NCBI RefSeq assembly: GCF_000971235.1
Contig: NZ_BBMB01000011.1
Coordinates: 252,547-316,546, forward strand
Length of the DNA: 64,000 nt
DNA from: Demequina subtropica
GTDB taxonomy: Bacteria > Actinomycetota > Actinomycetes > Actinomycetales > Demequinaceae
Direction: 5' to 3'
Shown: positions 1-64,000 of the stretch, piece by piece
How the letters are laid out: each line of letters begins with the position of its first letter
Position numbering within the stretch: the stretch's first letter is position 1
Program-made: the position numbers and the translations under genes
Notes under the pieces: generated by a model
What the model was told of the DNA's origin: nothing
The model's database searches: none
Seen by the model: the letters and a program-made list of their open reading frames with translations, nothing else

Positions 1-284
1 CTCGTCGACTTGACCGGGAACGCGGTGATCGCACCACGAGACTCCGACGTCCAGTAGTTCGCGGCCGACCTGGTCACGCGGGTCGCGGTCGCGGCCGACA
101 CGTCGCCCGACACGCGCGGGTCGGAGATGGTCACCACGTAGGCGCGGTGCGCGCGCGGCGATGCGACGGAGGACGATGCGGCGGACGCCGGCGGCGCCGA
201 AGACACGGCGACGACGGTGAGCGCGGACCACGCCGCGAGCAGCACGAGGGCACGGCGGAGGGCACCGGGGCGCGAAACGGACAT
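1..284 (-). CDS. Secreted protein, N-terminal part (cut by window edge)
   Basis: Only the first 94 codons are present; the gene runs off the left edge. The ATG opens a typical export signal: Arg-rich start (RPGALRRA), a hydrophobic stretch (residues 12-30) and an Ala/Ser-rich cleavage region ending near residue 40. After it comes AYVVTISDPRV and a later SAANYWTSESRGAITAF segment, which resembles the beginning of secreted actinobacterial zinc proteases (a 'YW...G.I.F' pattern), but the catalytic HExxH part would lie outside the window. Secretion is well supported; the protease idea is only a guess. Confidence 0.6.
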   Translation of the reverse strand, partial: MSVSRPGALRRALVLLAAWSALTVVAVSSAPPASAASSSVASPRAHRAYVVTISDPRVSGDVSAATATRVTRSAANYWTSESRGAITAFPVKST

Positions 285-565
285 GGCGCCCGAGGGTAGG
301 GGTGCTCAGCGGTCGCGGAATCCGCCTTGTGCGTGGCGTGTGAGCACTCCCACAACGCCTTCATGATCGCGTGGAGCGGGCGACTCGTCGCCCGCCTGCT
401 GCGTGCGCAGTACGCGCGCGGCGCCGCGCATCGTCCCCTGTACCGCGTCCGTGGCATCTTCGTCCCTGACGGGACGGAAGCCTGGTCGGACCAGGGATCT
501 CGTCGTTATCTTGGGTCCAGGTCGCGCATTCGCCGGCCGCACGGCGCCGGGAGGGGCAGCACACC

Positions 566-1507
566 ATGATCGAGGCGAGAGACCTCACCAAGAAGTACGG
601 CAGCAAGACCGCCGTCGACCACGTCACGTTCACCGTCCAGCCGGGCATCGTCACCGGCTTCCTCGGCCCGAACGGCGCCGGCAAGTCCACCACGATGCGC
701 ATGATCCTCGGCCTCGACAGCCCCACGGCCGGCGAGGTCACCGTCAACGGCAAGCCCTACGCGAAGCTGGTGACGCCGCTGAGCGAGATCGGCGCGCTGA
801 TCGACGCCAAGGGCGTGCACCCGCGTCGCTCGGCGCGCCAGCACCTGCGTGCGCTCGCCGCGACGCACGGCATCTCGGACCGCCGCGTCGACGAGGTGCT
901 CGACCTCACGGGCCTGAGCCAGGTCGCCAAGCGCAAGGCGGGGAACTTCTCGCTCGGCATGGGGCAGCGCCTCGGCATCGCCGGCGCGCTGCTGGGCGAC
1001 CCGAAGATCGTCATGTTCGACGAGCCTGTCAACGGGCTCGACCCCGACGGCGTCCTGTGGGTGCGCCAGCTCGCGCGGCGGCTCGCGGAGAACGGGCGCA
1101 CCGTGTTCCTGTCGAGCCACCTCATGAGCGAGGTCCAGCAGACGGCCGACCACGTCATCATCATCGGCCGCGGCAAGATCCTCGCCGACGCCCCGCTCCA
1201 GGAGTTCGTCCGGGCTCACGCCCGCGAGGGCGTCCTGGTGACCTCGCCCGATGCGGGCCGGCTCGCCGAGGCCGTCAAGGCGGCGGGCGGGACGGTCCAG
1301 GCCGTCGACCACCGCGAGCGGATCTCCGTGACCGGCATCGAGGCGCGCGAGATCGGGCGGATCGCCCGCGACAACTCCCTGTGGCTCGCGGAGCTCCGTG
1401 ACGAGAGCACGAGCCTCGAGGACGCCTACATGCACCTCACCGCCGAGGAGACCGAGTACCGGGCCGGCGTGCCCACCGAGAGCACCGCGAAGGAGGCCTC
1501 CAAGTGA
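566..1507 (+). CDS. ABC exporter ATP-binding protein
   Basis: A single-domain ABC ATPase (313 aa) that powers the membrane partner encoded next. Walker A GPNGAGKS is at residues 34-41, the signature LGMGQR near 130 and Walker B IVMFDEP at 148-154, followed by a degenerate regulatory C-terminal domain of about 90 residues, as in the DrrA/CcmA/YbhF type that serves ABC-2 exporters. GGGAGGGG lies ahead of the ATG. The stop overlaps the next gene's GTG by four bases, so the two are translationally coupled. The substrate (drug, lipid or peptide) cannot be read from sequence. Confidence 0.9.
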   Translation: MIEARDLTKKYGSKTAVDHVTFTVQPGIVTGFLGPNGAGKSTTMRMILGLDSPTAGEVTVNGKPYAKLVTPLSEIGALIDAKGVHPRRSARQHLRALAATHGISDRRVDEVLDLTGLSQVAKRKAGNFSLGMGQRLGIAGALLGDPKIVMFDEPVNGLDPDGVLWVRQLARRLAENGRTVFLSSHLMSEVQQTADHVIIIGRGKILADAPLQEFVRAHAREGVLVTSPDAGRLAEAVKAAGGTVQAVDHRERISVTGIEAREIGRIARDNSLWLAELRDESTSLEDAYMHLTAEETEYRAGVPTESTAKEASK

Positions 1508-2325
1508 GCGCCGCGACCCAGACCGATACGACCACGTCCGTCGAGGTCGTCACCCACCGTGCGGGCTACGCCCGTGCCGTCCGCTCCGAATGGATCAAGG
1601 CGCGCACGCTGCGCTCGACCTGGATCCTCGTGGGCTTCGCGCTGCTGGCGTTCATCGGCTTGCCGGTGCTCGTCGTCGGGGAGACGACCGTCACCGACCC
1701 AGCCGAGGGTGCAGTGGCGGCGATGCACGCGATCTTCGTCGCGAACGACTTCGTCCTCATCCTGGTCGCGGTGCTCGGCGCGCTGCTCACCACGTCGGAG
1801 TTCACCACCGGCATGGCGCGCAACACGTTCACGGCGACGCCCAAGCGCGGGGCCGTGCTCGCGGCCAAGGCGACCATCGCGTCGCTCTTCGCGCTCGGCA
1901 TCGCGGTGGTGGGCGCCGTGGCCACGTGGTTCGCACTCGGGGACAAGCTGTCCGGTGCGGCGTCGCTCGACTTCGGCAACGCCGAGATGGTCAAGGTGCT
2001 CGTCGTCACCCTTGTCGGCTACATCGTCACCGCCGTGCTCGCCGCCTCGCTCGGCGTGCTGCTGCGGTCGTCGGTGGGCACCATCTTCACCATCGTGGCG
2101 ATGCAGCTGATCCTTCCCGGCATCCTGCTCTCCGTGCCCAGCGACATCGCCAACTGGTGCGGGGCCGTCATGCCCGGCGTCGCGGCGAGCGCCGCGGTCA
2201 ACACCGATCCGATCGACCCCGGCACCATCTTCCTCACGCCGGGCGCGGGCCTCGCGGTCCTCATCGCGTGGGCGGTGCTGCCGTTCCTGGCGGCGATGGC
2301 GGTGCTGAAGGCACGCGATATCTAG
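1504..2325 (+). CDS. ABC-2 type exporter permease
   Basis: Integral membrane partner of the preceding ATPase (273 aa). A short cytoplasmic N-terminus ending in SEWIKARTLRSTW, the usual 'E..K..T..S' motif of ABC-2 permeases, precedes about six hydrophobic segments (the first near residues 40-58). The TSEFTTGMARNTFTATP segment in the loop after the second helix is also characteristic of this family. The GTG start shares bases with the upstream TGA. The gene ends at a hairpin facing the oppositely oriented dtd. It is probably a drug- or peptide-type exporter. Confidence 0.85.
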   Translation: MSAATQTDTTTSVEVVTHRAGYARAVRSEWIKARTLRSTWILVGFALLAFIGLPVLVVGETTVTDPAEGAVAAMHAIFVANDFVLILVAVLGALLTTSEFTTGMARNTFTATPKRGAVLAAKATIASLFALGIAVVGAVATWFALGDKLSGAASLDFGNAEMVKVLVVTLVGYIVTAVLAASLGVLLRSSVGTIFTIVAMQLILPGILLSVPSDIANWCGAVMPGVAASAAVNTDPIDPGTIFLTPGAGLAVLIAWAVLPFLAAMAVLKARDI

Positions 2326-2342
2326 CCCCGATCACCCATCGC

Positions 2343-2369
2343 AGGGGCCGGCCGGCTCGGTCGGCCCCT
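2343..2369. terminator. Bidirectional hairpin between convergent genes
   Basis: AGGGGCCG pairs with CGGCCCCT across a 11-base loop, between the stop of the ABC permease and the stop of dtd. There is no T-run, as is usual in high-GC actinobacteria. Confidence 0.55.
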
Positions 2370-2377
2370 CCGTGTGT

Positions 2378-2803
2378 CTAGGCCTCGAGCAGGATGGTGA
2401 TCGGGCCGTCGTTGACCAGTTCGACGTCCATGTGGGCGCCGAACACCCCGGTGCCCACGGTCAGCCCCTGCGCGCGCAGCGCGGCCACGACGGACTCGAC
2501 GAGCGGCTCGGCCACGGGCCCCGGCGCGGCGCCGTTCCACGACGGCCGGCGGCCCTTGCGCGTGTCCGCGTAGAGCGTGAACTGCGAGACCACGATCACG
2601 GGCGCGTCGACGTCCGACACGCTCCTCTCGTCGGAGAGGATCCGCAGCTCCGCGATCTTGCGCGCGATGGTCTGGACCTGCTCGGGCCCGTCGCCATGGG
2701 TGACGCCCACGAGCGCGACGATGCCCTGGCGGTCGAACGATGCGGTGACGGTGCCGTCGACCGTCACCGAGGCGCGGGACGCGCGCTGGAGGACCGCCTT
2801 CAC
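2378..2803 (-). CDS. dtd: D-aminoacyl-tRNA deacylase
   Basis: Hydrolyses D-amino acids wrongly attached to tRNA (and Gly-tRNA-Ala) in the cytoplasm. At 141 residues it has the family length. It begins VKAVLQRASRASV, carries the SQFTLYAD motif (residues 73-80) and near its end NDGPITI (131-137), the counterpart of the Gly-cisPro substrate-proofreading motif. The GTG start was chosen because the family begins M(K/R)AVLQR. It lies 7 bases after the DUF2516 gene on the same strand, so the two are probably co-transcribed. Confidence 0.95.
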   Translation of the reverse strand: MKAVLQRASRASVTVDGTVTASFDRQGIVALVGVTHGDGPEQVQTIARKIAELRILSDERSVSDVDAPVIVVSQFTLYADTRKGRRPSWNGAAPGPVAEPLVESVVAALRAQGLTVGTGVFGAHMDVELVNDGPITILLEA

Positions 2804-2810
2804 CCGCGGC

Positions 2811-3146
2811 TCACCAGCCGCCGCGCGAGCCGCCGGACGAGCCGCGCGACTGGCCGGGGCGGCGCGGTCCCAGCGCGGGCCGCACGTCGACGAAGTAGAT
2901 GATGACCGCGACGATCGATGCGAGCCCGAAGATGCTGGCGAGGCCGATGACGCCGCCCAGCGGGGCGGGGATGGTGAACACCGCCGCGAGGCCCAGGATG
3001 ACGAGCCACATGGTCTTCGAGCGCTTGCCCGCAGCGACGAACTGCGTGTCGGGGTAGCGCGCCGCATCGATCAGGCCGTAGACGGCACCGGCGAACGCCG
3101 CGATGGAGATGACGAGCAGCACCAGCTGCTGCAGGCCTCCGAACAT
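2811..3146 (-). CDS. DUF2516 family membrane protein
   Basis: A small actinobacterial membrane protein of 111 residues and unknown function. Hydrophobic segments lie near residues 6-26, 45-60 and 66-87, with the charged DAARYPDTQFVAAGKRSKTMW segment between the first two and a Gly/Ser/Arg-rich tail (GQSRGSSGGSRGGW). The family often lies beside dtd or fur-like genes in actinobacteria. It is followed by dtd with a 7-base gap. Confidence 0.85.
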   Translation of the reverse strand: MFGGLQQLVLLVISIAAFAGAVYGLIDAARYPDTQFVAAGKRSKTMWLVILGLAAVFTIPAPLGGVIGLASIFGLASIVAVIIYFVDVRPALGPRRPGQSRGSSGGSRGGW

Positions 3147-3180
3147 GGGAACCTCCGGGTGTGACGGCGCGGACGGGTTC

Positions 3181-3612
3181 CTACGCTAACGCAGGGGGAA
3201 GAACCTGCAGTCCCTCGGCACGCGCGGCAGCCGCGAGACGGCGGTCCCACGCGGCGAAGACGAGCTCGGTCCCGGTGAGCGTGAGCGCGCTCGCCAGGTG
3301 GATCGCGTCTCCCGCGCGGAGCGGCCTGCGATCCACGAGCTCCGCCGCGCGCTCGGTCACGGCGGGGCTCACCTCGACCTTGATGAGGCCCGGCCACAGC
3401 TCGGACCAGCGGTCGCGTGCCTGCGCTGCGGGCGCGGCGTCGATCCGGCCGATGCGCTCGGCGGACGCGAGCACCGAGCGTGCCTCCGCATCGGCCAGAC
3501 GGGAGGTGACCAGCGCATCGGCGGCCTCCCAGAGCGCGACCGCGAGGTCGCTTCCCGTCTCGAGCACGCACAGCTTGAGCAGCGCGGAGGTGTCCAGGTA
3601 GACCAGCGCCAT
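3181..3612 (-). CDS. vapC: PIN-domain toxin (VapC family)
   Basis: Predicted Mg-dependent ribonuclease toxin, 143 aa, a normal VapC length. The PIN acidic residues are in place: Asp7 in LDTSALL, Glu43 in DAEARS, Asp102 in GDAIHLASAL and Asp123 in AAWDRRL. It lies 4 bases downstream of its antitoxin gene, the usual antitoxin-first order. The RNA target cannot be predicted. The pair sits between ygfZ and DUF2516-dtd, all on the same strand, so it may be an insertion into a housekeeping cluster. Confidence 0.88.
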   Translation of the reverse strand: MALVYLDTSALLKLCVLETGSDLAVALWEAADALVTSRLADAEARSVLASAERIGRIDAAPAAQARDRWSELWPGLIKVEVSPAVTERAAELVDRRPLRAGDAIHLASALTLTGTELVFAAWDRRLAAAARAEGLQVLPPALA

Positions 3613-3616
3613 CGCG

Positions 3617-3877
3617 CTACCTGCGCAGCCTGCCGAGCAGGCTCGACAGCGCGTCCTTGGCCGCCTCGGCCTGCGGGAGGCGTGGCACGGCGCGGTCGGA
3701 CGCGGGGAGGGCGATCACGCCTTCCTCGGCAAGACGCGTGAGCAGGGGCGTCGACTCGACGGGACCGATCTTGGCCGCCGGCAGCCCGCTGTCGGTGAGG
3801 ATCACGTCCTCGCCGTCGCGCGCGGCCGCCAGCGCCTCGTCCAGCCTCGTCGCCAGATCGCTGATGGGCATCTCCAC
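3617..3877 (-). CDS. Phd/YefM-type antitoxin
   Basis: Predicted antitoxin and autorepressor of the adjacent PIN toxin, 86 aa. It begins VEMPISDLATRLDEALAAA with RDGEDVILTDSGLPAAKIGPV following, the classic Phd-fold N-terminus (DNA-binding domain with 'G..V.I...G.P.A.L'). The C-terminal part, rich in Ala, Leu and Arg, would bind and block the toxin. A GTG start is used; an ATG two codons later is possible. Confidence 0.85.
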   Translation of the reverse strand: MEMPISDLATRLDEALAAARDGEDVILTDSGLPAAKIGPVESTPLLTRLAEEGVIALPASDRAVPRLPQAEAAKDALSSLLGRLRR

Positions 3878-3923
3878 CCGGCCACCGTACCCCGGAGGTC
3901 CGCAGCGGCGGCGGAGGCGGGCG

Positions 3924-5060
3924 TCAGGCGGGAACGTCGCCGCCGTCGGCCGCGCACCCCTTGCCCATGAGCAGCCCCTTCATCGTGGGGCCGGGCTTGG
4001 GCGGCCTGTCGGCGGAGAAGCCGTCCGCGTTGACCACCAGCTCCTGCGCCGCCGAGACGGGGCCGCCGTCGGTCGGCACGGTGAGCGTGAGCGACGGGTC
4101 CACCGAGCGCTTGAGGATCGCGAGGGCGATGGGCCCGAGCTCGTGGTGGCGCGCCACGGACGTGACCCGCCCCACCTCGGCGTCGTCGCGTCCGAGGACG
4201 GGGGCGCCGGGCTCGGGAAGCGAGTGACCCGAGCCGTCGAGGTGCAGCATGGTGAGCCGCCGCGGGGGGCGGCCCACGTTGTGGACCTTCGCGACCGTCT
4301 CCTGGCCGCGGTAGCAGCCCTTGTGAAGGTGCACCGCGGTGCGGAGCCAGTCGAGCTCGTGGGGCAGCGAGTGGTCGTCGACGTCGAGGCGCGCGCGGGG
4401 ACGATGCGCGGCGATCCGCAGCGCCTCGGTCGCCCAGGTGCCCGCGAGGGTCCAGCCGGACTCGAGGCGCGCGTCGATCTCGGCGTCCAGCGATGCGCGC
4501 GGGACGAGCACCAGCCGCCAGGGCCGCACCGCGTCGGTGAGCGCGGCGGGGTCGGCCGCGTAGGAGGTCCCGCCCGCGACGATGCCGGGCCAGGGGTCCA
4601 CCCACGTGACCGGCTCGCCCTCGGCGGCCGGACGCGCGACGGCCTCGCCGATCGCCGCCCACTCCTCGGTCGCATCGTGCACCTCGACCCGCAGCATGAA
4701 GCGCATCCGGTCGAGGAACGCGGCGAGCGCGGGCGCGGTCTCGGAGATCAGCCACGCCGTGGCGCCGTCGTCCACGAGCCCGGCGACGTGCTCGATCCGG
4801 CCCTGCGGGGACAGGATCATGAGCTCGGCGGACACGCCCGGGGCGAGCGCCGCCACCTGCTGCGTGCACAGCGAGTCGAGCCACGTGAGCCGGTCGGGCC
4901 CCGTGACCATCACCACGCCGAGGTGCGACTGGTCGACCACGGCGCGGCCCTGCTCGAGAGCGCGCTGCTCGGCAGTGGGGTCGCCGTAGTGCCAGGCGAC
5001 GCCCGCATCGGCGCCGAGGCCCACGACGGCGCCGTGACGGGTGAGGAGAGGTGAGGTCAT
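3924..5060 (-). CDS. ygfZ: Folate-binding protein YgfZ
   Basis: A tetrahydrofolate-dependent protein of the GcvT-like fold that helps maintain certain iron-sulfur enzymes. The 378-residue product carries the family signature KGCYRGQE (residues 247-254, with the conserved Cys) and an N-terminal aminomethyltransferase-like region (VVDQSHLGVVMVTGPDRLTWLDSL). It follows the nitrobindin-like gene by 25 bases on the same strand, a neighbourhood common in actinobacteria. Confidence 0.92.
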   Translation of the reverse strand: MTSPLLTRHGAVVGLGADAGVAWHYGDPTAEQRALEQGRAVVDQSHLGVVMVTGPDRLTWLDSLCTQQVAALAPGVSAELMILSPQGRIEHVAGLVDDGATAWLISETAPALAAFLDRMRFMLRVEVHDATEEWAAIGEAVARPAAEGEPVTWVDPWPGIVAGGTSYAADPAALTDAVRPWRLVLVPRASLDAEIDARLESGWTLAGTWATEALRIAAHRPRARLDVDDHSLPHELDWLRTAVHLHKGCYRGQETVAKVHNVGRPPRRLTMLHLDGSGHSLPEPGAPVLGRDDAEVGRVTSVARHHELGPIALAILKRSVDPSLTLTVPTDGGPVSAAQELVVNADGFSADRPPKPGPTMKGLLMGKGCAADGGDVPA

Positions 5061-5085
5061 GGCGGGAGAACGCGCGGCGCGGGGG

Positions 5086-5676
5086 TCAGGATTCCGGGGC
5101 GTCGTCCGAGCCGCCGAGCGTCTCGGCGTCCTCGGGCACGGCGGGGCCGTCGACGCGGGTGAGGCGCGCGCTCGCGTACGACTGGAGGTCCTGGCCGAAG
5201 GCCGCGAGGTCCCACGCCCACATGAGCTCGCCGCCCACGTTGCCGTACATGCGGGTCGCGCCGCGCACGTCGGGACCGGACTCGGTGGCGGCGGCGAAGC
5301 GGGTCGCGAGGTCGATGCGACCGTTGCCCACGGCGCCGAAGTAGGCGGTCAGCAGGCCCGACGCATCCGCCATGACCACCTCGAGCGGGTGCTGGAAGTC
5401 CCTGAGCTCGACGCCCTCGGGCGCGCTGGGCGCGACCCGCCAGTAGCCCGACTCCTGCGACCAGACCTGGCCCTCCTCGCCGTCCGGGCCCATGAGGGTG
5501 ATCGTCGACGTGTAGATGAGGTACGGGCCGCCGTCGTGGTCGAAGACCACGCGCTGGCGGAAGTCCGAGGCTTCGATGCCGGGGTAGTCCACGACGCCGT
5601 GGCCCTCCCACGTGCCCACGACCCACGCGAGCGGGTAGACCTCCGGTGCGAGGTCGGACGGGATGACGAAGGTCAC
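5086..5676 (-). CDS. FABP-like / nitrobindin family protein (DUF1794)
   Basis: A 196-residue beta-barrel protein of the nitrobindin-like family, whose studied members bind heme and act on NO or peroxynitrite. GTWEGHG (residues 21-27) is the family's signature. The GTG start is preferred because it starts the conserved LAPEVYPLAWVVGTW region and shares four bases (GTGA) with the stop of a tiny upstream ORF, implying translational coupling. Heme binding depends on a C-terminal His that I could not place with certainty. Confidence 0.82.
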   Translation of the reverse strand: MTFVIPSDLAPEVYPLAWVVGTWEGHGVVDYPGIEASDFRQRVVFDHDGGPYLIYTSTITLMGPDGEEGQVWSQESGYWRVAPSAPEGVELRDFQHPLEVVMADASGLLTAYFGAVGNGRIDLATRFAAATESGPDVRGATRMYGNVGGELMWAWDLAAFGQDLQSYASARLTRVDGPAVPEDAETLGGSDDAPES

Positions 5677-5783
5677 CGCTTGGGACCCTTCACCAGGCGG
5701 AAGGCGACGATGCCCGCGACCCAGGTGGTGGCGCCGAACGCCGCGACAGCGAGGACCGTGAAGGTGACGTCGAGTGCAGTCAT
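5673..5783 (-). CDS. 36-residue membrane peptide coupled to the nitrobindin-like gene
   Basis: A small ORF starting ATG-ACT-GCA and ending in a TGA that overlaps the next gene's GTG by four bases. The peptide begins MTALDVTFTVLAVAAF, has one hydrophobic helix (about residues 8-28) and ends in a basic tail FRLVKGPKR, the layout of a single-pass membrane peptide with a positive inside end. Evidence for reality is the overlap, the frame and the composition. Its function is unknown; it may be a leader for coupling or a true membrane partner. Confidence 0.6.
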   Translation of the reverse strand: MTALDVTFTVLAVAAFGATTWVAGIVAFRLVKGPKR

Positions 5784-5854
5784 GCGCCGAGTCTATGCCG
5801 GGACGCAGGTCCCGGGCCACGGCGGTCGCCGGCCCGGAGGGACGATGCGGCGCG

Positions 5855-6211
5855 TCAGTAGACGAGCGCCGTCGCGTCCGCCGCGGTCGCCTCCGCGACG
5901 AAGGCCGCGGCGCCCGCGATCCGCGCCCCGGGCAGCAGGTCGTCCTCTTCGATCTCGCGGCGGCGGGCGCACTGCGCGCACACCGTGAGGGTGCCGCCCG
6001 CGAGGACCGCGTCCCGCAGCTGGGACAGCGGCGGGGAGTGCGGGATCACCACGTCGTCGGTGCCCGGCAGCGCGTGGAGCGTCGCGTCACCCGTGAGCCA
6101 GACGCTCACGTCGAGCCCCGACGCGAGGCCGGTGGCGGCGACGGTGAACGCCTGCATGAGCGTCTCGACGCGCTCCGTCCCGCACGTGACCTTGACCACG
6201 AGCGCGGGCAT
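5855..6211 (-). CDS. DsrE/F-like family protein
   Basis: A small cytoplasmic protein (118 aa) of the DsrE sulfur-relay fold: beta start ALVVKVTCG, a helix, VSVWLTGDATLHALPG and a CAQC pair (Cys78, Cys81) in the region where family members carry their active cysteine. It may move sulfur or act as a thiol sensor. It is one base from the DUF4395 gene, itself after a thioredoxin-like gene, so the three form one operon concerned with thiol or sulfur chemistry. Confidence 0.75.
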   Translation of the reverse strand: MPALVVKVTCGTERVETLMQAFTVAATGLASGLDVSVWLTGDATLHALPGTDDVVIPHSPPLSQLRDAVLAGGTLTVCAQCARRREIEEDDLLPGARIAGAAAFVAEATAADATALVY

Positions 6212-6212
6212 G

Positions 6213-6653
6213 TCAGACCGCCGTGCGGGTGGTGGCGCGCTTGAACAGGAGGTAGATCTCGCAGCCCAGGCACAGGTCGAACACGCTGTTGAGGAACGAC
6301 GCGAACGTCACGAATCCCGTGAAGACGAAGAAGCCGAGGTCCCAGCTGAGCAGCCCCGACCCGACCGCGAGGATCGAGAACGTGAGGCCCATCTGCTGCG
6401 CGAAGCGCGGAGCGCGGAAGGACTCGGTCTCCTTCGGCGGGTCGAGGCGCGGGCGCACGGCCTTCTTGAAGACCCACGACTGGAAGGTCGCCTGAGGGCC
6501 GATGATCGCGCCGGGGATGAACAGCACGAGCAGCACCGCCATGATCGCGATGCCGCCGGCGTTCGCGCCGGCCAGCAGCGCGGCGATGGAGAACGCGAGC
6601 TGGAAGAACGCGCCGAAGCGCGGTCCCCGAGGGTCGATCTGGATGTCGTTCAT
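6213..6653 (-). CDS. DUF4395 family membrane protein
   Basis: A membrane protein (146 aa) with about four hydrophobic segments (residues 16-34, 35-52, 86-103, 106-124). The N-terminal IDPRGPRFGAFFQLAF and the C-terminal CLGCEIY (Cys128, Cys131) are hallmarks of DUF4395, a family often encoded beside thioredoxins and sulfurtransferases. The membrane cysteine pair suggests electron or sulfane-sulfur transfer across or at the membrane; this is inference. Confidence 0.82.
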   Translation of the reverse strand: MNDIQIDPRGPRFGAFFQLAFSIAALLAGANAGGIAIMAVLLVLFIPGAIIGPQATFQSWVFKKAVRPRLDPPKETESFRAPRFAQQMGLTFSILAVGSGLLSWDLGFFVFTGFVTFASFLNSVFDLCLGCEIYLLFKRATTRTAV

Positions 6654-6706
6654 TTGTGCCTCCTGGGGCGGAGTCTAGGCGCGCCGCGCGACGCGCGTCA
6701 CGCCCG

Positions 6707-7141
6707 CTAGATCGAGTAGTCGGTGCCCGTGCGCGGCACGGCCGCGAGCGCCTCGCGCGCCTGGCCCTCGGTGGGGGCGCCGGAGATGCGGGAGACCACC
6801 ACGCCGTCGCCGTCGAGCAGCAGGATCGTGGGGGTCCGCAGGATCTCGAGCTCGCGCGCGAGCTCGAGGCGCTCGGCCGCATCGATCTCGATGTGCTCGA
6901 CGCGCGGGTCCTCCGCGGCGATGCGGCCGAGCAGGGCCGCGGTGGGCGGGCACTTCGCGCACATCGGCGTCGAGAACTGCACGAAGGTCGCGTGGTAGCC
7001 GCGCTGGGCCCCGAGCGTCGCGGAGGACAGCGCCCCCGCGCGCTCCACCTCGCGCACGACTCCCTGGCGGCGCTGCCACCAGACCGCGGCGACGCTCGCG
7101 ACCGCGAGGATCGCGGCGACGATGAGCACCCGTTCGAGCAT
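6707..7141 (-). CDS. Membrane-anchored thioredoxin-like protein
   Basis: A thioredoxin-fold protein (144 aa) anchored by an N-terminal helix (residues 5-22). The active site is CAKC (Cys61, Cys64) in FSTPMCAKCPPTAALL, and a cis-Pro loop LRTPTILLLDG follows, so a disulfide exchange function is likely. The helix and the following WWQRRQ suggest a membrane-bound protein whose side could not be fixed. It is the first gene of the redox set that continues with DUF4395 and DsrE. Confidence 0.83.
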   Translation of the reverse strand: MLERVLIVAAILAVASVAAVWWQRRQGVVREVERAGALSSATLGAQRGYHATFVQFSTPMCAKCPPTAALLGRIAAEDPRVEHIEIDAAERLELARELEILRTPTILLLDGDGVVVSRISGAPTEGQAREALAAVPRTGTDYSI

Positions 7142-7159
7142 GTTCTCCCTCGCTTCCTG

Positions 7160-7894
7160 TCAGCCGACCAGCAGGCGGCCCGCGACGTAGACGAGCACCC
7201 CGGCCGAAAGAACAGGCGCGAGCGCTGAGGACATTCCCGGCATCCACCCCTTCGCGCGGGGCTCCCGGCGCATGAGCTCCTGCAGCAGCGACACGATGAC
7301 GCCGCACAGGAGGCCGACCCCGGCGCCGCCGTACCACGGCAGCTCGGGGAACAGCACGCCCGTCGCGAGCCCGGTCCCGGTGGCGAGGATCAGGGCGAGC
7401 AGCGAGTTGAGATGCGGCCGTCGGGTCGACACCGCGGCGACGGCCGCGACGGCGAGCGCCGCGCCGCCGGTCACCACGAGGTCCTCCGCGCCGTGCGTGC
7501 GCGACGCCGCGACCCACGCGGCACCGGACGACACCACTATCGCGCCCGCGCATGTCGCGGCCACCGACGTGACGGCGCGCCCGCGCGAGCTCGGCACGAA
7601 CACCTCCGACACCAGCGCCGCGATCGCCATGAGCGCCACCGCGACCACCATGTGGCGCAGGTGCGGAGCCGATCGTCCGAGCACCACGGCGACCACGGCG
7701 AGCGCCCCGCCGCCCATGAGGATCACGGACGCGGCGCGGCGGCGCGAGGCGCGCAGCAGCGCGGGCCAGCCGAGCGCGAGCACCACGATCATGGCGAGCA
7801 CCACGACGGCGAGATACCTGGTGCCCAGGAATCCGCCGGCCGCGATGAGCGCCGCGGCGACGGCGCTGATGGTCGCCCTGGTCGTGGGAAGCAT
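7160..7894 (-). CDS. Polytopic membrane protein, unknown function
   Basis: A 244-residue protein with seven or so hydrophobic segments and very little soluble sequence. No catalytic or transport motif is recognisable. The start at MLPTTRATISAV was preferred over one 15 codons upstream because it places the first helix near the N-terminus. It lies 18 bases ahead of the thioredoxin gene on the same strand and diverges from glnR. Confidence 0.7.
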   Translation of the reverse strand: MLPTTRATISAVAAALIAAGGFLGTRYLAVVVLAMIVVLALGWPALLRASRRRAASVILMGGGALAVVAVVLGRSAPHLRHMVVAVALMAIAALVSEVFVPSSRGRAVTSVAATCAGAIVVSSGAAWVAASRTHGAEDLVVTGGAALAVAAVAAVSTRRPHLNSLLALILATGTGLATGVLFPELPWYGGAGVGLLCGVIVSLLQELMRREPRAKGWMPGMSSALAPVLSAGVLVYVAGRLLVG

Positions 7895-7951
7895 GGGCGT
7901 TAGTGTCTCAGACCCTCGCGCCGCTAGAGTGAACCGCAATCGGAGGTGGCG

Positions 7952-8656
7952 ATGGCAGACCTGCTCGTGCTCACGCCGTCAGGAGACGGCGCGGCTGACG
8001 TCCTGCCTGCCCTCGCGCTCCTGTCACACCGCACACGGGTGGTGGCGCCGGAGCCCTCGGCGATGCTCGATGCCATGGACGCGGACGTCCTGGTCGTCGA
8101 CGCGCGGACCGACCTGGTGGAGGCGCGCAACAACTGCAACCTCATCCAGGTCACGGGCGTCGCGGTGCCCCTGCTGCTCGTGCTGCGCGACGGCGGCATG
8201 TCCATCGTCAACGCCGACTGGGGCGCGGCGGACGTGGTGCTGGCCGAGGCCTCCCCGGCCGAGGTCGAGGCCCGCATCCGCCTGCTCATCGGCCGCGCGA
8301 ACGCAGCGGACCCGCTCGACCGCGTGGCCGAGTTCTCCTCGGGCGACCTCACGGTCGACGTGGGCGGCTACACGGCTCGCCTCAAGGGGGTCCCGCTGGA
8401 CCTCACCTACAAGGAGTTCGAGCTCCTCAAGTACCTGATGCAGCATCCGGGCCGGGTCTACACCCGCGACCAGCTGCTCCAGGAGGTCTGGGGCTTCGAC
8501 TACTACGGCGGCACGCGCACCGTGGACGTCCACGTGCGCCGCCTCCGCGCGAAGCTCGGCGCGGAGCACGAGCAGCTCATCGGCACCGTCCGCAACGTCG
8601 GCTACCGCTTCGATCCGCCGCAGCCTCAGCGCTCCGTCGCCCCGGAGACCGTCTGA
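7952..8656 (+). CDS. glnR: GlnR-type nitrogen response regulator
   Basis: OmpR-fold transcription factor that in actinobacteria controls nitrogen assimilation (glnA, amt, nas and others). The 234 aa comprise a divergent receiver domain with VLVVDARTDLVEARNNC and a C-terminal winged helix LDLTYKEFELLKYLMQHPGR ... VWGFDYYGGTRTVDVHVRRLRAKLG, nearly identical to GlnR proteins. As in that family, it is orphan: no kinase gene lies beside it and the acidic pocket is incomplete, so control by phosphorylation is unlikely. CGGAGG sits 5 bases before this ATG; a GTG two codons earlier overlaps that ribosome site and is less likely. Confidence 0.9.
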   Translation: MADLLVLTPSGDGAADVLPALALLSHRTRVVAPEPSAMLDAMDADVLVVDARTDLVEARNNCNLIQVTGVAVPLLLVLRDGGMSIVNADWGAADVVLAEASPAEVEARIRLLIGRANAADPLDRVAEFSSGDLTVDVGGYTARLKGVPLDLTYKEFELLKYLMQHPGRVYTRDQLLQEVWGFDYYGGTRTVDVHVRRLRAKLGAEHEQLIGTVRNVGYRFDPPQPQRSVAPETV

Positions 8657-8702
8657 CGCCCCGATAGGATTGCGGCGTTCCCGTCCCGTCTCCAGGAGCG
8701 CC

Positions 8703-10049
8703 ATGACCTCTCGGACCCCCGCCCGCCTCTTCTCGCGTCTCACGCCCTCGACCGAGCGGACGCTGGTCGACGTGCTGCGCACGGAACGCGCCGGGGGGAT
8801 CCTGCTGCTCATCGGCACCGCGGCGGCGCTCATCTTCGCGAACACGCCGCTCCAGGAGTTCTACGGCAACCTCAGCGAGCTGCGCATCGGCCCGCACGCG
8901 CTGCACCTTGACCTCACGGTCGCCGCGTGGGCCAAGGACGGGCTGCTCGCGATCTTCTTCTTCGTGGTCGGCCTCGAGCTCAAGCGCGAGATCGTCGCCG
9001 GCGAGCTGCGACGGCCCGCGACGGCGGTGGTGCCCATCGTCGCCGCCATCGGCGGCATGGTGATGCCCGCGGCGCTGTACGTGCTCTTCAACATGGTCGA
9101 GGGCGGCTCGCTGGACGGGTGGGCGGTCCCGACCGCCACGGACATCGCGTTCGCGATCGCCGTGCTCGCGGTCGTGGGCAAGTGGCTGCCGAACGCGTTG
9201 CGCGCCTTCCTGCTGACGCTCGCGGTGGTCGACGACCTCCTCGCGATCATCATCATCGCGGTGTTCTTCTCGAGCGACCTGCACTTCGAGTGGCTCGCCG
9301 CCGCCGTGGTGTGCATCGTCGCCTTCGGCCTGCTCATCCGCAAGGGCTGGGCGTCTCCGTGGCTGCTGTTCCCGATCGCGTTCGCGGCGTGGGCGTTCAT
9401 GCACGCCTCGGGCATCCACGCCACCATCGCGGGCGTCGCGCTCGGCATGATGGTGCCCGCGATCGCGCGCGAGGGGGAGCGCACGTCGCTTGCGGAGCAC
9501 TGGGAGCACGTGTGGCGTCCCGTCTCCGCCGCCGTGGCCGTGCCGATCTTCGCGTTCTTCGCGGCGGGCGTCACCATCAACTCCGACGCGATCGCGGACC
9601 TGGTCTCGAGCCCCGTCGCGCACGGCGTGATCGCGGGCCTCGTGATCGGCAAGCCGCTGGGCATCGTCCTCGCGACGTGGCTCGTGGCGACGTTCACGCG
9701 CGCTCAGCTCGACCGTGGGCTGTCGTGGCTCGACGTCACCGGCATGGGCATGCTCGCCGGCATCGGCTTCACGGTGTCGCTGCTCATCGGCGACCTCGCG
9801 TTCGGCGGCGAGAACGCCGAGGTGGTGAAGCTCTCGGTGCTCACCGCATCCCTGCTCGCGGCGATCCTCGGTGCCTCCCTGCTGTTCGGGCGGGACCGGT
9901 TCTACCGCAAGCTCTACGAGCGCCGCTCCACGCCCATCCCGCTGCCGTCCAACCGGATGGCCAAGCCGCAGGAGCTCGGGAAGTCGATCGGTGTCGACCC
10001 CGCCGAGGTCGGCGTCGAGGGCGAGGACGATGCGGAGGCCTCCCACTAG
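8703..10049 (+). CDS. nhaA: Na+/H+ antiporter NhaA
   Basis: Exchanges cytoplasmic Na+ (or Li+) for external protons; 448 aa with 10-12 hydrophobic helices. The paired aspartates of the ion site are in VVDDLLAI (Asp177-Asp178) and TDIAFA (146-151) is the conserved unwound-helix region. The ATG has CAGGAG 5 bases upstream. A hydrophilic C-terminal extension (about 50 residues, ending EDDAEASH) carries a GGACGATGCG copy. It converges on nth with a 12-base gap. Confidence 0.95.
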   Translation: MTSRTPARLFSRLTPSTERTLVDVLRTERAGGILLLIGTAAALIFANTPLQEFYGNLSELRIGPHALHLDLTVAAWAKDGLLAIFFFVVGLELKREIVAGELRRPATAVVPIVAAIGGMVMPAALYVLFNMVEGGSLDGWAVPTATDIAFAIAVLAVVGKWLPNALRAFLLTLAVVDDLLAIIIIAVFFSSDLHFEWLAAAVVCIVAFGLLIRKGWASPWLLFPIAFAAWAFMHASGIHATIAGVALGMMVPAIAREGERTSLAEHWEHVWRPVSAAVAVPIFAFFAAGVTINSDAIADLVSSPVAHGVIAGLVIGKPLGIVLATWLVATFTRAQLDRGLSWLDVTGMGMLAGIGFTVSLLIGDLAFGGENAEVVKLSVLTASLLAAILGASLLFGRDRFYRKLYERRSTPIPLPSNRMAKPQELGKSIGVDPAEVGVEGEDDAEASH

Positions 10050-10061
10050 GAGGCGCCCCCC

Positions 10062-10772
10062 TCAGGCGGTCGGAGGCTCGACGCGGACCCGGGCTCCGGG
10101 CGCCGTGGGGCACAGGGCCGCGATCTCGCAGCTCCCGCAGTCGGGCTTGCGCGCCATGCATCGGCGCCGTCCGTGGAAGATCACGCGATGCGACCAGAGC
10201 GTCCACTCGCGGCGCTCGATGAGCGCCATGAGGTCCCGCTCGACCACCACGGGGTCCTCGTTGACGGTGAGCCCCAGGCGGCGTGCCAGCCGGCCCATGT
10301 GGGTGTCGACGGTGATGCCCGGGATGTCGAAGGCGTTGCCCAGCACCACGTTCGCGGTCTTGCGTCCCACGCCGCGCAGCGTCACCAGGTCGCGCTGGCG
10401 TCCGGGCACCTCCCCGCCGAAGCGCTCGACGAGGTCACGGCTGAGCCCGAGCAGCGACTCGGCCTTCGCGCGGTAGAAGCCCGTGGGGCGGATGAGCGCT
10501 TCGAGCTCGTCGCGGTCGGCCGAAGCCATCGCATGCGCGTCGGGGAAGCGCGCGAACAGCGCGGGAGTCACCTGGTTGACGCGGACGTCCGTGCACTGCG
10601 CGCTGAGCACCGTCGCGACGAGCAGCTCGAAGGGGTCGCGGTGGTCGAGCTCGCAGTGGGCGTCGGGGTAGACCTCCGCCAGGGCTCGGTTGATGGCGCG
10701 TGCGCGTCGCACGAGCGCCACCGGCGGCGCCTCCTGGGCCGCCGAGGCGACCGTGAGCGGGGTGCGTGACAT
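10062..10772 (-). CDS. nth: Endonuclease III
   Basis: DNA glycosylase/AP lyase of base excision repair, removing oxidised pyrimidines (236 aa). The helix-hairpin-helix [14 protein letters not shown] contains the catalytic Lys138, Asp156 is in [13 protein letters not shown], and four cysteines (205, 212, 215, 221) form the C-x6-C-x2-C-x5-C iron-sulfur site. An N-terminal extension of about 20 residues is longer than in E. coli. Nth next to a Crp-type regulator is a common actinobacterial arrangement. Confidence 0.96.
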
Positions 10773-10862
10773 GCGCCCACCCTAGACCGCTCAAGCGCCC
10801 TCACCGCCCCGCCGATAAGGGTGGGGACAGGTGCGCGACGGCGTGCCGGACGGGAGGCGGAT

Positions 10863-11267
10863 GTGGCAGTGACGGCGGCTGCGAGCGTGATCGCCGACCT
10901 GCGGCAGCAGCGCCGCGATGCCCGGCGCGAGCTGGCACGCGTGCGGTGGTGGAGGCGGCTCGTCCGCGCGCGGCGCGATCTTGCGCTCGCCTTCGTCGCC
11001 GAGCCCGGCGGTCCGGGCGAGCTGGGCCTCGACCTGTCGTGGGAGGCGCTCGCGGCGGGAGCGCCCACCACCGACGAGCTTGGTCAGGCGGTGTGGCCGG
11101 AAGGGACTACTCTCTCAATCCGGGCGCTCGATGACCTGGACGATCTGGACGCACGGCTCGCGTCGTACGAGTCTCGAGTGGCCGCAACGCTTGATAATGT
11201 GACGGGCCAGATGGTGCGTGCGCTCGGTCAGGCGCATACCGTCGAGGTGGAGAACAAGGAGGCCTGA
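10863..11267 (+). CDS. RsiG-like protein, coupled to crp
   Basis: A 134-residue, largely helical protein. GGGAGG lies 5 bases ahead of the GTG start. The segment RQQRRDARRELARVRWWRRL resembles the antiparallel coiled coil of Streptomyces RsiG, the c-di-GMP-binding anti-sigma factor. RsiG uses E-x3-S-x2-R-x3-Q-x3-D; here only part of that spacing (the Arg and the final Asp) is kept, so nucleotide binding is doubtful. It ends one base before the crp start codon, so the two are translated together. It may be a partner or modulator; this is inference. Confidence 0.55.
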   Translation: MAVTAAASVIADLRQQRRDARRELARVRWWRRLVRARRDLALAFVAEPGGPGELGLDLSWEALAAGAPTTDELGQAVWPEGTTLSIRALDDLDDLDARLASYESRVAATLDNVTGQMVRALGQAHTVEVENKEA

Positions 11268-11268
11268 C

Positions 11269-11961
11269 ATGCCCGAAGCGGCACGCGAGGAGCAGCTGCT
11301 CCGGTCGTCGCCGCTCTTCGGCGGCATGGATGGCGCCACGGCGCGCTCGCTCATCGCCGAGATGACGCGACGCGAGCTCTCCCGCGGGGACACGATCTTC
11401 GCCGAGGGCGCCGACGGTCACGAGCTCTACGTCGTGGTCAAGGGCAAGGTCAAGCTGGCCCGTACCGCGCGCGACGGTCGCGAGAACCTGCTCGCGCTGC
11501 TCGGTGCCGGCGACATGCTGGGCGAGCTCGCGGTCTTCGACCCGGGCCCGCGCATGTCCCGCGCGCACGCCGTCGAGGACACCGTGGTCTACGAGCTTCC
11601 CAAGCAGGTCCTCGACACGTGGCTCGACGACCACCTCGAGATGTCGCGGCACATGCTGCGCGCGCTCGCGCAGCGCATCCGCCGTCAGTCCAACACCATG
11701 GCGGATCTGGTCTTCTCCGACGTCCCCGGCCGCGTCGCCAAGGCGATCCTCGACCTCGGCCACCGCTTCGGACGCATGGAGCGCGGCCACGTCACGGTGC
11801 GCCACGGCCTCACCCAGGAGGAGCTCGCCCAGCTCGTGGGCGCCTCGCGCGAGACCGTCAACAAGGCGCTCGCGGACTTCGCGTCGCGCGGCTGGATCGA
11901 CGTGCACATCGGCTCGGTCGAGGTCTACGAGCCCGAGCGCCTGCGCGCCCGCTCGCGCTGA
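11269..11961 (+). CDS. crp: Crp/Fnr family transcriptional regulator
   Basis: Cyclic-nucleotide-type regulator (230 aa), probably the GlxR/Crp global regulator. Residues 15-135 form the sensor barrel, with GELAVFDPGPRMSRAHA where cAMP would bind; the HTH LTQEELAQLVGASRETVNKAL lies around residues 183-203. GGAGG sits before the ATG in GAACAAGGAGGCCTGACATG. It is encoded one base after the RsiG-like gene. Binding of cAMP is inferred from family resemblance only. Confidence 0.93.
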   Translation: MPEAAREEQLLRSSPLFGGMDGATARSLIAEMTRRELSRGDTIFAEGADGHELYVVVKGKVKLARTARDGRENLLALLGAGDMLGELAVFDPGPRMSRAHAVEDTVVYELPKQVLDTWLDDHLEMSRHMLRALAQRIRRQSNTMADLVFSDVPGRVAKAILDLGHRFGRMERGHVTVRHGLTQEELAQLVGASRETVNKALADFASRGWIDVHIGSVEVYEPERLRARSR

Positions 11962-11978
11962 CGTCCCCCTCCCCGCTC

Positions 11979-12080
11979 CGACACTCACCACGGATCTCGC
12001 GGCGACACGCCGCATCGTGACCGGTCACGGGCCGTGACACGCCGGCAACCCGGGACGCACTCCGTTGGAGCTGTCAGCGG
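11979..12080. repeat. Intergenic dyad repeat, family A copy 1
   Basis: This lies between the convergent crp and ridA genes. Its left 34 bases match the left end of the element at 26475 at 27 positions, and the right end (TCCGTTGGAGCTGTCAGCGG) matches that copy at 17 of 20. The central part differs but can also fold. It is probably a bidirectional terminator or a REP-like element. Confidence 0.6.
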
Positions 12081-12089
12081 GTGGGGAGG

Positions 12090-12563
12090 CTAGAGCGAGC
12101 GCAGGGCGACCGTGATCTCGACCTCGACGGGCGCCCCGAGCGGCAGCGCCGCCACGCCCACGGCCGAGCGTGCGTGACGCCCCGCCTCCCCGAACACCTC
12201 GACCATGAGGCTCGAGGCGCCGTTGATGACGGCGGGCTGCGCGGTGAAGCCCGGCGCGGAGGCGACGAACCCGGTGATCTTCACCACGGACTCGATGTTG
12301 TCGATCCCGCCGGCGGCCTGCGCGACCGCGGCGAGCGCGTTGAGGGCGCACTGGCGCGCGCACTCGGTCGCGCGCTCGGGCGTCACGTCGCCGGTGCGCT
12401 GGCCCACGAGGCCGACGGCGAGCAGGTCGCCGTCGAGCAGCGGCAGCTGGCCGGAGGTGTGGACCAGGTCGCCGTGGCGCCGGGCGGGCACGTAGGTCCC
12501 CACGGGCGTCGCGACCTCGGGCAGCTCGAGCCCGAGCGCGGCGAGACGCTGGCTCGCGGACAC
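12090..12563 (-). CDS. RidA family protein
   Basis: YjgF/YER057c/UK114 family protein (157 aa); classic members hydrolyse reactive enamine or imine intermediates such as 2-aminoacrylate. The VHTSGQLPLLDG and LNALAAVAQAAGGIDNIESVVKITGFV segments fit the family. The paralogue group (RidA-like with ATPVGTYVPARRHGDLVHTSGQ) often lacks the deaminase Arg, so hydrolase activity is uncertain. The GTG start follows the stop of the DUF4177 gene by 2 bases, implying co-translation. Confidence 0.88.
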   Translation of the reverse strand: MSASQRLAALGLELPEVATPVGTYVPARRHGDLVHTSGQLPLLDGDLLAVGLVGQRTGDVTPERATECARQCALNALAAVAQAAGGIDNIESVVKITGFVASAPGFTAQPAVINGASSLMVEVFGEAGRHARSAVGVAALPLGAPVEVEITVALRSL

Positions 12564-12565
12564 GG

Positions 12566-12724
12566 CTACTTCTCCCCGGTGGGGCGCTTGAGATAGGCGA
12601 CCAGGCCTCCGGTGGGGCCGGTCACCACCTGCACGAGCTCCCAGCCGTCCTCGCCCCACTGGTCGAGGATCTGCTTGGTGACGTGGTCGATGAGCGGAAC
12701 GGTGGCGTACTCCCAGGTGGTCAT
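12566..12724 (-). CDS. DUF4177-like small protein
   Basis: A 52-residue protein: MTTWEYATVPLIDHV, then ILDQWGEDGWELVQVV and a short basic/acidic end LKRPTGEK. The 'WEY.TVPL......LDQWG.DGWELV' pattern is a conserved actinobacterial small protein family. Its stop is 2 bases before ridA. Unknown role; the family is often linked to the crp/ridA neighbourhood. Confidence 0.8.
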   Translation of the reverse strand: MTTWEYATVPLIDHVTKQILDQWGEDGWELVQVVTGPTGGLVAYLKRPTGEK

Positions 12725-12801
12725 GGCCCCGAGCCTAGCCCGCGGGCGCCCACGGAGGGGGCTGACCCGAGCTCCCAGAACCCTCGCTTACCCTTGTACG
12801 C

Positions 12802-15399
12802 ATGTCCCGGTCTCATCCGCGCCCTCGTACGAAGGTCACGTTCGTGCAGCTGCTCACCGCGCTGTCGCTGTTCGTCGCCCTGTCGATCATGGGCGGTTTC
12901 CTCGTCGCAGGCCTCGCGCTGCCTGCGGTGACGGTCGCCGGATCCGCCGCGAGCGGCACCGCCGAGCTGTTCGAGGAGCTGCCCGAGGAGCTCGCCTCCG
13001 TGACGCTCCCGCAGCAGTCGAACATTTACGACCGCACCGGCAAGAACCTGCTCGCGACCTTCTACCTCCAGAACCGCGTGGTGGTCCCGCTCCAGGACAT
13101 CTCGCCGTGGCTGCAGAACGCTGTCGTGTCGATCGAGGACAAGCGCTACTGGCTCCACCACGGGGTCGACGGCGAGGGCCTGCTGCGCGCGGCCTACGTC
13201 AACCTCACCTCGCCCGACTCGCCCGGTGCGTCGACGCTGACGCAGCAGGTGGTGAAGAACACGATCCTGCAGAAGGCGATCCTCTCGGAGGATGACGACG
13301 CGATCGACGCGGCCACCGAGGTCTCGCTCACCCGCAAGATCCGCGAGTGGCGCCTCGCGCTCGCGCTCGAGGAGAACCTGGACCGCGAGTACGGCGACTC
13401 GTGCGACCCCCTGGAGCCCAAGGTCGACTGCGGCAAGGAGCAGGTCCTCGAGCAGTACCTCAACATCGCGCAGTTCGGCTCGAACACGTACGGCGCCGAG
13501 GCCGCGTCGCAGCTCTACTTCTCGAAGTCCGCCGCGGACCTCAACGCGATCGAGGCCGCGACCATCGCGGGCATCACGCAGAACCCGTCGAAGTGGGACC
13601 CGATCCGCTACCCGGAGAACGCCAAGGCGCGCCGCGACACGGTGCTCTACCAGATGTACCTGCAGAAGTTCATCACCGCGGACCAGTACGACGAGTACTC
13701 GACCATCCCCGTCGAGGAGACCCTGGACGTCTCGAGCCCCAAGTTCTCGTGCGTCGCGGCCGCGGACGCCCCGTTCTTCTGCGACTACGTCACCAAGATC
13801 ATCCGTCGTGACGAGGTCTTCAACCAGGACGGCGCCGAGCTCACGGGCACCGAGCTGCTGAGCCAGGGTGGCCTCGATGTGGTCACCACGCTCGACCTCG
13901 GCAAGCAGCGCGCGGCGAACAAGGCGCTCGAGGACGCGCTGCCCGCCGACGACCCGTCGGGCTGGGCGATGGCGCTCGTGTCGCTCGACCCGCAGACGGG
14001 CGAGATCCTCGCGATGTCGCAGAACCGCGAGTTCGACCCCTCCGACGAGGGCGAGGTGGGCACCACCGCGATCAACTACGCCGTCGACTACGAATGGGGA
14101 GGCTCCTCGGGCTTCTCCCCGGGCTCGACGTTCAAGCCCATCATCCTCACCAACTGGCTCCAGAGCGGGCACTCCCTCATGGAGAAGGTCAGCGGATCGC
14201 AGACCAAGTTCGACCCGTCGTCGTGGGACGCCTACTGCGTCGACGGCAACGTGACCGGCGACTGGTGGTCCCCGGGCAACGTCGAGGGCGCGCGCACCTA
14301 CACGCAGACGGTGCTCGACGCGACGGCGAACTCCGTCAACACCGCGTACGCCCACATGGAGAACGAGCTCGACCTGTGCGAGATCCGGGACACCGCCGAG
14401 CTGCTGGGCTTCCAGCGCGCGGACGGCAACGACCTCGAGATCACGCCGACCATGGTGCTCGGCTCGCAGGAGGCCTCGCCTCTCACGATGGCCCAGGTGG
14501 CGCAGGTGTTCGCGAACGAGGGCGTGAAGTGCGATCCCATCGCGATCCTCTCGGTGACCGACGCGGACGGCAAGCAGCTCGAGGTCCCGCCGCAGCACTG
14601 CGAGCGCGTCATCGACAAGGAGATCGCCGACGGCGTGGCGTACGCCATGCAGGAGGTCATGAAGACCGGTTCCGGCAAGAAGATCCCGCTCGCGGACGGC
14701 CGTCCGGCGGCGGGCAAGACGGGTACCGCCCAGAAGAACGCGCACACGTGGTTCCTGGGCTACACCCCGAACCTGGTCGCGACCGTGTGGCTGGGCAACC
14801 CCGACTTCAACGAGCCGGGGCAGGGCATCGAGCTCAACGGCGTGACGTACTGGCCGCTGTACGGATCCTCGCTCGCCGCTCCGACGTGGAAGGCGTACAT
14901 GGACGCGGCGCTCAAGGACATGCCGGTGGAGGACTTCAACGAGCCGACCGACGACATCCTCTACGGCAAGCCCGTGCCCGTGCCGTCCATCGTGGGCAAG
15001 ACGCCCGAGGAGGCGAAGAGCACGGTCGAGTACGCGGGCTTCAAGCTCGCCGAGAGCGGCACCGCGATGTACTCGACGCAGTACGCCCCGGGGACGATCA
15101 TCGCGCAGTCGCCGAGCGCCTACTACAAGTCGCTGCCGGGTACGACGGTGAACTACACCGTCGCCACCGATCAGCTGCCGTCCTGGTACACCAAGTGGCC
15201 CAAGGGCTGGGACCCGACGGTCGCGCCGGACGACTGGTGGGGCGCCTCGTGGCCCCCCGCCGAGTTCGCGACCAACCCGCCGGCGGGGTGGCCCGTCGAG
15301 GACACCACCACCGACGAGGGCGACACCACGAACAACGGCGGCGGCAACAACGGCGGGAACAACGGCAACAACGGCGGCGGCGACCGCAGGGGCAACTGA
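12802..15399 (+). CDS. Bifunctional penicillin-binding protein (GT51 + transpeptidase, PASTA)
   Basis: Class A penicillin-binding protein, 865 aa, that polymerises and cross-links peptidoglycan outside the membrane. The order is: cytoplasmic basic tail, signal-anchor (residues 20-46), glycosyltransferase domain with VSIEDKRYWLHHGVDGEG, transpeptidase with Ser-x-x-Lys in GSTFKP, SVN and GKTGTA, then one PASTA domain (VPSIVGKTPEEAKSTVEYAG) and a Trp/Pro plus Asn/Gly-rich tail. It precedes a phosphoesterase gene by 2 bases, a pairing common in actinobacteria. Confidence 0.95.
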   Translation: MSRSHPRPRTKVTFVQLLTALSLFVALSIMGGFLVAGLALPAVTVAGSAASGTAELFEELPEELASVTLPQQSNIYDRTGKNLLATFYLQNRVVVPLQDISPWLQNAVVSIEDKRYWLHHGVDGEGLLRAAYVNLTSPDSPGASTLTQQVVKNTILQKAILSEDDDAIDAATEVSLTRKIREWRLALALEENLDREYGDSCDPLEPKVDCGKEQVLEQYLNIAQFGSNTYGAEAASQLYFSKSAADLNAIEAATIAGITQNPSKWDPIRYPENAKARRDTVLYQMYLQKFITADQYDEYSTIPVEETLDVSSPKFSCVAAADAPFFCDYVTKIIRRDEVFNQDGAELTGTELLSQGGLDVVTTLDLGKQRAANKALEDALPADDPSGWAMALVSLDPQTGEILAMSQNREFDPSDEGEVGTTAINYAVDYEWGGSSGFSPGSTFKPIILTNWLQSGHSLMEKVSGSQTKFDPSSWDAYCVDGNVTGDWWSPGNVEGARTYTQTVLDATANSVNTAYAHMENELDLCEIRDTAELLGFQRADGNDLEITPTMVLGSQEASPLTMAQVAQVFANEGVKCDPIAILSVTDADGKQLEVPPQHCERVIDKEIADGVAYAMQEVMKTGSGKKIPLADGRPAAGKTGTAQKNAHTWFLGYTPNLVATVWLGNPDFNEPGQGIELNGVTYWPLYGSSLAAPTWKAYMDAALKDMPVEDFNEPTDDILYGKPVPVPSIVGKTPEEAKSTVEYAGFKLAESGTAMYSTQYAPGTIIAQSPSAYYKSLPGTTVNYTVATDQLPSWYTKWPKGWDPTVAPDDWWGASWPPAEFATNPPAGWPVEDTTTDEGDTTNNGGGNNGGNNGNNGGGDRRGN

Positions 15400-15401
15400 C
15401 C

Positions 15402-16304
15402 GTGGCGCGGCGGGTGGTCGCGGGGCTCGCGGCCGTCGCGGCGGCCGGCGTGGCCTGGGGCCTGGCCGAGGCGCGCGCCTTCACGGTGCGACGCCACGAG
15501 GTCCCGATCCTGCCGCCGGGCAGCCGCCCCGTGCGGCTTCTGCACCTGTCCGACCTCCACCTGACGCCCGGCCAGCGCCGCAAGGTGGCGTGGGTGCGCG
15601 CCCTCGCGAGCGAGCAGATCGACGCCGTCGTCACCACCGGCGACAACCTCGCGCACCCCGACGCGGTGCCCACCGCGCTCGAGGCGCTCGAGCCGTTCCT
15701 GGGGCTCCCCGGCGCGTTCGTCTTCGGCTCGAACGACTACCACGGTCCGCTTCCCAAGAACCCTCTCGACTACTTCGGCGGGCCGTCGCGGCTGCGCCCG
15801 AAGCAGGCGGAGCTCCCCACCGAGGACCTGCGCGCGGGGCTGGTGGCCCAGGGCTGGGTGGACCTCAACAACGCGCGCGGCTCGATCGCGGCGGTGGGCT
15901 CGGTGCTCGACCTCGTGGGCGTCGACGACCCGCACATCGGCCGGGACCGCATGCCCGAGCCCGCGCCGGAGGTCGACGGCGCGTCCGCGCGCATCGGCGT
16001 CGCACACGCGCCCTACCGGCGCGTGCTCGACCAGATGGCCGCCGACGGGGCCTCCCTGATCCTCGCGGGGCACACGCACGGCGGTCAGGTCTGCGTGCCG
16101 TTCTACGGCGCTCTCGTGACCAACTGCGACCTCGACACGAGCCGCGCGAGCGGTCTCCACGGGTGGCCGGGCGTGCGCCCGGACTCCGGCGGCAAGGGAG
16201 CCTACGTGCACGTGTCCGCGGGCCTGGGGACGTCGCCGTACGCGCCGTACCGGATCGCGTGCCGCCCCGAGGCGACGATCCTGACGCTCGTGCCGGGGGT
16301 CTGA
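15402..16304 (+). CDS. Metallophosphoesterase
   Basis: Calcineurin-like phosphoesterase, 300 aa, with an N-terminal hydrophobic segment suggesting membrane attachment. Metal-binding motifs are present: LLHLSDLHL (DxH), TTGDN (GD), GSNDYHG in the position of the GNH motif (GND variant), and AGHTHGGQ. The GTG start is 2 bases after the penicillin-binding protein stop, so they form an operon. A cell-wall or lipid phosphate substrate is inferred from context only. Confidence 0.9.
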   Translation: MARRVVAGLAAVAAAGVAWGLAEARAFTVRRHEVPILPPGSRPVRLLHLSDLHLTPGQRRKVAWVRALASEQIDAVVTTGDNLAHPDAVPTALEALEPFLGLPGAFVFGSNDYHGPLPKNPLDYFGGPSRLRPKQAELPTEDLRAGLVAQGWVDLNNARGSIAAVGSVLDLVGVDDPHIGRDRMPEPAPEVDGASARIGVAHAPYRRVLDQMAADGASLILAGHTHGGQVCVPFYGALVTNCDLDTSRASGLHGWPGVRPDSGGKGAYVHVSAGLGTSPYAPYRIACRPEATILTLVPGV

Positions 16305-16359
16305 GGGCCCGATTTCGTGTTTCGGCCCCGAGTCCGATATTCTTAGCAGGCTCAAAAAC

Positions 16360-16433
16360 CGGGGTGTGGCGCAGCTTGGTAGCGCGCGTCGTTCGGGACG
16401 ACGAGGCCGCAGGTTCAAATCCTGTCACCCCGA
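16360..16433 (+). tRNA. tRNA-Pro (CGG)
   Basis: Acceptor arms CGGGGTG and CACCCCG pair, with discriminator A. The anticodon arm CGTCG-TTCGGGA-CGACG gives anticodon CGG, and the T arm has AGGTTCAAATCCT. The 3' CCA is not encoded. A strong hairpin follows. Confidence 0.96.
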
Positions 16434-16442
16434 CGGTTGAGA

Positions 16443-16475
16443 CGAGGGCCGGATCCGCTGAGGATCCGGCCCTCG
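16443..16475 (+). terminator. Hairpin terminator after tRNA-Pro
   Basis: A perfect 14-base stem (CGAGGGCCGGATCC against its complement) closes a 5-base loop, starting 10 bases after the tRNA end. Confidence 0.75.
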
Positions 16476-16540
16476 CTGCTTGTCCGGCCGGCGGGCCCGG
16501 CGCGCGGCCGCCGCGCGTGGACGATGCGACACGTGGCCGT

Positions 16541-16556
16541 CTGCAACGATGCACAG
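16541..16556. promoter_or_regulatory. LacI-type operator before pentose ABC genes
   Basis: CTGCAACGATGCACAG contains the 12-base palindrome TGCAACGATGCA, which fits the TRCAWCGWTGYA core found before GH27, the CUT1 importer and GH127. The central CG is typical of LacI-family sites. It lies 186 bases before the binding-protein gene. Confidence 0.6.
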
Positions 16557-16591
16557 GCACGCGCATCCCTTATTTGCCACTTGACCAGGTA

Positions 16592-16605
16592 TGACAACGT
16601 TATCG
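16592..16605. promoter_or_regulatory. Second LacI-type palindrome
   Basis: TGACAACGTTATCG contains the imperfect palindrome GACAACGTTATC with a central CG, like common actinobacterial LacI-family sites, but of a different core from the TRCAWCGWTGYA group. It may be read by another regulator. Confidence 0.45.
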
Positions 16606-16634
16606 AAATGTGACCGATTTGTGAGTCGCACCCC

Positions 16635-16662
16635 TTGCTTACAGGGCTGTCAGGCATATCGT
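16635..16662 (+). promoter_or_regulatory. Possible promoter of the pentose ABC operon
   Basis: TTGCTT, 16 bases, TATCGT resembles a housekeeping promoter. It gives a leader of about 70 bases. The tRNA terminator lies upstream, so a separate promoter is needed. Confidence 0.4.
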
Positions 16663-16738
16663 GAGCGAGACGCCACCTCAACGTCGAGGGCGGTGCCCCG
16701 GGGCGAAGACGCCCTGGCCTAGTCGAAGGGATGTCGAC

Positions 16739-17842
16739 GTGAAGAAGTCCTCACTGATCTCTGCAGGGGCCCTGCTCACCGCCTCGGCTCTGGTGCTGGC
16801 CGGCTGCTCGAGCGGCGACGGCGGCGACGAAGGCTCGTCCATGGAGCCCACCACCGGCGACACCGGCGGCGCGATGGCCGAGGGTGGCCGCGCGTGCGTG
16901 ATCCTGCCCGACGCGGCATCGTCCCCCCGATGGGAGAACGGCGACCGCCCGGCTCTCGAGGAGGCCATCACGGCCGCCGGGTTCGAGGCCGACATCCAGA
17001 ACGCACAGGGCGACACCGCGAAGTACGCGACCATCGCCGACCAGATGCTCACGCAGGGCTGCGGCGTGATGATCCTCGTCGACTACAACGGCGCCGGCAT
17101 CACCGTCACCGAGAACGCCGCCGCCCAGGGAATCCCCGTGATCGCCTACGACCGCCCGATCGAGGGCGCCGACTACTACGTCTCCTTCGACAACTTCAAG
17201 GTCGGGGAGCTCGAGGGCCAGTCCGTGGTGGACGGCCTCGAGGCCAACGGAGTCGACCCCGCCGAGGCCGTGGTGGTCTACATCGGCGGAGACCCGGCGG
17301 ACGGCAACGCGGCGAAGTTCCACGACGGCGCGGTGTCCGTCATGGAGGCCGCAGGGATCACCGCGGCAGCGGAGCCGCCGGGCAAGTGGGACGGCGAGTA
17401 CTCGGCCACCCAGTTCGAGCAGGCGCTCACGGACCTGGGCGGCAAGGTCGACGCGGTCTGGGCCGCGAACGACACGAACGCCGCGGGCGTCATCACGATC
17501 CTCGACAAGAATGGGCTCACCGTCCCCGTCTCGGGTCAGGACGCCTCGGTCGCAGGCCTGCAGAACGTCCTGCTCGGCAAGCAGGCCGCGACGGTCTACA
17601 AGCCGTACCAGCTCGAGGCGGCCACGGCCTCGGAGCTCGCGGTGCAGCTGCTCAACGGCGAGGCGCCGACGGCCCCGGAGGAGTACGACGACGGCACGCC
17701 GTTCTTCGCCGAGACCCCTGTCCTCGTGGGCCCCGACGGCATCCAGCAGGTCATCGACGACGGCAACGCGTCGTACGACGAGATCTGCACGGGTGAGGTC
17801 GCGGCCAAGTGCGACGAGGTGGGGCTCCAGCCCGCGTCGTGA
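16739..17842 (+). CDS. Pentose-type ABC transporter substrate-binding lipoprotein
   Basis: Periplasmic-binding-protein type 1 lipoprotein (367 aa) of a CUT2 importer. The signal peptide ends in LVLAGC, with Cys23 the lipid site. Residues 50-350 hold the sugar-binding fold with VILPDAASSPRWENGDRPALEEAI and QGIPVIAYDRPIEGADYYVSFDN, close to xylose/arabinose binding proteins (XylF). GAAGGG lies 8 bases before the chosen GTG. It is the first gene of the operon with the ATPase and permease. D-xylose or L-arabinose is the likely ligand; the shared operator favours arabinose (inference). Confidence 0.9.
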   Translation: MKKSSLISAGALLTASALVLAGCSSGDGGDEGSSMEPTTGDTGGAMAEGGRACVILPDAASSPRWENGDRPALEEAITAAGFEADIQNAQGDTAKYATIADQMLTQGCGVMILVDYNGAGITVTENAAAQGIPVIAYDRPIEGADYYVSFDNFKVGELEGQSVVDGLEANGVDPAEAVVVYIGGDPADGNAAKFHDGAVSVMEAAGITAAAEPPGKWDGEYSATQFEQALTDLGGKVDAVWAANDTNAAGVITILDKNGLTVPVSGQDASVAGLQNVLLGKQAATVYKPYQLEAATASELAVQLLNGEAPTAPEEYDDGTPFFAETPVLVGPDGIQQVIDDGNASYDEICTGEVAAKCDEVGLQPAS

Positions 17843-17850
17843 TGCTCGGG

Positions 17851-17884
17851 CGTGGGGAGGGTGCCGTGCGGCGCCCTCCCCACG
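17851..17884 (+). terminator. Intra-operon hairpin after the binding-protein gene
   Basis: A 15-pair stem (CGTGGGGAGGGTGCC side, one G-T pair) closes a 4-base loop. Such hairpins after binding-protein genes often stop part of the transcripts or protect the upstream mRNA, giving more binding protein than ATPase. Confidence 0.6.
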
Positions 17885-17927
17885 CGCATCGTCCTCCCGT
17901 CCGTCCCGTCCGAGCAAGGAGAACCGC

Positions 17928-18677
17928 ATGAGCGCGATCATCGAGTTGAGATCCATCACCAAGAGCTTCGGCCCCGTCGACGTCCTCAAGGGCGTCGACT
18001 TCACCGCGCATGAGGGGCGGGTGACGGCGCTCGTCGGCGACAACGGCGCCGGGAAGTCGACCCTCATCAAGGGCCTGGCCGGCGTGCAGCCGTACGACGG
18101 CGGGGAGGTGCTCTTCGAGGGCAACCCCGTCACGCTCCATCACCCGCGTGACGCCGCGCGGCTGGGGATCGAGGTGGTCTATCAAGACCTGGCGCTGTGC
18201 GACAACCTCGACATCGTCCAGAACATGTTCCTCGGGCGCGAGGAGCTGGCGGGCGGGACCTTCGACGAGGGCCGCATGGAGGCGGAGGCCGCCCGCGCGC
18301 TGCAGACCCTGTCCGTCAAGACCGTGAAGTCGCTGCGGCAGAAGGTCGCGTCGCTGTCCGGCGGCCAGCGCCAGACCGTCGCGATCGCGCGCTCGGTGGT
18401 GAAGAAGGCGAAGGTGGTCATCCTCGACGAGCCCACCGCGGCGCTCGGCGTCGCGCAGACGGCGCAGGTGCTCGACCTGGTGCGGCGCCTCGCGGACAGC
18501 GGCGTCGCGGTCATCATCATCTCCCACAACCTTCAGGACGTGTTCGCGGTAGCTGACGACATCAGCGTCCTCTACCTGGGCACCATGACCGCCCGGCTCG
18601 AGGCGTCGCAGACCAGCCGCGACGACGTGGTCGGCTACATCACGGGAACCAAGCGCATGACGGGGGTCGACGCGTGA
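17928..18677 (+). CDS. Sugar ABC transporter ATP-binding protein (CUT2)
   Basis: A single-domain ATPase (249 aa) for the pentose-type importer. Walker A GDNGAGKS (near residues 38-45), signature LSGGQRQ and Walker B VVILDEP are present, but with ALGVAQTAQV after it. Classical XylG/RbsA ATPases have two fused domains of about 500 aa; this has one, like FrcA. The ATG follows AAGGAG by 7 bases; the TGA overlaps the permease GTG by four bases. Confidence 0.92.
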   Translation: MSAIIELRSITKSFGPVDVLKGVDFTAHEGRVTALVGDNGAGKSTLIKGLAGVQPYDGGEVLFEGNPVTLHHPRDAARLGIEVVYQDLALCDNLDIVQNMFLGREELAGGTFDEGRMEAEAARALQTLSVKTVKSLRQKVASLSGGQRQTVAIARSVVKKAKVVILDEPTAALGVAQTAQVLDLVRRLADSGVAVIIISHNLQDVFAVADDISVLYLGTMTARLEASQTSRDDVVGYITGTKRMTGVDA

Positions 18678-19951
18678 GCACCGAGATCGAGAACGAGGGC
18701 CCGGCGACCGTGGTCGAGGACGAGGCGCCGAGCCTCCTGGGCAAGGGCGGCCACGGCGGCGTCGGCGACGCGGTGCGCTCCTACTTCCAGCGCGTGCGAG
18801 GCGGCGACATGGGTCCGCTGCCCGCCGTCGGCGGCCTCGTGGTGCTCGTGGTGATCTTCGCGATCGCGAACCCGCTCTTCCTCACGGAGCGCAACATCGC
18901 CAACCTGTTCACGCAGGCGGCGCCGCTCGTCACGCTCGGCATGGCGCTCGTGTTCGTGCTGCTGCTGGGCGAGATCGACCTGTCCGCGGGAGTGACGTTC
19001 GGCGTCGCCATGGGCGTCTTCGTCAAGCTCACCCAGCCCGGAGGGATGGCGTGGCCGCTCGCGCTGCTGCTCGCGCTCGGCATCGGCGTGGCCGTCGGCG
19101 GCTTCATCGGCTTCTTCGTGGCCCGCATCGGCGTGCCATCGTTCGTGGTGTCCCTGGGCCTGTTCCTGGGCCTGCAGGGCGTGATGCTCGTGATCATCGG
19201 CGCGGGCGGCACGTACCGCCTCAGCCCGAGCCAGATCAGGGCCATCCAGAACCAGAACCTGCCGCCGTGGGCCGGGTGGACGATGCTCGGGGTGGTCCTC
19301 GGGGTCCTCTTCGCGGTCGCGCTGCTCGACCGCCGGCGCCGCGCCGCGTCGGGGGCACCGAACCCGCCCGCGAGCATCATGTACGCCAAGCTCGGCGTGA
19401 TCGCGGTGCTGGGGGCGTTCGTCGTGTTCTACCTCAACCAGGACCGCGGCACCGCGGCGAGGTCGCTTCAGGGCGTGCCCATCGTGGTGCCGCTCGTGCT
19501 GCTCATCCTCATGGTGGGGACCTACGTGCTCGACCGCACGCGCTTCGGCCGCTACATCTACGCGATCGGCGGCAACACCGAGGCCGCGAGGCGCGCGGGC
19601 GTCAACGTGACGCTGGTGAAGTGGTCGGCCTTCGTCGTCTGCTCGGTGCTGGCCGTGGTCGCGGGCATCTTCACGGTCTCGAAGGTGGGATCGGCCGATG
19701 CGGCGATGGGCCGCGAGATCGTCCTCTCGGGCGTCGCGGCCGCCGTCGTGGGCGGCGTGAGCCTCTTCGGCGGCCGCGGGCGCCTGGTGCACGCCGTCAT
19801 CGGTGCGACGGTCATCGCGGTCATCACCAACGGCATGGGCCTGCTCAAGTTCTCGGCGGGGGCCAACCTCGCGGTGACCGGCGGCGTGCTGGTCCTCGCG
19901 GCGACGGTGGACGCGCTCGCCCGGAAGCGCTCGGGCGCCACCGGGGTGTAG
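18674..19951 (+). CDS. Sugar ABC transporter permease (CUT2, XylH-like)
   Basis: Integral membrane permease (425 aa) with about ten hydrophobic helices after a 45-residue acidic N-terminus. LFTQAAPLVTLGMALVFVL, GEIDLSAGV, GNTEAARRAGVNV and SGVAAAVVGGVSLFGGRG are the typical RbsC/XylH motifs. It is longer than RbsC and matches XylH in length. It is the last gene of the operon, and a repeat block with a hairpin follows. Confidence 0.93.
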   Translation: MSTEIENEGPATVVEDEAPSLLGKGGHGGVGDAVRSYFQRVRGGDMGPLPAVGGLVVLVVIFAIANPLFLTERNIANLFTQAAPLVTLGMALVFVLLLGEIDLSAGVTFGVAMGVFVKLTQPGGMAWPLALLLALGIGVAVGGFIGFFVARIGVPSFVVSLGLFLGLQGVMLVIIGAGGTYRLSPSQIRAIQNQNLPPWAGWTMLGVVLGVLFAVALLDRRRRAASGAPNPPASIMYAKLGVIAVLGAFVVFYLNQDRGTAARSLQGVPIVVPLVLLILMVGTYVLDRTRFGRYIYAIGGNTEAARRAGVNVTLVKWSAFVVCSVLAVVAGIFTVSKVGSADAAMGREIVLSGVAAAVVGGVSLFGGRGRLVHAVIGATVIAVITNGMGLLKFSAGANLAVTGGVLVLAATVDALARKRSGATGV

Positions 19952-19955
19952 CGGC

Positions 19956-20044
19956 GCGCATCGTCCCCTCGCCGCGCCCGCGCATCGTCCCTCGCCGCGC
20001 CCGCGCATCGTCTCCTCGCCGCGCCCGCGCATCGTCCCAAGCCT
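19956..20044. repeat. Four tandem copies of a 23-24 base unit
   Basis: The unit GCGCATCGTCCCTCGCCGC (then GCCC) recurs from 19956, 19980, 20003 and 20027, the last partial. Each copy contains CGCATCGTCC, one (20004) with a single substitution. It lies just after the XylH-like gene. Confidence 0.85.
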
Positions 20045-20050
20045 CCTGGC

Positions 20051-20095
20051 GGGACATGGAGGCCGGATCGGGGCCGGATCCGACGTCCATGTCCC
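20051..20095. repeat. Inverted repeat GGGACATGGA / TCCATGTCCC
   Basis: Ten-base perfect arms surround 25 bases which themselves hold two copies of GGCCGGATC. It sits between the tandem array and the terminator hairpin of the convergent pair. Confidence 0.6.
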
Positions 20096-20137
20096 GCTGG
20101 GGCGGCAGGTCGACTGCGGCACGCCCGCGACAACGAG

Positions 20138-20175
20138 CCGAGGGCCGGCCTCCCCAGCGGGAGACCGGCCCTCGG
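20138..20175. terminator. Bidirectional terminator between permease and asd
   Basis: A long stem (CCGAGGGCCGG outer part, then CTCCC after one mismatch) closes a 4-base loop. It serves the rightward importer operon and the leftward lysC-asd operon. Confidence 0.7.
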
Positions 20176-20196
20176 GACGGACGACGCGGCGGTCGC

Positions 20197-22508
<2,312 letters not shown>

Positions 22509-22639
22509 GCAAGACTCCAGGAGGAATGGGGGTCGATGTCCGCCCGGCGGACACGGTGTCTCATTCTAGGGGCACGCGTGCGCGAGGCCAGTGCCTCCGG
22601 TCCCGTGCGCTGCCGAGCGCTCCGCCCTAGGGTGACCTC

Positions 22640-24148
22640 GTGGGCACCGTCGCACCTGTGGTCTGGACCGCCTCCGGCGCCGTGAGCGGCCGCTGGCGCG
22701 AGCATCGTTCCGCCGACGGCTCCGCGAGCCGCGCCGCGATCTTCCTCGGGATCCCGTACGCCGAGCCGCCTGTGGGCGCGCGCCGGTTCCTCGCTCCTGA
22801 GCCTCGCGCGGCGTGGGACGGGGTGCGGCCCGCGCTGCTGCACGGCGCGACGCCGCAACGAGGCTGCCCCTGGCCCGACTCGTATGTGCCCGAGCCGTCG
22901 ATCCCGGGCGACGACCTCCTGACGCTCGACGTCGGCACGCCGGATCCCTCGCCCGATGCGGGGCTGCCCGTGCTCGTGTACATCCACGGCGGCGGCTTCG
23001 TCGGGGGCTCGCATGCGGGCCCGTGGTGGGGCGGCCAGGCATTCCATCGCGACGGGGTGGTGACCGTCGCGGCGTCCTACCGGCTCGGCTTCGACGGCTT
23101 CGGCTGGATCGACGGCGCCCCGCTCAACCGCGGGGTCCTCGACTGGATCGCGGCGCTCGACTGGGTCCAGCAGAACATCCGCGCCTTCGGCGGCGACCCC
23201 GCCAAGGTGACGATCGCGGGCCAGTCCGCGGGTGGCGCCGCCGTGATGCGGCTGCTGACGATGCCCGCGGCCCGGGGCCTCTTCCGCGGAGTCCTCGCCC
23301 TTTCGCCCGCGGACACGCCCATCCGGGTCGACCGGGCCCGTGCGGCCACGATCGAGGGCGCGGCACGGCTGGGCGTCACGCCCGACCTCGAGGGCCTGCG
23401 TTCGCTCACCGAGGCGCAGGTGCTCGCGGCGCAGGCGCAGGAGCCGCCTCCGCTCGACGACCCCCTGGCCGGCACGTTCCACGACAACCTGGTGCTCTCG
23501 CCCGTCATCGACGGCGAGCTGGTCCCCGGCACGGTGGCCGACGCGCTCGCGGCCGGGGTGGGCGACGACGTCGCGCTGCTCATCGGGGCGACCGCGCACG
23601 AGTTCACGCTCGCCCTGCACGATGCGCCGGACGCACTGGTGGCGGGGCCGCCGGGGGAGCTGCTCGCACGCGCCGGGGTCCCGGAGGACCTGCGCGACGA
23701 GCTCGCGGCGACCGCGCCGGGGCCCGAGGGTCGCCTGGTCGCGGGGCAGGCGATCACGCACGCGATCTTCCGCCGGCACGTGGGGCGGTGGGCGGCGCTG
23801 CGCGCGGCGCGCGGGGCCCAGCCGCGCACGTGGGCGTACGACTTCCGTTGGACCAGCCCCGTCGACGGCATCGCGGGCCACTGCCTGGACCTGCCCTTCG
23901 GCTTCGACGTGCTGCGCGAGCGCAACGCCGCGCGCTGGGTCGGGCCCGAGGCGCCGCAGGAGCTCGCGGATGCGGTGCACGGCGACTGGCTCGCGCTCGT
24001 CCGTGACGAACGGGTCGACGCGCCCGTGCATGCGGAGGGCCGCTCGACCATCGTCTACGGGGAGCCGCTCCGTGAGGTGCGCCCGGGTTACGCGTTCGAG
24101 GAGAGGCTCGCCCTCGCGACGGCGCCGCTATCCCAGGGGAGCCCCTGA
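22640..24148 (+). CDS. Type-B carboxylesterase family protein
   Basis: An alpha/beta-hydrolase of the carboxylesterase/lipase type B family, 502 aa, without a signal peptide, so probably cytoplasmic. FLGIPYAEPPVGARRF, the oxyanion loop HGGGF (residues 116-120) and the nucleophile elbow GQSAGG (Ser196) are present; the Glu and His of the triad lie in the C-terminal half. The substrate, an ester of some kind, is unknown. It starts with GTG and diverges from lysC. Confidence 0.9.
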   Translation: MGTVAPVVWTASGAVSGRWREHRSADGSASRAAIFLGIPYAEPPVGARRFLAPEPRAAWDGVRPALLHGATPQRGCPWPDSYVPEPSIPGDDLLTLDVGTPDPSPDAGLPVLVYIHGGGFVGGSHAGPWWGGQAFHRDGVVTVAASYRLGFDGFGWIDGAPLNRGVLDWIAALDWVQQNIRAFGGDPAKVTIAGQSAGGAAVMRLLTMPAARGLFRGVLALSPADTPIRVDRARAATIEGAARLGVTPDLEGLRSLTEAQVLAAQAQEPPPLDDPLAGTFHDNLVLSPVIDGELVPGTVADALAAGVGDDVALLIGATAHEFTLALHDAPDALVAGPPGELLARAGVPEDLRDELAATAPGPEGRLVAGQAITHAIFRRHVGRWAALRAARGAQPRTWAYDFRWTSPVDGIAGHCLDLPFGFDVLRERNAARWVGPEAPQELADAVHGDWLALVRDERVDAPVHAEGRSTIVYGEPLREVRPGYAFEERLALATAPLSQGSP

Positions 24149-24220
24149 CCGCTACCCCCAGAAATGGGGGGATGTCCCTGATAGATCCGCCGATCGCGGT
24201 GTGCGACTGTTGAGCCACCC

Positions 24221-24242
24221 GGTGCGGCGTCGGAGCCGCACC
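24221..24242 (+). promoter_or_regulatory. Leader hairpin before the ABC ATPase
   Basis: GGTGCGGC pairs with GCCGCACC over a 6-base loop, a few bases before the GGGGG ribosome site of the next gene. It could act as a terminator of the esterase gene or limit initiation. Confidence 0.4.
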
Positions 24243-24259
24243 CCATCCCAGGGGGATCC

Positions 24260-25198
24260 ATGGTGGCGACAACCACGGCCGCGGTCACGACCGCGGCGGT
24301 GAGCGCGCAGGGCGTGGCACGGTCGTTCGGCTCCGTGCAGGCCGTCGCGAACGCGACGCTCGAGGTGCAGCCCGGCACGGTGACGGCGCTCATCGGGCCG
24401 AACGGCTGCGGCAAGACGACGCTCATGCTCATGCTGGCAGGCCTGCTGCGGCCCGACGCGGGCGAGATCCGCGTCGCGGGCGCCGACCCGCGGCACGATG
24501 CGGCGGCGGTGCGCGACGCGATCGGGTGGATGCCCGACCAGCTGGGCTCATGGGACAACCTCACGTGCCTGCAGACGCTCACGCTCATGGGGCGCGGCTT
24601 CCGGCTCCACGCTCACGAGGCGCGCGCGCGCGGCGCGGCGCTGCTGCGCACGGTGCACCTGAGCGAGTTCGCCGACCGCCCGACGCGGGTCCTGTCGCGC
24701 GGCCAGAAGCAGCGCCTGTCCATCGCGCGTGCGCTCATGAACGACCCGGCGGTGCTGCTCATGGACGAGCCCGCGAACGGGCTCGACCCGCGCTCGCGCG
24801 TCGAGCTGCGCACGCTGGTGCGCGAGCTCGCCGCGGAGGGCAAGGCCGTGCTGGTGTCCTCGCACGTGCTCGCCGAGCTCGACGAGATGGTCGACGACGC
24901 GGTGTTCATGTCGAAGGGCCGCACGCTGGGCGACGAGATCGCCGCGAAGGTCGCCGACGCGAAGACGCGCTACCGGATCGGGACGCTCGACGACGACCTG
25001 CTGCGCGCGGTGCTGACCGAGGGGCAGATCGCCTTCGACGACGAGCCCGCCGGCATGGTGATCCGCGTCGGCTCCGAGGCCGATGCGGCGCAGGCGCTCG
25101 CGTGGCTCATGTCCAAGAACGTGCCCGTCCACCGCTTCGGCCCCGCAGGCAGCGCGCTCGAGCAGACCTACATGACCATGGAGGAGGAGCGGCGATGA
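24260..25198 (+). CDS. ABC exporter ATP-binding protein
   Basis: ABC ATPase (312 aa) with Walker A GPNGCGKTT (residues 46-54), the signature variant LSRGQKQR and Walker B VLLMDEP, then a C-terminal accessory domain of about 90 residues. GGGGG lies 6 bases before the ATG. It pairs with the ABC-2 permease encoded next, overlapping by four bases. It has a longer, Thr/Ala-rich N-terminus than the first exporter's ATPase at 566. Confidence 0.9.
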   Translation: MVATTTAAVTTAAVSAQGVARSFGSVQAVANATLEVQPGTVTALIGPNGCGKTTLMLMLAGLLRPDAGEIRVAGADPRHDAAAVRDAIGWMPDQLGSWDNLTCLQTLTLMGRGFRLHAHEARARGAALLRTVHLSEFADRPTRVLSRGQKQRLSIARALMNDPAVLLMDEPANGLDPRSRVELRTLVRELAAEGKAVLVSSHVLAELDEMVDDAVFMSKGRTLGDEIAAKVADAKTRYRIGTLDDDLLRAVLTEGQIAFDDEPAGMVIRVGSEADAAQALAWLMSKNVPVHRFGPAGSALEQTYMTMEEERR

Positions 25199-26454
25199 CT
25201 GTTCTCGACGACACCCCGGCCGCCGCTCCCGCGCCCGGCCCCGCCCCCGCATCGTCCCGTCGTCCCGTGAAGGGAAACCCGTGGCTCCCGACGCTGCGCG
25301 GCACGCTGCTGGTCACCCAGATCGAGCTCATGCGCCGCCGCCCGACCGCCAAGGGCTGGATCTTCTACGGACTGCTGTTCGCCGGCATCATGGCGATCGG
25401 CCTCTTCGCCGCCGCACAGTCGGACGGCTCCAAGAACTCGACGCTGCTCGAGCTGGTGCTGGTGATGGTGCTCGGTGCGGGCCTGCTGGTCGCGCCGTCG
25501 CTGTCCGCGACCTCGCTCAACGGCGACTCGTCCGAGGGCGTGCTGGCGCCGCTGCAGATGACGCGCCTCACGGCTGGCGACCTCGCGGTGGGCAAGCTGC
25601 TCGCCTCGTGGTTGTTCGCGCTCGCGGTGCTGCTCACCACGACGCCGCTGCTGGTCTACGCGTTCTCGCGCTCCGGCTGGCACTGGGACGAGCTGCTCAT
25701 CGTCATGGCCGTCATCCTCCTGGTGGTGCTCACCGCGACGGCCGTGGGCCTGGCGTGGTCCGCGCTCGCGGCGCGCGCCGTCGCATCGGTCTCGCTCGCG
25801 CACCTCACCACGGGCTTCCTGCTGCTGGGCACGCTGCTGCTGTTCTTCTTCACGCAGCCGCTGATCTCCGTGACCGTCACCGAGACCTCGCGGAGCTTCG
25901 ACTGGGACCAGTTCACGCCCGAGCAGGAGGCGGCGGTCGACGCCTGGTACATGAACGGCGATCCCTCCGCGTTCGACGGGATCGATGTGCACGACATCAC
26001 CTGCTCCGTCCAGGACGGCGGATGGGAGCACGGCGTCGCCCGCACCGAGCAGACGGCGTGGCTGCTGCTGGTGAACCCCGTGGTGCTGATCGGCGAGTCG
26101 TCGCCCATCGTCAACTACCTCACGTGGGACGAGGACGGCCGCGCGGCCCCTGGTCTGTTCGCGGAGATGCACCGTGCGGTGAGCGACGCGCGCATCGGAC
26201 CCTCCGAGGAGGATCTCCAGGACTCCGTGAACTGGGACGAGTGCGTCGACCTGGTCGCCTCGGTGACCGGCGACTACTCGGTCTACGAGGACAACGACTG
26301 GGAGCAGGAGCAGGAAGCTAACTCCGTCTACCCGCGCGCGCCGTGGCTCGGCCTGGGCGTCCAGGCGGCCCTGCTGCTGGGGTCGATGTGGATCGTCATC
26401 GCGCGTCTCCGGGTGCCCTACAAGAAGCTGCGCCAGGGCACGCGAGTCGCCTGA
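25195..26454 (+). CDS. ABC-2 type exporter permease with a large external loop
   Basis: Membrane partner of the preceding ATPase (419 aa). Six hydrophobic segments are seen, with about 120 residues (roughly 240-380) between the fifth and the last, rich in Asp/Glu and Trp, including a CSVQDGGWEH stretch with cysteines; by position this loop faces outside. The N-terminus holds a proline-rich tract and a copy of the 10-mer (PASSRR). The ATG overlaps the ATPase stop. The exported molecule is unknown. Confidence 0.85.
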   Translation: MTVLDDTPAAAPAPGPAPASSRRPVKGNPWLPTLRGTLLVTQIELMRRRPTAKGWIFYGLLFAGIMAIGLFAAAQSDGSKNSTLLELVLVMVLGAGLLVAPSLSATSLNGDSSEGVLAPLQMTRLTAGDLAVGKLLASWLFALAVLLTTTPLLVYAFSRSGWHWDELLIVMAVILLVVLTATAVGLAWSALAARAVASVSLAHLTTGFLLLGTLLLFFFTQPLISVTVTETSRSFDWDQFTPEQEAAVDAWYMNGDPSAFDGIDVHDITCSVQDGGWEHGVARTEQTAWLLLVNPVVLIGESSPIVNYLTWDEDGRAAPGLFAEMHRAVSDARIGPSEEDLQDSVNWDECVDLVASVTGDYSVYEDNDWEQEQEANSVYPRAPWLGLGVQAALLLGSMWIVIARLRVPYKKLRQGTRVA

Positions 26455-26474
26455 CCCCTGCGACCTGACCCATT

Positions 26475-26575
26475 CGACAGTCGCAACGGATCCCGACTCG
26501 ACACGCCGGTGATCCGGGCCTTCCGGGCCTGGATCACCGGCGTGTCGGCGTCGATTCCGTTGGGACTGTCAGGGG
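26475..26575. repeat. Intergenic dyad repeat, family A copy 2
   Basis: A long imperfect palindrome between convergent genes. A 16-base perfect stem (26500-26515 against 26531-26546) surrounds a 15-base loop, and outside it GACAGTCGCAACGGA pairs with TCCGTTGGGACTGTC with one mismatch. It shares its ends with the element at 11979. Likely a bidirectional terminator for the permease and recR. Confidence 0.7.
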
Positions 26576-26582
26576 CGGGAGG

Positions 26583-27179
26583 TCAGCTGACCTTGCGGCG
26601 TCCCTCGAAGGCGCGGCCCAGGGTGACCTCGTCGGCGTACTCGAGGTCGCCGCCGACCGGCAGGCCGCTCGCCAGGCGCGAGACGGTCACGCCCATGGGC
26701 ACGAGCATGCGCGTGAGGTAGGTCGCCGTGGCCTCGCCCTCGATGTTGGGGTCGGTCGCGATGATGACCTCCTCGATCTTGCCGTCGCCGAGGCGGGAGA
26801 GGAGCTCGCGGATGCGGAGGTCGTCGGGGCCGACGCCGTTCATCGGATCGATCGCGCCGCCGAGCACGTGGTACCGGCCGCGGAACTCGCGCGTGCGCTC
26901 GATGACCACGACGTCCTTGGGCTCCTCGACGACGCACAGCACGTCTTCTGCGCGGCGCGGGTCGGTGCAGATGCGGCACTGGTCCGACTCGGCGACGTTG
27001 CCGCAGACGGTGCAGAAGCGCACCTTCTCCTTGACCGTGGTGATGGCGTCGGCGAGGCGCCGCACGTCCGCCGGATCGGTGCTGAGGATGTGGAAGGCGA
27101 TGCGCTGCGCGCTCTTGGGGCCGATGCCCGGGAGGTGCCCGAGCTCGTCGATGAGGTCCTGAACCGCGCCGTCGTACAT
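26583..27179 (-). CDS. recR: Recombination mediator RecR
   Basis: RecFOR recombination protein (198 aa). The helix-hairpin-helix [15 protein letters not shown], the zinc finger [16 protein letters not shown] (Cys 56, 59, 68, 71) and the Toprim motif [13 protein letters not shown] are in the standard order. It lies downstream of dnaX, a classic arrangement, here separated by a 115-base repeat-containing spacer. Confidence 0.97.
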
Positions 27180-27218
27180 GGGGACAAGCGTAGGCGCATG
27201 AGGCGTCAGCGCCGGTCA

Positions 27219-27264
27219 GCGACCACGAGGCACCGCTGCGAGGCGGGAACCTCGCGGAGGCGAC
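27219..27264. repeat. Intergenic repeat, family B copy 1
   Basis: A 46-base block between recR and dnaX that matches 36 of 46 positions of the block at 40302. Its core is the hairpin GCGAGG-6 bases-CCTCGC. Confidence 0.65.
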
Positions 27265-27294
27265 GCTGATCCACCGTGGCGGCGGGGGCAGGCG

Positions 27295-29268
27295 TCAGTC
27301 GTCGATGACCACGCCGCCGAGCTCCTTGGCGAGGATCTCGGCCGCGCTCATCCCCGCCTCCGCGGCGCGTGCGTCGTCGTCCGAGATCTCCTCCTCCTCG
27401 TACGGAGGCTCTTCCTCGGGCGGCGGGACGTCCCACGGCGGGGGGTCGCCGACGGGCGCGGTGGCGACCGGGGCGGCCGGAGCCGTCGCCGGACGCGGCG
27501 CGGCGGCCGACGGCGCGGACGATGCGGCCGGAGCCGCAGCGGGCACGGGCGCCGGACGGGCGGCCGGTGGTGCCGCGGGCCGCGTCGGGGCGGGACCGGC
27601 AGGACCGGCGACCGCAGCGATGCGGAGCTGCATCCCGAGCGTCTCCCGCAGCGCGAGCTGCAGGTTCTCGGCGTGCTTGCCGCCGTCGAGCATGGACACC
27701 AGGTTGGGATTGGAGACCGCGAGCGTGAGCGTGCCGTCCTGGACGGACTGCACCTGCGCGTTCTGGCTCACGAGCGTCCACGTGACGCGCCACCGTTCGA
27801 GCGTCCCAAGCACTTCGGGCCAGCGACGGCGCACCAGCTCCGTGTCCGCGGGTCCGCCGGACGAGGCCGCGGCGGGCTCGTCAGCGGGCGTGGGCGGCGC
27901 CGGGGCCGGCGCTGCGGGCGCCGCCGGGGTCCAGTCGTCGTCGTCCTGCACCGCCGCAGCCGCAGGCGCGGGAGCGGGAGCGGGAGCAGGCACGGGCGGT
28001 GCCGAGGCGGCAGGCGTCACGGCGACCGGCGGCGTGGCGGCCGGAGCCGGGGCGGGTGCCACGGGCGCGGGGCTCGCGGGCGCCGCGACGGGCGCGGGCG
28101 TGGGCGCCGCCGGGGCGGGAGCGGGGGCGGCATACGCCGGTGCGGCGGGTGCGGGGGCCGTGGCCGGTGCCTCCGAGGCGAGGAGGCGCGCGCACAGCAG
28201 CTCGAGGTGGAGCCGCGGCGAGGTCGCGCCCACCATGTGGGTGAGCGCGTCGTTGACCAGGTCGGCCGCCGCGGAGCCCCGCGCGAGCCCCAGGCGTCGC
28301 GCCTGGGCGCGCACCCGCTCGAGCTGGTCCTCGGGCATGGAGCCGAGCGCGCGGGCGCCCGCATCCCCGGCGGCGCACAGGACCAGGAGGTCGCGCAGCC
28401 GCTCGAGGAGGTCCTCGACGAACCGCCGGGGCTCGTGGCCCGTGGACATGACGCGCTCGACCACGTCGAACAGCGAGGCGCCGTCCGCCGCGGCGATCGC
28501 ATCGACGGCGTCGTCCAGCAGCGTCGCGTCGGTGAAGCCGAGCAGCGCGATCGCGCGGTCGTACGTCACGCCCGAGTCGTCCGATCCGGCCATGAGCTGG
28601 TCGAGCACCGACAGCGAGTCGCGGACCGATCCGCCGCCCGCGCGCACCACGAGCGGGAGCACGCCGCTCGCGACCTCCACGCCCTCGGCCGTGCACAGGG
28701 TCTCCATGTACTCGGTGAGGACGGGCGGCGGCACGAGCCGGAACGGGTAGTGGTGCGTGCGCGAGCGGATGGTGCCGATGACCTTCTCCGGCTCCGTGGT
28801 CGCGAAGATGAAGCGGATGTGCGGCGGGGGCTCCTCGACCAGCTTGAGCAGCGCGTTGAAGCCCTGCGGCGTCACCATGTGCGCCTCATCGAGGATGAAG
28901 ATCTTGTAGCGGTCCCGCGCGGGCGCGAACGCGGCGCGCTCGCGCAGCTCGCGGGCATCGTCCACGCCGTTGTGGGAGGCCGCGTCGATCTCGACCACGT
29001 CGACCGAGCCGGCGCCGCCGCGGGCGAGCTCGACGCACGACGGGCACGTGCCGCACGGGGTGTCCGTGGGGCCCTCCGCGCAGTTGAGGCAGCGCGCGAG
29101 GATGCGCGCGGAGGTGGTCTTGCCGCAGCCGCGCGGGCCGGAGAACAGGTAGGCGTGGTTGACGCGGTCTGCGCGCAGCGCCTGCATGAGCGGGACGGTG
29201 ACGTGCTCCTGACCCACGACGTCCGCGAAGTTGTCGGGACGGTAGCGGCGGTACAGGGCGGTGGTCAC
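27295..29268 (-). CDS. dnaX: DNA polymerase III subunit gamma/tau
   Basis: Clamp-loader ATPase of the replisome (657 aa). N-terminal AAA+ domain has Walker A GPRGCGKT (residues 44-51), a cysteine cluster (Cys 63, 72, 75, 78) for zinc, and ILDEAHMV. Residues 380 onward are a long Ala/Pro-rich linker followed by a C-terminal tau domain with RRWPEVLGTLER. No A/G slippery site was seen in the middle, so only the full-length form is predicted. GTG start chosen at VTTALYRRYRPDNFADVVGQ. Confidence 0.96.
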   Translation of the reverse strand: MTTALYRRYRPDNFADVVGQEHVTVPLMQALRADRVNHAYLFSGPRGCGKTTSARILARCLNCAEGPTDTPCGTCPSCVELARGGAGSVDVVEIDAASHNGVDDARELRERAAFAPARDRYKIFILDEAHMVTPQGFNALLKLVEEPPPHIRFIFATTEPEKVIGTIRSRTHHYPFRLVPPPVLTEYMETLCTAEGVEVASGVLPLVVRAGGGSVRDSLSVLDQLMAGSDDSGVTYDRAIALLGFTDATLLDDAVDAIAAADGASLFDVVERVMSTGHEPRRFVEDLLERLRDLLVLCAAGDAGARALGSMPEDQLERVRAQARRLGLARGSAAADLVNDALTHMVGATSPRLHLELLCARLLASEAPATAPAPAAPAYAAPAPAPAAPTPAPVAAPASPAPVAPAPAPAATPPVAVTPAASAPPVPAPAPAPAPAAAAVQDDDDWTPAAPAAPAPAPPTPADEPAAASSGGPADTELVRRRWPEVLGTLERWRVTWTLVSQNAQVQSVQDGTLTLAVSNPNLVSMLDGGKHAENLQLALRETLGMQLRIAAVAGPAGPAPTRPAAPPAARPAPVPAAAPAASSAPSAAAPRPATAPAAPVATAPVGDPPPWDVPPPEEEPPYEEEEISDDDARAAEAGMSAAEILAKELGGVVIDD

Positions 29269-29337
29269 GGGTACGACTCTAGTGCGGGGCCCTGACGCCC
29301 AGGAAAAGCCCTCCACAGCATCGTGCGGGCATGAAGA

Positions 29338-29425
29338 GGCCCCCCACGCACCCGACAGAGCCCGCTTACCCTTGCTTCGTTCCCGACCTGGGGGAGTTGG
29401 GCGAGGTATCGCCACGTGGGGGGTT
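29338..29425 (-). ncRNA. ffs: Signal recognition particle RNA (4.5S type)
   Basis: On the minus strand the segment holds the conserved domain IV: CCAGGTCGGGAACGAAGCAA, followed by GGGTAAGCGGG. Flanking arms CCCCCCACG and CGTGGGGGG pair to close a hairpin of about 85-95 nt. Lies just upstream of dnaX, as in other actinobacteria. The exact ends are approximate. Confidence 0.92.
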
Positions 29426-29491
29426 GCCGACAAGTCTAACGGCTTGTCGGGTGAGGAAGTGCCCGCCGGATCGGGTATAGTTTCCGGGCCT

Positions 29492-29579
29492 GGAGGATTC
29501 GCCTAGTGGCCTATGGCGCACGCTTGGAAAGCGTGTTGGGTGCAAGCCCTCAGGGGTTCGAATCCCCTATCCTCCGCCA
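29492..29579 (+). tRNA. tRNA-Ser (GGA), CCA encoded
   Basis: Acceptor GGAGGAT pairs with ATCCTCC, then G and an encoded CCA. Anticodon arm CACGC-TTGGAAA-GCGTG gives GGA; a long variable arm marks it as serine. A TATAGT hexamer 11 bases upstream is the probable -10 box; no clear -35 was found. Confidence 0.97.
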
Positions 29580-29601
29580 GAAGTCCTCGATCAGCGACGG
29601 G

Positions 29602-30285
29602 ATGGTGCCTGTGACCGAGCGAGCGAACGGACGCCCCGACGCCCGACGCGCTCAGGTCCGCCGCCACCGGCGCGAGCGCCAGATCGTCGTGTTCGGCGTG
29701 CTCGTCATCGCCCTCGCCTTCACCGGCGTGTTCGCCGCCGGCGTCTACAAGGGCGACATCGACGGGCCGTTCTCGCAGCCGTTCGTCACGCCGGTGGGCG
29801 AGTTCGAGAGCGATGTGACGCTCGTGTGCCCGCCGGTCAACAGCACGCCGATGCTCCACCGCAACGTCGGCGTGCGCGTCCTCAACGGCAGCGACGTGTC
29901 GGGGCTCGCGGGCAGCGTCTCGTCGGTGCTCGACGAGCGCAACTACGTGATCGTGACGACCGCGAACTGGGGCCGCACCTACGCGGGCAACGTGCGCATC
30001 GTCTTCGGTCCCGACGGCGTCCGCCAGGCGTACACGGTGGCCCAGAACTTCGACGGCGACGTCGACATGGTGCTGGACAACCGTGAGGGCACGCTTGTCG
30101 ACATCGTGCTCGGCGAGGAGTACCAGAGCGCGAACCTGCGCTCGACCCTCGCGCCCGAGCTGGACCCGGACCTCATCCTCACGGCCAACGCCGAGTGCCT
30201 CCCGGTCGGCCTGATCACGCCGGAGCCCGCTCCGCGCTCGCTCCCGGCGAACCCGGTCGACGAGAAGAAGAAGCAGGACTCCTAG
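29602..30285 (+). CDS. LytR_C domain membrane protein
   Basis: A 227-residue protein with a basic N-terminus, one transmembrane helix (near residues 28-50) and an external domain containing VGVRVLNGSDVSGLAGSVSSVL, the LytR C-terminal (LytR_C) fold found in actinobacterial envelope proteins. No LCP catalytic domain is present. The start is uncertain: ATG here or GTG three codons later; an upstream open frame overlaps the tRNA and was rejected. Its role in the wall or division is inferred. Confidence 0.8.
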   Translation: MVPVTERANGRPDARRAQVRRHRRERQIVVFGVLVIALAFTGVFAAGVYKGDIDGPFSQPFVTPVGEFESDVTLVCPPVNSTPMLHRNVGVRVLNGSDVSGLAGSVSSVLDERNYVIVTTANWGRTYAGNVRIVFGPDGVRQAYTVAQNFDGDVDMVLDNREGTLVDIVLGEEYQSANLRSTLAPELDPDLILTANAECLPVGLITPEPAPRSLPANPVDEKKKQDS

Positions 30286-30303
30286 CCCCGCGACGCGGGG
30301 CGG

Positions 30304-30386
30304 GGACGATGCGGCGGCACGGGCACGGGCACGGGCACGGGCACGGGCACGGGCACGGGCGCGGTCGCCCGGCCGCCGCATCGTCC
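30304..30386. repeat. Hexanucleotide array flanked by inverted 10-mers
   Basis: About seven GGGCAC units run from 30315 to 30362. They are framed by GGACGATGCGGCGG (30304-30317) and its exact complement CCGCCGCATCGTCC (30373-30386). It lies between the LytR_C gene and the convergent GH51 gene, so it may also end transcription. Confidence 0.8.
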
Positions 30387-30394
30387 GGTGGGCC

Positions 30395-31897
30395 TCAGCC
30401 CTTGAGCGAGCCGTGGAACGCGGTCCACGACTCGGGTGCGAGGCGCAGCGTGATGGCGCCGTCCGCATGCTCGACCGGCAGTGCGTCGACCATGCCGTAG
30501 GCCTCGGCGGCCTCCTGGCCCTCGCGCGGTCCCACGTGGTCCGCGAGCACCGCCGAGCCGCCCTCGATGCGGGCCGTCGCACCGGGATGACGCAGGGTCA
30601 CCGTCTGCTCCTCGGCGGTGCGGTTGGTGACGAACAGCGCGAGCGCGCCCGTCTCCGGGTCGACGGTCGCGGCCGCGGTCACCGTGGGCACGTCGCCGTG
30701 CTTCTTGGTGCTCATGGCGGCCGCGTCGACCTTCACCTGGAGCGCCTCGCCCTGCGCGAGGCGCGCGGCGGTCGCGAACGGGTGGAAGGTGGTCTGCTTC
30801 CAGGCCGGGCCGTCGGGCTCGGTCATGATCGGCGCGATCACGTTGACCAGCTGCGCGAGGCAGCCCACCGCGACGCGGTCCGCGTGCGACAGCAGGCTGA
30901 TGATCATGTCGCCCACCACCACGGCGTCCAGCGCCGAGTAGACGTCCTCGATGATGCGGGGCGCATCCTTCTGGACGGGCAGGTTGGTCTCGCCCACGAA
31001 GCGGGAGAACAGGTACCAGACGTTCCACTCGTCGAAGCTGATGGAGATCCGCTTGTCCGAGCGCTTCTGCGCGCCGATCGCGTCGGCGGACGCGGCGACG
31101 CGCTCGATGAACGTCGACATCGCGGTGCCGGAGGCGAGGAACGAGTCGCGGTCGCCGTCCATCTCCTCGTAGTACGCGTGCATCGAGATGTGGTCGACCA
31201 CGTCGTAGCAGTAGGACAGCACGGTGCGCTCCCACTCGCCGAACGTGTCCATCATCATCGAGCTCGAGCCGCACGCGACCAGCTCGATCGATGGGTCCAC
31301 CTGGCGCATCGCGCGACCGGTGGCGGCGGCGAGCTTGCCGTACTCGTGGGCGTCCTTGTGGCCGATCTGCCACGGTCCGTCCATCTCGTTGCCCAGGCAC
31401 CAGAGCTTCACCCCGTACGGCTCGACCCGGCCGTTCGCGATGCGCATGTCGGCCCACTTGGTGCCGGCCTCGCCGTTGCAGTACTCGAGCAGGCCGATGG
31501 CCGCGTCGATGCCGCGGGTGCCCAGGTTGACGGCCATCATCGGCTCGATCCCCTCGCGCTCGCAGTACTGCAGGAACTCGTCGGTGCCCACGAGGTTCGG
31601 CTCGACGGTGCGCCACGCGAGGTCCAGGAACGGCTTGCGCTGCTCGACCGGGCCGACCGCGTCCTCCCACGTGTAGTTGGAGACGAAGTTGCCGCCCGGG
31701 TAGCGCAGCATCGTGACGCCGAGCTCGCGGGTGAGGTCCGCCACGTCGCGGCGGAAGCCGTGCTCGTCCGCGGTCTCGTGGCCCGGTTCGTACACGCCCG
31801 TGTAGACGCATCGTCCCAGGTGCTCGACGAACGAGCCGAACACGCGGCGGTCGACGGGCCCCACGCGGAAGCCGGGGTGCAGGGTGATGGTGGTCAT
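30395..31897 (-). CDS. abfA: GH51 alpha-L-arabinofuranosidase
   Basis: Releases terminal L-arabinofuranose from arabinan or arabinoxylan oligosaccharides; 500 aa and no signal peptide, hence cytoplasmic. The acid/base Glu171 in LGNEMDGPWQIG and the nucleophile Glu290 in FDEWNVWY are in GH51 positions, and MLRYPGGNFVSNYTWEDAVGP is a family motif. A ribosome site GAGAGAGAAGC precedes the ATG. It is the last gene of the GH27-GH43-GH51 operon. Confidence 0.95.
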   Translation of the reverse strand: MTTITLHPGFRVGPVDRRVFGSFVEHLGRCVYTGVYEPGHETADEHGFRRDVADLTRELGVTMLRYPGGNFVSNYTWEDAVGPVEQRKPFLDLAWRTVEPNLVGTDEFLQYCEREGIEPMMAVNLGTRGIDAAIGLLEYCNGEAGTKWADMRIANGRVEPYGVKLWCLGNEMDGPWQIGHKDAHEYGKLAAATGRAMRQVDPSIELVACGSSSMMMDTFGEWERTVLSYCYDVVDHISMHAYYEEMDGDRDSFLASGTAMSTFIERVAASADAIGAQKRSDKRISISFDEWNVWYLFSRFVGETNLPVQKDAPRIIEDVYSALDAVVVGDMIISLLSHADRVAVGCLAQLVNVIAPIMTEPDGPAWKQTTFHPFATAARLAQGEALQVKVDAAAMSTKKHGDVPTVTAAATVDPETGALALFVTNRTAEEQTVTLRHPGATARIEGGSAVLADHVGPREGQEAAEAYGMVDALPVEHADGAITLRLAPESWTAFHGSLKG

Positions 31898-31944
31898 GCT
31901 TCTCTCTCTCTTCGTTGAGGGGTTCGGGACGATGCGCGGGCGGC

Positions 31945-33051
31945 CTAGCCGTTGTCGGCGAGCTCCTCCGCGGTCCAGGCGACGGGCCAGCCGTCCTCGG
32001 TCCAGCCGAGCTCTCGGATCGCGAGCTGGAAGTCGCCGCCCAGGGTCTCGTCGTAGTAGTGGAAGGCCAGGTAGCCGTGCGAGTAGGACTGGCCGCCGGG
32101 GCCGATCATGGTGCCGCGGGTCGACAGCAGCTCGTCGCCGCCGTCGTACATCATCTGGTTGCCCCAGCTGTCGAGGTAGGGCCCCGTGATGTCGGTGGAG
32201 CGGCCGACCGCGATCGAGTAGGTCGAGTCGGTGCCCTGACAGCACTTGTCGCGCGAGACGAACAGGTAGTAGTAGCCGTCCCGGTACATGAGGTAGGGCG
32301 CCTCGATCGCGTTGGTCGCGTTGTTGCGCGTCGCGATGGTGGTCGGCTCGGCGCCGTCGACGGGCTTCCCGCTGGGCCACTCGAGCTCCACCAGCTGGAT
32401 GCCGCCCCAGAACGACCCGAAGGTCATCCACGGGGTGCCGTCCTCGGCGGTGACCACACCGGCGTCGATCGCGTTGAAGTTGTCCACCCCGGGGGTCGAG
32501 CGGATCACCATGCCCTGGTCGGTCCAGCCGTAGTCCGGGCTGTCGACGTCGAGCGTGGGGGAGGTCATGAGACCGATGACGGAGCCGTTGGTGCCGAACG
32601 TCGAGGCCGCGTAGTAGAGGTACCACGTGCCGTCGTGCTCGACCAGCTCGGGCGCCCAGAAGTTCTGGACTCCGGAGACCTCCTCGTAGACCCACTCCGG
32701 CCGCGTCGAGGCGGTCCACGCGGTGCCCACGTACTCCCACGTCTCGCCCGCGTCGGTCGAGCGGCGGATCTGGGGGGAGCCCAGGCCCTTCTGCACGTCC
32801 CCGGTCGAGTAGACGTACCAGTCCTCGCCGTCCTCGCCGACGACGAGCGCCGGGTCGTGGGTGTGGATGTCGCCCTCGAGCTCGAGCGCGGTCGCGGCGA
32901 CCGCCTCCTCGGCCGGGCCCGCCGTCGCAGCGGTGCCCGAGCCATCGCCGTCGCCGTCGCCCCACGGGCTCCAGACCAGGACGCCGGCGCCGAGCGCTGC
33001 GACCGCCGCGGTGGCGACCGCGCCGATCACGATGCCGCGGCGGGCGCTCAT
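31945..33051 (-). CDS. GH43 endo-arabinanase-like, exported or membrane-anchored
   Basis: Predicted endo-1,5-alpha-L-arabinanase, 368 aa. An N-terminal hydrophobic helix (residues 7-28) without a lipobox acts as anchor or signal; the domain follows an acidic Gly/Asp linker. GH43 hallmarks are HDPALV (general base Asp), NAIDAGVV and IEAPYL (acid Glu). Of the glycosidases here it is the only one with an export signal, so it would cut the polymer outside. Start ATG overlaps the GH27 stop (ATGA). Confidence 0.88.
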   Translation of the reverse strand: MSARRGIVIGAVATAAVAALGAGVLVWSPWGDGDGDGSGTAATAGPAEEAVAATALELEGDIHTHDPALVVGEDGEDWYVYSTGDVQKGLGSPQIRRSTDAGETWEYVGTAWTASTRPEWVYEEVSGVQNFWAPELVEHDGTWYLYYAASTFGTNGSVIGLMTSPTLDVDSPDYGWTDQGMVIRSTPGVDNFNAIDAGVVTAEDGTPWMTFGSFWGGIQLVELEWPSGKPVDGAEPTTIATRNNATNAIEAPYLMYRDGYYYLFVSRDKCCQGTDSTYSIAVGRSTDITGPYLDSWGNQMMYDGGDELLSTRGTMIGPGGQSYSHGYLAFHYYDETLGGDFQLAIRELGWTEDGWPVAWTAEELADNG

Positions 33052-34331
33052 GCGGTCGGGTCCAGCGCCACCCACGCGACGCCGTGCGCGGGAACGGTCG
33101 CCGTGAGCAGCCCGTCCACCACGGCGGCGGACTGACCCGGCCACAGGTCGGTCGCCGCGACGTCGACGATGCCGGTGCCCAGGATCGAGGGGAGCGCGAC
33201 GCTCGCGTCGAACGGCGCGTCGCCGGTCCAGAACACCGCCGCGTAGACGCGGGAGGACGATGCGGAGCGCGCCGACCAGACGATGAGCTCGCCGCCCTCG
33301 AGGGGCTCGCGGAGCAGCTCGCGTCCGTCGACGGATCCCTGCAGGACCTCGGCGACCGCGGGCGTCGCCAGGAGGTCGAGCGTCTCGGGCGTGCTGGTCG
33401 GAAGGTCGCCGCCCACCATGAGGGGGGACCGGCCCATGCACCACAGGCTCAGCATCGTGCGCTGCTCGTCGAGCGTGAGGCGGCAGTCGCGCGGCTCGCC
33501 GCGCTCGGCGCGGATGCCGATGCGGCCCAGCGGGAGCATGTCGGCATCGGCCCAGCCGCCGGCCTGCTGGAACGGCGCCCAGCGCGCGAGGCGCGCGAAC
33601 TGCGCGTGCACGTCCTCCCAGCGGTCCCAGAGGTCGTCCGAGATGCGCCACATCTGCGCGTTCTCGCGCAGGTGGGGCAGGTGCGCGGTGGACAGGTGCG
33701 TGCCGGGGGACAGCGACAGGGAGATGTCGCGGCCGGAGCGCTCGATGGCGCGCTGGTACGCGGCGATCTCGCGCTCGAAGTACGGCGCCTGCATGTCGTC
33801 GGCCTTGATGAAGTCCACGCCCCAGGCTGCGAACTGCGCGACCTGCGCGTCGTAGTACGCCTGCGCGCCCGGGTGGTCGTGGTCGAGCCCGTAGTTGTCG
33901 GGGTTCCACTGGCACACGTGCTCGAGGTCCGCCACGTCCTTCGCGGTGTAGTCCGTCCCGAGGACCGGCAGGTCCAGCTCGACGGCGAGGCGCGGGATGC
34001 CGCGCATGATGTGGAGGCCGAACTTCAGCCCGAGCGCGTGCACCTGGGAGGCGAGCGGGCCGAAGCCGGCACCGTCCGCCGCCGAGGGGAAGCGGTTGGG
34101 GGCCGGGACCTGGCGTCCGTAGGCGTCCAGCGTGAGCGGCGCATCGGCGTTGTAGCCGTGGGAGCGCGCGGTCGGGTCGTACCACGCGATGTCCACCACG
34201 ACCGTGTCCCAGCCGTGCGGCAGGAGGCGCTCGGCCATCACCTGTGCGTTCGCGAGGACCTCGTCCTCGGTCACCGTGGTTCCGTAGCTGTCCCAGCTGT
34301 TCCAGCCCATGGGCGGTGTCGCGGCTCGCAT
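33048..34331 (-). CDS. GH27 alpha-galactosidase family protein
   Basis: A 427-residue enzyme expected to remove alpha-galactose (or beta-L-arabinopyranose) from oligosaccharides; no signal peptide. MGWNSWDSYGTTV, the nucleophile Asp178 in DFIKADDM and LSLSPGT are GH27-type motifs. AGGAGG is before the ATG. It is the first gene of the leftward operon and has an operator 19 bases upstream, so it should be under LacI control. Confidence 0.88.
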   Translation of the reverse strand: MRAATPPMGWNSWDSYGTTVTEDEVLANAQVMAERLLPHGWDTVVVDIAWYDPTARSHGYNADAPLTLDAYGRQVPAPNRFPSAADGAGFGPLASQVHALGLKFGLHIMRGIPRLAVELDLPVLGTDYTAKDVADLEHVCQWNPDNYGLDHDHPGAQAYYDAQVAQFAAWGVDFIKADDMQAPYFEREIAAYQRAIERSGRDISLSLSPGTHLSTAHLPHLRENAQMWRISDDLWDRWEDVHAQFARLARWAPFQQAGGWADADMLPLGRIGIRAERGEPRDCRLTLDEQRTMLSLWCMGRSPLMVGGDLPTSTPETLDLLATPAVAEVLQGSVDGRELLREPLEGGELIVWSARSASSSRVYAAVFWTGDAPFDASVALPSILGTGIVDVAATDLWPGQSAAVVDGLLTATVPAHGVAWVALDPTA

Positions 34332-34349
34332 GCGAGGCGTCCTCCTGTC

Positions 34350-34361
34350 TACATCGTTGTA
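34350..34361. promoter_or_regulatory. LacI-type operator before GH27
   Basis: TACATCGTTGTA fits TRCAWCGWTGYA completely. It lies just upstream of the GH27 ribosome site, so a bound repressor would block transcription. Confidence 0.65.
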
Positions 34362-34543
34362 AGTCAATCGTGCCCAAATCGGGCGGCGATCGTCAAACGG
34401 AGGGTACCGGTGCGAAGGTCCCACGCGGCTCGACAAACGGCCCATACGGGGGCGGAAAGCGCGCCGTACGTGCTCATTTGCCTGCGTCATCCCTGGCAGA
34501 TCCGCTCCGAGCCAACGTGTTTCGGAATCGTAACCTGACCGAC

Positions 34544-34585
34544 TTGACCGAGCGCCGTTTCCCGTGTCATTGTTCCATCGTTGTA
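34544..34585 (+). promoter_or_regulatory. Promoter and operator of the CUT1 importer
   Basis: TTGACC at 34544 may be a -35 box; an -10 box about 18 bases later (CATTGT) is weak. TCCATCGTTGTA at 34574-34585 matches the LacI operator core with one mismatch and would cover the start site. The 385-base gap holds the leftward GH27 and rightward importer promoters. Confidence 0.5.
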
Positions 34586-34716
34586 AAGGCGCCGACAAAG
34601 GGTCGGTTCCAGAGCCTGGGGTCAACGACGACCAGGATGCGACGATCGCCTCATCAGGGCATCGTGGGATCCGGACACAAGACCTCACTCATCAACGATG
34701 ATCAGGGAGGCAGGCA

Positions 34717-36126
34717 ATGCGTAAGTTCAGGACAGCCGCCATCACCGCGACCATGGTGGGTGCGCTCACCCTCGCGGCGTGCAGCGGCGGCACCGGTGGC
34801 GACACCTCGGGTAGCCCCGAGCCCGACACCGCGGGTGGCGACGCCCCCAACGAGCTCACGTTCATGTTCCGTGGTGGCGAGTACGACAAGATCGCGTACG
34901 AGGCCGCCATCGAGAAGTTCGAGGAGGAGACGGGCGCCTCGGTGACGATGATCATCACCGACGCGGACCAGTACGCGACCAAGCTGCAGGCGGCCATCGC
35001 CGGCAACAAGGTCCCGGACGTCTTCTACATCGAGCCCGGCAAGATGATGGGCTACGTCTACGCGGACGTCCTCGCGGACCTCACCGAGTACGTGCCGCAG
35101 GAGACCATCGACAACATCTGGTCCTTCGGCACCGACGCCTACCGCTTCAACACCGAGACCGGTGCGCGCGGCGACTCGGCCGACCCGCTGTACGGCCTTC
35201 CCAAGGACGTCGGCCCGTTCGGCTTCGGCTACAACACCGTCCTCTTCGACGCGCTCGGCCTCGAGCACCCGTCGGCGGACGAGCCGCTGACCTTCGACGA
35301 GTTCGTGGCGCTCTGCCAGGAGCTCACGCAGTCCGACAAGCTCGACTACGAGACCTGGGGCACCGGCCTCAACGTGGTCTGGAACTCGCAGGCCTTCATC
35401 TGGGGCGCCGGCGCGGACTGGATCTCCGAGGACCAGAAGACCGTCACGGTCGACACCCCGGAGTTCGCCGAGGCGCTGCAGTGGTTCGCCGACCTGGGCC
35501 TCGTCGAGGGCGTGACCCCGTCGGCCGAGCAGGCGCAGACGCTCGACACGTACCAGCGCTGGATGGCCGGCGAGATCGGCTTCTTCCCGGTCGCCCCGTG
35601 GGACATCGCGACGTACAACTCGGTCGCGGAGGAGAACCCCGACAAGTTCGGCTACGACGTGATCCCCTACCCCGTCGCCAACGAGGGTGACGACTGGTCG
35701 ACCTGGCTCGGCTCGCTCGGCATCGCGGTGTCGGAGAACTCGAAGAACAAGGAGCTCGCGGCCCAGCTCGCGACCTACCTGTCGACCGACCTCGACGCGC
35801 AGAAGATCCTCGCGGAGAACAAGGTCCAGATCCCGAACCTGATCGACTACGCGACCGGCGAGTGGATCGAGACCGACGCGCCAGCCGCCGGCTGGCCCGC
35901 CAACACCAAGGCGTTCCTCGAGATCGCCGAGGAGAAGGGCCGCCCGCTGCCCGGCGTGTGGACCTACACCCCGGAGTGGTACGACAACTTCTGGGTCAAC
36001 ATCACCCGAGTCGTCGACACCGGTGACCAGAGCGCTGCGGACTTCCTCGCGGAGGTCCAGCCTCAGATGCAGCAGCTGCTCGACCAGTCGTGGATCAGCG
36101 CCGACCAGGCGAAGGCCAACGGCTGA
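34717..36126 (+). CDS. Sugar ABC transporter substrate-binding lipoprotein (CUT1)
   Basis: Family 1 extracellular binding protein, 469 aa. The signal peptide ends LTLAAC with Cys22 the lipid site, followed by a Gly/Ser/Pro linker. The mature domain has NELTFMFRGGEYDK and later GWPANTKAF, typical of oligosaccharide binders. GGGAGGCAGGCA precedes the ATG. With the two permeases next it forms an importer, likely for arabino-oligosaccharides given the GH neighbours. Confidence 0.93.
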   Translation: MRKFRTAAITATMVGALTLAACSGGTGGDTSGSPEPDTAGGDAPNELTFMFRGGEYDKIAYEAAIEKFEEETGASVTMIITDADQYATKLQAAIAGNKVPDVFYIEPGKMMGYVYADVLADLTEYVPQETIDNIWSFGTDAYRFNTETGARGDSADPLYGLPKDVGPFGFGYNTVLFDALGLEHPSADEPLTFDEFVALCQELTQSDKLDYETWGTGLNVVWNSQAFIWGAGADWISEDQKTVTVDTPEFAEALQWFADLGLVEGVTPSAEQAQTLDTYQRWMAGEIGFFPVAPWDIATYNSVAEENPDKFGYDVIPYPVANEGDDWSTWLGSLGIAVSENSKNKELAAQLATYLSTDLDAQKILAENKVQIPNLIDYATGEWIETDAPAAGWPANTKAFLEIAEEKGRPLPGVWTYTPEWYDNFWVNITRVVDTGDQSAADFLAEVQPQMQQLLDQSWISADQAKANG

Positions 36127-36143
36127 TAGCAGGAACGTAGGGA

Positions 36144-36169
36144 GGGGCCGGCGCTCCGGCGCCGGCCCC
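36144..36169 (+). terminator. Intra-operon hairpin after the binding-protein gene
   Basis: GGGGCCGGCGC pairs with GCGCCGGCCCC over a TCCG loop (11-pair stem). It has the same position as the hairpin at 17851 in the pentose operon. Confidence 0.65.
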
Positions 36170-36197
36170 CACCCTCGCGATGAAGTAAGGACAGATC

Positions 36198-37154
36198 ATG
36201 GCGACAACGGCTCCCCCCGCCGAGTCCACCACCGTGTGGACCAAGGAGGACGCGAAGGCGTCCCGGAAGGCCAACAACAAGCTTCACCGGAGGGAGCACG
36301 CCTGGGCGGCGGCCTTCATGGCCCCGCCCGTGATCGGGTGGATCGCCTTCCTGCTCTTCCCGCTCGGATTCTCGGTCTACGCCTCGCTGACCAACTGGAA
36401 CGGCATCGGCAACATGACCTTCATCGGTCTCGACAACTACACGAGGCTGCTGCAGGACCAGTACTTCTGGAAGGCCCTGTGGAACACGGTCTTCTACATG
36501 ATCGGCATCCCGATCGGCCTCGCCCTCTCGCTCGCGCTCGCGCTCGCGCTGAGCCGCAAGATCCGTGGCCGCACCTTCTTCCGAACCGTGTACTACATCC
36601 CGGTCATCTCGTCGCTCGCCGCGGTCGCCATCCTCTGGCAGTGGGCCTACAACGGCGACTTCGGCCTGGTGAACCAGGCGCTGGGCCTCATCGGCATCGA
36701 GGGCCCGAACTGGCTCATGGACAAGGACTGGGCCAAGCCCGCGCTGATCATCATGGCCGTGTGGAAGGGCCTCGGCTACTCCACGCTGCTCTACCTCGCC
36801 GCCGTCCAGGCGGTCCCGCGCTCGCTGTACGAGGCCGCCGCCCTTGACGGCGCCTCCAGCTGGAAGCGCTTCACCAAGATCACGTGGCCGATGGTGCAGC
36901 CCGTCACGTTCTTCCTCGTGGTGACCAACATCATCGCGGGCTCCATGATCTTCACCGAGATCAACATCATGACCCCGACGGGCGGACCCGAGTGGAGCAC
37001 GGCCTCCCTGGTCTGGTACGTCTGGAACCAGGCGTTCCGGAACCTCCAGATGGGCTATGCGACCGCGATGGCGCTGGTGCTGGGAATCCTGGTCCTCATC
37101 GTCACGGTGATCCAGTTCCGCATCAACCGTGCCAACGACTTCTCGATCGACTGA
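36198..37154 (+). CDS. Sugar ABC transporter permease 1 (CUT1)
   Basis: MalF-type permease (318 aa), six helices after a 40-residue N-terminus. The EAA loop is EAAALDGASSWKRFTKITWP near residues 214-233, the ATPase contact. AAGGACAGATC-type ribosome site precedes the ATG. It is followed by the second permease with a 18-base gap. Confidence 0.93.
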   Translation: MATTAPPAESTTVWTKEDAKASRKANNKLHRREHAWAAAFMAPPVIGWIAFLLFPLGFSVYASLTNWNGIGNMTFIGLDNYTRLLQDQYFWKALWNTVFYMIGIPIGLALSLALALALSRKIRGRTFFRTVYYIPVISSLAAVAILWQWAYNGDFGLVNQALGLIGIEGPNWLMDKDWAKPALIIMAVWKGLGYSTLLYLAAVQAVPRSLYEAAALDGASSWKRFTKITWPMVQPVTFFLVVTNIIAGSMIFTEINIMTPTGGPEWSTASLVWYVWNQAFRNLQMGYATAMALVLGILVLIVTVIQFRINRANDFSID

Positions 37155-37172
37155 GGCGAAGGAGATACTGCG

Positions 37173-38120
37173 ATGAGCCTCAACCAGAACACCGCGCGCT
37201 CCGCCTCGAGCGCGATCGCCGACACCGCCGCGGACAGCGGCCGCCGGCTTCCACAGCAGCGCGGCATCCTCAAGCGCAAGGCCGCGACCCAGGAGAGCCC
37301 CGCGGTCAACCTGGTCCTCACCATCATCCTGTCGTTCGGCGCGATCATCATGGCCGCCCCGCTCGTGTGGATGGTCTCGACCTCGCTCAAGACCAAGGAA
37401 GGCGTCTACTCGCTCCCTCCGGAGTGGATCCCCGACCCCTTCGTGTGGGACACCTACGCCCGCGTCTTCGACGACACGTACGTCCTCTCCGGCATCAAGA
37501 ACTCGCTGATCGTCGCGCTCTCCGTGACCATCGTCGGCACGCTGTTCTCCTCGCTCGCGGCCTTCGCCCTCGCGAAGCTCCGCCTGCCGGGCAAGAACGC
37601 GATCTTCCTCATGCTGCTGTCCGGCATGATGGTGCCGTTCCCGACGCTGATGATCCCGCAGTTCGTGATGTTCTCGAAGATCGGCTGGGTCGACACCCTG
37701 CTGCCGCTGATCATCCCGGTGATCCTGGGCAACGTCATCATGATCTTCTTCCTCCGCCAGTACCTGCACAACGTGCCGGACTCGCTGGTCGAGGCCGCGA
37801 AGATCGATGGTGCGAGCTACCTCAAGATCTTCTGGACCATGATGTTCCCGCTCATGCGCCCCGCGATCGCCGCGCAGTTCATCCTGTGGTTCATGGCGGT
37901 GTGGAACGACTACCTCGCGCCGATCATCTACCTGAACTCGCCCGAGAAGCAGACCCTGCAGGTGGTCATCGCGAACATGAACGTCCAGTACGCGACGCAG
38001 CGCGACTACCCGCTCATCATGGCGGCGTCGGTCATCTCCGTCATCCCGATCCTCATCGTCTTCCTGATCTTCCAGCGTCAGATCATCGAGTCGATCGCCC
38101 TGACCGGATCGAAGACCTGA
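37173..38120 (+). CDS. Sugar ABC transporter permease 2 (CUT1)
   Basis: MalG-type permease (315 aa) with six helices. The EAA loop is EAAKIDGASYLKIFWTMMFP. GAAGGAG lies before the ATG. Its stop is one base before the GH43 gene. No ATPase gene is present in the cluster, so a shared MsiK-type ATPase encoded elsewhere must drive it, as in other CUT1 importers. Confidence 0.93.
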   Translation: MSLNQNTARSASSAIADTAADSGRRLPQQRGILKRKAATQESPAVNLVLTIILSFGAIIMAAPLVWMVSTSLKTKEGVYSLPPEWIPDPFVWDTYARVFDDTYVLSGIKNSLIVALSVTIVGTLFSSLAAFALAKLRLPGKNAIFLMLLSGMMVPFPTLMIPQFVMFSKIGWVDTLLPLIIPVILGNVIMIFFLRQYLHNVPDSLVEAAKIDGASYLKIFWTMMFPLMRPAIAAQFILWFMAVWNDYLAPIIYLNSPEKQTLQVVIANMNVQYATQRDYPLIMAASVISVIPILIVFLIFQRQIIESIALTGSKT

Positions 38121-38121
38121 C

Positions 38122-39483
38122 ATGAGCAACGAGCACGCGGCCCCGGCAGACGCCGGGGCCGCGGGCCTTTCACGGCCCGAACCGTCCACGTGGGGCGCCC
38201 GCAACTCCCACGACCCGACCGCCGTGCGCGACGACGACGGCGTGTACTGGCTCTTCTCGACCGATGCCGATGCGGACGGCCCGCTCCGTGCGGCCGGTGC
38301 CCAGATCCGCCGCTCGACCGACCTGGTGACCTGGGAGTTCGTGGGCTGCGCGCTCGACGGCGTCCCGGGCCCGGCCCGCGAGCACGCGGGCGCCGAGGGC
38401 CTCTGGGCCCCCGACGTGGTCCGCGTCGAGACCGCCGGCGGTGTGGAGTGGCGCATGTACTACTCCGCGTCCTCGTTCGGGTCGCGGACCTCCGCGATCG
38501 GGCTCGCCGTCGCGCCGCACCCGAGCGGACCGTGGGAGGACCGCGGGATCGTCGTCGCGACCGAGCACGATCGCGACGGTCACAACGCCATCGACGCGCA
38601 GCTCGTCATCGACGGCGACCGGAACCACCTGGTGTACGGCTCGTTCTTCGGCGGCCTGCACATCTTCGAGATCGACCCGGCGACGGGCTTCGCCCTCGAC
38701 GCTCCCGCCCCGGCACCCGGACAACACGGCGCTCCCGCATCGTCCTTCGGGACGCTCATCGCGCGGCGTCCCAAGTCCGTCGACACCGCGATCGAGGGGC
38801 CGTACATCGTGCCTCGCCCCGGCGGGGGCTGGGCGCTGATCGTGTCCTACGACTCCCTGGTGAGCACGTACCACGTGCGGGTGGCGGTCTCCGATGACCT
38901 CTACGGACCGTATGTGGACCCGGCGGGCCACGAGATGACCGACCTCGACGCCGACCCCGAGGCCGTGGGCCTCACGGTGCTCGCGAGCCACCGGCTCGAG
39001 GGCGCCGCGCGCGGGATCCTCGCGCCCGGCCACGCGGCCGTGCTGACCGAGCCGACCCATCAGCTGCTGGTCCACCACACGCGCTTCGACGAGACCCCGC
39101 GTCAGCACGAGGTCCAGGTGCGTCGCCTGGTGTGGACCCACGGCGGGTGGCCGCTCGTGTCCGTCCAGACCTGGGCTGGCGAGCGCGAGGACGATGACGA
39201 GGCCGGCTGGCCCTCGGACGTCGCGGTGCTCGCCGGCGAGTGGGAGATCGTGGACTATGCGGGTCCCACCCAGGAGGTCGTGGGGTCGCGGCGCGTCAGC
39301 GTGGGCGAGACCGAGCTCGCGGGCCTCGTCGCGCGCGGCGCGGGACGCTTCACGCGCGACGGGGAGGCGCCGGTGGATGCGGTGGTGTTCCCCGCGTGGG
39401 ATGCGGTGCGCGATCGCGCGACGCTGTCCTTCGCCGCGCGTGGGCCCCAGGGCACGGTGCTGGTCGGTACTCGGGTGGGATGA
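38122..39483 (+). CDS. GH43 arabinan-degrading enzyme, cytoplasmic
   Basis: A 453-residue GH43-type protein without signal peptide. SHDPTAVRDDDGVYWLF supplies the general base Asp, HNAIDAQLVIDGD and AIEGPYIV the other acids. A C-terminal beta-sandwich-like domain (residues about 350-453) follows. Probably hydrolyses imported arabino-oligosaccharides. Translated immediately after the permease (1-base gap) and overlaps the next ATG. Confidence 0.88.
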   Translation: MSNEHAAPADAGAAGLSRPEPSTWGARNSHDPTAVRDDDGVYWLFSTDADADGPLRAAGAQIRRSTDLVTWEFVGCALDGVPGPAREHAGAEGLWAPDVVRVETAGGVEWRMYYSASSFGSRTSAIGLAVAPHPSGPWEDRGIVVATEHDRDGHNAIDAQLVIDGDRNHLVYGSFFGGLHIFEIDPATGFALDAPAPAPGQHGAPASSFGTLIARRPKSVDTAIEGPYIVPRPGGGWALIVSYDSLVSTYHVRVAVSDDLYGPYVDPAGHEMTDLDADPEAVGLTVLASHRLEGAARGILAPGHAAVLTEPTHQLLVHHTRFDETPRQHEVQVRRLVWTHGGWPLVSVQTWAGEREDDDEAGWPSDVAVLAGEWEIVDYAGPTQEVVGSRRVSVGETELAGLVARGAGRFTRDGEAPVDAVVFPAWDAVRDRATLSFAARGPQGTVLVGTRVG

Positions 39484-40202
39484 TGGCTGTCGTGGCGGAA
39501 CGTAATCCCGACGACAGGCGGCGCGAGCGCGACAAGGCGCGCATGCGGCTCGAGGGCTCGCCCGCGGACATCAGCGAGGTGCCCGGCTGGACCGGCCGGC
39601 TCATGGTGTGGATGCGCGTGGTCGCGCACCTGGTCGCCATCCAGCTGATGATGATCGCGGGAACGGTGCTCGGCCTCGTCATCGTGGGCCTGGGGCCCGC
39701 GACCGTCGCGGGAGCTGGACTGCTCCGGCGCATCGTCGACGGCGACCCGTCCGATGCGCTGTGGGGCGACTTCTGGCGCGCCTACCGCGCGGAGCTGCCG
39801 CGCGCCGCGATCGTCACCGCCCCGTTCATGGGGGTGATCGCGCTCGCGTGGTACGAGCTGCTGGTGCTGCTCGCATACGGCGGCGACATGGTGACGACCA
39901 TCCTGTCAGGTGCCGTCATCGCGCTCGGGGCCTACGCCGTCGCCTGCCTCGGGTACGCGCCGCATGTGCTGCGTCGCTACGAGGACCCCGCGGTGCGGAC
40001 GCTGCGCTTCGTCGCGGTCGCGCCCCTGCTCTCGCCCCTGACCGCGCTCGGCTGCGCGATCACGGTGATCGCGCTCACGGTGATCGGCATCAAGTTCATC
40101 CCGGTCATGCTGCTCATCGGCCTCTCCGTGCCGTTGCTGCTCACCGGGCTCATCGTGGACCGCTGGCTCGACAAGGTCGACGCGCGAGGTGCGGTGGCCT
40201 GA
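39480..40202 (+). CDS. YesL-like (DUF624) membrane protein
   Basis: A 240-residue membrane protein with about six hydrophobic segments. The motif RLMVWMRVVAHLVAIQLMMI, then GLVIVGLGPATVAG and ALWGDFWRAYRAEL, is the DUF624/YesL pattern, a family found in many sugar ABC importer operons; its biochemical role is not known. The ATG shares bases with the GH43 stop. An MM start leaves either Met possible. Confidence 0.8.
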   Translation: MMAVVAERNPDDRRRERDKARMRLEGSPADISEVPGWTGRLMVWMRVVAHLVAIQLMMIAGTVLGLVIVGLGPATVAGAGLLRRIVDGDPSDALWGDFWRAYRAELPRAAIVTAPFMGVIALAWYELLVLLAYGGDMVTTILSGAVIALGAYAVACLGYAPHVLRRYEDPAVRTLRFVAVAPLLSPLTALGCAITVIALTVIGIKFIPVMLLIGLSVPLLLTGLIVDRWLDKVDARGAVA

Positions 40203-40226
40203 GGCGCGTATCGCCCGCGCCCTCCG

Positions 40227-40363
40227 GAAGTGGTAGGTGAGTGTCGGATCTCTGCGATCTGGACACCGCAGTGGTGCGCCATTGTCGGCACGCCGCCCCG
40301 CGCGACAACCAGCCACCACTGCGAGGTGAGAACCTCGCGAGACCGACCACCACCTACCACTTC
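40227..40363. repeat. Compound palindrome, family B copy 2
   Basis: Nested perfect arms: GAAGTGGTAGGTG (40227) pairs with 40351-40363, GCAGTGGTG (40268) with 40314-40322, TTGTCG (40282) with 40303-40308, and GCGAGGT (40321) with 40332-40338. Positions 40302-40347 match the block at 27219. It lies between convergent YesL and LacI genes. Confidence 0.75.
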
Positions 40364-40385
40364 GGTGGAAGGCGAAGGCGGCGGC

Positions 40386-41411
40386 TCAGACCCCGGTCGA
40401 CTCCCGCGGCACCACGGTGAAGTCCGCGATCACGCGGCGGTAGGGATCGCCGCCGCCGGCGATGCGCGCGAGCAGCAGGTCGACGGCCTCCTGCGCGATC
40501 TGCTCGCGCCCGGGGGAGATCGACGAGAGCGTGGGGGACGTGTACGCCGCGTCCTCGATGTCGTCGAAGCCGATCACGGCGACCGGGTCCGGCACGTCGA
40601 TGCCGCGTGCGTGGAGCGCGTGGAGCGCGCCGAGCGCGAGCGCATCGTTGAGGCCGAAGATCGCGTCGAACTCCACGCCCGACTCGACGAGCCTCGCGAC
40701 GCAGTCCGCACCCGTGGCGCGGTGCCACAGGCCACCCTCGACGATGAGCGCGGGGTCGAGCGGGATGCCGTTCGCGGCCAGCGCCGCCTGATAGCCCAGC
40801 ACGCGCAGCGCCGCGGAGCCCATCGTCTCCCCGGCGTGCGCGCCGATGACGGCGATGCGCCGGCGGCCCTGGTCGATGAGGTGCTGCGTCGCCGCGCGCG
40901 CCGCGTCGACGTTGTTCATGGTGACGTGGTCCCAGTCGCCGCCGAAGATGCGCTCGCCCAGCACCACGAGCGGGTAGTCGACCTTGAGCGCATCGGCGTC
41001 GTCGGGTCCCAGCTCGAGGGGGGAGAAGATCAGCCCGTCCGTGAGCTGGCGGCGGTCCGACGTGAGCACGTCGAGCTCGTGCTGACGGTCCGCGCCGGTC
41101 TGCTCGATGAGCACCACCACGCCGCGGGCCTCCGCCGCGCGGATCACGGAGTCCGCGAGCTCGGCGAAGTACGGCAGCGAGAGCTCGGGGAGCGCGAGGC
41201 CGATGATGCCGGTGCGGCCCTGGCGCAGGCTGCGCGCCGACAGGTTCATCCGGTAGCCGAGCTCGTCGATGGCCTTCTGGACCTTCTCGCGCGTCGCCGG
41301 ACGGATATGCGGATAGTCGTTGACCACGTTCGACACGGTCTTGACCGACACACCGGCCGCCGCGGCCACGTCGTGCATCGTCACCGTGCCACGCACACCC
41401 GAGCCGCTCAC
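40386..41411 (-). CDS. LacI family transcriptional repressor
   Basis: A sugar-responsive repressor (341 aa). The N-terminal HTH is TMHDVAAAAGVSVKTVSNVV (residues 10-29), followed by the hinge NLSARSLRQGRTG and a periplasmic-binding-type sensor. Its GTG start overlaps the GH127 stop (GTGA), so it is coupled to that enzyme. By position and by the four near-identical palindromes with central CG, it is the best candidate to regulate the arabinan genes and the pentose importer (inference). Confidence 0.92.
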   Translation of the reverse strand: MSGSGVRGTVTMHDVAAAAGVSVKTVSNVVNDYPHIRPATREKVQKAIDELGYRMNLSARSLRQGRTGIIGLALPELSLPYFAELADSVIRAAEARGVVVLIEQTGADRQHELDVLTSDRRQLTDGLIFSPLELGPDDADALKVDYPLVVLGERIFGGDWDHVTMNNVDAARAATQHLIDQGRRRIAVIGAHAGETMGSAALRVLGYQAALAANGIPLDPALIVEGGLWHRATGADCVARLVESGVEFDAIFGLNDALALGALHALHARGIDVPDPVAVIGFDDIEDAAYTSPTLSSISPGREQIAQEAVDLLLARIAGGGDPYRRVIADFTVVPRESTGV

Positions 41412-43348
41412 GTGGTCGAGACCTCCTCGTCGACGGGGATCCACACCCGCATCGCGCCGCCCGCGCGGTTCGCCCAGCGGGCGTACGGGATGGCGCGCAG
41501 GGCGATCCTTCCCGGAAGCATGCCAGAAGCGGCCGTCGCGCGCGAGGACCGGGGCAGCGCCGTGAGCGGCGGCAGTCCGTCGGTCCCGCGGACGATGCCC
41601 TCGGCGAGCACCGTCGCGCCGGCACGCAGCGATGCGACGCCCGGTCCCACGCGCGGCGCGACGGCCAGGTCCAGCCGGATGTCCTCGAGCGCGACGCCGG
41701 GCGGCAGGTCGGCCTGCTCGAGGCAGAAGACCACGGGCCCGCGGCGCAGCGCGGCGGTGCCGCGGACGGCGTCCACCCGCGGGTGCGGGTCGAGCACGTC
41801 GACGGGCATGGGGAGCACGAGCACCAGGCGATGGGTCCCGGGCGCGAGCCTCACCCGCGCGTACCCGTCGGCACCGCCGCGCGCCTCCCTCTCCGCGCCG
41901 TCCACGTCGAGCATCGCGCCGATGCACCACCCGGGGATCCGCAGCGCGAGCTCCTCGAGGGGGCCGTCGACGTCGATCTCGATGCGCCCGTCCCAGGGGT
42001 ACGCGGTCGCGAGGCTCAGCGTGGTCGCGCCGATGCGCACCGTCCCCGCCCCGTACAGGTGGAGGCGCGCGCGGCGCTCCGTGCCCGTGGCGACGTACGC
42101 GCCCAGCGAGGAGACCAGGCGTGCGAGGTTCGGCGGGCAGCACGCGCAGCCGTACCAGTCGCGCCGGGACGATGCGGTGTTCTCGCCCGCGCCGTCGTGA
42201 CCCGTGCGCACCTGGAGCGGGTTCGAGTAGAAGAACGTCCTCCCGTCGACGCCGATCCCGGCCGCGATCGCGTTGTGGAGCGCCCGCTCCATCGCGTCGG
42301 CGTGGCGTCCGTCGCCCGTCGCGAGCAGCATGCGCCAGTTCCACTGGAAGGAGGCGATGGCGGCGCAGGTCTCGGCGTACGCGCGGTCCGGCGGCAGCTC
42401 GTAGGGCTCGCCGAAGGACTCGTCGCGGTGGCGCGAGCCCATGCCGCCGGTCACGTACTCCTTGGTGCCATGCGCCGAGCGCCACAGCGCGGCGAGCGCC
42501 TCGCGGAGGCCCGGATCGTCGACCTCGGCCGCGGCATCGGCCATCCCGGCGGCGAGGTAGAGCTGGCGCACGGCGTGCCCGGTCGCCTCGCGCGCCTCCC
42601 GCACGGGCGCGTGGTCCTGGAAGTACGAGGGCTCGAGGGGCGCGCTCCCGAGCGCGCCCGCGCCGCGGCGGTCGAGCATCGCGAGAGCGGTGTCGAGGTA
42701 GGCGCGCTCGCCCGTGTGGCGGTACAGCTCGACCAGGGCCGTCTCGACCTCGGGGTGGCCGCAGTAGCCGTCCTCGCGGGTGCAGGCCGGGCCGAACGTG
42801 GCCACGGCCAGGTCCGCGAAGCGTCGTGCGACGCGCATGAGGTCGGACGCTCCCGTCGCGCGCTCGCGGGCGACGGCCGCCTGGATCAGGTGGCCCAGCA
42901 GGTAGAGCTCGTGTCCCCAGCGCATGTCCGTCCAGGGCTCGCCTTCCATGCCCTGGACGTGCGAGTCGAGGTAGCCGTCGTCGGCCTGCGCGGCGGCGAG
43001 CAGCGCGGCGGCGTCGCGGGACCAGGGCTCCCATGGCAGCTCGGCGGGGATGCGCGCGGACTCCCACGCGATCGCCTCGAGCGTCTTGTAGAGGTCGGAG
43101 TCCGCGAAGTGCGGGCCGCGGAACGGCGCGTCGGAGGCCCCCGTAAGGCGGCGCAGGTTGTCGAGGACCCCCGTCGACTCGAGCCGCGCGATCACGTGGG
43201 GGAGGGTCTGCTCGCGGTTGAGGTGCTGCCAGGCGCCGAGCTCGTGCTCGGGGGCGAGCGTCACGGCGGCGAGCGGCAGCGGCGTGAGGTCATGCGCGGC
43301 CACGGCCGAGGGCGTGGCGGGGGCACAGACGTCATGCGTGCGGACCAT
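41408..43348 (-). CDS. GH127 beta-L-arabinofuranosidase
   Basis: A 646-residue retaining enzyme that removes beta-linked L-arabinofuranose; no signal peptide. The Zn-Cys active site is visible: Glu326 and Cys328 in YAETCAAIASFQWNWRM, and Cys403-Cys404 in WYGCACCPPN; the first Cys of the pair is the nucleophile in characterised GH127 enzymes. AGGAGGAG sits ahead of the ATG. It diverges from the FMN reductase gene over a palindromic operator. Confidence 0.93.
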   Translation of the reverse strand: MVRTHDVCAPATPSAVAAHDLTPLPLAAVTLAPEHELGAWQHLNREQTLPHVIARLESTGVLDNLRRLTGASDAPFRGPHFADSDLYKTLEAIAWESARIPAELPWEPWSRDAAALLAAAQADDGYLDSHVQGMEGEPWTDMRWGHELYLLGHLIQAAVARERATGASDLMRVARRFADLAVATFGPACTREDGYCGHPEVETALVELYRHTGERAYLDTALAMLDRRGAGALGSAPLEPSYFQDHAPVREAREATGHAVRQLYLAAGMADAAAEVDDPGLREALAALWRSAHGTKEYVTGGMGSRHRDESFGEPYELPPDRAYAETCAAIASFQWNWRMLLATGDGRHADAMERALHNAIAAGIGVDGRTFFYSNPLQVRTGHDGAGENTASSRRDWYGCACCPPNLARLVSSLGAYVATGTERRARLHLYGAGTVRIGATTLSLATAYPWDGRIEIDVDGPLEELALRIPGWCIGAMLDVDGAEREARGGADGYARVRLAPGTHRLVLVLPMPVDVLDPHPRVDAVRGTAALRRGPVVFCLEQADLPPGVALEDIRLDLAVAPRVGPGVASLRAGATVLAEGIVRGTDGLPPLTALPRSSRATAASGMLPGRIALRAIPYARWANRAGGAMRVWIPVDEEVSTT

Positions 43349-43385
43349 TGACAAGGCTCCTCCTTGAGCGCGGCGTCGGGGACGT

Positions 43386-43403
43386 CTTTGCAACGATGTA
43401 AAG
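43386..43403. promoter_or_regulatory. LacI-type operator before GH127
   Basis: CTTTGCAACGATGTAAAG is an 18-base palindrome with only two mismatched central pairs and one in the arm. Its core TGCAACGATGTA fits TRCAWCGWTGYA. It lies 38 bases upstream of GH127 and 96 before the FMN reductase gene. Confidence 0.75.
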
Positions 43404-43498
43404 ACTACCCTGCGAGGCGCGATCGCACACGGGACGTCTCGGACGAAGCGCTGGCTGCACGGGTTGTGCAGGCGTGCGCGGCGGGAGACGATGCGCGG

Positions 43499-44068
43499 AT
43501 GGACACCTCGAACCTCCGCATCGGCGTCATCCTCGGCTCCACGCGTCCGCGCCGGCGCGGCGAATCGGTGGCCGGCTGGGTGCTCGACCAGGCCGAGCAT
43601 CGCGGCGCGACCTACGAGCTGATCGACCTGCGCGACCACCCGCTGCCGCTCCTCGATGAGCCCGCCGCCGCGTCGACCGGCGACTACACGCACGCGCACA
43701 CGCGGATCTGGGCGGCGGTGATCGCGCGCTACGACGGGTTCGTATTCGTGTGCCCGGAGTACAACCACGGGCTCCCCGGGGCCCTCAAGAACGCGATCGA
43801 CTACCTCTGGGCCGAGTGGCTCGACAAGGCCGCCGCGATCGTCTCGTACGGCAACGGCGAGGGTCTGCGATCCGCCGAGCACCTGCGCGGCGTGCTGAGC
43901 GCCGTGGGGATCGCGCACGTGCGCCCGCAGACCACGCTGTCCAACCGCGCGGACTTCGACGGCTACACCGCGACGCCGAACGAGCATCACGAGCACGGTC
44001 TCGCCACGATGCTCGAGGACCTGGAGCTGTGGGCGGGCGCGATGCGCGAGGTGCGCGCGCAGAGGTGA
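43499..44068 (+). CDS. NADPH-dependent FMN reductase family protein
   Basis: A flavodoxin-like reductase (189 aa). LGSTRPRRRGESVAGWV is the FMN phosphate loop and CPEYNHGLPGALKNAIDYL the isoalloxazine region. Such proteins reduce flavin, quinones or azo dyes. The upstream frame crossing the operator was not used. GGGAG lies about 11 bases before the ATG, a weak ribosome site. It may share the GH127 operator control. Confidence 0.88.
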   Translation: MDTSNLRIGVILGSTRPRRRGESVAGWVLDQAEHRGATYELIDLRDHPLPLLDEPAAASTGDYTHAHTRIWAAVIARYDGFVFVCPEYNHGLPGALKNAIDYLWAEWLDKAAAIVSYGNGEGLRSAEHLRGVLSAVGIAHVRPQTTLSNRADFDGYTATPNEHHEHGLATMLEDLELWAGAMREVRAQR

Positions 44069-44151
44069 TGCCTCGCCATGGCATCGCCGCGAGGATCGTG
44101 TGATCCTGCTGTGGTCCTGTCCCGCACTCCAGGTCGCACCGGGAGGCCGTC

Positions 44152-44724
44152 ATGACCGCACCCCTCGACTCCGCCGACGAGCCTGATCGCACGGGCGCGT
44201 TCGAGGCCGCGCAGGTGCCCGAGCCGTCGCCCGAGCCGTCGCCCGAGCCTGAACCGGACGGTGTGGCCGAGCCCGAACCTGGCGAGCACAGCACGGCGTT
44301 CACAGTGGTCGCCGGGATCGTCGCGGTGCTCGCGATCGGTGCCGCGTGGTTCGGGATCTGGCAGCTCATCGACGTGGTCGGGCTCGCGGACGCCCCGCGA
44401 CAGGTCCGCAAGGGCGTGGAGCTCAACGGGACCTGGAGCGAGCGCATGCTCGGCACCGTGGTGCTCCTGATGCTCGCGCTCGGCGTCGCGCTGCTGGTGA
44501 TCGCGGCGTTCCTGGGCGCACTCGAGACCCGCGGTCGTCTGCGCAGGGCCGCGCGCACCGCGCGCATGCTTGCGGCGGAGGGCCTGACGGTGGACGATGC
44601 GGTGCCCAAGGTGGTCGAGGCGATGCGCGGCTCGCGCGCGGTGGTGGTGATCGCCGTGGTGGGGGCGGTGGTGATCGCGGTCGCGGGGTGGGCCGCGCTG
44701 GGGCTCGGACCGGCCGGCGAGTAG
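44152..44724 (+). CDS. Membrane protein with Pro-Glu repeats
   Basis: A 190-residue protein: a cytoplasmic acidic Pro-Glu-Ser repeat region (PEPSPEPSPEPEPDGVAEPEP) then three hydrophobic helices (about residues 50-70, 100-122 and 162-182). GGGAGG lies before the ATG. No family is recognised; a helix-linked AARTARMLAAEG segment sits between the last two helices. Confidence 0.65.
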   Translation: MTAPLDSADEPDRTGAFEAAQVPEPSPEPSPEPEPDGVAEPEPGEHSTAFTVVAGIVAVLAIGAAWFGIWQLIDVVGLADAPRQVRKGVELNGTWSERMLGTVVLLMLALGVALLVIAAFLGALETRGRLRRAARTARMLAAEGLTVDDAVPKVVEAMRGSRAVVVIAVVGAVVIAVAGWAALGLGPAGE

Positions 44725-44737
44725 CCGACGGTCCCGA

Positions 44738-45097
44738 TCAGGCCTTCGGGGCGCGCAGGATCGAGGTAATGCGCTTGCCGCGCGCGACCTCGTCCACCAG
44801 CTTGTCCATCCAGCGGATCTGCTGCATGAGCGGGTCCTCGATCTCCTCGACGCGGACGCCGCAGATCACGCCCGTGATGAGGTCCGCGTGGGCGTTCATC
44901 GCGGGTGCGCTCGCGAAGAACTGCTCGACCGTGCGCTCGTCGGCGACCGCCTCCGCGAGGGTCTCCTCGCTGTAGCCGGTGAGCCAGGTCAGCACCGTGT
45001 GGAGCTCCTCGACGGTGTGGCCCTTGCGCTCGACCTTCTTCACGTACTCGGGGTAGATGCGCGCGAAGCTCATGTCGAAGATCTTGTGGCGGGGCAT
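44738..45097 (-). CDS. DUF2200 family protein
   Basis: A small cytoplasmic protein (119 aa): HKIFDMSFARIYPEYVKKVERKGHT, then WLTGYS and ICGVRVEEIEDPLMQQIRWMDKLVDEVARGK. These are the DUF2200 signatures. The function is unknown; members are common near HTH or DNA-binding proteins. The gene stands alone between oppositely oriented neighbours. Confidence 0.88.
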   Translation of the reverse strand: MPRHKIFDMSFARIYPEYVKKVERKGHTVEELHTVLTWLTGYSEETLAEAVADERTVEQFFASAPAMNAHADLITGVICGVRVEEIEDPLMQQIRWMDKLVDEVARGKRITSILRAPKA

Positions 45098-45171
45098 GGG
45101 GTCAGGGTAGACGGTGCCGTGCGGCGGCTACACGCGGCGGGGGTGCGCCAAGAGCCTTTGCGGCGTTCCAG

Positions 45172-47484
45172 TCACTGCTCGTCCGCGCTCGGCGTGCTGC
45201 GCGCGTTCGCAAGGGCCTCCTCCTCGCGACGCTCGGCGGCGCGAATCTCTGCGGGCACGAGGTCCGGAAGTGCCTCCTTCAGGCTGGCAAGCTCGGGATC
45301 GGAAGCGGACCATCGTCTGTTCTCGGCGTCGCGCATCGCAGCCTTCAGCAGTTTCTGGATGTCCTCGAGATCGGCGCTCTCGTGGTACCAGCCCTGGGCT
45401 GCGCGATGGCAGAGCAGCGAGTAGGCGACGTAGGGATCGCGTGTGAAAGGGCCCTCTCGGTCGAACACTGCATCTTCGCGTGCCCTGCGCTTGACGCTCG
45501 TGTCGTCACCTTTGCGATCCGTCGCCATGCGCCACTTCCATTTCTCGACGAGAGTGAGCGAGTGAGGGGGCTTCCGCGAGTACCCACTGACTTCTCCGGG
45601 CACTGTTTCGCGGAAGGTGGCGATGAGGATGATGAGTCGGTATCGCACGGCATTGCTACGCCTGTCCTCAGGGTTCCTCGGGCCGAAGCCCCACGCAAGA
45701 GGCCATGGCCTCGGCAGCAGCGAGTTCGCGAGGAGGTTGCGATACTGCAGCCCGCGGTCGAGACGCGTCTGCATCGCCGGTGTGATGTCGCCGGACTCGC
45801 CTGCGTTGAGATTGGTTCGTGCATTGTGGGCGGCGTGAAGCAGCCGGATCATCGCCGCGTCCCCTCGGATCCGACGCAACGACATCAGACGCAGCGAGAT
45901 CCCCATTCCGCTCCATCGCTTCTGCCTGCGGAAGATCAGCAATGCCGGCCACATCACGTAGATCGCGCGCGTGTGCTTCTTCTCGTGGTCGAGCATCTCG
46001 AGCACCTTGGTGAGGTAGTCGTCGTGGTGGTGCGATGGGCCGTCGAAGAGCTCGCGATACTTGGTGTTGTCGAGCGCCGCGCGCGCCGACACGTTGAGGG
46101 CGTCGATATCGATCGCGTGTTCGAGCATCGTACGAGCCGTGCGGTCGGTGGTGGGGTCGTCGTCGTAGTGGGTGGCTGCAAGCCAATGGAGGACGATCGA
46201 CTCGGCATTCGACGCGCCGTGGAGCACAGGCTGGAGATCCCGCCCGTAGCGGCTCACGATTGTCGCGAGTAGTTCGGCTGCGACCAGGGCGGCGAGCCGC
46301 CCCGCCGTCGAGACCCGATCGGCCGCCTTGATCATGTGGTCGTTGTCGACGTCCATGGTGCGAGACAACACCACGGTCCCGTTTCGGGCGATGGTGATCG
46401 AAGCGGTCGTCGACGTGACACGGTCGACGGATAGTCGCCACGGTGTCTGTCCGAACAGTGCAGCGAGTGCGCGTTGCGCCGCCGCGATCTGGCGATTCTC
46501 CGAGAGGTCCGCCACGGCCTCTGTGGCGGCGGCCACGATCGTGCCCGATGGGATGTCGACTGCCCTGCGGTGCGGAGTGCCAAGAAGGCCCTGCATCGCC
46601 TCAAGAATCCGTGTCTGGTCGAGTTCCCCGCCCGGCTCCGGCTTGGAGACGTCGATCACGATGCCGAGATGGCACGCGAGCCCCTTCGCCATCAGGCCGA
46701 CAGCTAGCGCTGCGAGGACCACGAAGAGCAACCACCATGCGACGGGCTGTGCGAGTACCGCATCAACGAGGTCCGCGCGGCTCGAGGTCTCGAGCGCGCT
46801 AATCGTGAGGAAGTCGGCGGTCACAGGGCCGCCATTGCGCATCACCCACGTGCCAGAGCCGACGAACGCTATTGCTGTGATCACTGCGACTGTGAGGCCT
46901 GACCACCAAAGGATCGTGGGTCTGGCGAGCAGGGATGGACGGTCCCGCAGCCGTGGGAACAGTACGAGCAGTCGCGCCAACACCACCATCCCGAGCATGA
47001 TGCTGAGGATCGCGAGCCCGACGTGCCCGGCGGGTACCAACAGGCTGCTGACGAACGTGTCCCACATTTTCGAGAACTGTCGCGGAGTGGCATGAGCACT
47101 CGTCGCCTCGTACTCTGCCGTGCACGCCTCGCCGTCGTCGGAGCTTGCACGCACGCTCTCGATCAGCGCGCGTGCGTCCCCGTCGCGGCCCGTCTGCACG
47201 TATCCGTCGGCAACCACGCAGACCGTCGCGACGAGCGTCTCGGGAGACGCAGCCTCGCCCAAGACGCACTCAAGCACGGGCGCGAGCGCCTCTGGGTCGG
47301 CCACGTCCACGGAGAACAGCTGGATCGCGGTCTCCACCGCTGCGGCATCGTTCCCGAGCGCCGCGATCACCTGGCACTGCGCCGAGGCGTCCGCGCCGTC
47401 CTCGGCCGCGGCCGAGGCGGGCGCGCCGACGACGGGCGCGAGCAGCGCGGCGGCGAGGGCGAGGAGCATGGCGATCGGGCGCAT
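45172..47484 (-). CDS. Low-GC 770-residue membrane protein, unknown family
   Basis: A signal peptide (to about residue 27) precedes an external domain with several cysteines. Helices lie near residues 150-177, 188-214 and 247-279, and then a long soluble C-terminal part of about 490 residues. That part has a beta-rich piece (QTPWRLSVDRVTSTTASITI) and helical repeats with HHHDDYLTKVLEMLDHEKKHTRAIYVMWPALLIF. No catalytic motif was recognised. Three 60-base lines I counted are 60-63 % GC against 78 % for one of GH127, so it may be acquired. Confidence 0.7.
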   Translation of the reverse strand: MRPIAMLLALAAALLAPVVGAPASAAAEDGADASAQCQVIAALGNDAAAVETAIQLFSVDVADPEALAPVLECVLGEAASPETLVATVCVVADGYVQTGRDGDARALIESVRASSDDGEACTAEYEATSAHATPRQFSKMWDTFVSSLLVPAGHVGLAILSIMLGMVVLARLLVLFPRLRDRPSLLARPTILWWSGLTVAVITAIAFVGSGTWVMRNGGPVTADFLTISALETSSRADLVDAVLAQPVAWWLLFVVLAALAVGLMAKGLACHLGIVIDVSKPEPGGELDQTRILEAMQGLLGTPHRRAVDIPSGTIVAAATEAVADLSENRQIAAAQRALAALFGQTPWRLSVDRVTSTTASITIARNGTVVLSRTMDVDNDHMIKAADRVSTAGRLAALVAAELLATIVSRYGRDLQPVLHGASNAESIVLHWLAATHYDDDPTTDRTARTMLEHAIDIDALNVSARAALDNTKYRELFDGPSHHHDDYLTKVLEMLDHEKKHTRAIYVMWPALLIFRRQKRWSGMGISLRLMSLRRIRGDAAMIRLLHAAHNARTNLNAGESGDITPAMQTRLDRGLQYRNLLANSLLPRPWPLAWGFGPRNPEDRRSNAVRYRLIILIATFRETVPGEVSGYSRKPPHSLTLVEKWKWRMATDRKGDDTSVKRRAREDAVFDREGPFTRDPYVAYSLLCHRAAQGWYHESADLEDIQKLLKAAMRDAENRRWSASDPELASLKEALPDLVPAEIRAAERREEEALANARSTPSADEQ

Positions 47485-47574
47485 GGTTCCCCTCTCGACG
47501 CGCCGGCACGTGCCTCGATTGTCGGGAATGCCTGGGCGTGCGTCAATGCTGGTACCGCAGGGAATTCGCGCGCG

Positions 47575-48660
47575 TCACCGCTTCCGCCCATGCACCAGCC
47601 CGGTGAGCGCGCCGAGGATGCCGCCCACGATCGTGTCGAGCACGCGCTCCCACACCACGGCGAGCAGGGGATCGTCGCCGCGGGCGGCGCCGACGATGAT
47701 GAGCACGGTGGGGGTGATGAAGGTCAGCGCGAGCGCGTAGTTGCGCACCACCAGCATCTGCGCGGCGAACTGGAGCGCGCCGATGATCAGCACGAGGACC
47801 CATGGCGGTGGCGACGTGAGCGTGGCCGCCGCGACGTACAGCGCGGCGCCCGCGATGGTGCCGACGATGCGGTGGACCCCGCGTTGGGCCGCGCGGCCGC
47901 GTCCCGGCCGCGCGCCGACCACGGCGAGCCCCGCGCCCACGGTCCAGTACGCGCGTCCCGGGTCGACGACCAGGTAGCTCACGGTGGTGCCGACCACGGC
48001 GACGATGCTCGCGCGGAGCAGCAGCTCGCGTGCCGCCGTGTCCCACGTGGGCCCGGGAAGCAGGACGCGCAGGGGTGTCGCGGCCATGCGCCGATGCTGC
48101 GGCATCAGCAGGCGTCCGGCGGCCACCAGCCATGCGAAGGCCGCGCCCGCTCCGATCGCGCCGATCACCACCCCGGGCTCCTGGATGCGCGCGCCGTCCT
48201 CGAGCTCGCTCACATGCGCCGCGAGGCCGTACGCGAGCATGGGGAACAGCGGGCCTGGCGGCCCGAGCGAGTAGCCGTAGCCGATCGCGGCGACGCCGAC
48301 GGCGACCAGCATGAGGCCGATGCTCGCGGCGACGGGGGAGGGGCCCGTCAGTGTGCCAAGCGCCGCGCTGAGCGTCAGCACCGCGGCGACGAACGGCAGG
48401 AGCCGCACGCGGTCGATGGGGGAACGCCACGAGGCGTACAGCGTGGTGAAGCCCCCGGTCGAGGCGATCAGCCCGAGGTCGGCATGGCCCACCGCGACGC
48501 CGACCGCCACGGGCGCGGCGGTCGCGATGGCGGCCTGGAGGGCGATCTGCCAGCGCGGATCGGGGAACGGCTCGATCGCGCCGAGGCTGGCGACCGCCCG
48601 TCCCGCGCCGCCCGCCCAGGCGCGCCCGCGCCTGCGAGGTGTGCGCGCATCGTCCGCCAT
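47575..48660 (-). CDS. FUSC family membrane protein, copy 1
   Basis: A 361-residue membrane protein with two half-repeats: a first helical set to about residue 190 and a second starting at ARELLLRASIVAVVGTTVSY. Motifs DLGLIASTGGFTTLYASW, GIGYGYSLGPPGPLFPMLAYGLAAH and PGRAYWTVGAGLAVV fit the FUSC-type (aromatic acid exporter/YccS) family. The substrate is unknown. A paralogue lies at 54894. Start ATG follows GGGGAGAG. Confidence 0.82.
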   Translation of the reverse strand: MADDARTPRRRGRAWAGGAGRAVASLGAIEPFPDPRWQIALQAAIATAAPVAVGVAVGHADLGLIASTGGFTTLYASWRSPIDRVRLLPFVAAVLTLSAALGTLTGPSPVAASIGLMLVAVGVAAIGYGYSLGPPGPLFPMLAYGLAAHVSELEDGARIQEPGVVIGAIGAGAAFAWLVAAGRLLMPQHRRMAATPLRVLLPGPTWDTAARELLLRASIVAVVGTTVSYLVVDPGRAYWTVGAGLAVVGARPGRGRAAQRGVHRIVGTIAGAALYVAAATLTSPPPWVLVLIIGALQFAAQMLVVRNYALALTFITPTVLIIVGAARGDDPLLAVVWERVLDTIVGGILGALTGLVHGRKR

Positions 48661-48721
48661 GGCTCTCCCCGGCTCCCTTGCCAGGGTGCCACGGATGCGC
48701 GAGGCGCCGCCCGCCGAGCGT

Positions 48722-49774
48722 CTACGCGGCGGTGTCGGCGTGCAGCGCGCCCACGTTGCGCTGGAACAGGATGATCCAGGTGAAGACCAGCACGCCCGCA
48801 ACCAGCTCGACTGCGGTGAGCGAGTAGTAGCCCGTGGCGAAGAAGACCGCGAGCACGAAGATCACGGCGACGAAGGCCCACCCGATGGGGAGGAACGCGC
48901 GCGAGATGCCGGGCACCCACGCGCGCAGGCGGATGGTGAGGACGGCGAACGTGACGGCCATGCCGCTCGCGACCGCGGTGTGGATCCAGAAGTGCGTGTC
49001 GACGTGGAAGACGCCCACGAGCCCGAGGAAGATGCCGATGACGATGAGCGCGATGCGGACTCGCCTCACGCCGTCTGCGGTCGCGGTGGGGACGTCGCGG
49101 GTCGCGACCCTCGCGAGCACCGTCACCAGGAACCCGGCGACGATGAGGGTGAGGTTGAAGGCCATCGCCGAGAGGTCGTGCGAGATGCCCAGCGTGCTGA
49201 GGTTCTGCATCCACCAGTCGGGGTCCGATGCCGTGAGCGTGCTCGCGAGGATGCCCTCGACCAGGAAGACGGCGAGCACCACCGCGAGCAGCTCGGGGTT
49301 CATGTGCGCCGCCGAGAGGAACGCCGCGTATGCGGTGACAGCGGCCGCGGCGCCGCTGAGCGCGAGGATCGGCAGCGTGTAGAGCGTCGCACCCACGAAG
49401 CCGCCGGCGAGGACCACGGCCACGAGCGTCCAGCTGAGCAGCGCGATGACGCCGTGAGCAAGGGCGAGCGCCGCGATGTCGACGATGTCGAGCGCGCCGC
49501 GGATCCGCGGGCGTCCTCCGAGGTGCAGCGCGTAGCGGCCGGCGGCGAAGGCGAGCGTCGCGGTCACGGCCGATGCGATGGCCGCGTACTGGCCCACCGA
49601 TCCTGGCCCGGAGATCGAGGCCTCCTCGAGGCCGAACACCGGCAGCGCGATCGCGGCGACCACCGCGAACGCGACCGCGCCGAGCCCGGTCGCGGTGAGC
49701 TCGAGCGTGGTGTTCGCGCGCTCGGTCAGCGTCAGCCGAAGGTCCGTCCGCCTCTCCGAGGCTGCATCGTTCAT
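48722..49774 (-). CDS. DUF998-like membrane protein
   Basis: A 350-residue protein with ten or so hydrophobic helices, including ASDPDWWMQNLSTLGISHDLSAMAFN, the typical DUF998 motif, and HVDTHFWIHTAVASG. AGGAGG lies before the ATG. No substrate is known. It is separated from the FUSC gene by 61 bases on the same strand, which may share a transcript. Confidence 0.78.
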   Translation of the reverse strand: MNDAASERRTDLRLTLTERANTTLELTATGLGAVAFAVVAAIALPVFGLEEASISGPGSVGQYAAIASAVTATLAFAAGRYALHLGGRPRIRGALDIVDIAALALAHGVIALLSWTLVAVVLAGGFVGATLYTLPILALSGAAAAVTAYAAFLSAAHMNPELLAVVLAVFLVEGILASTLTASDPDWWMQNLSTLGISHDLSAMAFNLTLIVAGFLVTVLARVATRDVPTATADGVRRVRIALIVIGIFLGLVGVFHVDTHFWIHTAVASGMAVTFAVLTIRLRAWVPGISRAFLPIGWAFVAVIFVLAVFFATGYYSLTAVELVAGVLVFTWIILFQRNVGALHADTAA

Positions 49775-49856
49775 CCCGCGCTCCTCCTGCCCTCGATTGG
49801 GAGCGTACCTGCGTCGACGCGGACAGTGCGCGGGGACGATGCGCGTGGGCTGACGG

Positions 49857-51071
49857 CTACGGGTGAGCGGTCCTCGCGAAGGCGAGCGTCGCGAGGGCTG
49901 CCGCCTGGTCGCCCAGCACCGCATCGTCGAACAGCACGCGCGGGGAGTGGTTGAACTCCGCGGTGCGCATGTCGATCTCCGTAGGCGAGGCCATGAGCAT
50001 GAGGAACGTCCCAGGGACCTCGTTCAGCACGAACGAGAAGTCCTCCGAGCCCATGATCGGCGTGGGCAGGATCTGGACGCGATGCTCGCCGAGGCTTGCG
50101 CGCAGCGTGTCGAGGGCGCGCTCGGTCTCCCCCGCATCGTTCACCGTCGCCGGGTAGTACTCCTCGAAGCGGACGTCCGCGGTGAGGCCGTGCGTGGTGG
50201 CGACGCCCTCGGTCACGCGGGTCAGGCCCTCCCGGAGCGTCTCGAGAGACGCGGCGGACATGAAGCGGACCGTCGCGGCGAGCTCGACCTGCTCGGGGAT
50301 GACGTTGATGGCGCCCTCGCCCGTGCTCATGCGGGTCACCGAGAGCACCACCGGGTCGAACGCGTCGAAGCTTCGCGTGACGAAGCTCTGGAGCGCGAGC
50401 ACGGTCTCCGCCGCCACCGGGACGGGATCGAGGGCGTGCTGGGGCTGCGAGCCGTGGCCGCCGCGGCCGTTCACGGTGACGCGCAGAGTGGCCGCTCCCG
50501 CCATGACCGGCCCCGGGCGGGTGCCGAACACGCCGCGAGGGCCGGGTGCCACGTGGATCGCGTACGCGGCCACAGGCCTCTGCCCGGCGGCATCGAGGAG
50601 CCCCTCGTCGATCATGACCTTGGCGCCGCCGTCGCCTTCCTCGCCCGGCTGGAACATGAAGACGACCGAGCCCGCGAGCTGGTCACGGTGCGCCGCGAGC
50701 AGCCGTGCGGCCCCGACGAGGCCCGCGGTGTGGAGGTCGTGACCGCACGCGTGCATGGCGCCGTTGGTCGACGCGTAGTCCAGCCCGGTCGCCTCGTCGA
50801 GCGGAAGCGCGTCCATGTCGCCGCGCAGCAGCACGGTGGGGCCGGGAAGGGCGCCGCGGAGCACCGCGACCACCGAGGTGGTCGCGGTGCCCGTGGTGAC
50901 CTCGAGCGGCAGGCCCTCGAGGGCCGCGAGAACCTTCGCCTGAGTGCGCGGCAGGTCGAGGCCCAGCTCCGGATCGGCGTGCAGCGCGCGGCGCAGGGCG
51001 ACCAGGTCGGGCAGGAGGGCGGCGGCGTCCGCGACGAAGTCGGGTGCCTCGGTGGACTTGTCGGTGGTCAT
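49857..51071 (-). CDS. M20 family amidohydrolase
   Basis: A metal-dependent amidohydrolase of the M20D type (404 aa), hydrolysing N-acyl amino acids or indole-acyl conjugates. GDMDALPLDE, HACGHDLHTAGLVGAAR, FQPGEEGDGGAKVMIDEGLL and HVAPG motifs bind the metal, and MGSEDFSFVL is the C-terminal ligand motif. The ATG overlaps the MFS stop (ATGA), making a tetR-MFS-amidohydrolase operon. The transporter may carry its substrate or product. Confidence 0.92.
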   Translation of the reverse strand: MTTDKSTEAPDFVADAAALLPDLVALRRALHADPELGLDLPRTQAKVLAALEGLPLEVTTGTATTSVVAVLRGALPGPTVLLRGDMDALPLDEATGLDYASTNGAMHACGHDLHTAGLVGAARLLAAHRDQLAGSVVFMFQPGEEGDGGAKVMIDEGLLDAAGQRPVAAYAIHVAPGPRGVFGTRPGPVMAGAATLRVTVNGRGGHGSQPQHALDPVPVAAETVLALQSFVTRSFDAFDPVVLSVTRMSTGEGAINVIPEQVELAATVRFMSAASLETLREGLTRVTEGVATTHGLTADVRFEEYYPATVNDAGETERALDTLRASLGEHRVQILPTPIMGSEDFSFVLNEVPGTFLMLMASPTEIDMRTAEFNHSPRVLFDDAVLGDQAAALATLAFARTAHP

Positions 51072-52525
51072 CGGGCTGCGCCCTCCAGCTCGTGGGTGTC
51101 GGCCTCGGCGGCGACCGTGTCGCCGTCGGGCATCCGCATCGTTCCCAGCGCGATCGCGATGACCACGAAGGCGACGGCGGAGAACGTCCAGATCGCCACG
51201 TAGCCGCCCAGCGAGGAAGCGAGGTCGCCCACCGGGGTGAAGGCCGTGAGCAGCACCGCGAACACCGCGCCCGCCGCGGCGCCGCCGAGCGTGCGCAGCG
51301 AGTTGTAGATGCCGGCCGCGATGCCCGTCTGGTCGCTCGGCGCAGCCTCGGCGATGAGTGCGGGCAGCGCGCCCATGAGGAGGCCCATGCCGATGCCGCC
51401 AACCAGTGCGAAGAGGTACATGTGCCACATGGCCGAGTGCATCGCGATCTGGAAGGCCCACGCGCCCGCGGTGAGGCCGGCACCCGCGACCAGGACGGCG
51501 CGCATGCCGATCCTCCGGGCGAGGGGGGCGAACGCGCCTGCGCCCACGGTGGCCATGATCATCAGCAGGCCCATGACGGCCGAGACGGTGCCGGGCTCGG
51601 CCGCGAAGCCGTAGCCGACCTCGGCCGGGTCGGCCGCGAGGAAGGTCGTGATCGGGGTCTGCGTGCCGAAGAGCACCATGCCGAAGAGGAAGGCGGCGAG
51701 GTAGGCGGGTCCCAGCTTGGGCGAGACGACCATGCGCACGTCGATCGCGGGGGAGTCGGAGCGGCGCTCCCAGGCGACCCACGCGGCGAAGATCGCGACG
51801 GCGACCGCCAGGGTGATGAGCGTCGAGGGCGCGCCGAACCCGGCGTCGGAGGCCAGGTGGAGGCCGAAGAGCAGGGCGATCATCGCGATGCCGATGCCCG
51901 CGAAGCCGATGCCGTCGAGTCGGACCCTCGTGCGCTCGGTGGACTCGGGGACCTTGAAGAATGCGGCGTAGACGGCGACGAGGCCGAACACGACGGGGAC
52001 GAGCAGCGTGGCGGTGAGCGACGGCAGGGCGCCGGCGATCAGGCCGCTCGCGACCGTGCCGAGGATGAGGCCGCCGGTGAGGAAGGACACCAGCAGGCCG
52101 ATCGAGCTGCGCGCGGTGTCGCCCTTGATGCGGTTGTGGATCAGCGCGATCTCGAGCGGCAGCCACGCGGCCTCGGGGGCCGTGAGGAGGCGGCCGACCA
52201 GCATCGTCTCGTAGTTGGGGGCGAAGGCGGTGAGCAGGCCGCCGACGATGACCGCGACGACGGCGATGCGGAGGATCCGGCGGTGGCCGAAGACGTCGCC
52301 CAGGCGCGAGAGCAGCGGCACGCACACGGCGGCGCCGAGCGTCTGGACCGTGAGGAACCAGGTGATGTCGGCATCGCTCACCCGCATGTGCTCGGCGATC
52401 TCGCCGAGCAAGGGCGGGTAGAAGCCCTGGGCGAAGCCGGAGGCGAGCTCGCAGAGCAGGAGGAAGCCGACGACGACGCGCGGCGAGAGCCGTCGCATCG
52501 AGCCGGTCGCGGGGGAGGCGGTCAT
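51068..52525 (-). CDS. MFS transporter (DHA2-like)
   Basis: A drug/metabolite transporter (485 aa) with about 14 hydrophobic helices. VPLLSRLGDVFGHRRILRIAVVAV is the conserved loop 2-3 motif, and VGRLLTAPEAAWLPLEIALIHNR follows. One base after the tetR stop, it is clearly co-transcribed with it. Efflux of an amphiphilic compound is likely. Confidence 0.9.
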   Translation of the reverse strand: MTASPATGSMRRLSPRVVVGFLLLCELASGFAQGFYPPLLGEIAEHMRVSDADITWFLTVQTLGAAVCVPLLSRLGDVFGHRRILRIAVVAVIVGGLLTAFAPNYETMLVGRLLTAPEAAWLPLEIALIHNRIKGDTARSSIGLLVSFLTGGLILGTVASGLIAGALPSLTATLLVPVVFGLVAVYAAFFKVPESTERTRVRLDGIGFAGIGIAMIALLFGLHLASDAGFGAPSTLITLAVAVAIFAAWVAWERRSDSPAIDVRMVVSPKLGPAYLAAFLFGMVLFGTQTPITTFLAADPAEVGYGFAAEPGTVSAVMGLLMIMATVGAGAFAPLARRIGMRAVLVAGAGLTAGAWAFQIAMHSAMWHMYLFALVGGIGMGLLMGALPALIAEAAPSDQTGIAAGIYNSLRTLGGAAAGAVFAVLLTAFTPVGDLASSLGGYVAIWTFSAVAFVVIAIALGTMRMPDGDTVAAEADTHELEGAAR

Positions 52526-52526
52526 G

Positions 52527-53135
52527 TCAGTCCGTTTCTTCGGGCGTGCCGAGCAGGCGGGGAGGCGAGGAGAGGAGCGCGTCGATGAGCGCCAGGTACT
52601 GGCGCGGCTCGACGCGGACGCCCTCGATCGCGTGCCGGAGCAGGGTGAGCCCGGAGACCGCATCGAGGATGACGTCGGGGTCGACGTCGGAGGGGAGCTC
52701 GCCGCGGGTGATGGCGCGGTCGAGGATCCGCTCGCCGTGGAGGCGGCGGACCCGGAAGAGGGAGTCCCAGATCAGGGCGAAGACGTCGGGCTCGAGGATC
52801 GCGGACATCGCGCGCCCGGCGGCGACCCCTTTGCCCTCCTGGTTGCGCTGGTTCTGGAGCGCATGCTCGAGGAGGTCCTCCCGCACCGACCCGGTGTCCG
52901 GGCATTCGCCGATCTCGGCGTGGGCGAGCACGATGGCCGCGACCAGGGTGGCCTTGTCGGCGTGACGGCGGTAGATCGCGGCTTTGCCGCAGCCCGCCGC
53001 CTTCGCGACGTGCTCGACGCGCAGCGCGGCGTAGCCGTGCTCGTGGAGCAGGTCGAGGCCGACGTCGAGGATGCGGCGGCTGAGCTCCTCGTCCGTGGGG
53101 CGGCCGGAGGTCGCTGCGGGCTCGCGGTCTTCCAT
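52527..53135 (-). CDS. TetR family transcriptional regulator
   Basis: A repressor (202 aa). The N-terminal HTH RILDVGLDLLHEHGYAALRVEHVAKAAGCGKAAIYRRHADK is at residues 21-61; the rest is the helical ligand domain. It is the first gene of the operon with the MFS transporter and the amidohydrolase, so it probably controls them and itself through the dyads just upstream. Confidence 0.93.
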   Translation of the reverse strand: MEDREPAATSGRPTDEELSRRILDVGLDLLHEHGYAALRVEHVAKAAGCGKAAIYRRHADKATLVAAIVLAHAEIGECPDTGSVREDLLEHALQNQRNQEGKGVAAGRAMSAILEPDVFALIWDSLFRVRRLHGERILDRAITRGELPSDVDPDVILDAVSGLTLLRHAIEGVRVEPRQYLALIDALLSSPPRLLGTPEETD

Positions 53136-53147
53136 GGTGGCGACATT

Positions 53148-53188
53148 ACGGAACGATCCGTTTCGTATCTGTTAACCGCGCGTAACAG
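53148..53188. promoter_or_regulatory. Two dyads before tetR
   Basis: ACGGA-4-TCCGT (53148-53161) and CTGTTA-8-TAACAG (53169-53188) are both inverted repeats immediately upstream of the tetR start, the expected place for its operator. No other structure was seen in the remaining 190 bases of the 243-base gap. Confidence 0.5.
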
Positions 53189-53378
53189 TCGCGACACCCT
53201 GGCGAGGCGAGGCGTTCGCAGTGCGCGAGAGCGGATCCCGGACAAAGCGGACATGCCGGGAATACCATGGGTGTGGCGCCGGCGTCGGGGTGGATGGTCG
53301 CCGACGTGCGGGAGGACGGGCGCACAGGGGGGGCGTCGCTCGCGCTCGGCGTCGTGCGGCAGCACCCGGAGGTGCCGT

Positions 53379-54677
53379 ATGGACAGCGTCGTCCTCGAGA
53401 TCGCCATCGGCCTCGTCCTCGTCTTCGCGATAGCCGCTGCGGCGGCGTCGGCGGTGAACGAGATCATCACCCGCTCCTTCAACGTCCGTTCCAAGGCGCT
53501 GTGGGCGAGGCTCGACGAGCTGCTCTCGGGCACGGACCATCGGCTAGGGGTCCGTTTCCTGTGGAAGGGGCTGTGCTTCCGGTCTGTCAGGCCCACCCAT
53601 GAGAACCCGGCTGTCGAGCTCACGTCGGCCCCGGACGCCGAGGCTGGTGCCCCACCGGTGCAGGAGGCCCACGGCGCCGCCGGTGCGAAGCCCGCCGGGC
53701 CTCGAGGGCGGGCCGCGAAGATCGAGGCGGGCCTGATCGCGTGGGAGGAGAAGGTCGTCGCGCGCCGTGACAAGAGGTCAGACGAGCAGAAGGCGGAGGA
53801 CGATTCGCGTGCCGCGGTGGCACAGGGGCGCCTCAGCACGCTCGCGCGGACGGGGGCGATCGGGGGTCTCGACTACGTCGAGCTGGGCAACCCGTCGAAG
53901 GTCTCCCAGATCCCCGGCAAGGTGTTCGCGAACGCGCTGCTCGAGCTCGCGCAGGCGCGTAAGGGCGACGGGCTCGAGGCGCGCGTGATGGATCTCGCCA
54001 AGGAGTATCAGCAGCCGGACCAGAAGCTGCTCGCGCCGCTCGGGGCCTTCCTCGCGACCACCGGCGCTGCGGTGGCCCACGACACCGACAAGCTGCTCGC
54101 CGCAGCGGAGACCTGGTTCGACGGCCAGATGGAGGTCCTCAGCAACACCTACAAGCGGAACACCAAGTGGGCGCTCGGGGCGATCGGCGTGGTGATCGCG
54201 ATCCTGTTCAACGTCAACGCGATCGCGATCGCCGGCGGGCTCAACGACAATGCCGCGTTCCGCCAGGCGGCGGTCACCGCTGCGGACGGCGTGAGCGCGG
54301 GGGAGTTCCCGGCCTGCATCGAGGAGGACGCGACAAGCTCGGCGGCCGCGGACTCCGAGTCCGGCGACGACGGCACCAGCGATCCGTACGCGGAGGTCGG
54401 GTGCGCGGTGCAGCAGTTCCGCGTGTTCTCGGAGGCCGGCGTGATCGTGCCGGGCGATGCCGACTACTTCACGCTGTTCGGCGATGCGTGGAACGGCGCG
54501 CAGGATCACGCGGAGGTCGCGGCGAAGGTGGAGGCCGGGGACTCCACCCAACCGCGCCAGATGAACCTGCTCGGACAGATCGTCGGCGTCATGCTCACGG
54601 GCCTCGCGACGGCGCTCGGCGGGCCGTTCTGGTTCGACCTCATGAAGCAGCTCACGGGACTGCGCAAGGGGAAGTAG
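53379..54677 (+). CDS. Membrane protein of unknown family with an N-terminal helix
   Basis: A 432-residue protein. It begins MDSVVLEIAIGLVLVFAIAA, a helix followed by ASAVNEIITRSFNVRSKALW and a long soluble, Ala-rich, charged region (about 60-260). Two further helices lie near 268-290 (WALGAIGVVIAILFNV) and 390-412 (GQIVGVMLTGLATALGGPFW). Similar membrane proteins are widespread in bacteria, but I know of no function. GGAGG precedes the ATG; the shared four-strand architecture is inferred. Confidence 0.7.
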   Translation: MDSVVLEIAIGLVLVFAIAAAAASAVNEIITRSFNVRSKALWARLDELLSGTDHRLGVRFLWKGLCFRSVRPTHENPAVELTSAPDAEAGAPPVQEAHGAAGAKPAGPRGRAAKIEAGLIAWEEKVVARRDKRSDEQKAEDDSRAAVAQGRLSTLARTGAIGGLDYVELGNPSKVSQIPGKVFANALLELAQARKGDGLEARVMDLAKEYQQPDQKLLAPLGAFLATTGAAVAHDTDKLLAAAETWFDGQMEVLSNTYKRNTKWALGAIGVVIAILFNVNAIAIAGGLNDNAAFRQAAVTAADGVSAGEFPACIEEDATSSAAADSESGDDGTSDPYAEVGCAVQQFRVFSEAGVIVPGDADYFTLFGDAWNGAQDHAEVAAKVEAGDSTQPRQMNLLGQIVGVMLTGLATALGGPFWFDLMKQLTGLRKGK

Positions 54678-54731
54678 GGGCGGTCGCTGCGCGCTCTGGC
54701 GACCCTTCGCATCGTCCCCCGACAACGAGAG

Positions 54732-54762
54732 AAGCCCTCCCCGAGACTCTCGGGGAGGGCTT
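54732..54762. terminator. Bidirectional terminator
   Basis: AAGCCCTCCCCGAG pairs with CTCGGGGAGGGCTT over a 3-base loop. It serves the membrane-protein gene rightward and tRNA-Ser leftward. Confidence 0.8.
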
Positions 54763-54768
54763 CCTCAA

Positions 54769-54859
54769 TGGCGGTGACGGTGGGATTTGAACCCACGGTA
54801 CGGGGTTACCGTACACAGCATTTCGAGTGCTGCACCTTCGGCCGCTCGGACACGTCACC
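54769..54859 (-). tRNA. tRNA-Ser (CGA), CCA encoded
   Basis: Acceptor GGTGACG pairs with CGTCACC, followed by G and an encoded CCA. Anticodon arm CAGCA-CTCGAAA-TGCTG gives CGA; the long variable arm confirms serine. Reads the UCG codon common in this genome. Confidence 0.97.
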
Positions 54860-54893
54860 GCGAAAGAGATTACAGGAACGTGAACTGAAAAAC

Positions 54894-55991
54894 CTAATCG
54901 GGCCGATGCGGTGGGGCCATGCGGCCGGCCGGATCCGGCGGTGCTGGCGGGTGTAGCAGGGCGGTTGCCACCGCGAGGCTTGCACCAAGTGCCGTATCGA
55001 GGATCCGTTCGCCCGTGACGGAGAGGTCGCCGAGCTCCCCGGCGCTCGCGGTGACGATCACGAGCGCCATCGGCGTGACCGCCGTGACCGCGATCGCGTA
55101 GTGCCGCGTGATCGCCAGCTCGGTCATGAACTGCAGCGCGCCCAGCGTCAGCGCGAGCACCACCGCAGGCATCCCGGAGTACGCGATCGCGAGGTAGACA
55201 CCCACGCCCAGCACGGTGCCGACGGCACGATGCAGGCCCCGCGTGACCGCCGGCCCTCGCCCGGGCACCACGCCGATGACGACCACGCCGGCCGCGACGG
55301 TCCAGTACGCGCGGTCGGGGTCGACGAACAGGAGCGACAGCGCCGTGCCGAGCACCGCGACGATGACGGTGCGCCACACGAGCTCCTTGGCGCCGCGGTC
55401 CCACTCGGGGCGCGCGAGCAGCACCGAGAGCGGTCGGGGTGTGACCTGCCAGTGCACCCGCCTCACCAGAGGCGCGATGCTCGCGACCACGGCCCAGGCG
55501 CAGCCCGCCGTGACCGTCGCGACCAGCACGAGCGGCGGCACCCCGCCGTTCACGGCATGGCCCGACATGCCGTACACGAGGATCGGGAACAGCGGCCCGG
55601 GTGCGCCCAGCCGGTAGCCGTGCACCGAGATCGCGACGAGCACCGCGACCGCGATCAGGCCCAGCGCGGACAGCAGCGGGTAGGGGGCGAGGGTCGCGCC
55701 CAGCACGCTCGTCAGCACCAGCCCCAGGCCGGCGATGGGCCGCAGCCTCAGCCGCTCGAGCCGTGGCAGGGCCGCGAAGTACGGCACGGTGAAGGCGCCC
55801 GTGGCGGCGATGAGGCCCAGGTCCACGCGGCCGAAGGCGATTCCCACCAGCACGGGCACCGTGAGCACCACGGCCGCCTGCAGCGCGATGGGCCAGCGCG
55901 GCTCCTTCGCGGGCACCATGGTGCCGAGGCTCACCACCGCGCGCCTCATGCCGTGGCGCCACACGTCCCGCTTGCGGGGCTCCTCGGACAT
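54894..55991 (-). CDS. FUSC family membrane protein, copy 2
   Basis: A 365-residue membrane protein of two half-repeats, paralogous to the gene at 47575: AGAAFGRVDLGLIAATGAF, VHGYRLGAPGPLFPILVYGMSGHA and PDRAYWTVAAGVVVIGVVPGRGPAVTRGLHRAVGT all have counterparts there. It directly follows tadA with no spacer (stop at 55992). The substrate is unknown; transport of aromatic or lipid compounds is guesswork. Confidence 0.82.
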   Translation of the reverse strand: MSEEPRKRDVWRHGMRRAVVSLGTMVPAKEPRWPIALQAAVVLTVPVLVGIAFGRVDLGLIAATGAFTVPYFAALPRLERLRLRPIAGLGLVLTSVLGATLAPYPLLSALGLIAVAVLVAISVHGYRLGAPGPLFPILVYGMSGHAVNGGVPPLVLVATVTAGCAWAVVASIAPLVRRVHWQVTPRPLSVLLARPEWDRGAKELVWRTVIVAVLGTALSLLFVDPDRAYWTVAAGVVVIGVVPGRGPAVTRGLHRAVGTVLGVGVYLAIAYSGMPAVVLALTLGALQFMTELAITRHYAIAVTAVTPMALVIVTASAGELGDLSVTGERILDTALGASLAVATALLHPPAPPDPAGRMAPPHRPD

Positions 55992-56447
55992 CTAGCGCTT
56001 CGCCTCGAAGAACTCCGCGAGCAGCGCGGCCGACTCCTCGGCGCGCACGCCCGACACGACCTCGACCTTGGAGCCGATCCGCGCATCGCGCACCACGTCC
56101 CACTGGGAGCCCGTGGCGCCGGCCTTCACGTCCCACGCGCCCAGCACGAGCCGCGGGATGCGCGCCTGAAGGATCGCTCCCGCGCACATGAGGCACGGCT
56201 CCAGGGTGACGACGAGCGTGCAGCCGTCGAGGCGCCAGGTGCCCAGGGACGATGCGGCGGCGCGGATCGCGACCACCTCGGCGTGGGCGGAGGGGTCGCC
56301 CTCGACCTCGCGGAGGTTGCGCCCGGCGCCGATGACCTCGCCCTCGGGGGAGAGCACCACGGCGCCCACCGGGACGTCGCCCGCCTCGCCGGCGGCGCGG
56401 GCCTCGGCGAGCGCGATGTCCATCGCCTGGTCCCAGCGTCCTCTCAC
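55992..56447 (-). CDS. tadA: tRNA adenosine(34) deaminase
   Basis: Converts A34 to inosine in tRNA-Arg (151 aa). The zinc deaminase signatures are HAE (His55, Glu57) and PCLMC (Cys85, Cys88). The frame includes ASSLG, encoded by a GGACGATGCG copy. It runs leftward, starts 84 bases before the divergent upp gene, and the FUSC gene follows directly. Confidence 0.94.
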   Translation of the reverse strand: MRGRWDQAMDIALAEARAAGEAGDVPVGAVVLSPEGEVIGAGRNLREVEGDPSAHAEVVAIRAAASSLGTWRLDGCTLVVTLEPCLMCAGAILQARIPRLVLGAWDVKAGATGSQWDVVRDARIGSKVEVVSGVRAEESAALLAEFFEAKR

Positions 56448-56531
56448 GTGGCCAGGCTACCGGCGCATCGTCCCGACGCCCTGGGAGCAGCGACCCGGGA
56501 AACGCGCGGCTCGAGACGATAGTCTCGGACC

Positions 56532-57173
56532 ATGCAGCTGCACGTCGCGGACCACCCGCTCATCCGTCACAAGGTCACCGTCCTGCGCGACAAGAACACC
56601 AAGTCGCCGACGTTCCGCCTCCTGGTGGACGAGCTGGTGACGCTCCTCGCCTACGAGGCGACGCGCGACGTGCGTGTCGAGGAGTGCGAGGTCGAGACGC
56701 CGCTCACCGCGACCACCGGCACCAAGATCGCCGACCCGGCCCCGATCATCGTCCCCATCCTGCGCGCGGGCCTGGGCATGCTCGACGGCATGACGCGGCT
56801 CATCCCGAGCGCCGAGGTGGGCTTCCTGGGCCTCAAGCGCGACGAGGAGACGCTCGAGGCGATCACGTACGCGAACCGCCTTCCCGACGATCTGACGGGC
56901 CGTCAGGTGTTCCTCATCGACCCGATGCTCGCGACCGGCGGCTCGCTCGTCATGGCGATCGAGTACGTGCTCGAGCGCGGCGCGACCGACGTGACGTGCG
57001 TGTGCCTGCTCGCGGCGCCCGAGGGCATCCAGCACGTGCAGGAGAAGGTGGGCGACCGTGCCGACGTCTCCGTGGTGGTCGCGCAGGTCGACGAGAAGCT
57101 CAACGAGGTCGGCTACATCGTCCCGGGCCTCGGCGATGCGGGCGACCGCCTGTACGGCATCGTCGACCTGTAG
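56532..57173 (+). CDS. upp: Uracil phosphoribosyltransferase
   Basis: Pyrimidine salvage enzyme (213 aa) that makes UMP from uracil and PRPP. The PRPP loop DPMLATGGS lies at residues 130-138, and [13 protein letters not shown] is the C-terminal uracil-binding motif. It diverges from tadA. A perfect hairpin made of two facing 10-mers follows. Confidence 0.96.
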
Positions 57174-57190
57174 CGTCCCGCGCTCCGCTC

Positions 57191-57222
57191 GCGCCGCATC
57201 GTCCCGCCGGACGATGCGGCGC
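57191..57222 (+). terminator. Hairpin of facing GGACGATGCG copies after upp
   Basis: GCGCCGCATCGTCC pairs perfectly with GGACGATGCGGCGC over a CGCC loop (14-pair stem), 17 bases after the upp stop. This is a strong terminator built from two inverted copies of the dispersed 10-mer. Confidence 0.8.
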
Positions 57223-57382
57223 TTCCGTTTGTCGGTGATGGACGGGAGTCGTTGTCAGACCCCCGCGCGACACTGTTCTGGTGGCGCCCGGATGCGGTGG
57301 GGCAGTCTTCACAGGGAAGGCGGTACCGTCCACATGACACGCCGAGGTGTCCACAGGCTTTGCACAGAGAACTCCACAAGAC

Positions 57383-57429
57383 CACAACATCTAGGGGCTG
57401 GGCTTCAAAAAGGCCCCCATATCTTGTTG
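57383..57429 (+). promoter_or_regulatory. Two NrdR boxes
   Basis: CACAACATCTAGGGG (57383) and CCCCATATCTTGTTG (57415) are 32 bases apart, about three helical turns. Both resemble the tandem NrdR sites before actinobacterial nrd genes (core ACAxxATxTxG). NrdR is a repressor responsive to dATP/ATP. Confidence 0.65.
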
Positions 57430-57455
57430 CACACGGATGGTGTTCGGGTTAGGTT
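57427..57455 (+). promoter_or_regulatory. Promoter of nrdAB
   Basis: TTGCAC, 17 bases, TAGGTT. The -35 overlaps the second NrdR box, so bound NrdR would block it. The leader before the GTG start is about 120 bases; nothing else was recognised in it. Confidence 0.55.
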
Positions 57456-57581
57456 CGGATAGCGCCTCGTGCTGACGACGCGGGTGGACCACCCCGGAAT
57501 CCGCCGCCATCCGAGCGCCAAGTCACCACCATGCTGCGCGGCCTGGGGAGGGTCACGCAGGGCACCCGCGAGGAGAGCATC

Positions 57582-60527
57582 GTGACGATCACCGAGAACA
57601 CCGCCGGCGCGACCACCGAGGGCGTCGCCGTGGCGCGCCCGGGCATCCATGTGACCAAGCGCGACGGCACGCGCGAGCCCTACAACGCGGACCGCATCAA
57701 CAAGGCGATCGAACGCGCGGCGCACGGCCTTCCCGATCAGATCTCGATGACCACGCAGATCGCGTCCGAGCTCGCGATCACGCTCTTCGACGGCATCACC
57801 ACGGAGCAGCTCGACGAGGCCGCGATCGGTGTGGCGGTCCAGAACGTCAAGGACGACCCTCAGTTCGACATCGTCGCTGCGAGGCTGCTGCGCAAGGTGA
57901 TCTACAAGAGGGTGCTCGGCGGCTACGACACCGAGCTCGAGCTGTCGCTCCTGCACCAGGCGCGCTTCCCGGGCTACATCCGCGACGCGGTCGAGGACGG
58001 CCTGCTCGACACGCGGCTCACCGAGCTGTTCGACCTCGACGCGCTCGCGGCGCGGCTGGACCACACGCGCGACGACAACCTCCGGTACATCGGCACCGTG
58101 ACCATGCGCAACCGGTACATGATCACCGACCGCCACGGGAAGGCGCTCGAGGTCCCGCAGTACTTCTGGATGCGCGTCGCGATGGGCCTGTCGCTCAACG
58201 AGGCCGACCCGACCGGCGCGGCGCTCCTCTTCTACGACAAGATCTCCACGCTTGAGTACCTGCCCGCCGGTTCGACGCTCGTCAACGCGGGCACGTCCTA
58301 CCCGCAGCTGTCGAACTGCTTCGTCATGCAGATGGAGGACGACATCGAGCACATCGCGAAGTCGGTGCGCGACGTCATGTGGCTGACCAAGGGCACGGGC
58401 GGCATCGGGCTGTCGGTGACGAAGCTGCGTGCCGAGGGCTCCCCGATCCGCTCGAACAACACCACGTCGACCGGCCCGATCCCGTTCATGCACACCATCG
58501 ACTCGACGCTGCGCGCCGTGTCGCGCGGCGGCAAGAAGTTCGGCGCGCTGGCGTTCTACATGGAGAACTGGCACCTCGATTTCCACCAGTTCCTCGATCT
58601 CCGTCAGAACTCGGGCGACCCGTACCGTCGGACGCGCACGGCCAACACCGCCGTGTGGATCTCCGACGAGTTCATGAAGCGCGTCGCCACCGACGGCGAC
58701 TGGTACCTGTTCGACCCCGCCGAGACCCCTGACCTGGTGGAGCTGGTGGGCTCGGCCTTCTCCGCGCGCTACGCCGAGTACATCGCGCTCGCGGAGGCGG
58801 GCCGCATGCGCACCTTCAAGAAGATGAAGGCGCGCGAGCAGTACAAGTCGATCCTGGTGATGCTGCAGACCACCGCCCACCCGTGGCTCACGTGGAAGGA
58901 CACCATCAACCTGCGTGCCCTCAACACCAACACGGGCACCATCCACCTCTCCAACCTCTGCACGGAGATCTGCCTGCCGCAGGACCGCGAGAACATCGCC
59001 GTCTGCAACCTCGCGTCGATCAACCTGCCGGAGCACCTGGTCGACGGCAAGATCGACTGGGACCGCATGAAGGACTCGGTGCGGCTCGCGGTCCGCCAGC
59101 TCGACAACCTGGTGGACATCACGCTGTCTTCCGTGCCCGAGTCCGAGCATGCGAACAGCGAGAACCGTGCGATCGGGCTCGGCGTGATGGGCTACACCGA
59201 CATCACGGAGCGCCTCGGGCTCGCGTACGAGTCCGAGGAGGCGTACGCGCTGATCGACGAGATCGTCGAGTTCGTGTCCTTCCACGCGATCGACGCCTCC
59301 GCGGACCTCGCACGCGAGCGCGGCTCGTACGCGAACTTCGAGGGCTCCGGCTGGTCGCAGGGCAAGGTCCCCTTCGACACCATCGCGGAGACCGAGGCGG
59401 ACCGCGGCGTCCCCATCACGGTCGACCGGACGATGCGTCAGGACTGGGCCGCGATGCGCGAGAAGGTTGCGGGCGGCATCCGCAACGCGACGCTCATGGC
59501 CGTCGCTCCCACCGCCTCGATCGGCCTCGTCGCCGGCGTCACGCCCGGATTCGACCCGCAGTTCTCGCAGATCTTCTCGCGCGCCACCAGCTCCGGGAAG
59601 TTCCTCGAGGTCAACCGGAACCTGGTCAAGGACCTCCAGGAGCTCGGACTGTGGGAGTCCGTGCGCGACCGCCTGCTCGAGGTCCAAGGCGACCTGTCGC
59701 AGATCGACGAGGTCCCGCAGCACCTCAAGGACGTCTACAAGACGTCGTTCCAGCTGCCGCCGCAGGCGTTCATCGAGGTCGCGGCGCGCGCCCAGAAGTG
59801 GATCGACCAGGCCATCAGCCGCAACATCTACCTCGAGGACCGCGACGTCGAGGGGATGATGAACCTCTACGCGGCGGCGTGGGAGAAGGGCGTGAAGACC
59901 ACGTACTACCTCCACATGAAGCCGCGCCACACCGCCGAGCAGTCGACGGTGCGCGTCAACAAGACCGAGAAGATCAACAGCACCGGCAACGCCGCGGGCC
60001 GGCCCTCCGCCGGCGGCTCGACGGGGCCCGCGCGCAAGGGCTTCGGCGCCGCACGCAAGGGCTTCGGGGCGGCCAAGGCGGCCGCGGTGCCCGCGGACGA
60101 TGCGACGGCCGCCCAGCCGCCCGCCTCGCCGGCACCGGGCACGGCGCCCGCGGCACCCGCATCGTCCCCGGTGCCCGAGGCCGCAGCGGTCCAGCGCCCC
60201 GCGGCTCGCGGCTTCGGCGCGGTCAAGGCTGCCGAGCCGGCGGCGGCCACCGCGCCGATCGAGACGGTCGCGCCGACCGCGCACCCGGGTCCGTCCCTGG
60301 CTCCCGCGTCGGTGCTGTCCTCGATCGCCGCTCAGGCCTTCGCCACCTCGCCGGCCGATCAGCCCGAGGTCCCGCCCACCTCGCTTCCCGAGGGCGTCCA
60401 GATGCCCGAGGGGGCCCGCCAGCTCGAGATGGTCGAGTCCACGGGATCGGGGGACACGGAGATGGTGGGCGGCGTCGCGTGCCCCGTGGACCCGATGGAG
60501 CGCCTCCAGTGCGAGTCGTGCCAGTGA
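57582..60527 (+). CDS. nrdA: Ribonucleotide reductase alpha subunit
   Basis: Class I alpha chain (981 aa) that makes deoxynucleotides from diphosphates. An ATP cone near residues 20-110 is followed by the catalytic barrel with SNCFVM and NLCTEI cysteines. The radical-path tyrosines TTYYLHM and the terminal CESC (Cys977, Cys980) are present. AGGAG lies 6 bases before the GTG, preferred over an upstream ATG without a ribosome site. Between core and CESC lies an unusual 160-residue Ala/Pro linker. Confidence 0.95.
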   Translation: MTITENTAGATTEGVAVARPGIHVTKRDGTREPYNADRINKAIERAAHGLPDQISMTTQIASELAITLFDGITTEQLDEAAIGVAVQNVKDDPQFDIVAARLLRKVIYKRVLGGYDTELELSLLHQARFPGYIRDAVEDGLLDTRLTELFDLDALAARLDHTRDDNLRYIGTVTMRNRYMITDRHGKALEVPQYFWMRVAMGLSLNEADPTGAALLFYDKISTLEYLPAGSTLVNAGTSYPQLSNCFVMQMEDDIEHIAKSVRDVMWLTKGTGGIGLSVTKLRAEGSPIRSNNTTSTGPIPFMHTIDSTLRAVSRGGKKFGALAFYMENWHLDFHQFLDLRQNSGDPYRRTRTANTAVWISDEFMKRVATDGDWYLFDPAETPDLVELVGSAFSARYAEYIALAEAGRMRTFKKMKAREQYKSILVMLQTTAHPWLTWKDTINLRALNTNTGTIHLSNLCTEICLPQDRENIAVCNLASINLPEHLVDGKIDWDRMKDSVRLAVRQLDNLVDITLSSVPESEHANSENRAIGLGVMGYTDITERLGLAYESEEAYALIDEIVEFVSFHAIDASADLARERGSYANFEGSGWSQGKVPFDTIAETEADRGVPITVDRTMRQDWAAMREKVAGGIRNATLMAVAPTASIGLVAGVTPGFDPQFSQIFSRATSSGKFLEVNRNLVKDLQELGLWESVRDRLLEVQGDLSQIDEVPQHLKDVYKTSFQLPPQAFIEVAARAQKWIDQAISRNIYLEDRDVEGMMNLYAAAWEKGVKTTYYLHMKPRHTAEQSTVRVNKTEKINSTGNAAGRPSAGGSTGPARKGFGAARKGFGAAKAAAVPADDATAAQPPASPAPGTAPAAPASSPVPEAAAVQRPAARGFGAVKAAEPAAATAPIETVAPTAHPGPSLAPASVLSSIAAQAFATSPADQPEVPPTSLPEGVQMPEGARQLEMVESTGSGDTEMVGGVACPVDPMERLQCESCQ

Positions 60528-60555
60528 TCGCGTACGTCAAGACAGGAGACAAGTG

Positions 60556-61545
60556 ATGGGAATCCTCGGAACCGGCGTGCAGGACGGGCTGCTGCTCAAG
60601 CCGATCACCTACCCGTGGGCGATGGAGCTCTACAACCAGGCGGTCGCGAACACCTGGTTCCCCAACGAGATCCAGCTGGGCGAGGACCTCGCGGACTTCA
60701 AGCGCATGACGGAGGAGGAGAAGCACGCCATCACCTATCTGATGTCGTACTTCAACCCCAACGAGCTGCTGGTCAACAAGGCGCTCGCCTTCGGCGTGTA
60801 CCCCTACATCAACGCACCCGAGGCGCACCTGTACCTCGCGAAGCAGATGTGGGAGGAGGCCAACCACTGCATGTCGTTCGAGTACGTCCTCGAGACGTTC
60901 CCGATCGACCGCGAGGCGGCCTACGAGTCCCACGTCACGGTGCCGTCGATGGCGGCCAAGGAGGAGTTCGAGGTCCGCTTCATCCGGAGGATGACCGAGG
61001 AGACGCTCGACATCACCACCACGGAGGGCAAGAGGGACTTCATCCGCAACCTCGTGGCGTACAACATCATCCTCGAGGGCATCTGGTTCTACTCGGGCTT
61101 CATGGTCGCCCTGTCCTTCCGCCAGCGGAACCTGCTGCGGAACTTCGGCTCGCTCATGGACTGGATCATCCGCGACGAGTCGCTGCACCTGCAGTTCGGC
61201 ATCAACCTCATCCTCACGGTGCTCGAGGAGAACGAGGACCTCCAGGACCCCGACTTCGCGGAGGAGATCCGCCAGATGATCCTCGGCGCGGTCGCGATGG
61301 AGGAGCAGTACAACCGCGACCTCCTGCCGACCGGCATCCTGGGCCTCAACGCCGACTACGTGAACCAGTACGTCAAGTACCTCGCGGACCGCAGGCTGGA
61401 GGAGCTGGGCTTCGATGCGCATTACAATGTGTCGAATCCCGCCAAGTGGATGGCCACGGCGAACGACACCCTTCAGCTGGTGAACTTCTTCGAGGCCACG
61501 AACACGTCGTACGAGGTCAACGCCCAGGCGACCAAGCAGCCGTAG
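60556..61545 (+). CDS. nrdB: Ribonucleotide reductase beta subunit, class Ic-like
   Basis: Metal-cofactor chain (329 aa). Ligands are Glu70, Glu101, His104, Glu174, Glu208 and His211, in NELLVN, WEEANH, LEGIW and DESLH. The radical-tyrosine place is Phe108. In Chlamydia trachomatis NrdB the corresponding residues are 89, 120, 123, 193, 227, 230 and Phe127, each exactly 19 higher. A Mn/Fe cofactor is therefore predicted, not observed. AGGAG lies 7 bases ahead of the ATG. It is read with nrdA. Confidence 0.95.
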   Translation: MGILGTGVQDGLLLKPITYPWAMELYNQAVANTWFPNEIQLGEDLADFKRMTEEEKHAITYLMSYFNPNELLVNKALAFGVYPYINAPEAHLYLAKQMWEEANHCMSFEYVLETFPIDREAAYESHVTVPSMAAKEEFEVRFIRRMTEETLDITTTEGKRDFIRNLVAYNIILEGIWFYSGFMVALSFRQRNLLRNFGSLMDWIIRDESLHLQFGINLILTVLEENEDLQDPDFAEEIRQMILGAVAMEEQYNRDLLPTGILGLNADYVNQYVKYLADRRLEELGFDAHYNVSNPAKWMATANDTLQLVNFFEATNTSYEVNAQATKQP

Positions 61546-61582
61546 ACACCTGTCAAACAGCCGCTTAGACTGGCGGCACCCC

Positions 61583-61627
61583 ACAAGACGCCCGGAGCAG
61601 AGCGATCCTCTGCGACGGGCGTCTTGG
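61583..61627 (+). terminator. Hairpin after nrdB
   Basis: Outer arms CAAGACGCCCG and CGGGCGTCTTG and inner GCAGAG/CTCTGC form a double stem. It ends nrdAB and precedes the MFS gene. Confidence 0.7.
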
Positions 61628-61692
61628 TGTGCGTCCCCCGCACCCCCACCCCTTTCGCCGCGCCCCCTTTCTCGAGAAATCAGGTCACGCCC

Positions 61693-62958
61693 GTGAGCGC
61701 CGCCGTCCAGAACGCCGCCGACCAGTTCGCCCCCCGCATCGTCGCCAGCCCCGGCCTCGCGATGCCGCGACGCCAGAAGCTCCTCTACGTGGTGGTGCTC
61801 GGCGCGCTCATCGCGCTCGGCCCGTTCACCATCGACATGTACCTGCCGGCGTTCCCCGCGGTGGCCGCAGACCTCGCCGCCTCGGACGCGGCCATCCAGC
61901 TCACGCTCACCGCCACCACCATCGGCTTCGCGCTCGGTCAGCTGGTGGTCGGTCCGCTGAGCGACGCTCTCGGACGCAAGAAGCCGCTGGTCATCGCGAC
62001 GACGATTCACATCGCGGCCTCCGCGTTCGTGGTGTTCGCGCCCAGCGTCGAGTGGGTCATGGCGGGCCGTGTGCTCCAGGGCATCGGCGCGGCCGGCGGC
62101 GGCGTGGTCGCCAACGCGATGGTCCGCGACCTGTTCGCCGGTCAGGCGCTCATCCGCATGCTGGCCCGCATGGCGCTCGTGGTGGGCCTCGCGCCCGTCA
62201 TCGCTCCGGTGATCGGCTCGCAGCTGCTGTCCTTCATGGACTGGCGCGGCCTGTTCGTGGTGCTCGCGCTGTACGGCACCGCCGTGGCGCTGGTGGTGAG
62301 CGGGGTCATCAAGGAGACGATGCCGGCCGAGCGACGCGGCAAGGCCTCGTTGTCGGCGACCCGCACGCGCTACGCACACCTGCTGAACGACCGTGCGTTC
62401 GTCGGCATCTCCATGGTCGGCGCCCTCACGTTCGCGGCGCTGTTCTGCTACCTGTCCGCCTCCTCGTTCGTGCTCCAGGACCAGTTCGGCATGAGCGCCC
62501 AGGAGTACGGCCTCGTGTTCGCCACGAACTCCGTCGGCCTCATCATCGCGAACCAGACCTCCGCACGCCTCATGCGCGTCTTCCCGCCCCGCTCGGTGAT
62601 CACCTGGGGTCTCGCGATCATGCTCACGGGTGCCGTGCTGATCGTCGCCGGCAACCTCATGGGCCTGGGCCTGGTCGGCCTGCTGGTCCCGCTGTTCTTC
62701 GTCGTCTCGTCGCTGGGCATCATCGGCCCCGCGGTGCAGATCACGGCGCTTAACAGCCACGGCGAGGAGGCCGGCACCGCGGCGTCGCTGCTCGGCGCGC
62801 TCAACGCCGGCATCGCGGGCGCGGTCTCGCCGCTGGTCGGAGTCCTGGGCGTGTCGGTGATCAGCATGGGCGCGGTCATGATCGGGAGCCTCGTGGTCGC
62901 GATCGCGATCTTCTGGACCGTGGTCCGGCCGCGCATCCAGACCACCGTCATCGCCTGA
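61693..62958 (+). CDS. MFS transporter, Bcr/CflA family
   Basis: A multidrug exporter of the 12-helix DHA1 type, 421 aa. FTIDMYLPAFPAVAADL, LVVGPLSDALGRKKPLV and RVLQGIGAAGGGVVANAMVRDL are family-specific, including the Asp in helix 1. It starts with GTG; an upstream frame crossing the terminator was rejected. Export of a small drug or sulfonamide is typical for the family. Confidence 0.92.
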   Translation: MSAAVQNAADQFAPRIVASPGLAMPRRQKLLYVVVLGALIALGPFTIDMYLPAFPAVAADLAASDAAIQLTLTATTIGFALGQLVVGPLSDALGRKKPLVIATTIHIAASAFVVFAPSVEWVMAGRVLQGIGAAGGGVVANAMVRDLFAGQALIRMLARMALVVGLAPVIAPVIGSQLLSFMDWRGLFVVLALYGTAVALVVSGVIKETMPAERRGKASLSATRTRYAHLLNDRAFVGISMVGALTFAALFCYLSASSFVLQDQFGMSAQEYGLVFATNSVGLIIANQTSARLMRVFPPRSVITWGLAIMLTGAVLIVAGNLMGLGLVGLLVPLFFVVSSLGIIGPAVQITALNSHGEEAGTAASLLGALNAGIAGAVSPLVGVLGVSVISMGAVMIGSLVVAIAIFWTVVRPRIQTTVIA

Positions 62959-63016
62959 CCCGCGAGTCGCGCCGCCGAACGCGGCGCGGCGCCGGCGCGC
63001 TCGCTACGGTGAGGTC

Positions 63017-63625
63017 ATGGCGACGCTCGCAGTCATCCTCCTGTTCGACGGCTTCGACCTCATCGATGCCGGTGGGCCCTACGAGGTGCTCCTCACCGCC
63101 TCGCGGCTGCAGGAGCGCGACGGCGACGCGCCGCAGTTCGAGGTCATGCTCGCGACGCCGGGCGGCGGCGACGTCTCCGCGTACGGAGGCATGACCCTGA
63201 CGCGGCTGGCGGACTCGGACATGATCGAGGCGTGCGACATCCTGCTGGTGCCGGGCACCATCGACGTCGCCTGCGCGCTCGGCGACACGGGCCTCATCGC
63301 GACGATCGAGCGCCTCGCGCCGGAGACCGACATGACCGCGTCGGTCTGCACGGGCGCGTTCCTGCTGGCACGCGCCCACCTGCTCGACGGCGCCCGCGCG
63401 ACCACCCACTGGGAGGACCTGCCCGACCTGGCCTCATGCGGCGAGGTCGGCTCCGTGGTCGGGGGCGTGCGCTGGGTCGACGAGGGTCGGGTGCTGACGA
63501 GCGGTGGCCTGACCTCGGGGATCCACCTCGCGCTGCACCTGGTGGCGCGCGTCGCATCCGTGGATCTCGCGCGGCGCACCGCGCGGCAGCTCGACCTGGA
63601 CTGGAGCCCGGATCCCGCTCGCTGA
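63017..63625 (+). CDS. DJ-1/PfpI family protein
   Basis: Class I glutamine-amidotransferase-like fold (202 aa). The nucleophile elbow ASVCTGAFLLARA holds the conserved Cys, and GATHWED (ATTHWEDL) the His that assists in family members. It may be an isonitrile hydratase-like or regulatory protein. An isolated gene; the ribosome site GGTGAGG is before the ATG. Confidence 0.85.
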   Translation: MATLAVILLFDGFDLIDAGGPYEVLLTASRLQERDGDAPQFEVMLATPGGGDVSAYGGMTLTRLADSDMIEACDILLVPGTIDVACALGDTGLIATIERLAPETDMTASVCTGAFLLARAHLLDGARATTHWEDLPDLASCGEVGSVVGGVRWVDEGRVLTSGGLTSGIHLALHLVARVASVDLARRTARQLDLDWSPDPAR

Positions 63626-63631
63626 CGTCGG

Positions 63632-64000
63632 TCAGTCGGTGGGGGTGATCGTGAGGACCAGGCGGTTGAGCATGAACAGGTCCGAGTACCCGCTGTAGAG
63701 CTGGACGCGGTGGACGCCGGCGCCCACGGTCTTGGTCTTGAACGGCTTGGCGTCCACGCCGAGCGAGTTGGCGAAGGGTGAGCCGAACGCCGTGGAGTCC
63801 ACCGCGTTGCCCGAGTTGCCGCCTACCGCGTGCTTGCCGTTCCAGCCCCACGGGTTGAGCGTGTCGCCGTCGACCGAGACGCGGTTGTCATGCTTGCCGC
63901 GGTCGCCCTCGAAGGCGATCATCGAGACGTCGACCGTGGCCTGCCCGTCGGTGGCGAAGGGGAGCTCCGTGGTGGTCCCGAACATCCACTCGGTGCCGTC
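63632..64000 (-). CDS. C-terminal part of a secreted or wall protein (cut by window edge)
   Basis: The last 122 residues of a gene that begins outside the window. ELPFATDGQATVDVSMIAFEGDRG, an Asn/Gly-rich NPWGWNGKHAVGGNSG and a beta-rich ending VQLYSGYSDLFMLNRLVLTITPTD suggest a beta-sandwich surface domain. No sorting signal is present at the end. The family is not recognised. Confidence 0.6.
   Translation of the reverse strand, partial: DGTEWMFGTTTELPFATDGQATVDVSMIAFEGDRGKHDNRVSVDGDTLNPWGWNGKHAVGGNSGNAVDSTAFGSPFANSLGVDAKPFKTKTVGAGVHRVQLYSGYSDLFMLNRLVLTITPTD

Follow-up and report, generated by a model that had tools for sequence, protein, structure and literature searches.

An nrdAB pair and its upstream region in Demequina subtropica

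The window, that is, the whole stretch of 64,000 nucleotides that was analysed, contains an nrdB gene and, adjoining it on the upstream side, the gene of its partner subunit NrdA (Table 1). The nrdB frame is full-length, opening with an ATG at 60556 and closing with a TAG that ends at 61545. Its product scored 251.9 bits against the Pfam model Ribonuc_red_sm and 393.5 bits against the NCBIfam beta-subunit model PRK09614.1-5, for which the cut-off is 237, and the copy in D. gelatinilytica is 99% identical to it. Translation of nrdA more likely begins at the GTG at 57582 than at position 57531. Between the barrel domain and the CESCQ tail, residues ~826-980 of NrdA form a long linker that is rich in Ala and Pro and in which KGFGA motifs recur. 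The NrdR-box-like pair ahead of nrdA is also found, at an offset of 31-32 bp, upstream of nrdA in many relatives, and an NrdR gene is present in the same Demequina genome; NrdR would be expected to bind this pair.

Table 1. Features of the nrdAB locus, in window coordinates
Feature	Position	Strand	Basis
NrdR-box-like site pair, CCACAACATCTAGGGG ... CCCCCATATCTTGTTG, ~32 bp apart, upstream of nrdA	57382..57429	+	conservation
nrdA, partner R1 (alpha): one ATP cone, barrel domain, C-terminal CESCQ tail	57531..60527	+	Pfam, NCBIfam, sequence
nrdB, class Ic-type R2 (beta) subunit, 329 aa	60556..61545	+	Pfam, NCBIfam, closest PDB match = C. trachomatis NrdB
Trp34 = C. trachomatis W51 (electron relay)	60655..60657	+	alignment; W51 role PMC4118035
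Glu70 (GAG), first metal ligand = C. trachomatis E89; Asp in classes Ia, Ib	60763..60765	+	alignment
Ligands E101..H104 = C. trachomatis E120, H123	60856..60867	+	alignment
Phe108 (TTC), radical-tyrosine position = C. trachomatis F127	60877..60879	+	codon, alignment
Glu174 ligand = C. trachomatis E193	61075..61077	+	alignment
Trp203 at C. trachomatis Y222 position (activation relay); clade-specific substitution	61162..61164	+	alignment
Ligands E208..H211 = C. trachomatis E227, H230	61177..61188	+	alignment
Tyr319, C-terminal radical-transfer tyrosine = C. trachomatis Y338	61510..61512	+	alignment

The metal site of NrdB carries a Phe/Glu pair

The beta subunits of class I ribonucleotide reductases are distinguished by the residues at the radical position and at the first metal ligand, which are Tyr/Asp in classes Ia and Ib, Phe/Glu in class Ic and Tyr/Glu in class Id (2021 review, PMC8463856). 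The phmmer alignment of NrdB with C. trachomatis NrdB (1SYY) has one 2-residue insertion near residue 49 and is gap-free thereafter. The first-pass annotation of this DNA had claimed that seven site residues match the Chlamydia protein with a single offset of 19, and all seven pairs were recovered in this alignment (E70/E89, E101/E120, H104/H123, F108/F127, E174/E193, E208/E227 and H211/H230). The replacement of the radical tyrosine by Phe108, which falls on F127 and is invariant in the clade, and that of the first-ligand Asp by Glu70, which falls on E89, were both borne out. The WEEA..H...F.Y pattern, claimed to be kept as well, held in part: EEA-x-H-x3-F-x-Y is common to both proteins, and C. 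trachomatis has Phe at the place of the leading W99.

The residues E70 and F108 and the other ligands were identical in 82/82 close cellular homologues of the alignment and, wherever the sequence covers these sites, in 30 homologues from viral contigs. Among all the aligned R2 rows, Phe or Leu pairs with Glu and Tyr pairs with Asp, the exception being the class Id-type rows with Tyr/Glu. NrdB has the features of R2c, namely a redox-inert residue, Phe, at the radical position, Glu as the first ligand, five further ligands, Tyr319 and a partner NrdA; in place of the radical Tyr and Asp first ligand of classes Ia and Ib it has Phe and Glu. Class Id, which is Tyr/Glu, was ruled out by the Phe at 108. 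Three actinobacterial R2 rows (L122, L170 and L171) have Leu at the radical position with Glu as the first ligand and make up a separate Ic-like group.

The AlphaFold model of NrdB is of moderate quality (mean pLDDT 74.9, metals absent from the model) because the prediction input consisted of clade members only (22 rows). When it was searched for fold relatives, C. trachomatis NrdB filled the first 13 places among the PDB matches (TM ~0.76, 37% identity), the R2 of Saccharopolyspora erythraea came next, and class Ia proteins ranked clearly lower; by sequence also, the closest PDB relatives were C. trachomatis NrdB and then S. erythraea R2. The Phe/Glu pair, together with these nearest solved relatives in sequence and fold, supported the Chlamydia-type class Ic active site that had been proposed from the letters of the DNA, and the structural model that had been named as a check on it pointed the same way. 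The likeness to C. trachomatis NrdB (1SYY, 4D8F and 4M1I) extends over the six ligands, the Phe, the equivalents of Trp51, Asp226 and Tyr338, and the fold; the two proteins differ in that only 37% of the residues are identical, Tyr222 of the one is Trp203 of the other, and the loop before the Phe reads T-H-T in C. trachomatis versus C-M-S in Demequina.

A tryptophan occupies the position of the relay tyrosine

In the Chlamydia enzyme, Tyr222, which is conserved among R2c, mediates together with Trp51 the one-electron reduction of Mn(IV)/Fe(IV) (PMC4118035). This feature of R2c was not found in the Demequina clade, where all members covering the position have Trp203 (82 cellular rows, 27 viral rows and three further genomes, without exception), and this counts against the class Ic reading. 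Tyr222 is a reported feature of R2c that lies outside the usual definition, which is made by the Phe/Glu pair and the metal centre. The Tyr is kept at this position in the Ic-like rows outside the clade, among them those of S. erythraea, of a halophilic archaeon and of distant actinobacteria. Elsewhere among the aligned rows, Trp at the 203 position occurs only in 9DWS with its plasmid relative L162 and in a set of actinobacterial NrdB rows (L105-L120) that we take to be the Streptomyces-type class Ia R2. The latter resemble the Demequina protein in this Trp and differ from it in their Asp/Tyr site, which makes them tyrosyl-radical enzymes, and in being only 33-36% identical. A tryptophan at 203 could carry the activation electron as well. 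A description of the Trp203 variant or of viral copies of this NrdB was not found in the open-access literature.

Distribution among actinobacterial genomes and viral contigs

The 47 Demequinaceae genomes (G000-G046), mostly of one genus, present a patchwork of loss or exchange: class Ic-type NrdB is encoded in 37/47, of which 27 are without class Ib NrdF and 10 have it, and 8/47 have NrdF only. The class II NrdJ was over the cut-off in one genome of the family (G012). In the high-quality, near-complete genomes of D. oxidasica (G017, L026) and Demequina sp. NBRC 110053 (G028, L028), none of NrdF, NrdJ (over the cut-off) and NrdD was found, and the class Ic-type enzyme is the only ribonucleotide reductase of classes I-III found in them; for this reason, Demequina NrdB should be functional. 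The same NrdB is common in Demequinaceae, in the Clavibacter family (131/299 genomes, as counted from the match list) and in the relatives of Cellulomonas and Nocardioides. Two contigs titled Acidobacteria and Saccharimonadia (L042 and L074) carry an NrdB that is 85-87% identical and are probably misassigned actinobacterial contigs. A fragmented nrdB copy with a stop codon in a genome of a related family (G701:C1:3690127-3690670) is apparently in decay.

Full or nearly full matches to the Demequina-type NrdB were also found on 31 contigs of IMG/VR (L192-L222), with 66-81% identity and the same Phe/Glu pair and Trp203 where these are covered. Four of these contigs were examined for their gene content. 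Genes for terminase, head or tail proteins are present on L195, L206 and L192, the first two of which have lysis genes as well; on L215 there are genes for recombination and lysis, and the matches to tail genes are weak. We read these as contigs of tailed phages. Among the isolated phages in the collection, none has an NrdB of >60% identity.

Phylogeny of the Phe/Glu site

The nearest neighbours of the clade of Demequina-type NrdB are proteins of f46 genomes with 44% identity. In the tree from all columns, the clade and these neighbours joined the rows of Chlamydia, S. erythraea, haloarchaea and the Leu/Glu group at a support of only 87/87. Without the eight site columns, the tree showed a three-way fork at which the Chlamydia-type rows, the Streptomyces-type Ia rows and the clade itself part; this and the modest support count against the class Ic reading. 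The phylogeny proposed in the first-pass annotation as a check thus placed NrdB with the Ic-like rows when all columns were used, and left it at a fork beside actinobacterial class Ia when the site columns were removed. Derivation from class Ia of the E. coli/6ZJK type was rejected (p-AU 0.007). Because the reference rows of classes Id and Ib are few and sit on long branches, no weight was given to where they fall. Phyla other than actinobacteria are represented by plasmid, phage and PDB sequences only. One Acinetobacter row with Asp/Tyr is nested within the Ic-like group in the all-column tree, which suggests a change back to a tyrosine enzyme; the R2 rows with Asp/Tyr amid this group come from Acinetobacter plasmid or phage records (L124 and L160).

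The origin of the site can be read in another way, with no bearing on function, if the Phe/Glu pair of the clade arose independently from an actinobacterial class Ia enzyme of the Streptomyces type with its Asp/Tyr site and Trp203. We regard this origin as possible yet rather doubtful. Trp203 is common to the clade and the Streptomyces-type Ia rows and is absent from every other Ic-like row, and the best tree without the eight site columns unites these two groups, although with a support of only 59/4. Against this stand the 87/87 grouping with the Ic-like rows over all columns, the test without the site columns, which does not reject one common clade of Ic rows (p-AU 0.45) and likewise allows the grouping with Streptomyces-type Ia, and the NrdA fragments, which are slightly closer to the Ic-type partners of f19 (42-43%) than to those of the Streptomyces type (32-41%). 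The fuller proposal, that the actinobacterial and phage clade is a second, independent Phe/Glu metal-radical R2 lineage derived from class Ia in which the Trp carries the activation electron, is held a shade more tentatively still. The site of NrdB, as judged from its residues, is of class Ic type, and the trees fit one origin or two.

Proposed function and alternative readings

NrdB very probably serves as the R2 subunit in a ribonucleotide reductase of class Ic type that is aerobic, works with NrdA and uses an oxidant, probably Mn/Fe, in place of a Tyr. By analogy with C. trachomatis, from which the identity of the Mn/Fe pair, its oxidation states and the function of the relay in the Demequina protein are inferred, the ligand sets E70/E101/H104 and E174/E208/H211 would hold a two-metal centre, with site 1 most likely taken by Mn and site 2 by Fe. 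Mn(II)/Fe(II) would react with O2 to give Mn(IV)/Fe(IV) (PMC8463856, PMC4118035), which would gain one electron through Trp203 and Trp34, in the place of the Tyr222 and Trp51 of Chlamydia, and so become a stable Mn(IV)/Fe(III). The latter would substitute for the tyrosyl radical that Phe108 cannot form, and in each turnover the oxidizing equivalent would pass from it to Tyr319 and on to the active-site cysteine of NrdA.

The metal assignment has one competitor, a Phe/Glu site with a metal-based oxidant other than Mn/Fe, such as a superoxide-activated dimanganese centre like that of class Id or a diiron centre. Ligands do not reveal the metal, the coordination sphere being alike across the types (PMC4118035), and the Demequina clade differs from Chlamydia near the site at C105, M106 and W203; nevertheless, class Id is Tyr/Glu by definition (PMC8463856) and the Tyr/Glu rows 6SF4, L163 and L180 sit elsewhere in the tree, and we consider this reading improbable. 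Far less credible is the view that NrdB is a class Ia protein whose codon 108 was misread in sequencing, or that the gene is a decayed copy. A single base separates Phe (TTC) from Tyr (TAC); yet the second diagnostic change, Glu70, is present too, the frame is full-length, and in G017 and G028 no ribonucleotide reductase other than this one was found. Phe108 is not a sequencing error, because E70 and F108 are invariant in the 82 cellular and 30 viral-contig homologues, and this invariance in >100 homologues ruled out the error at codon 108 that had been named as refuting class Ic, and a decayed gene with it. Equally negligible is the reading by which the protein is no reductase subunit but an R2-like ligand-binding oxidase (R2lox). 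R2lox proteins are likewise without the radical tyrosine and have a Glu first ligand and a Mn/Fe centre (PMC3824934, PMC4118035), but the R2lox models scored far under their cut-offs for NrdB (81.7 vs 194), the C-terminal Tyr319 is present and nrdA lies next to the gene, by which R2lox was ruled out. The class Ic-type reading stands as the preferred one.

Known relatives and significance

The S. erythraea R2, which has been crystallised (6Y2N), is likewise actinobacterial with a Phe/Glu site; unlike Demequina NrdB, to which it is ~35% identical, it has Tyr at the 222 position and falls on the Chlamydia branch. A sequence of the Clavibacter family (L187), which we take to be the NrdB of Tropheryma whipplei, is 85% identical to Demequina NrdB and has the same site including Trp203; T. 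whipplei differs from Demequina in being a host-restricted pathogen with a reduced genome. This actinobacterium is listed as class Ic (2014 review, PMC4009431), and Actinobacteria are mentioned near R2c in earlier trees (PMC3824934). Because of the listing of T. whipplei, the copies in the Clavibacter family and the Phe/Glu pair of 6Y2N, the finding of a class Ic-type enzyme in Demequina is correct but ordinary in kind, the type being known, including in actinobacteria. Its presentation in the first-pass annotation as a special example in a free-living actinobacterium was overstated, the enzyme being widespread in actinobacteria with the T. whipplei and S. erythraea cases already known.

To our knowledge, what is understood in detail of the class Ic mechanism comes from one enzyme, that of an obligate intracellular pathogen. 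The present clade supplies harmless and cultivable organisms, some with genomes in which the Ic-type enzyme is the only ribonucleotide reductase found, together with sister species that have class Ib instead or additionally; its activation relay also carries a natural exchange of Tyr for Trp. With this clade it becomes practical to study how general Mn/Fe use is, at what cost it comes when Fe or Mn is limiting, and whether the site had one origin or several.
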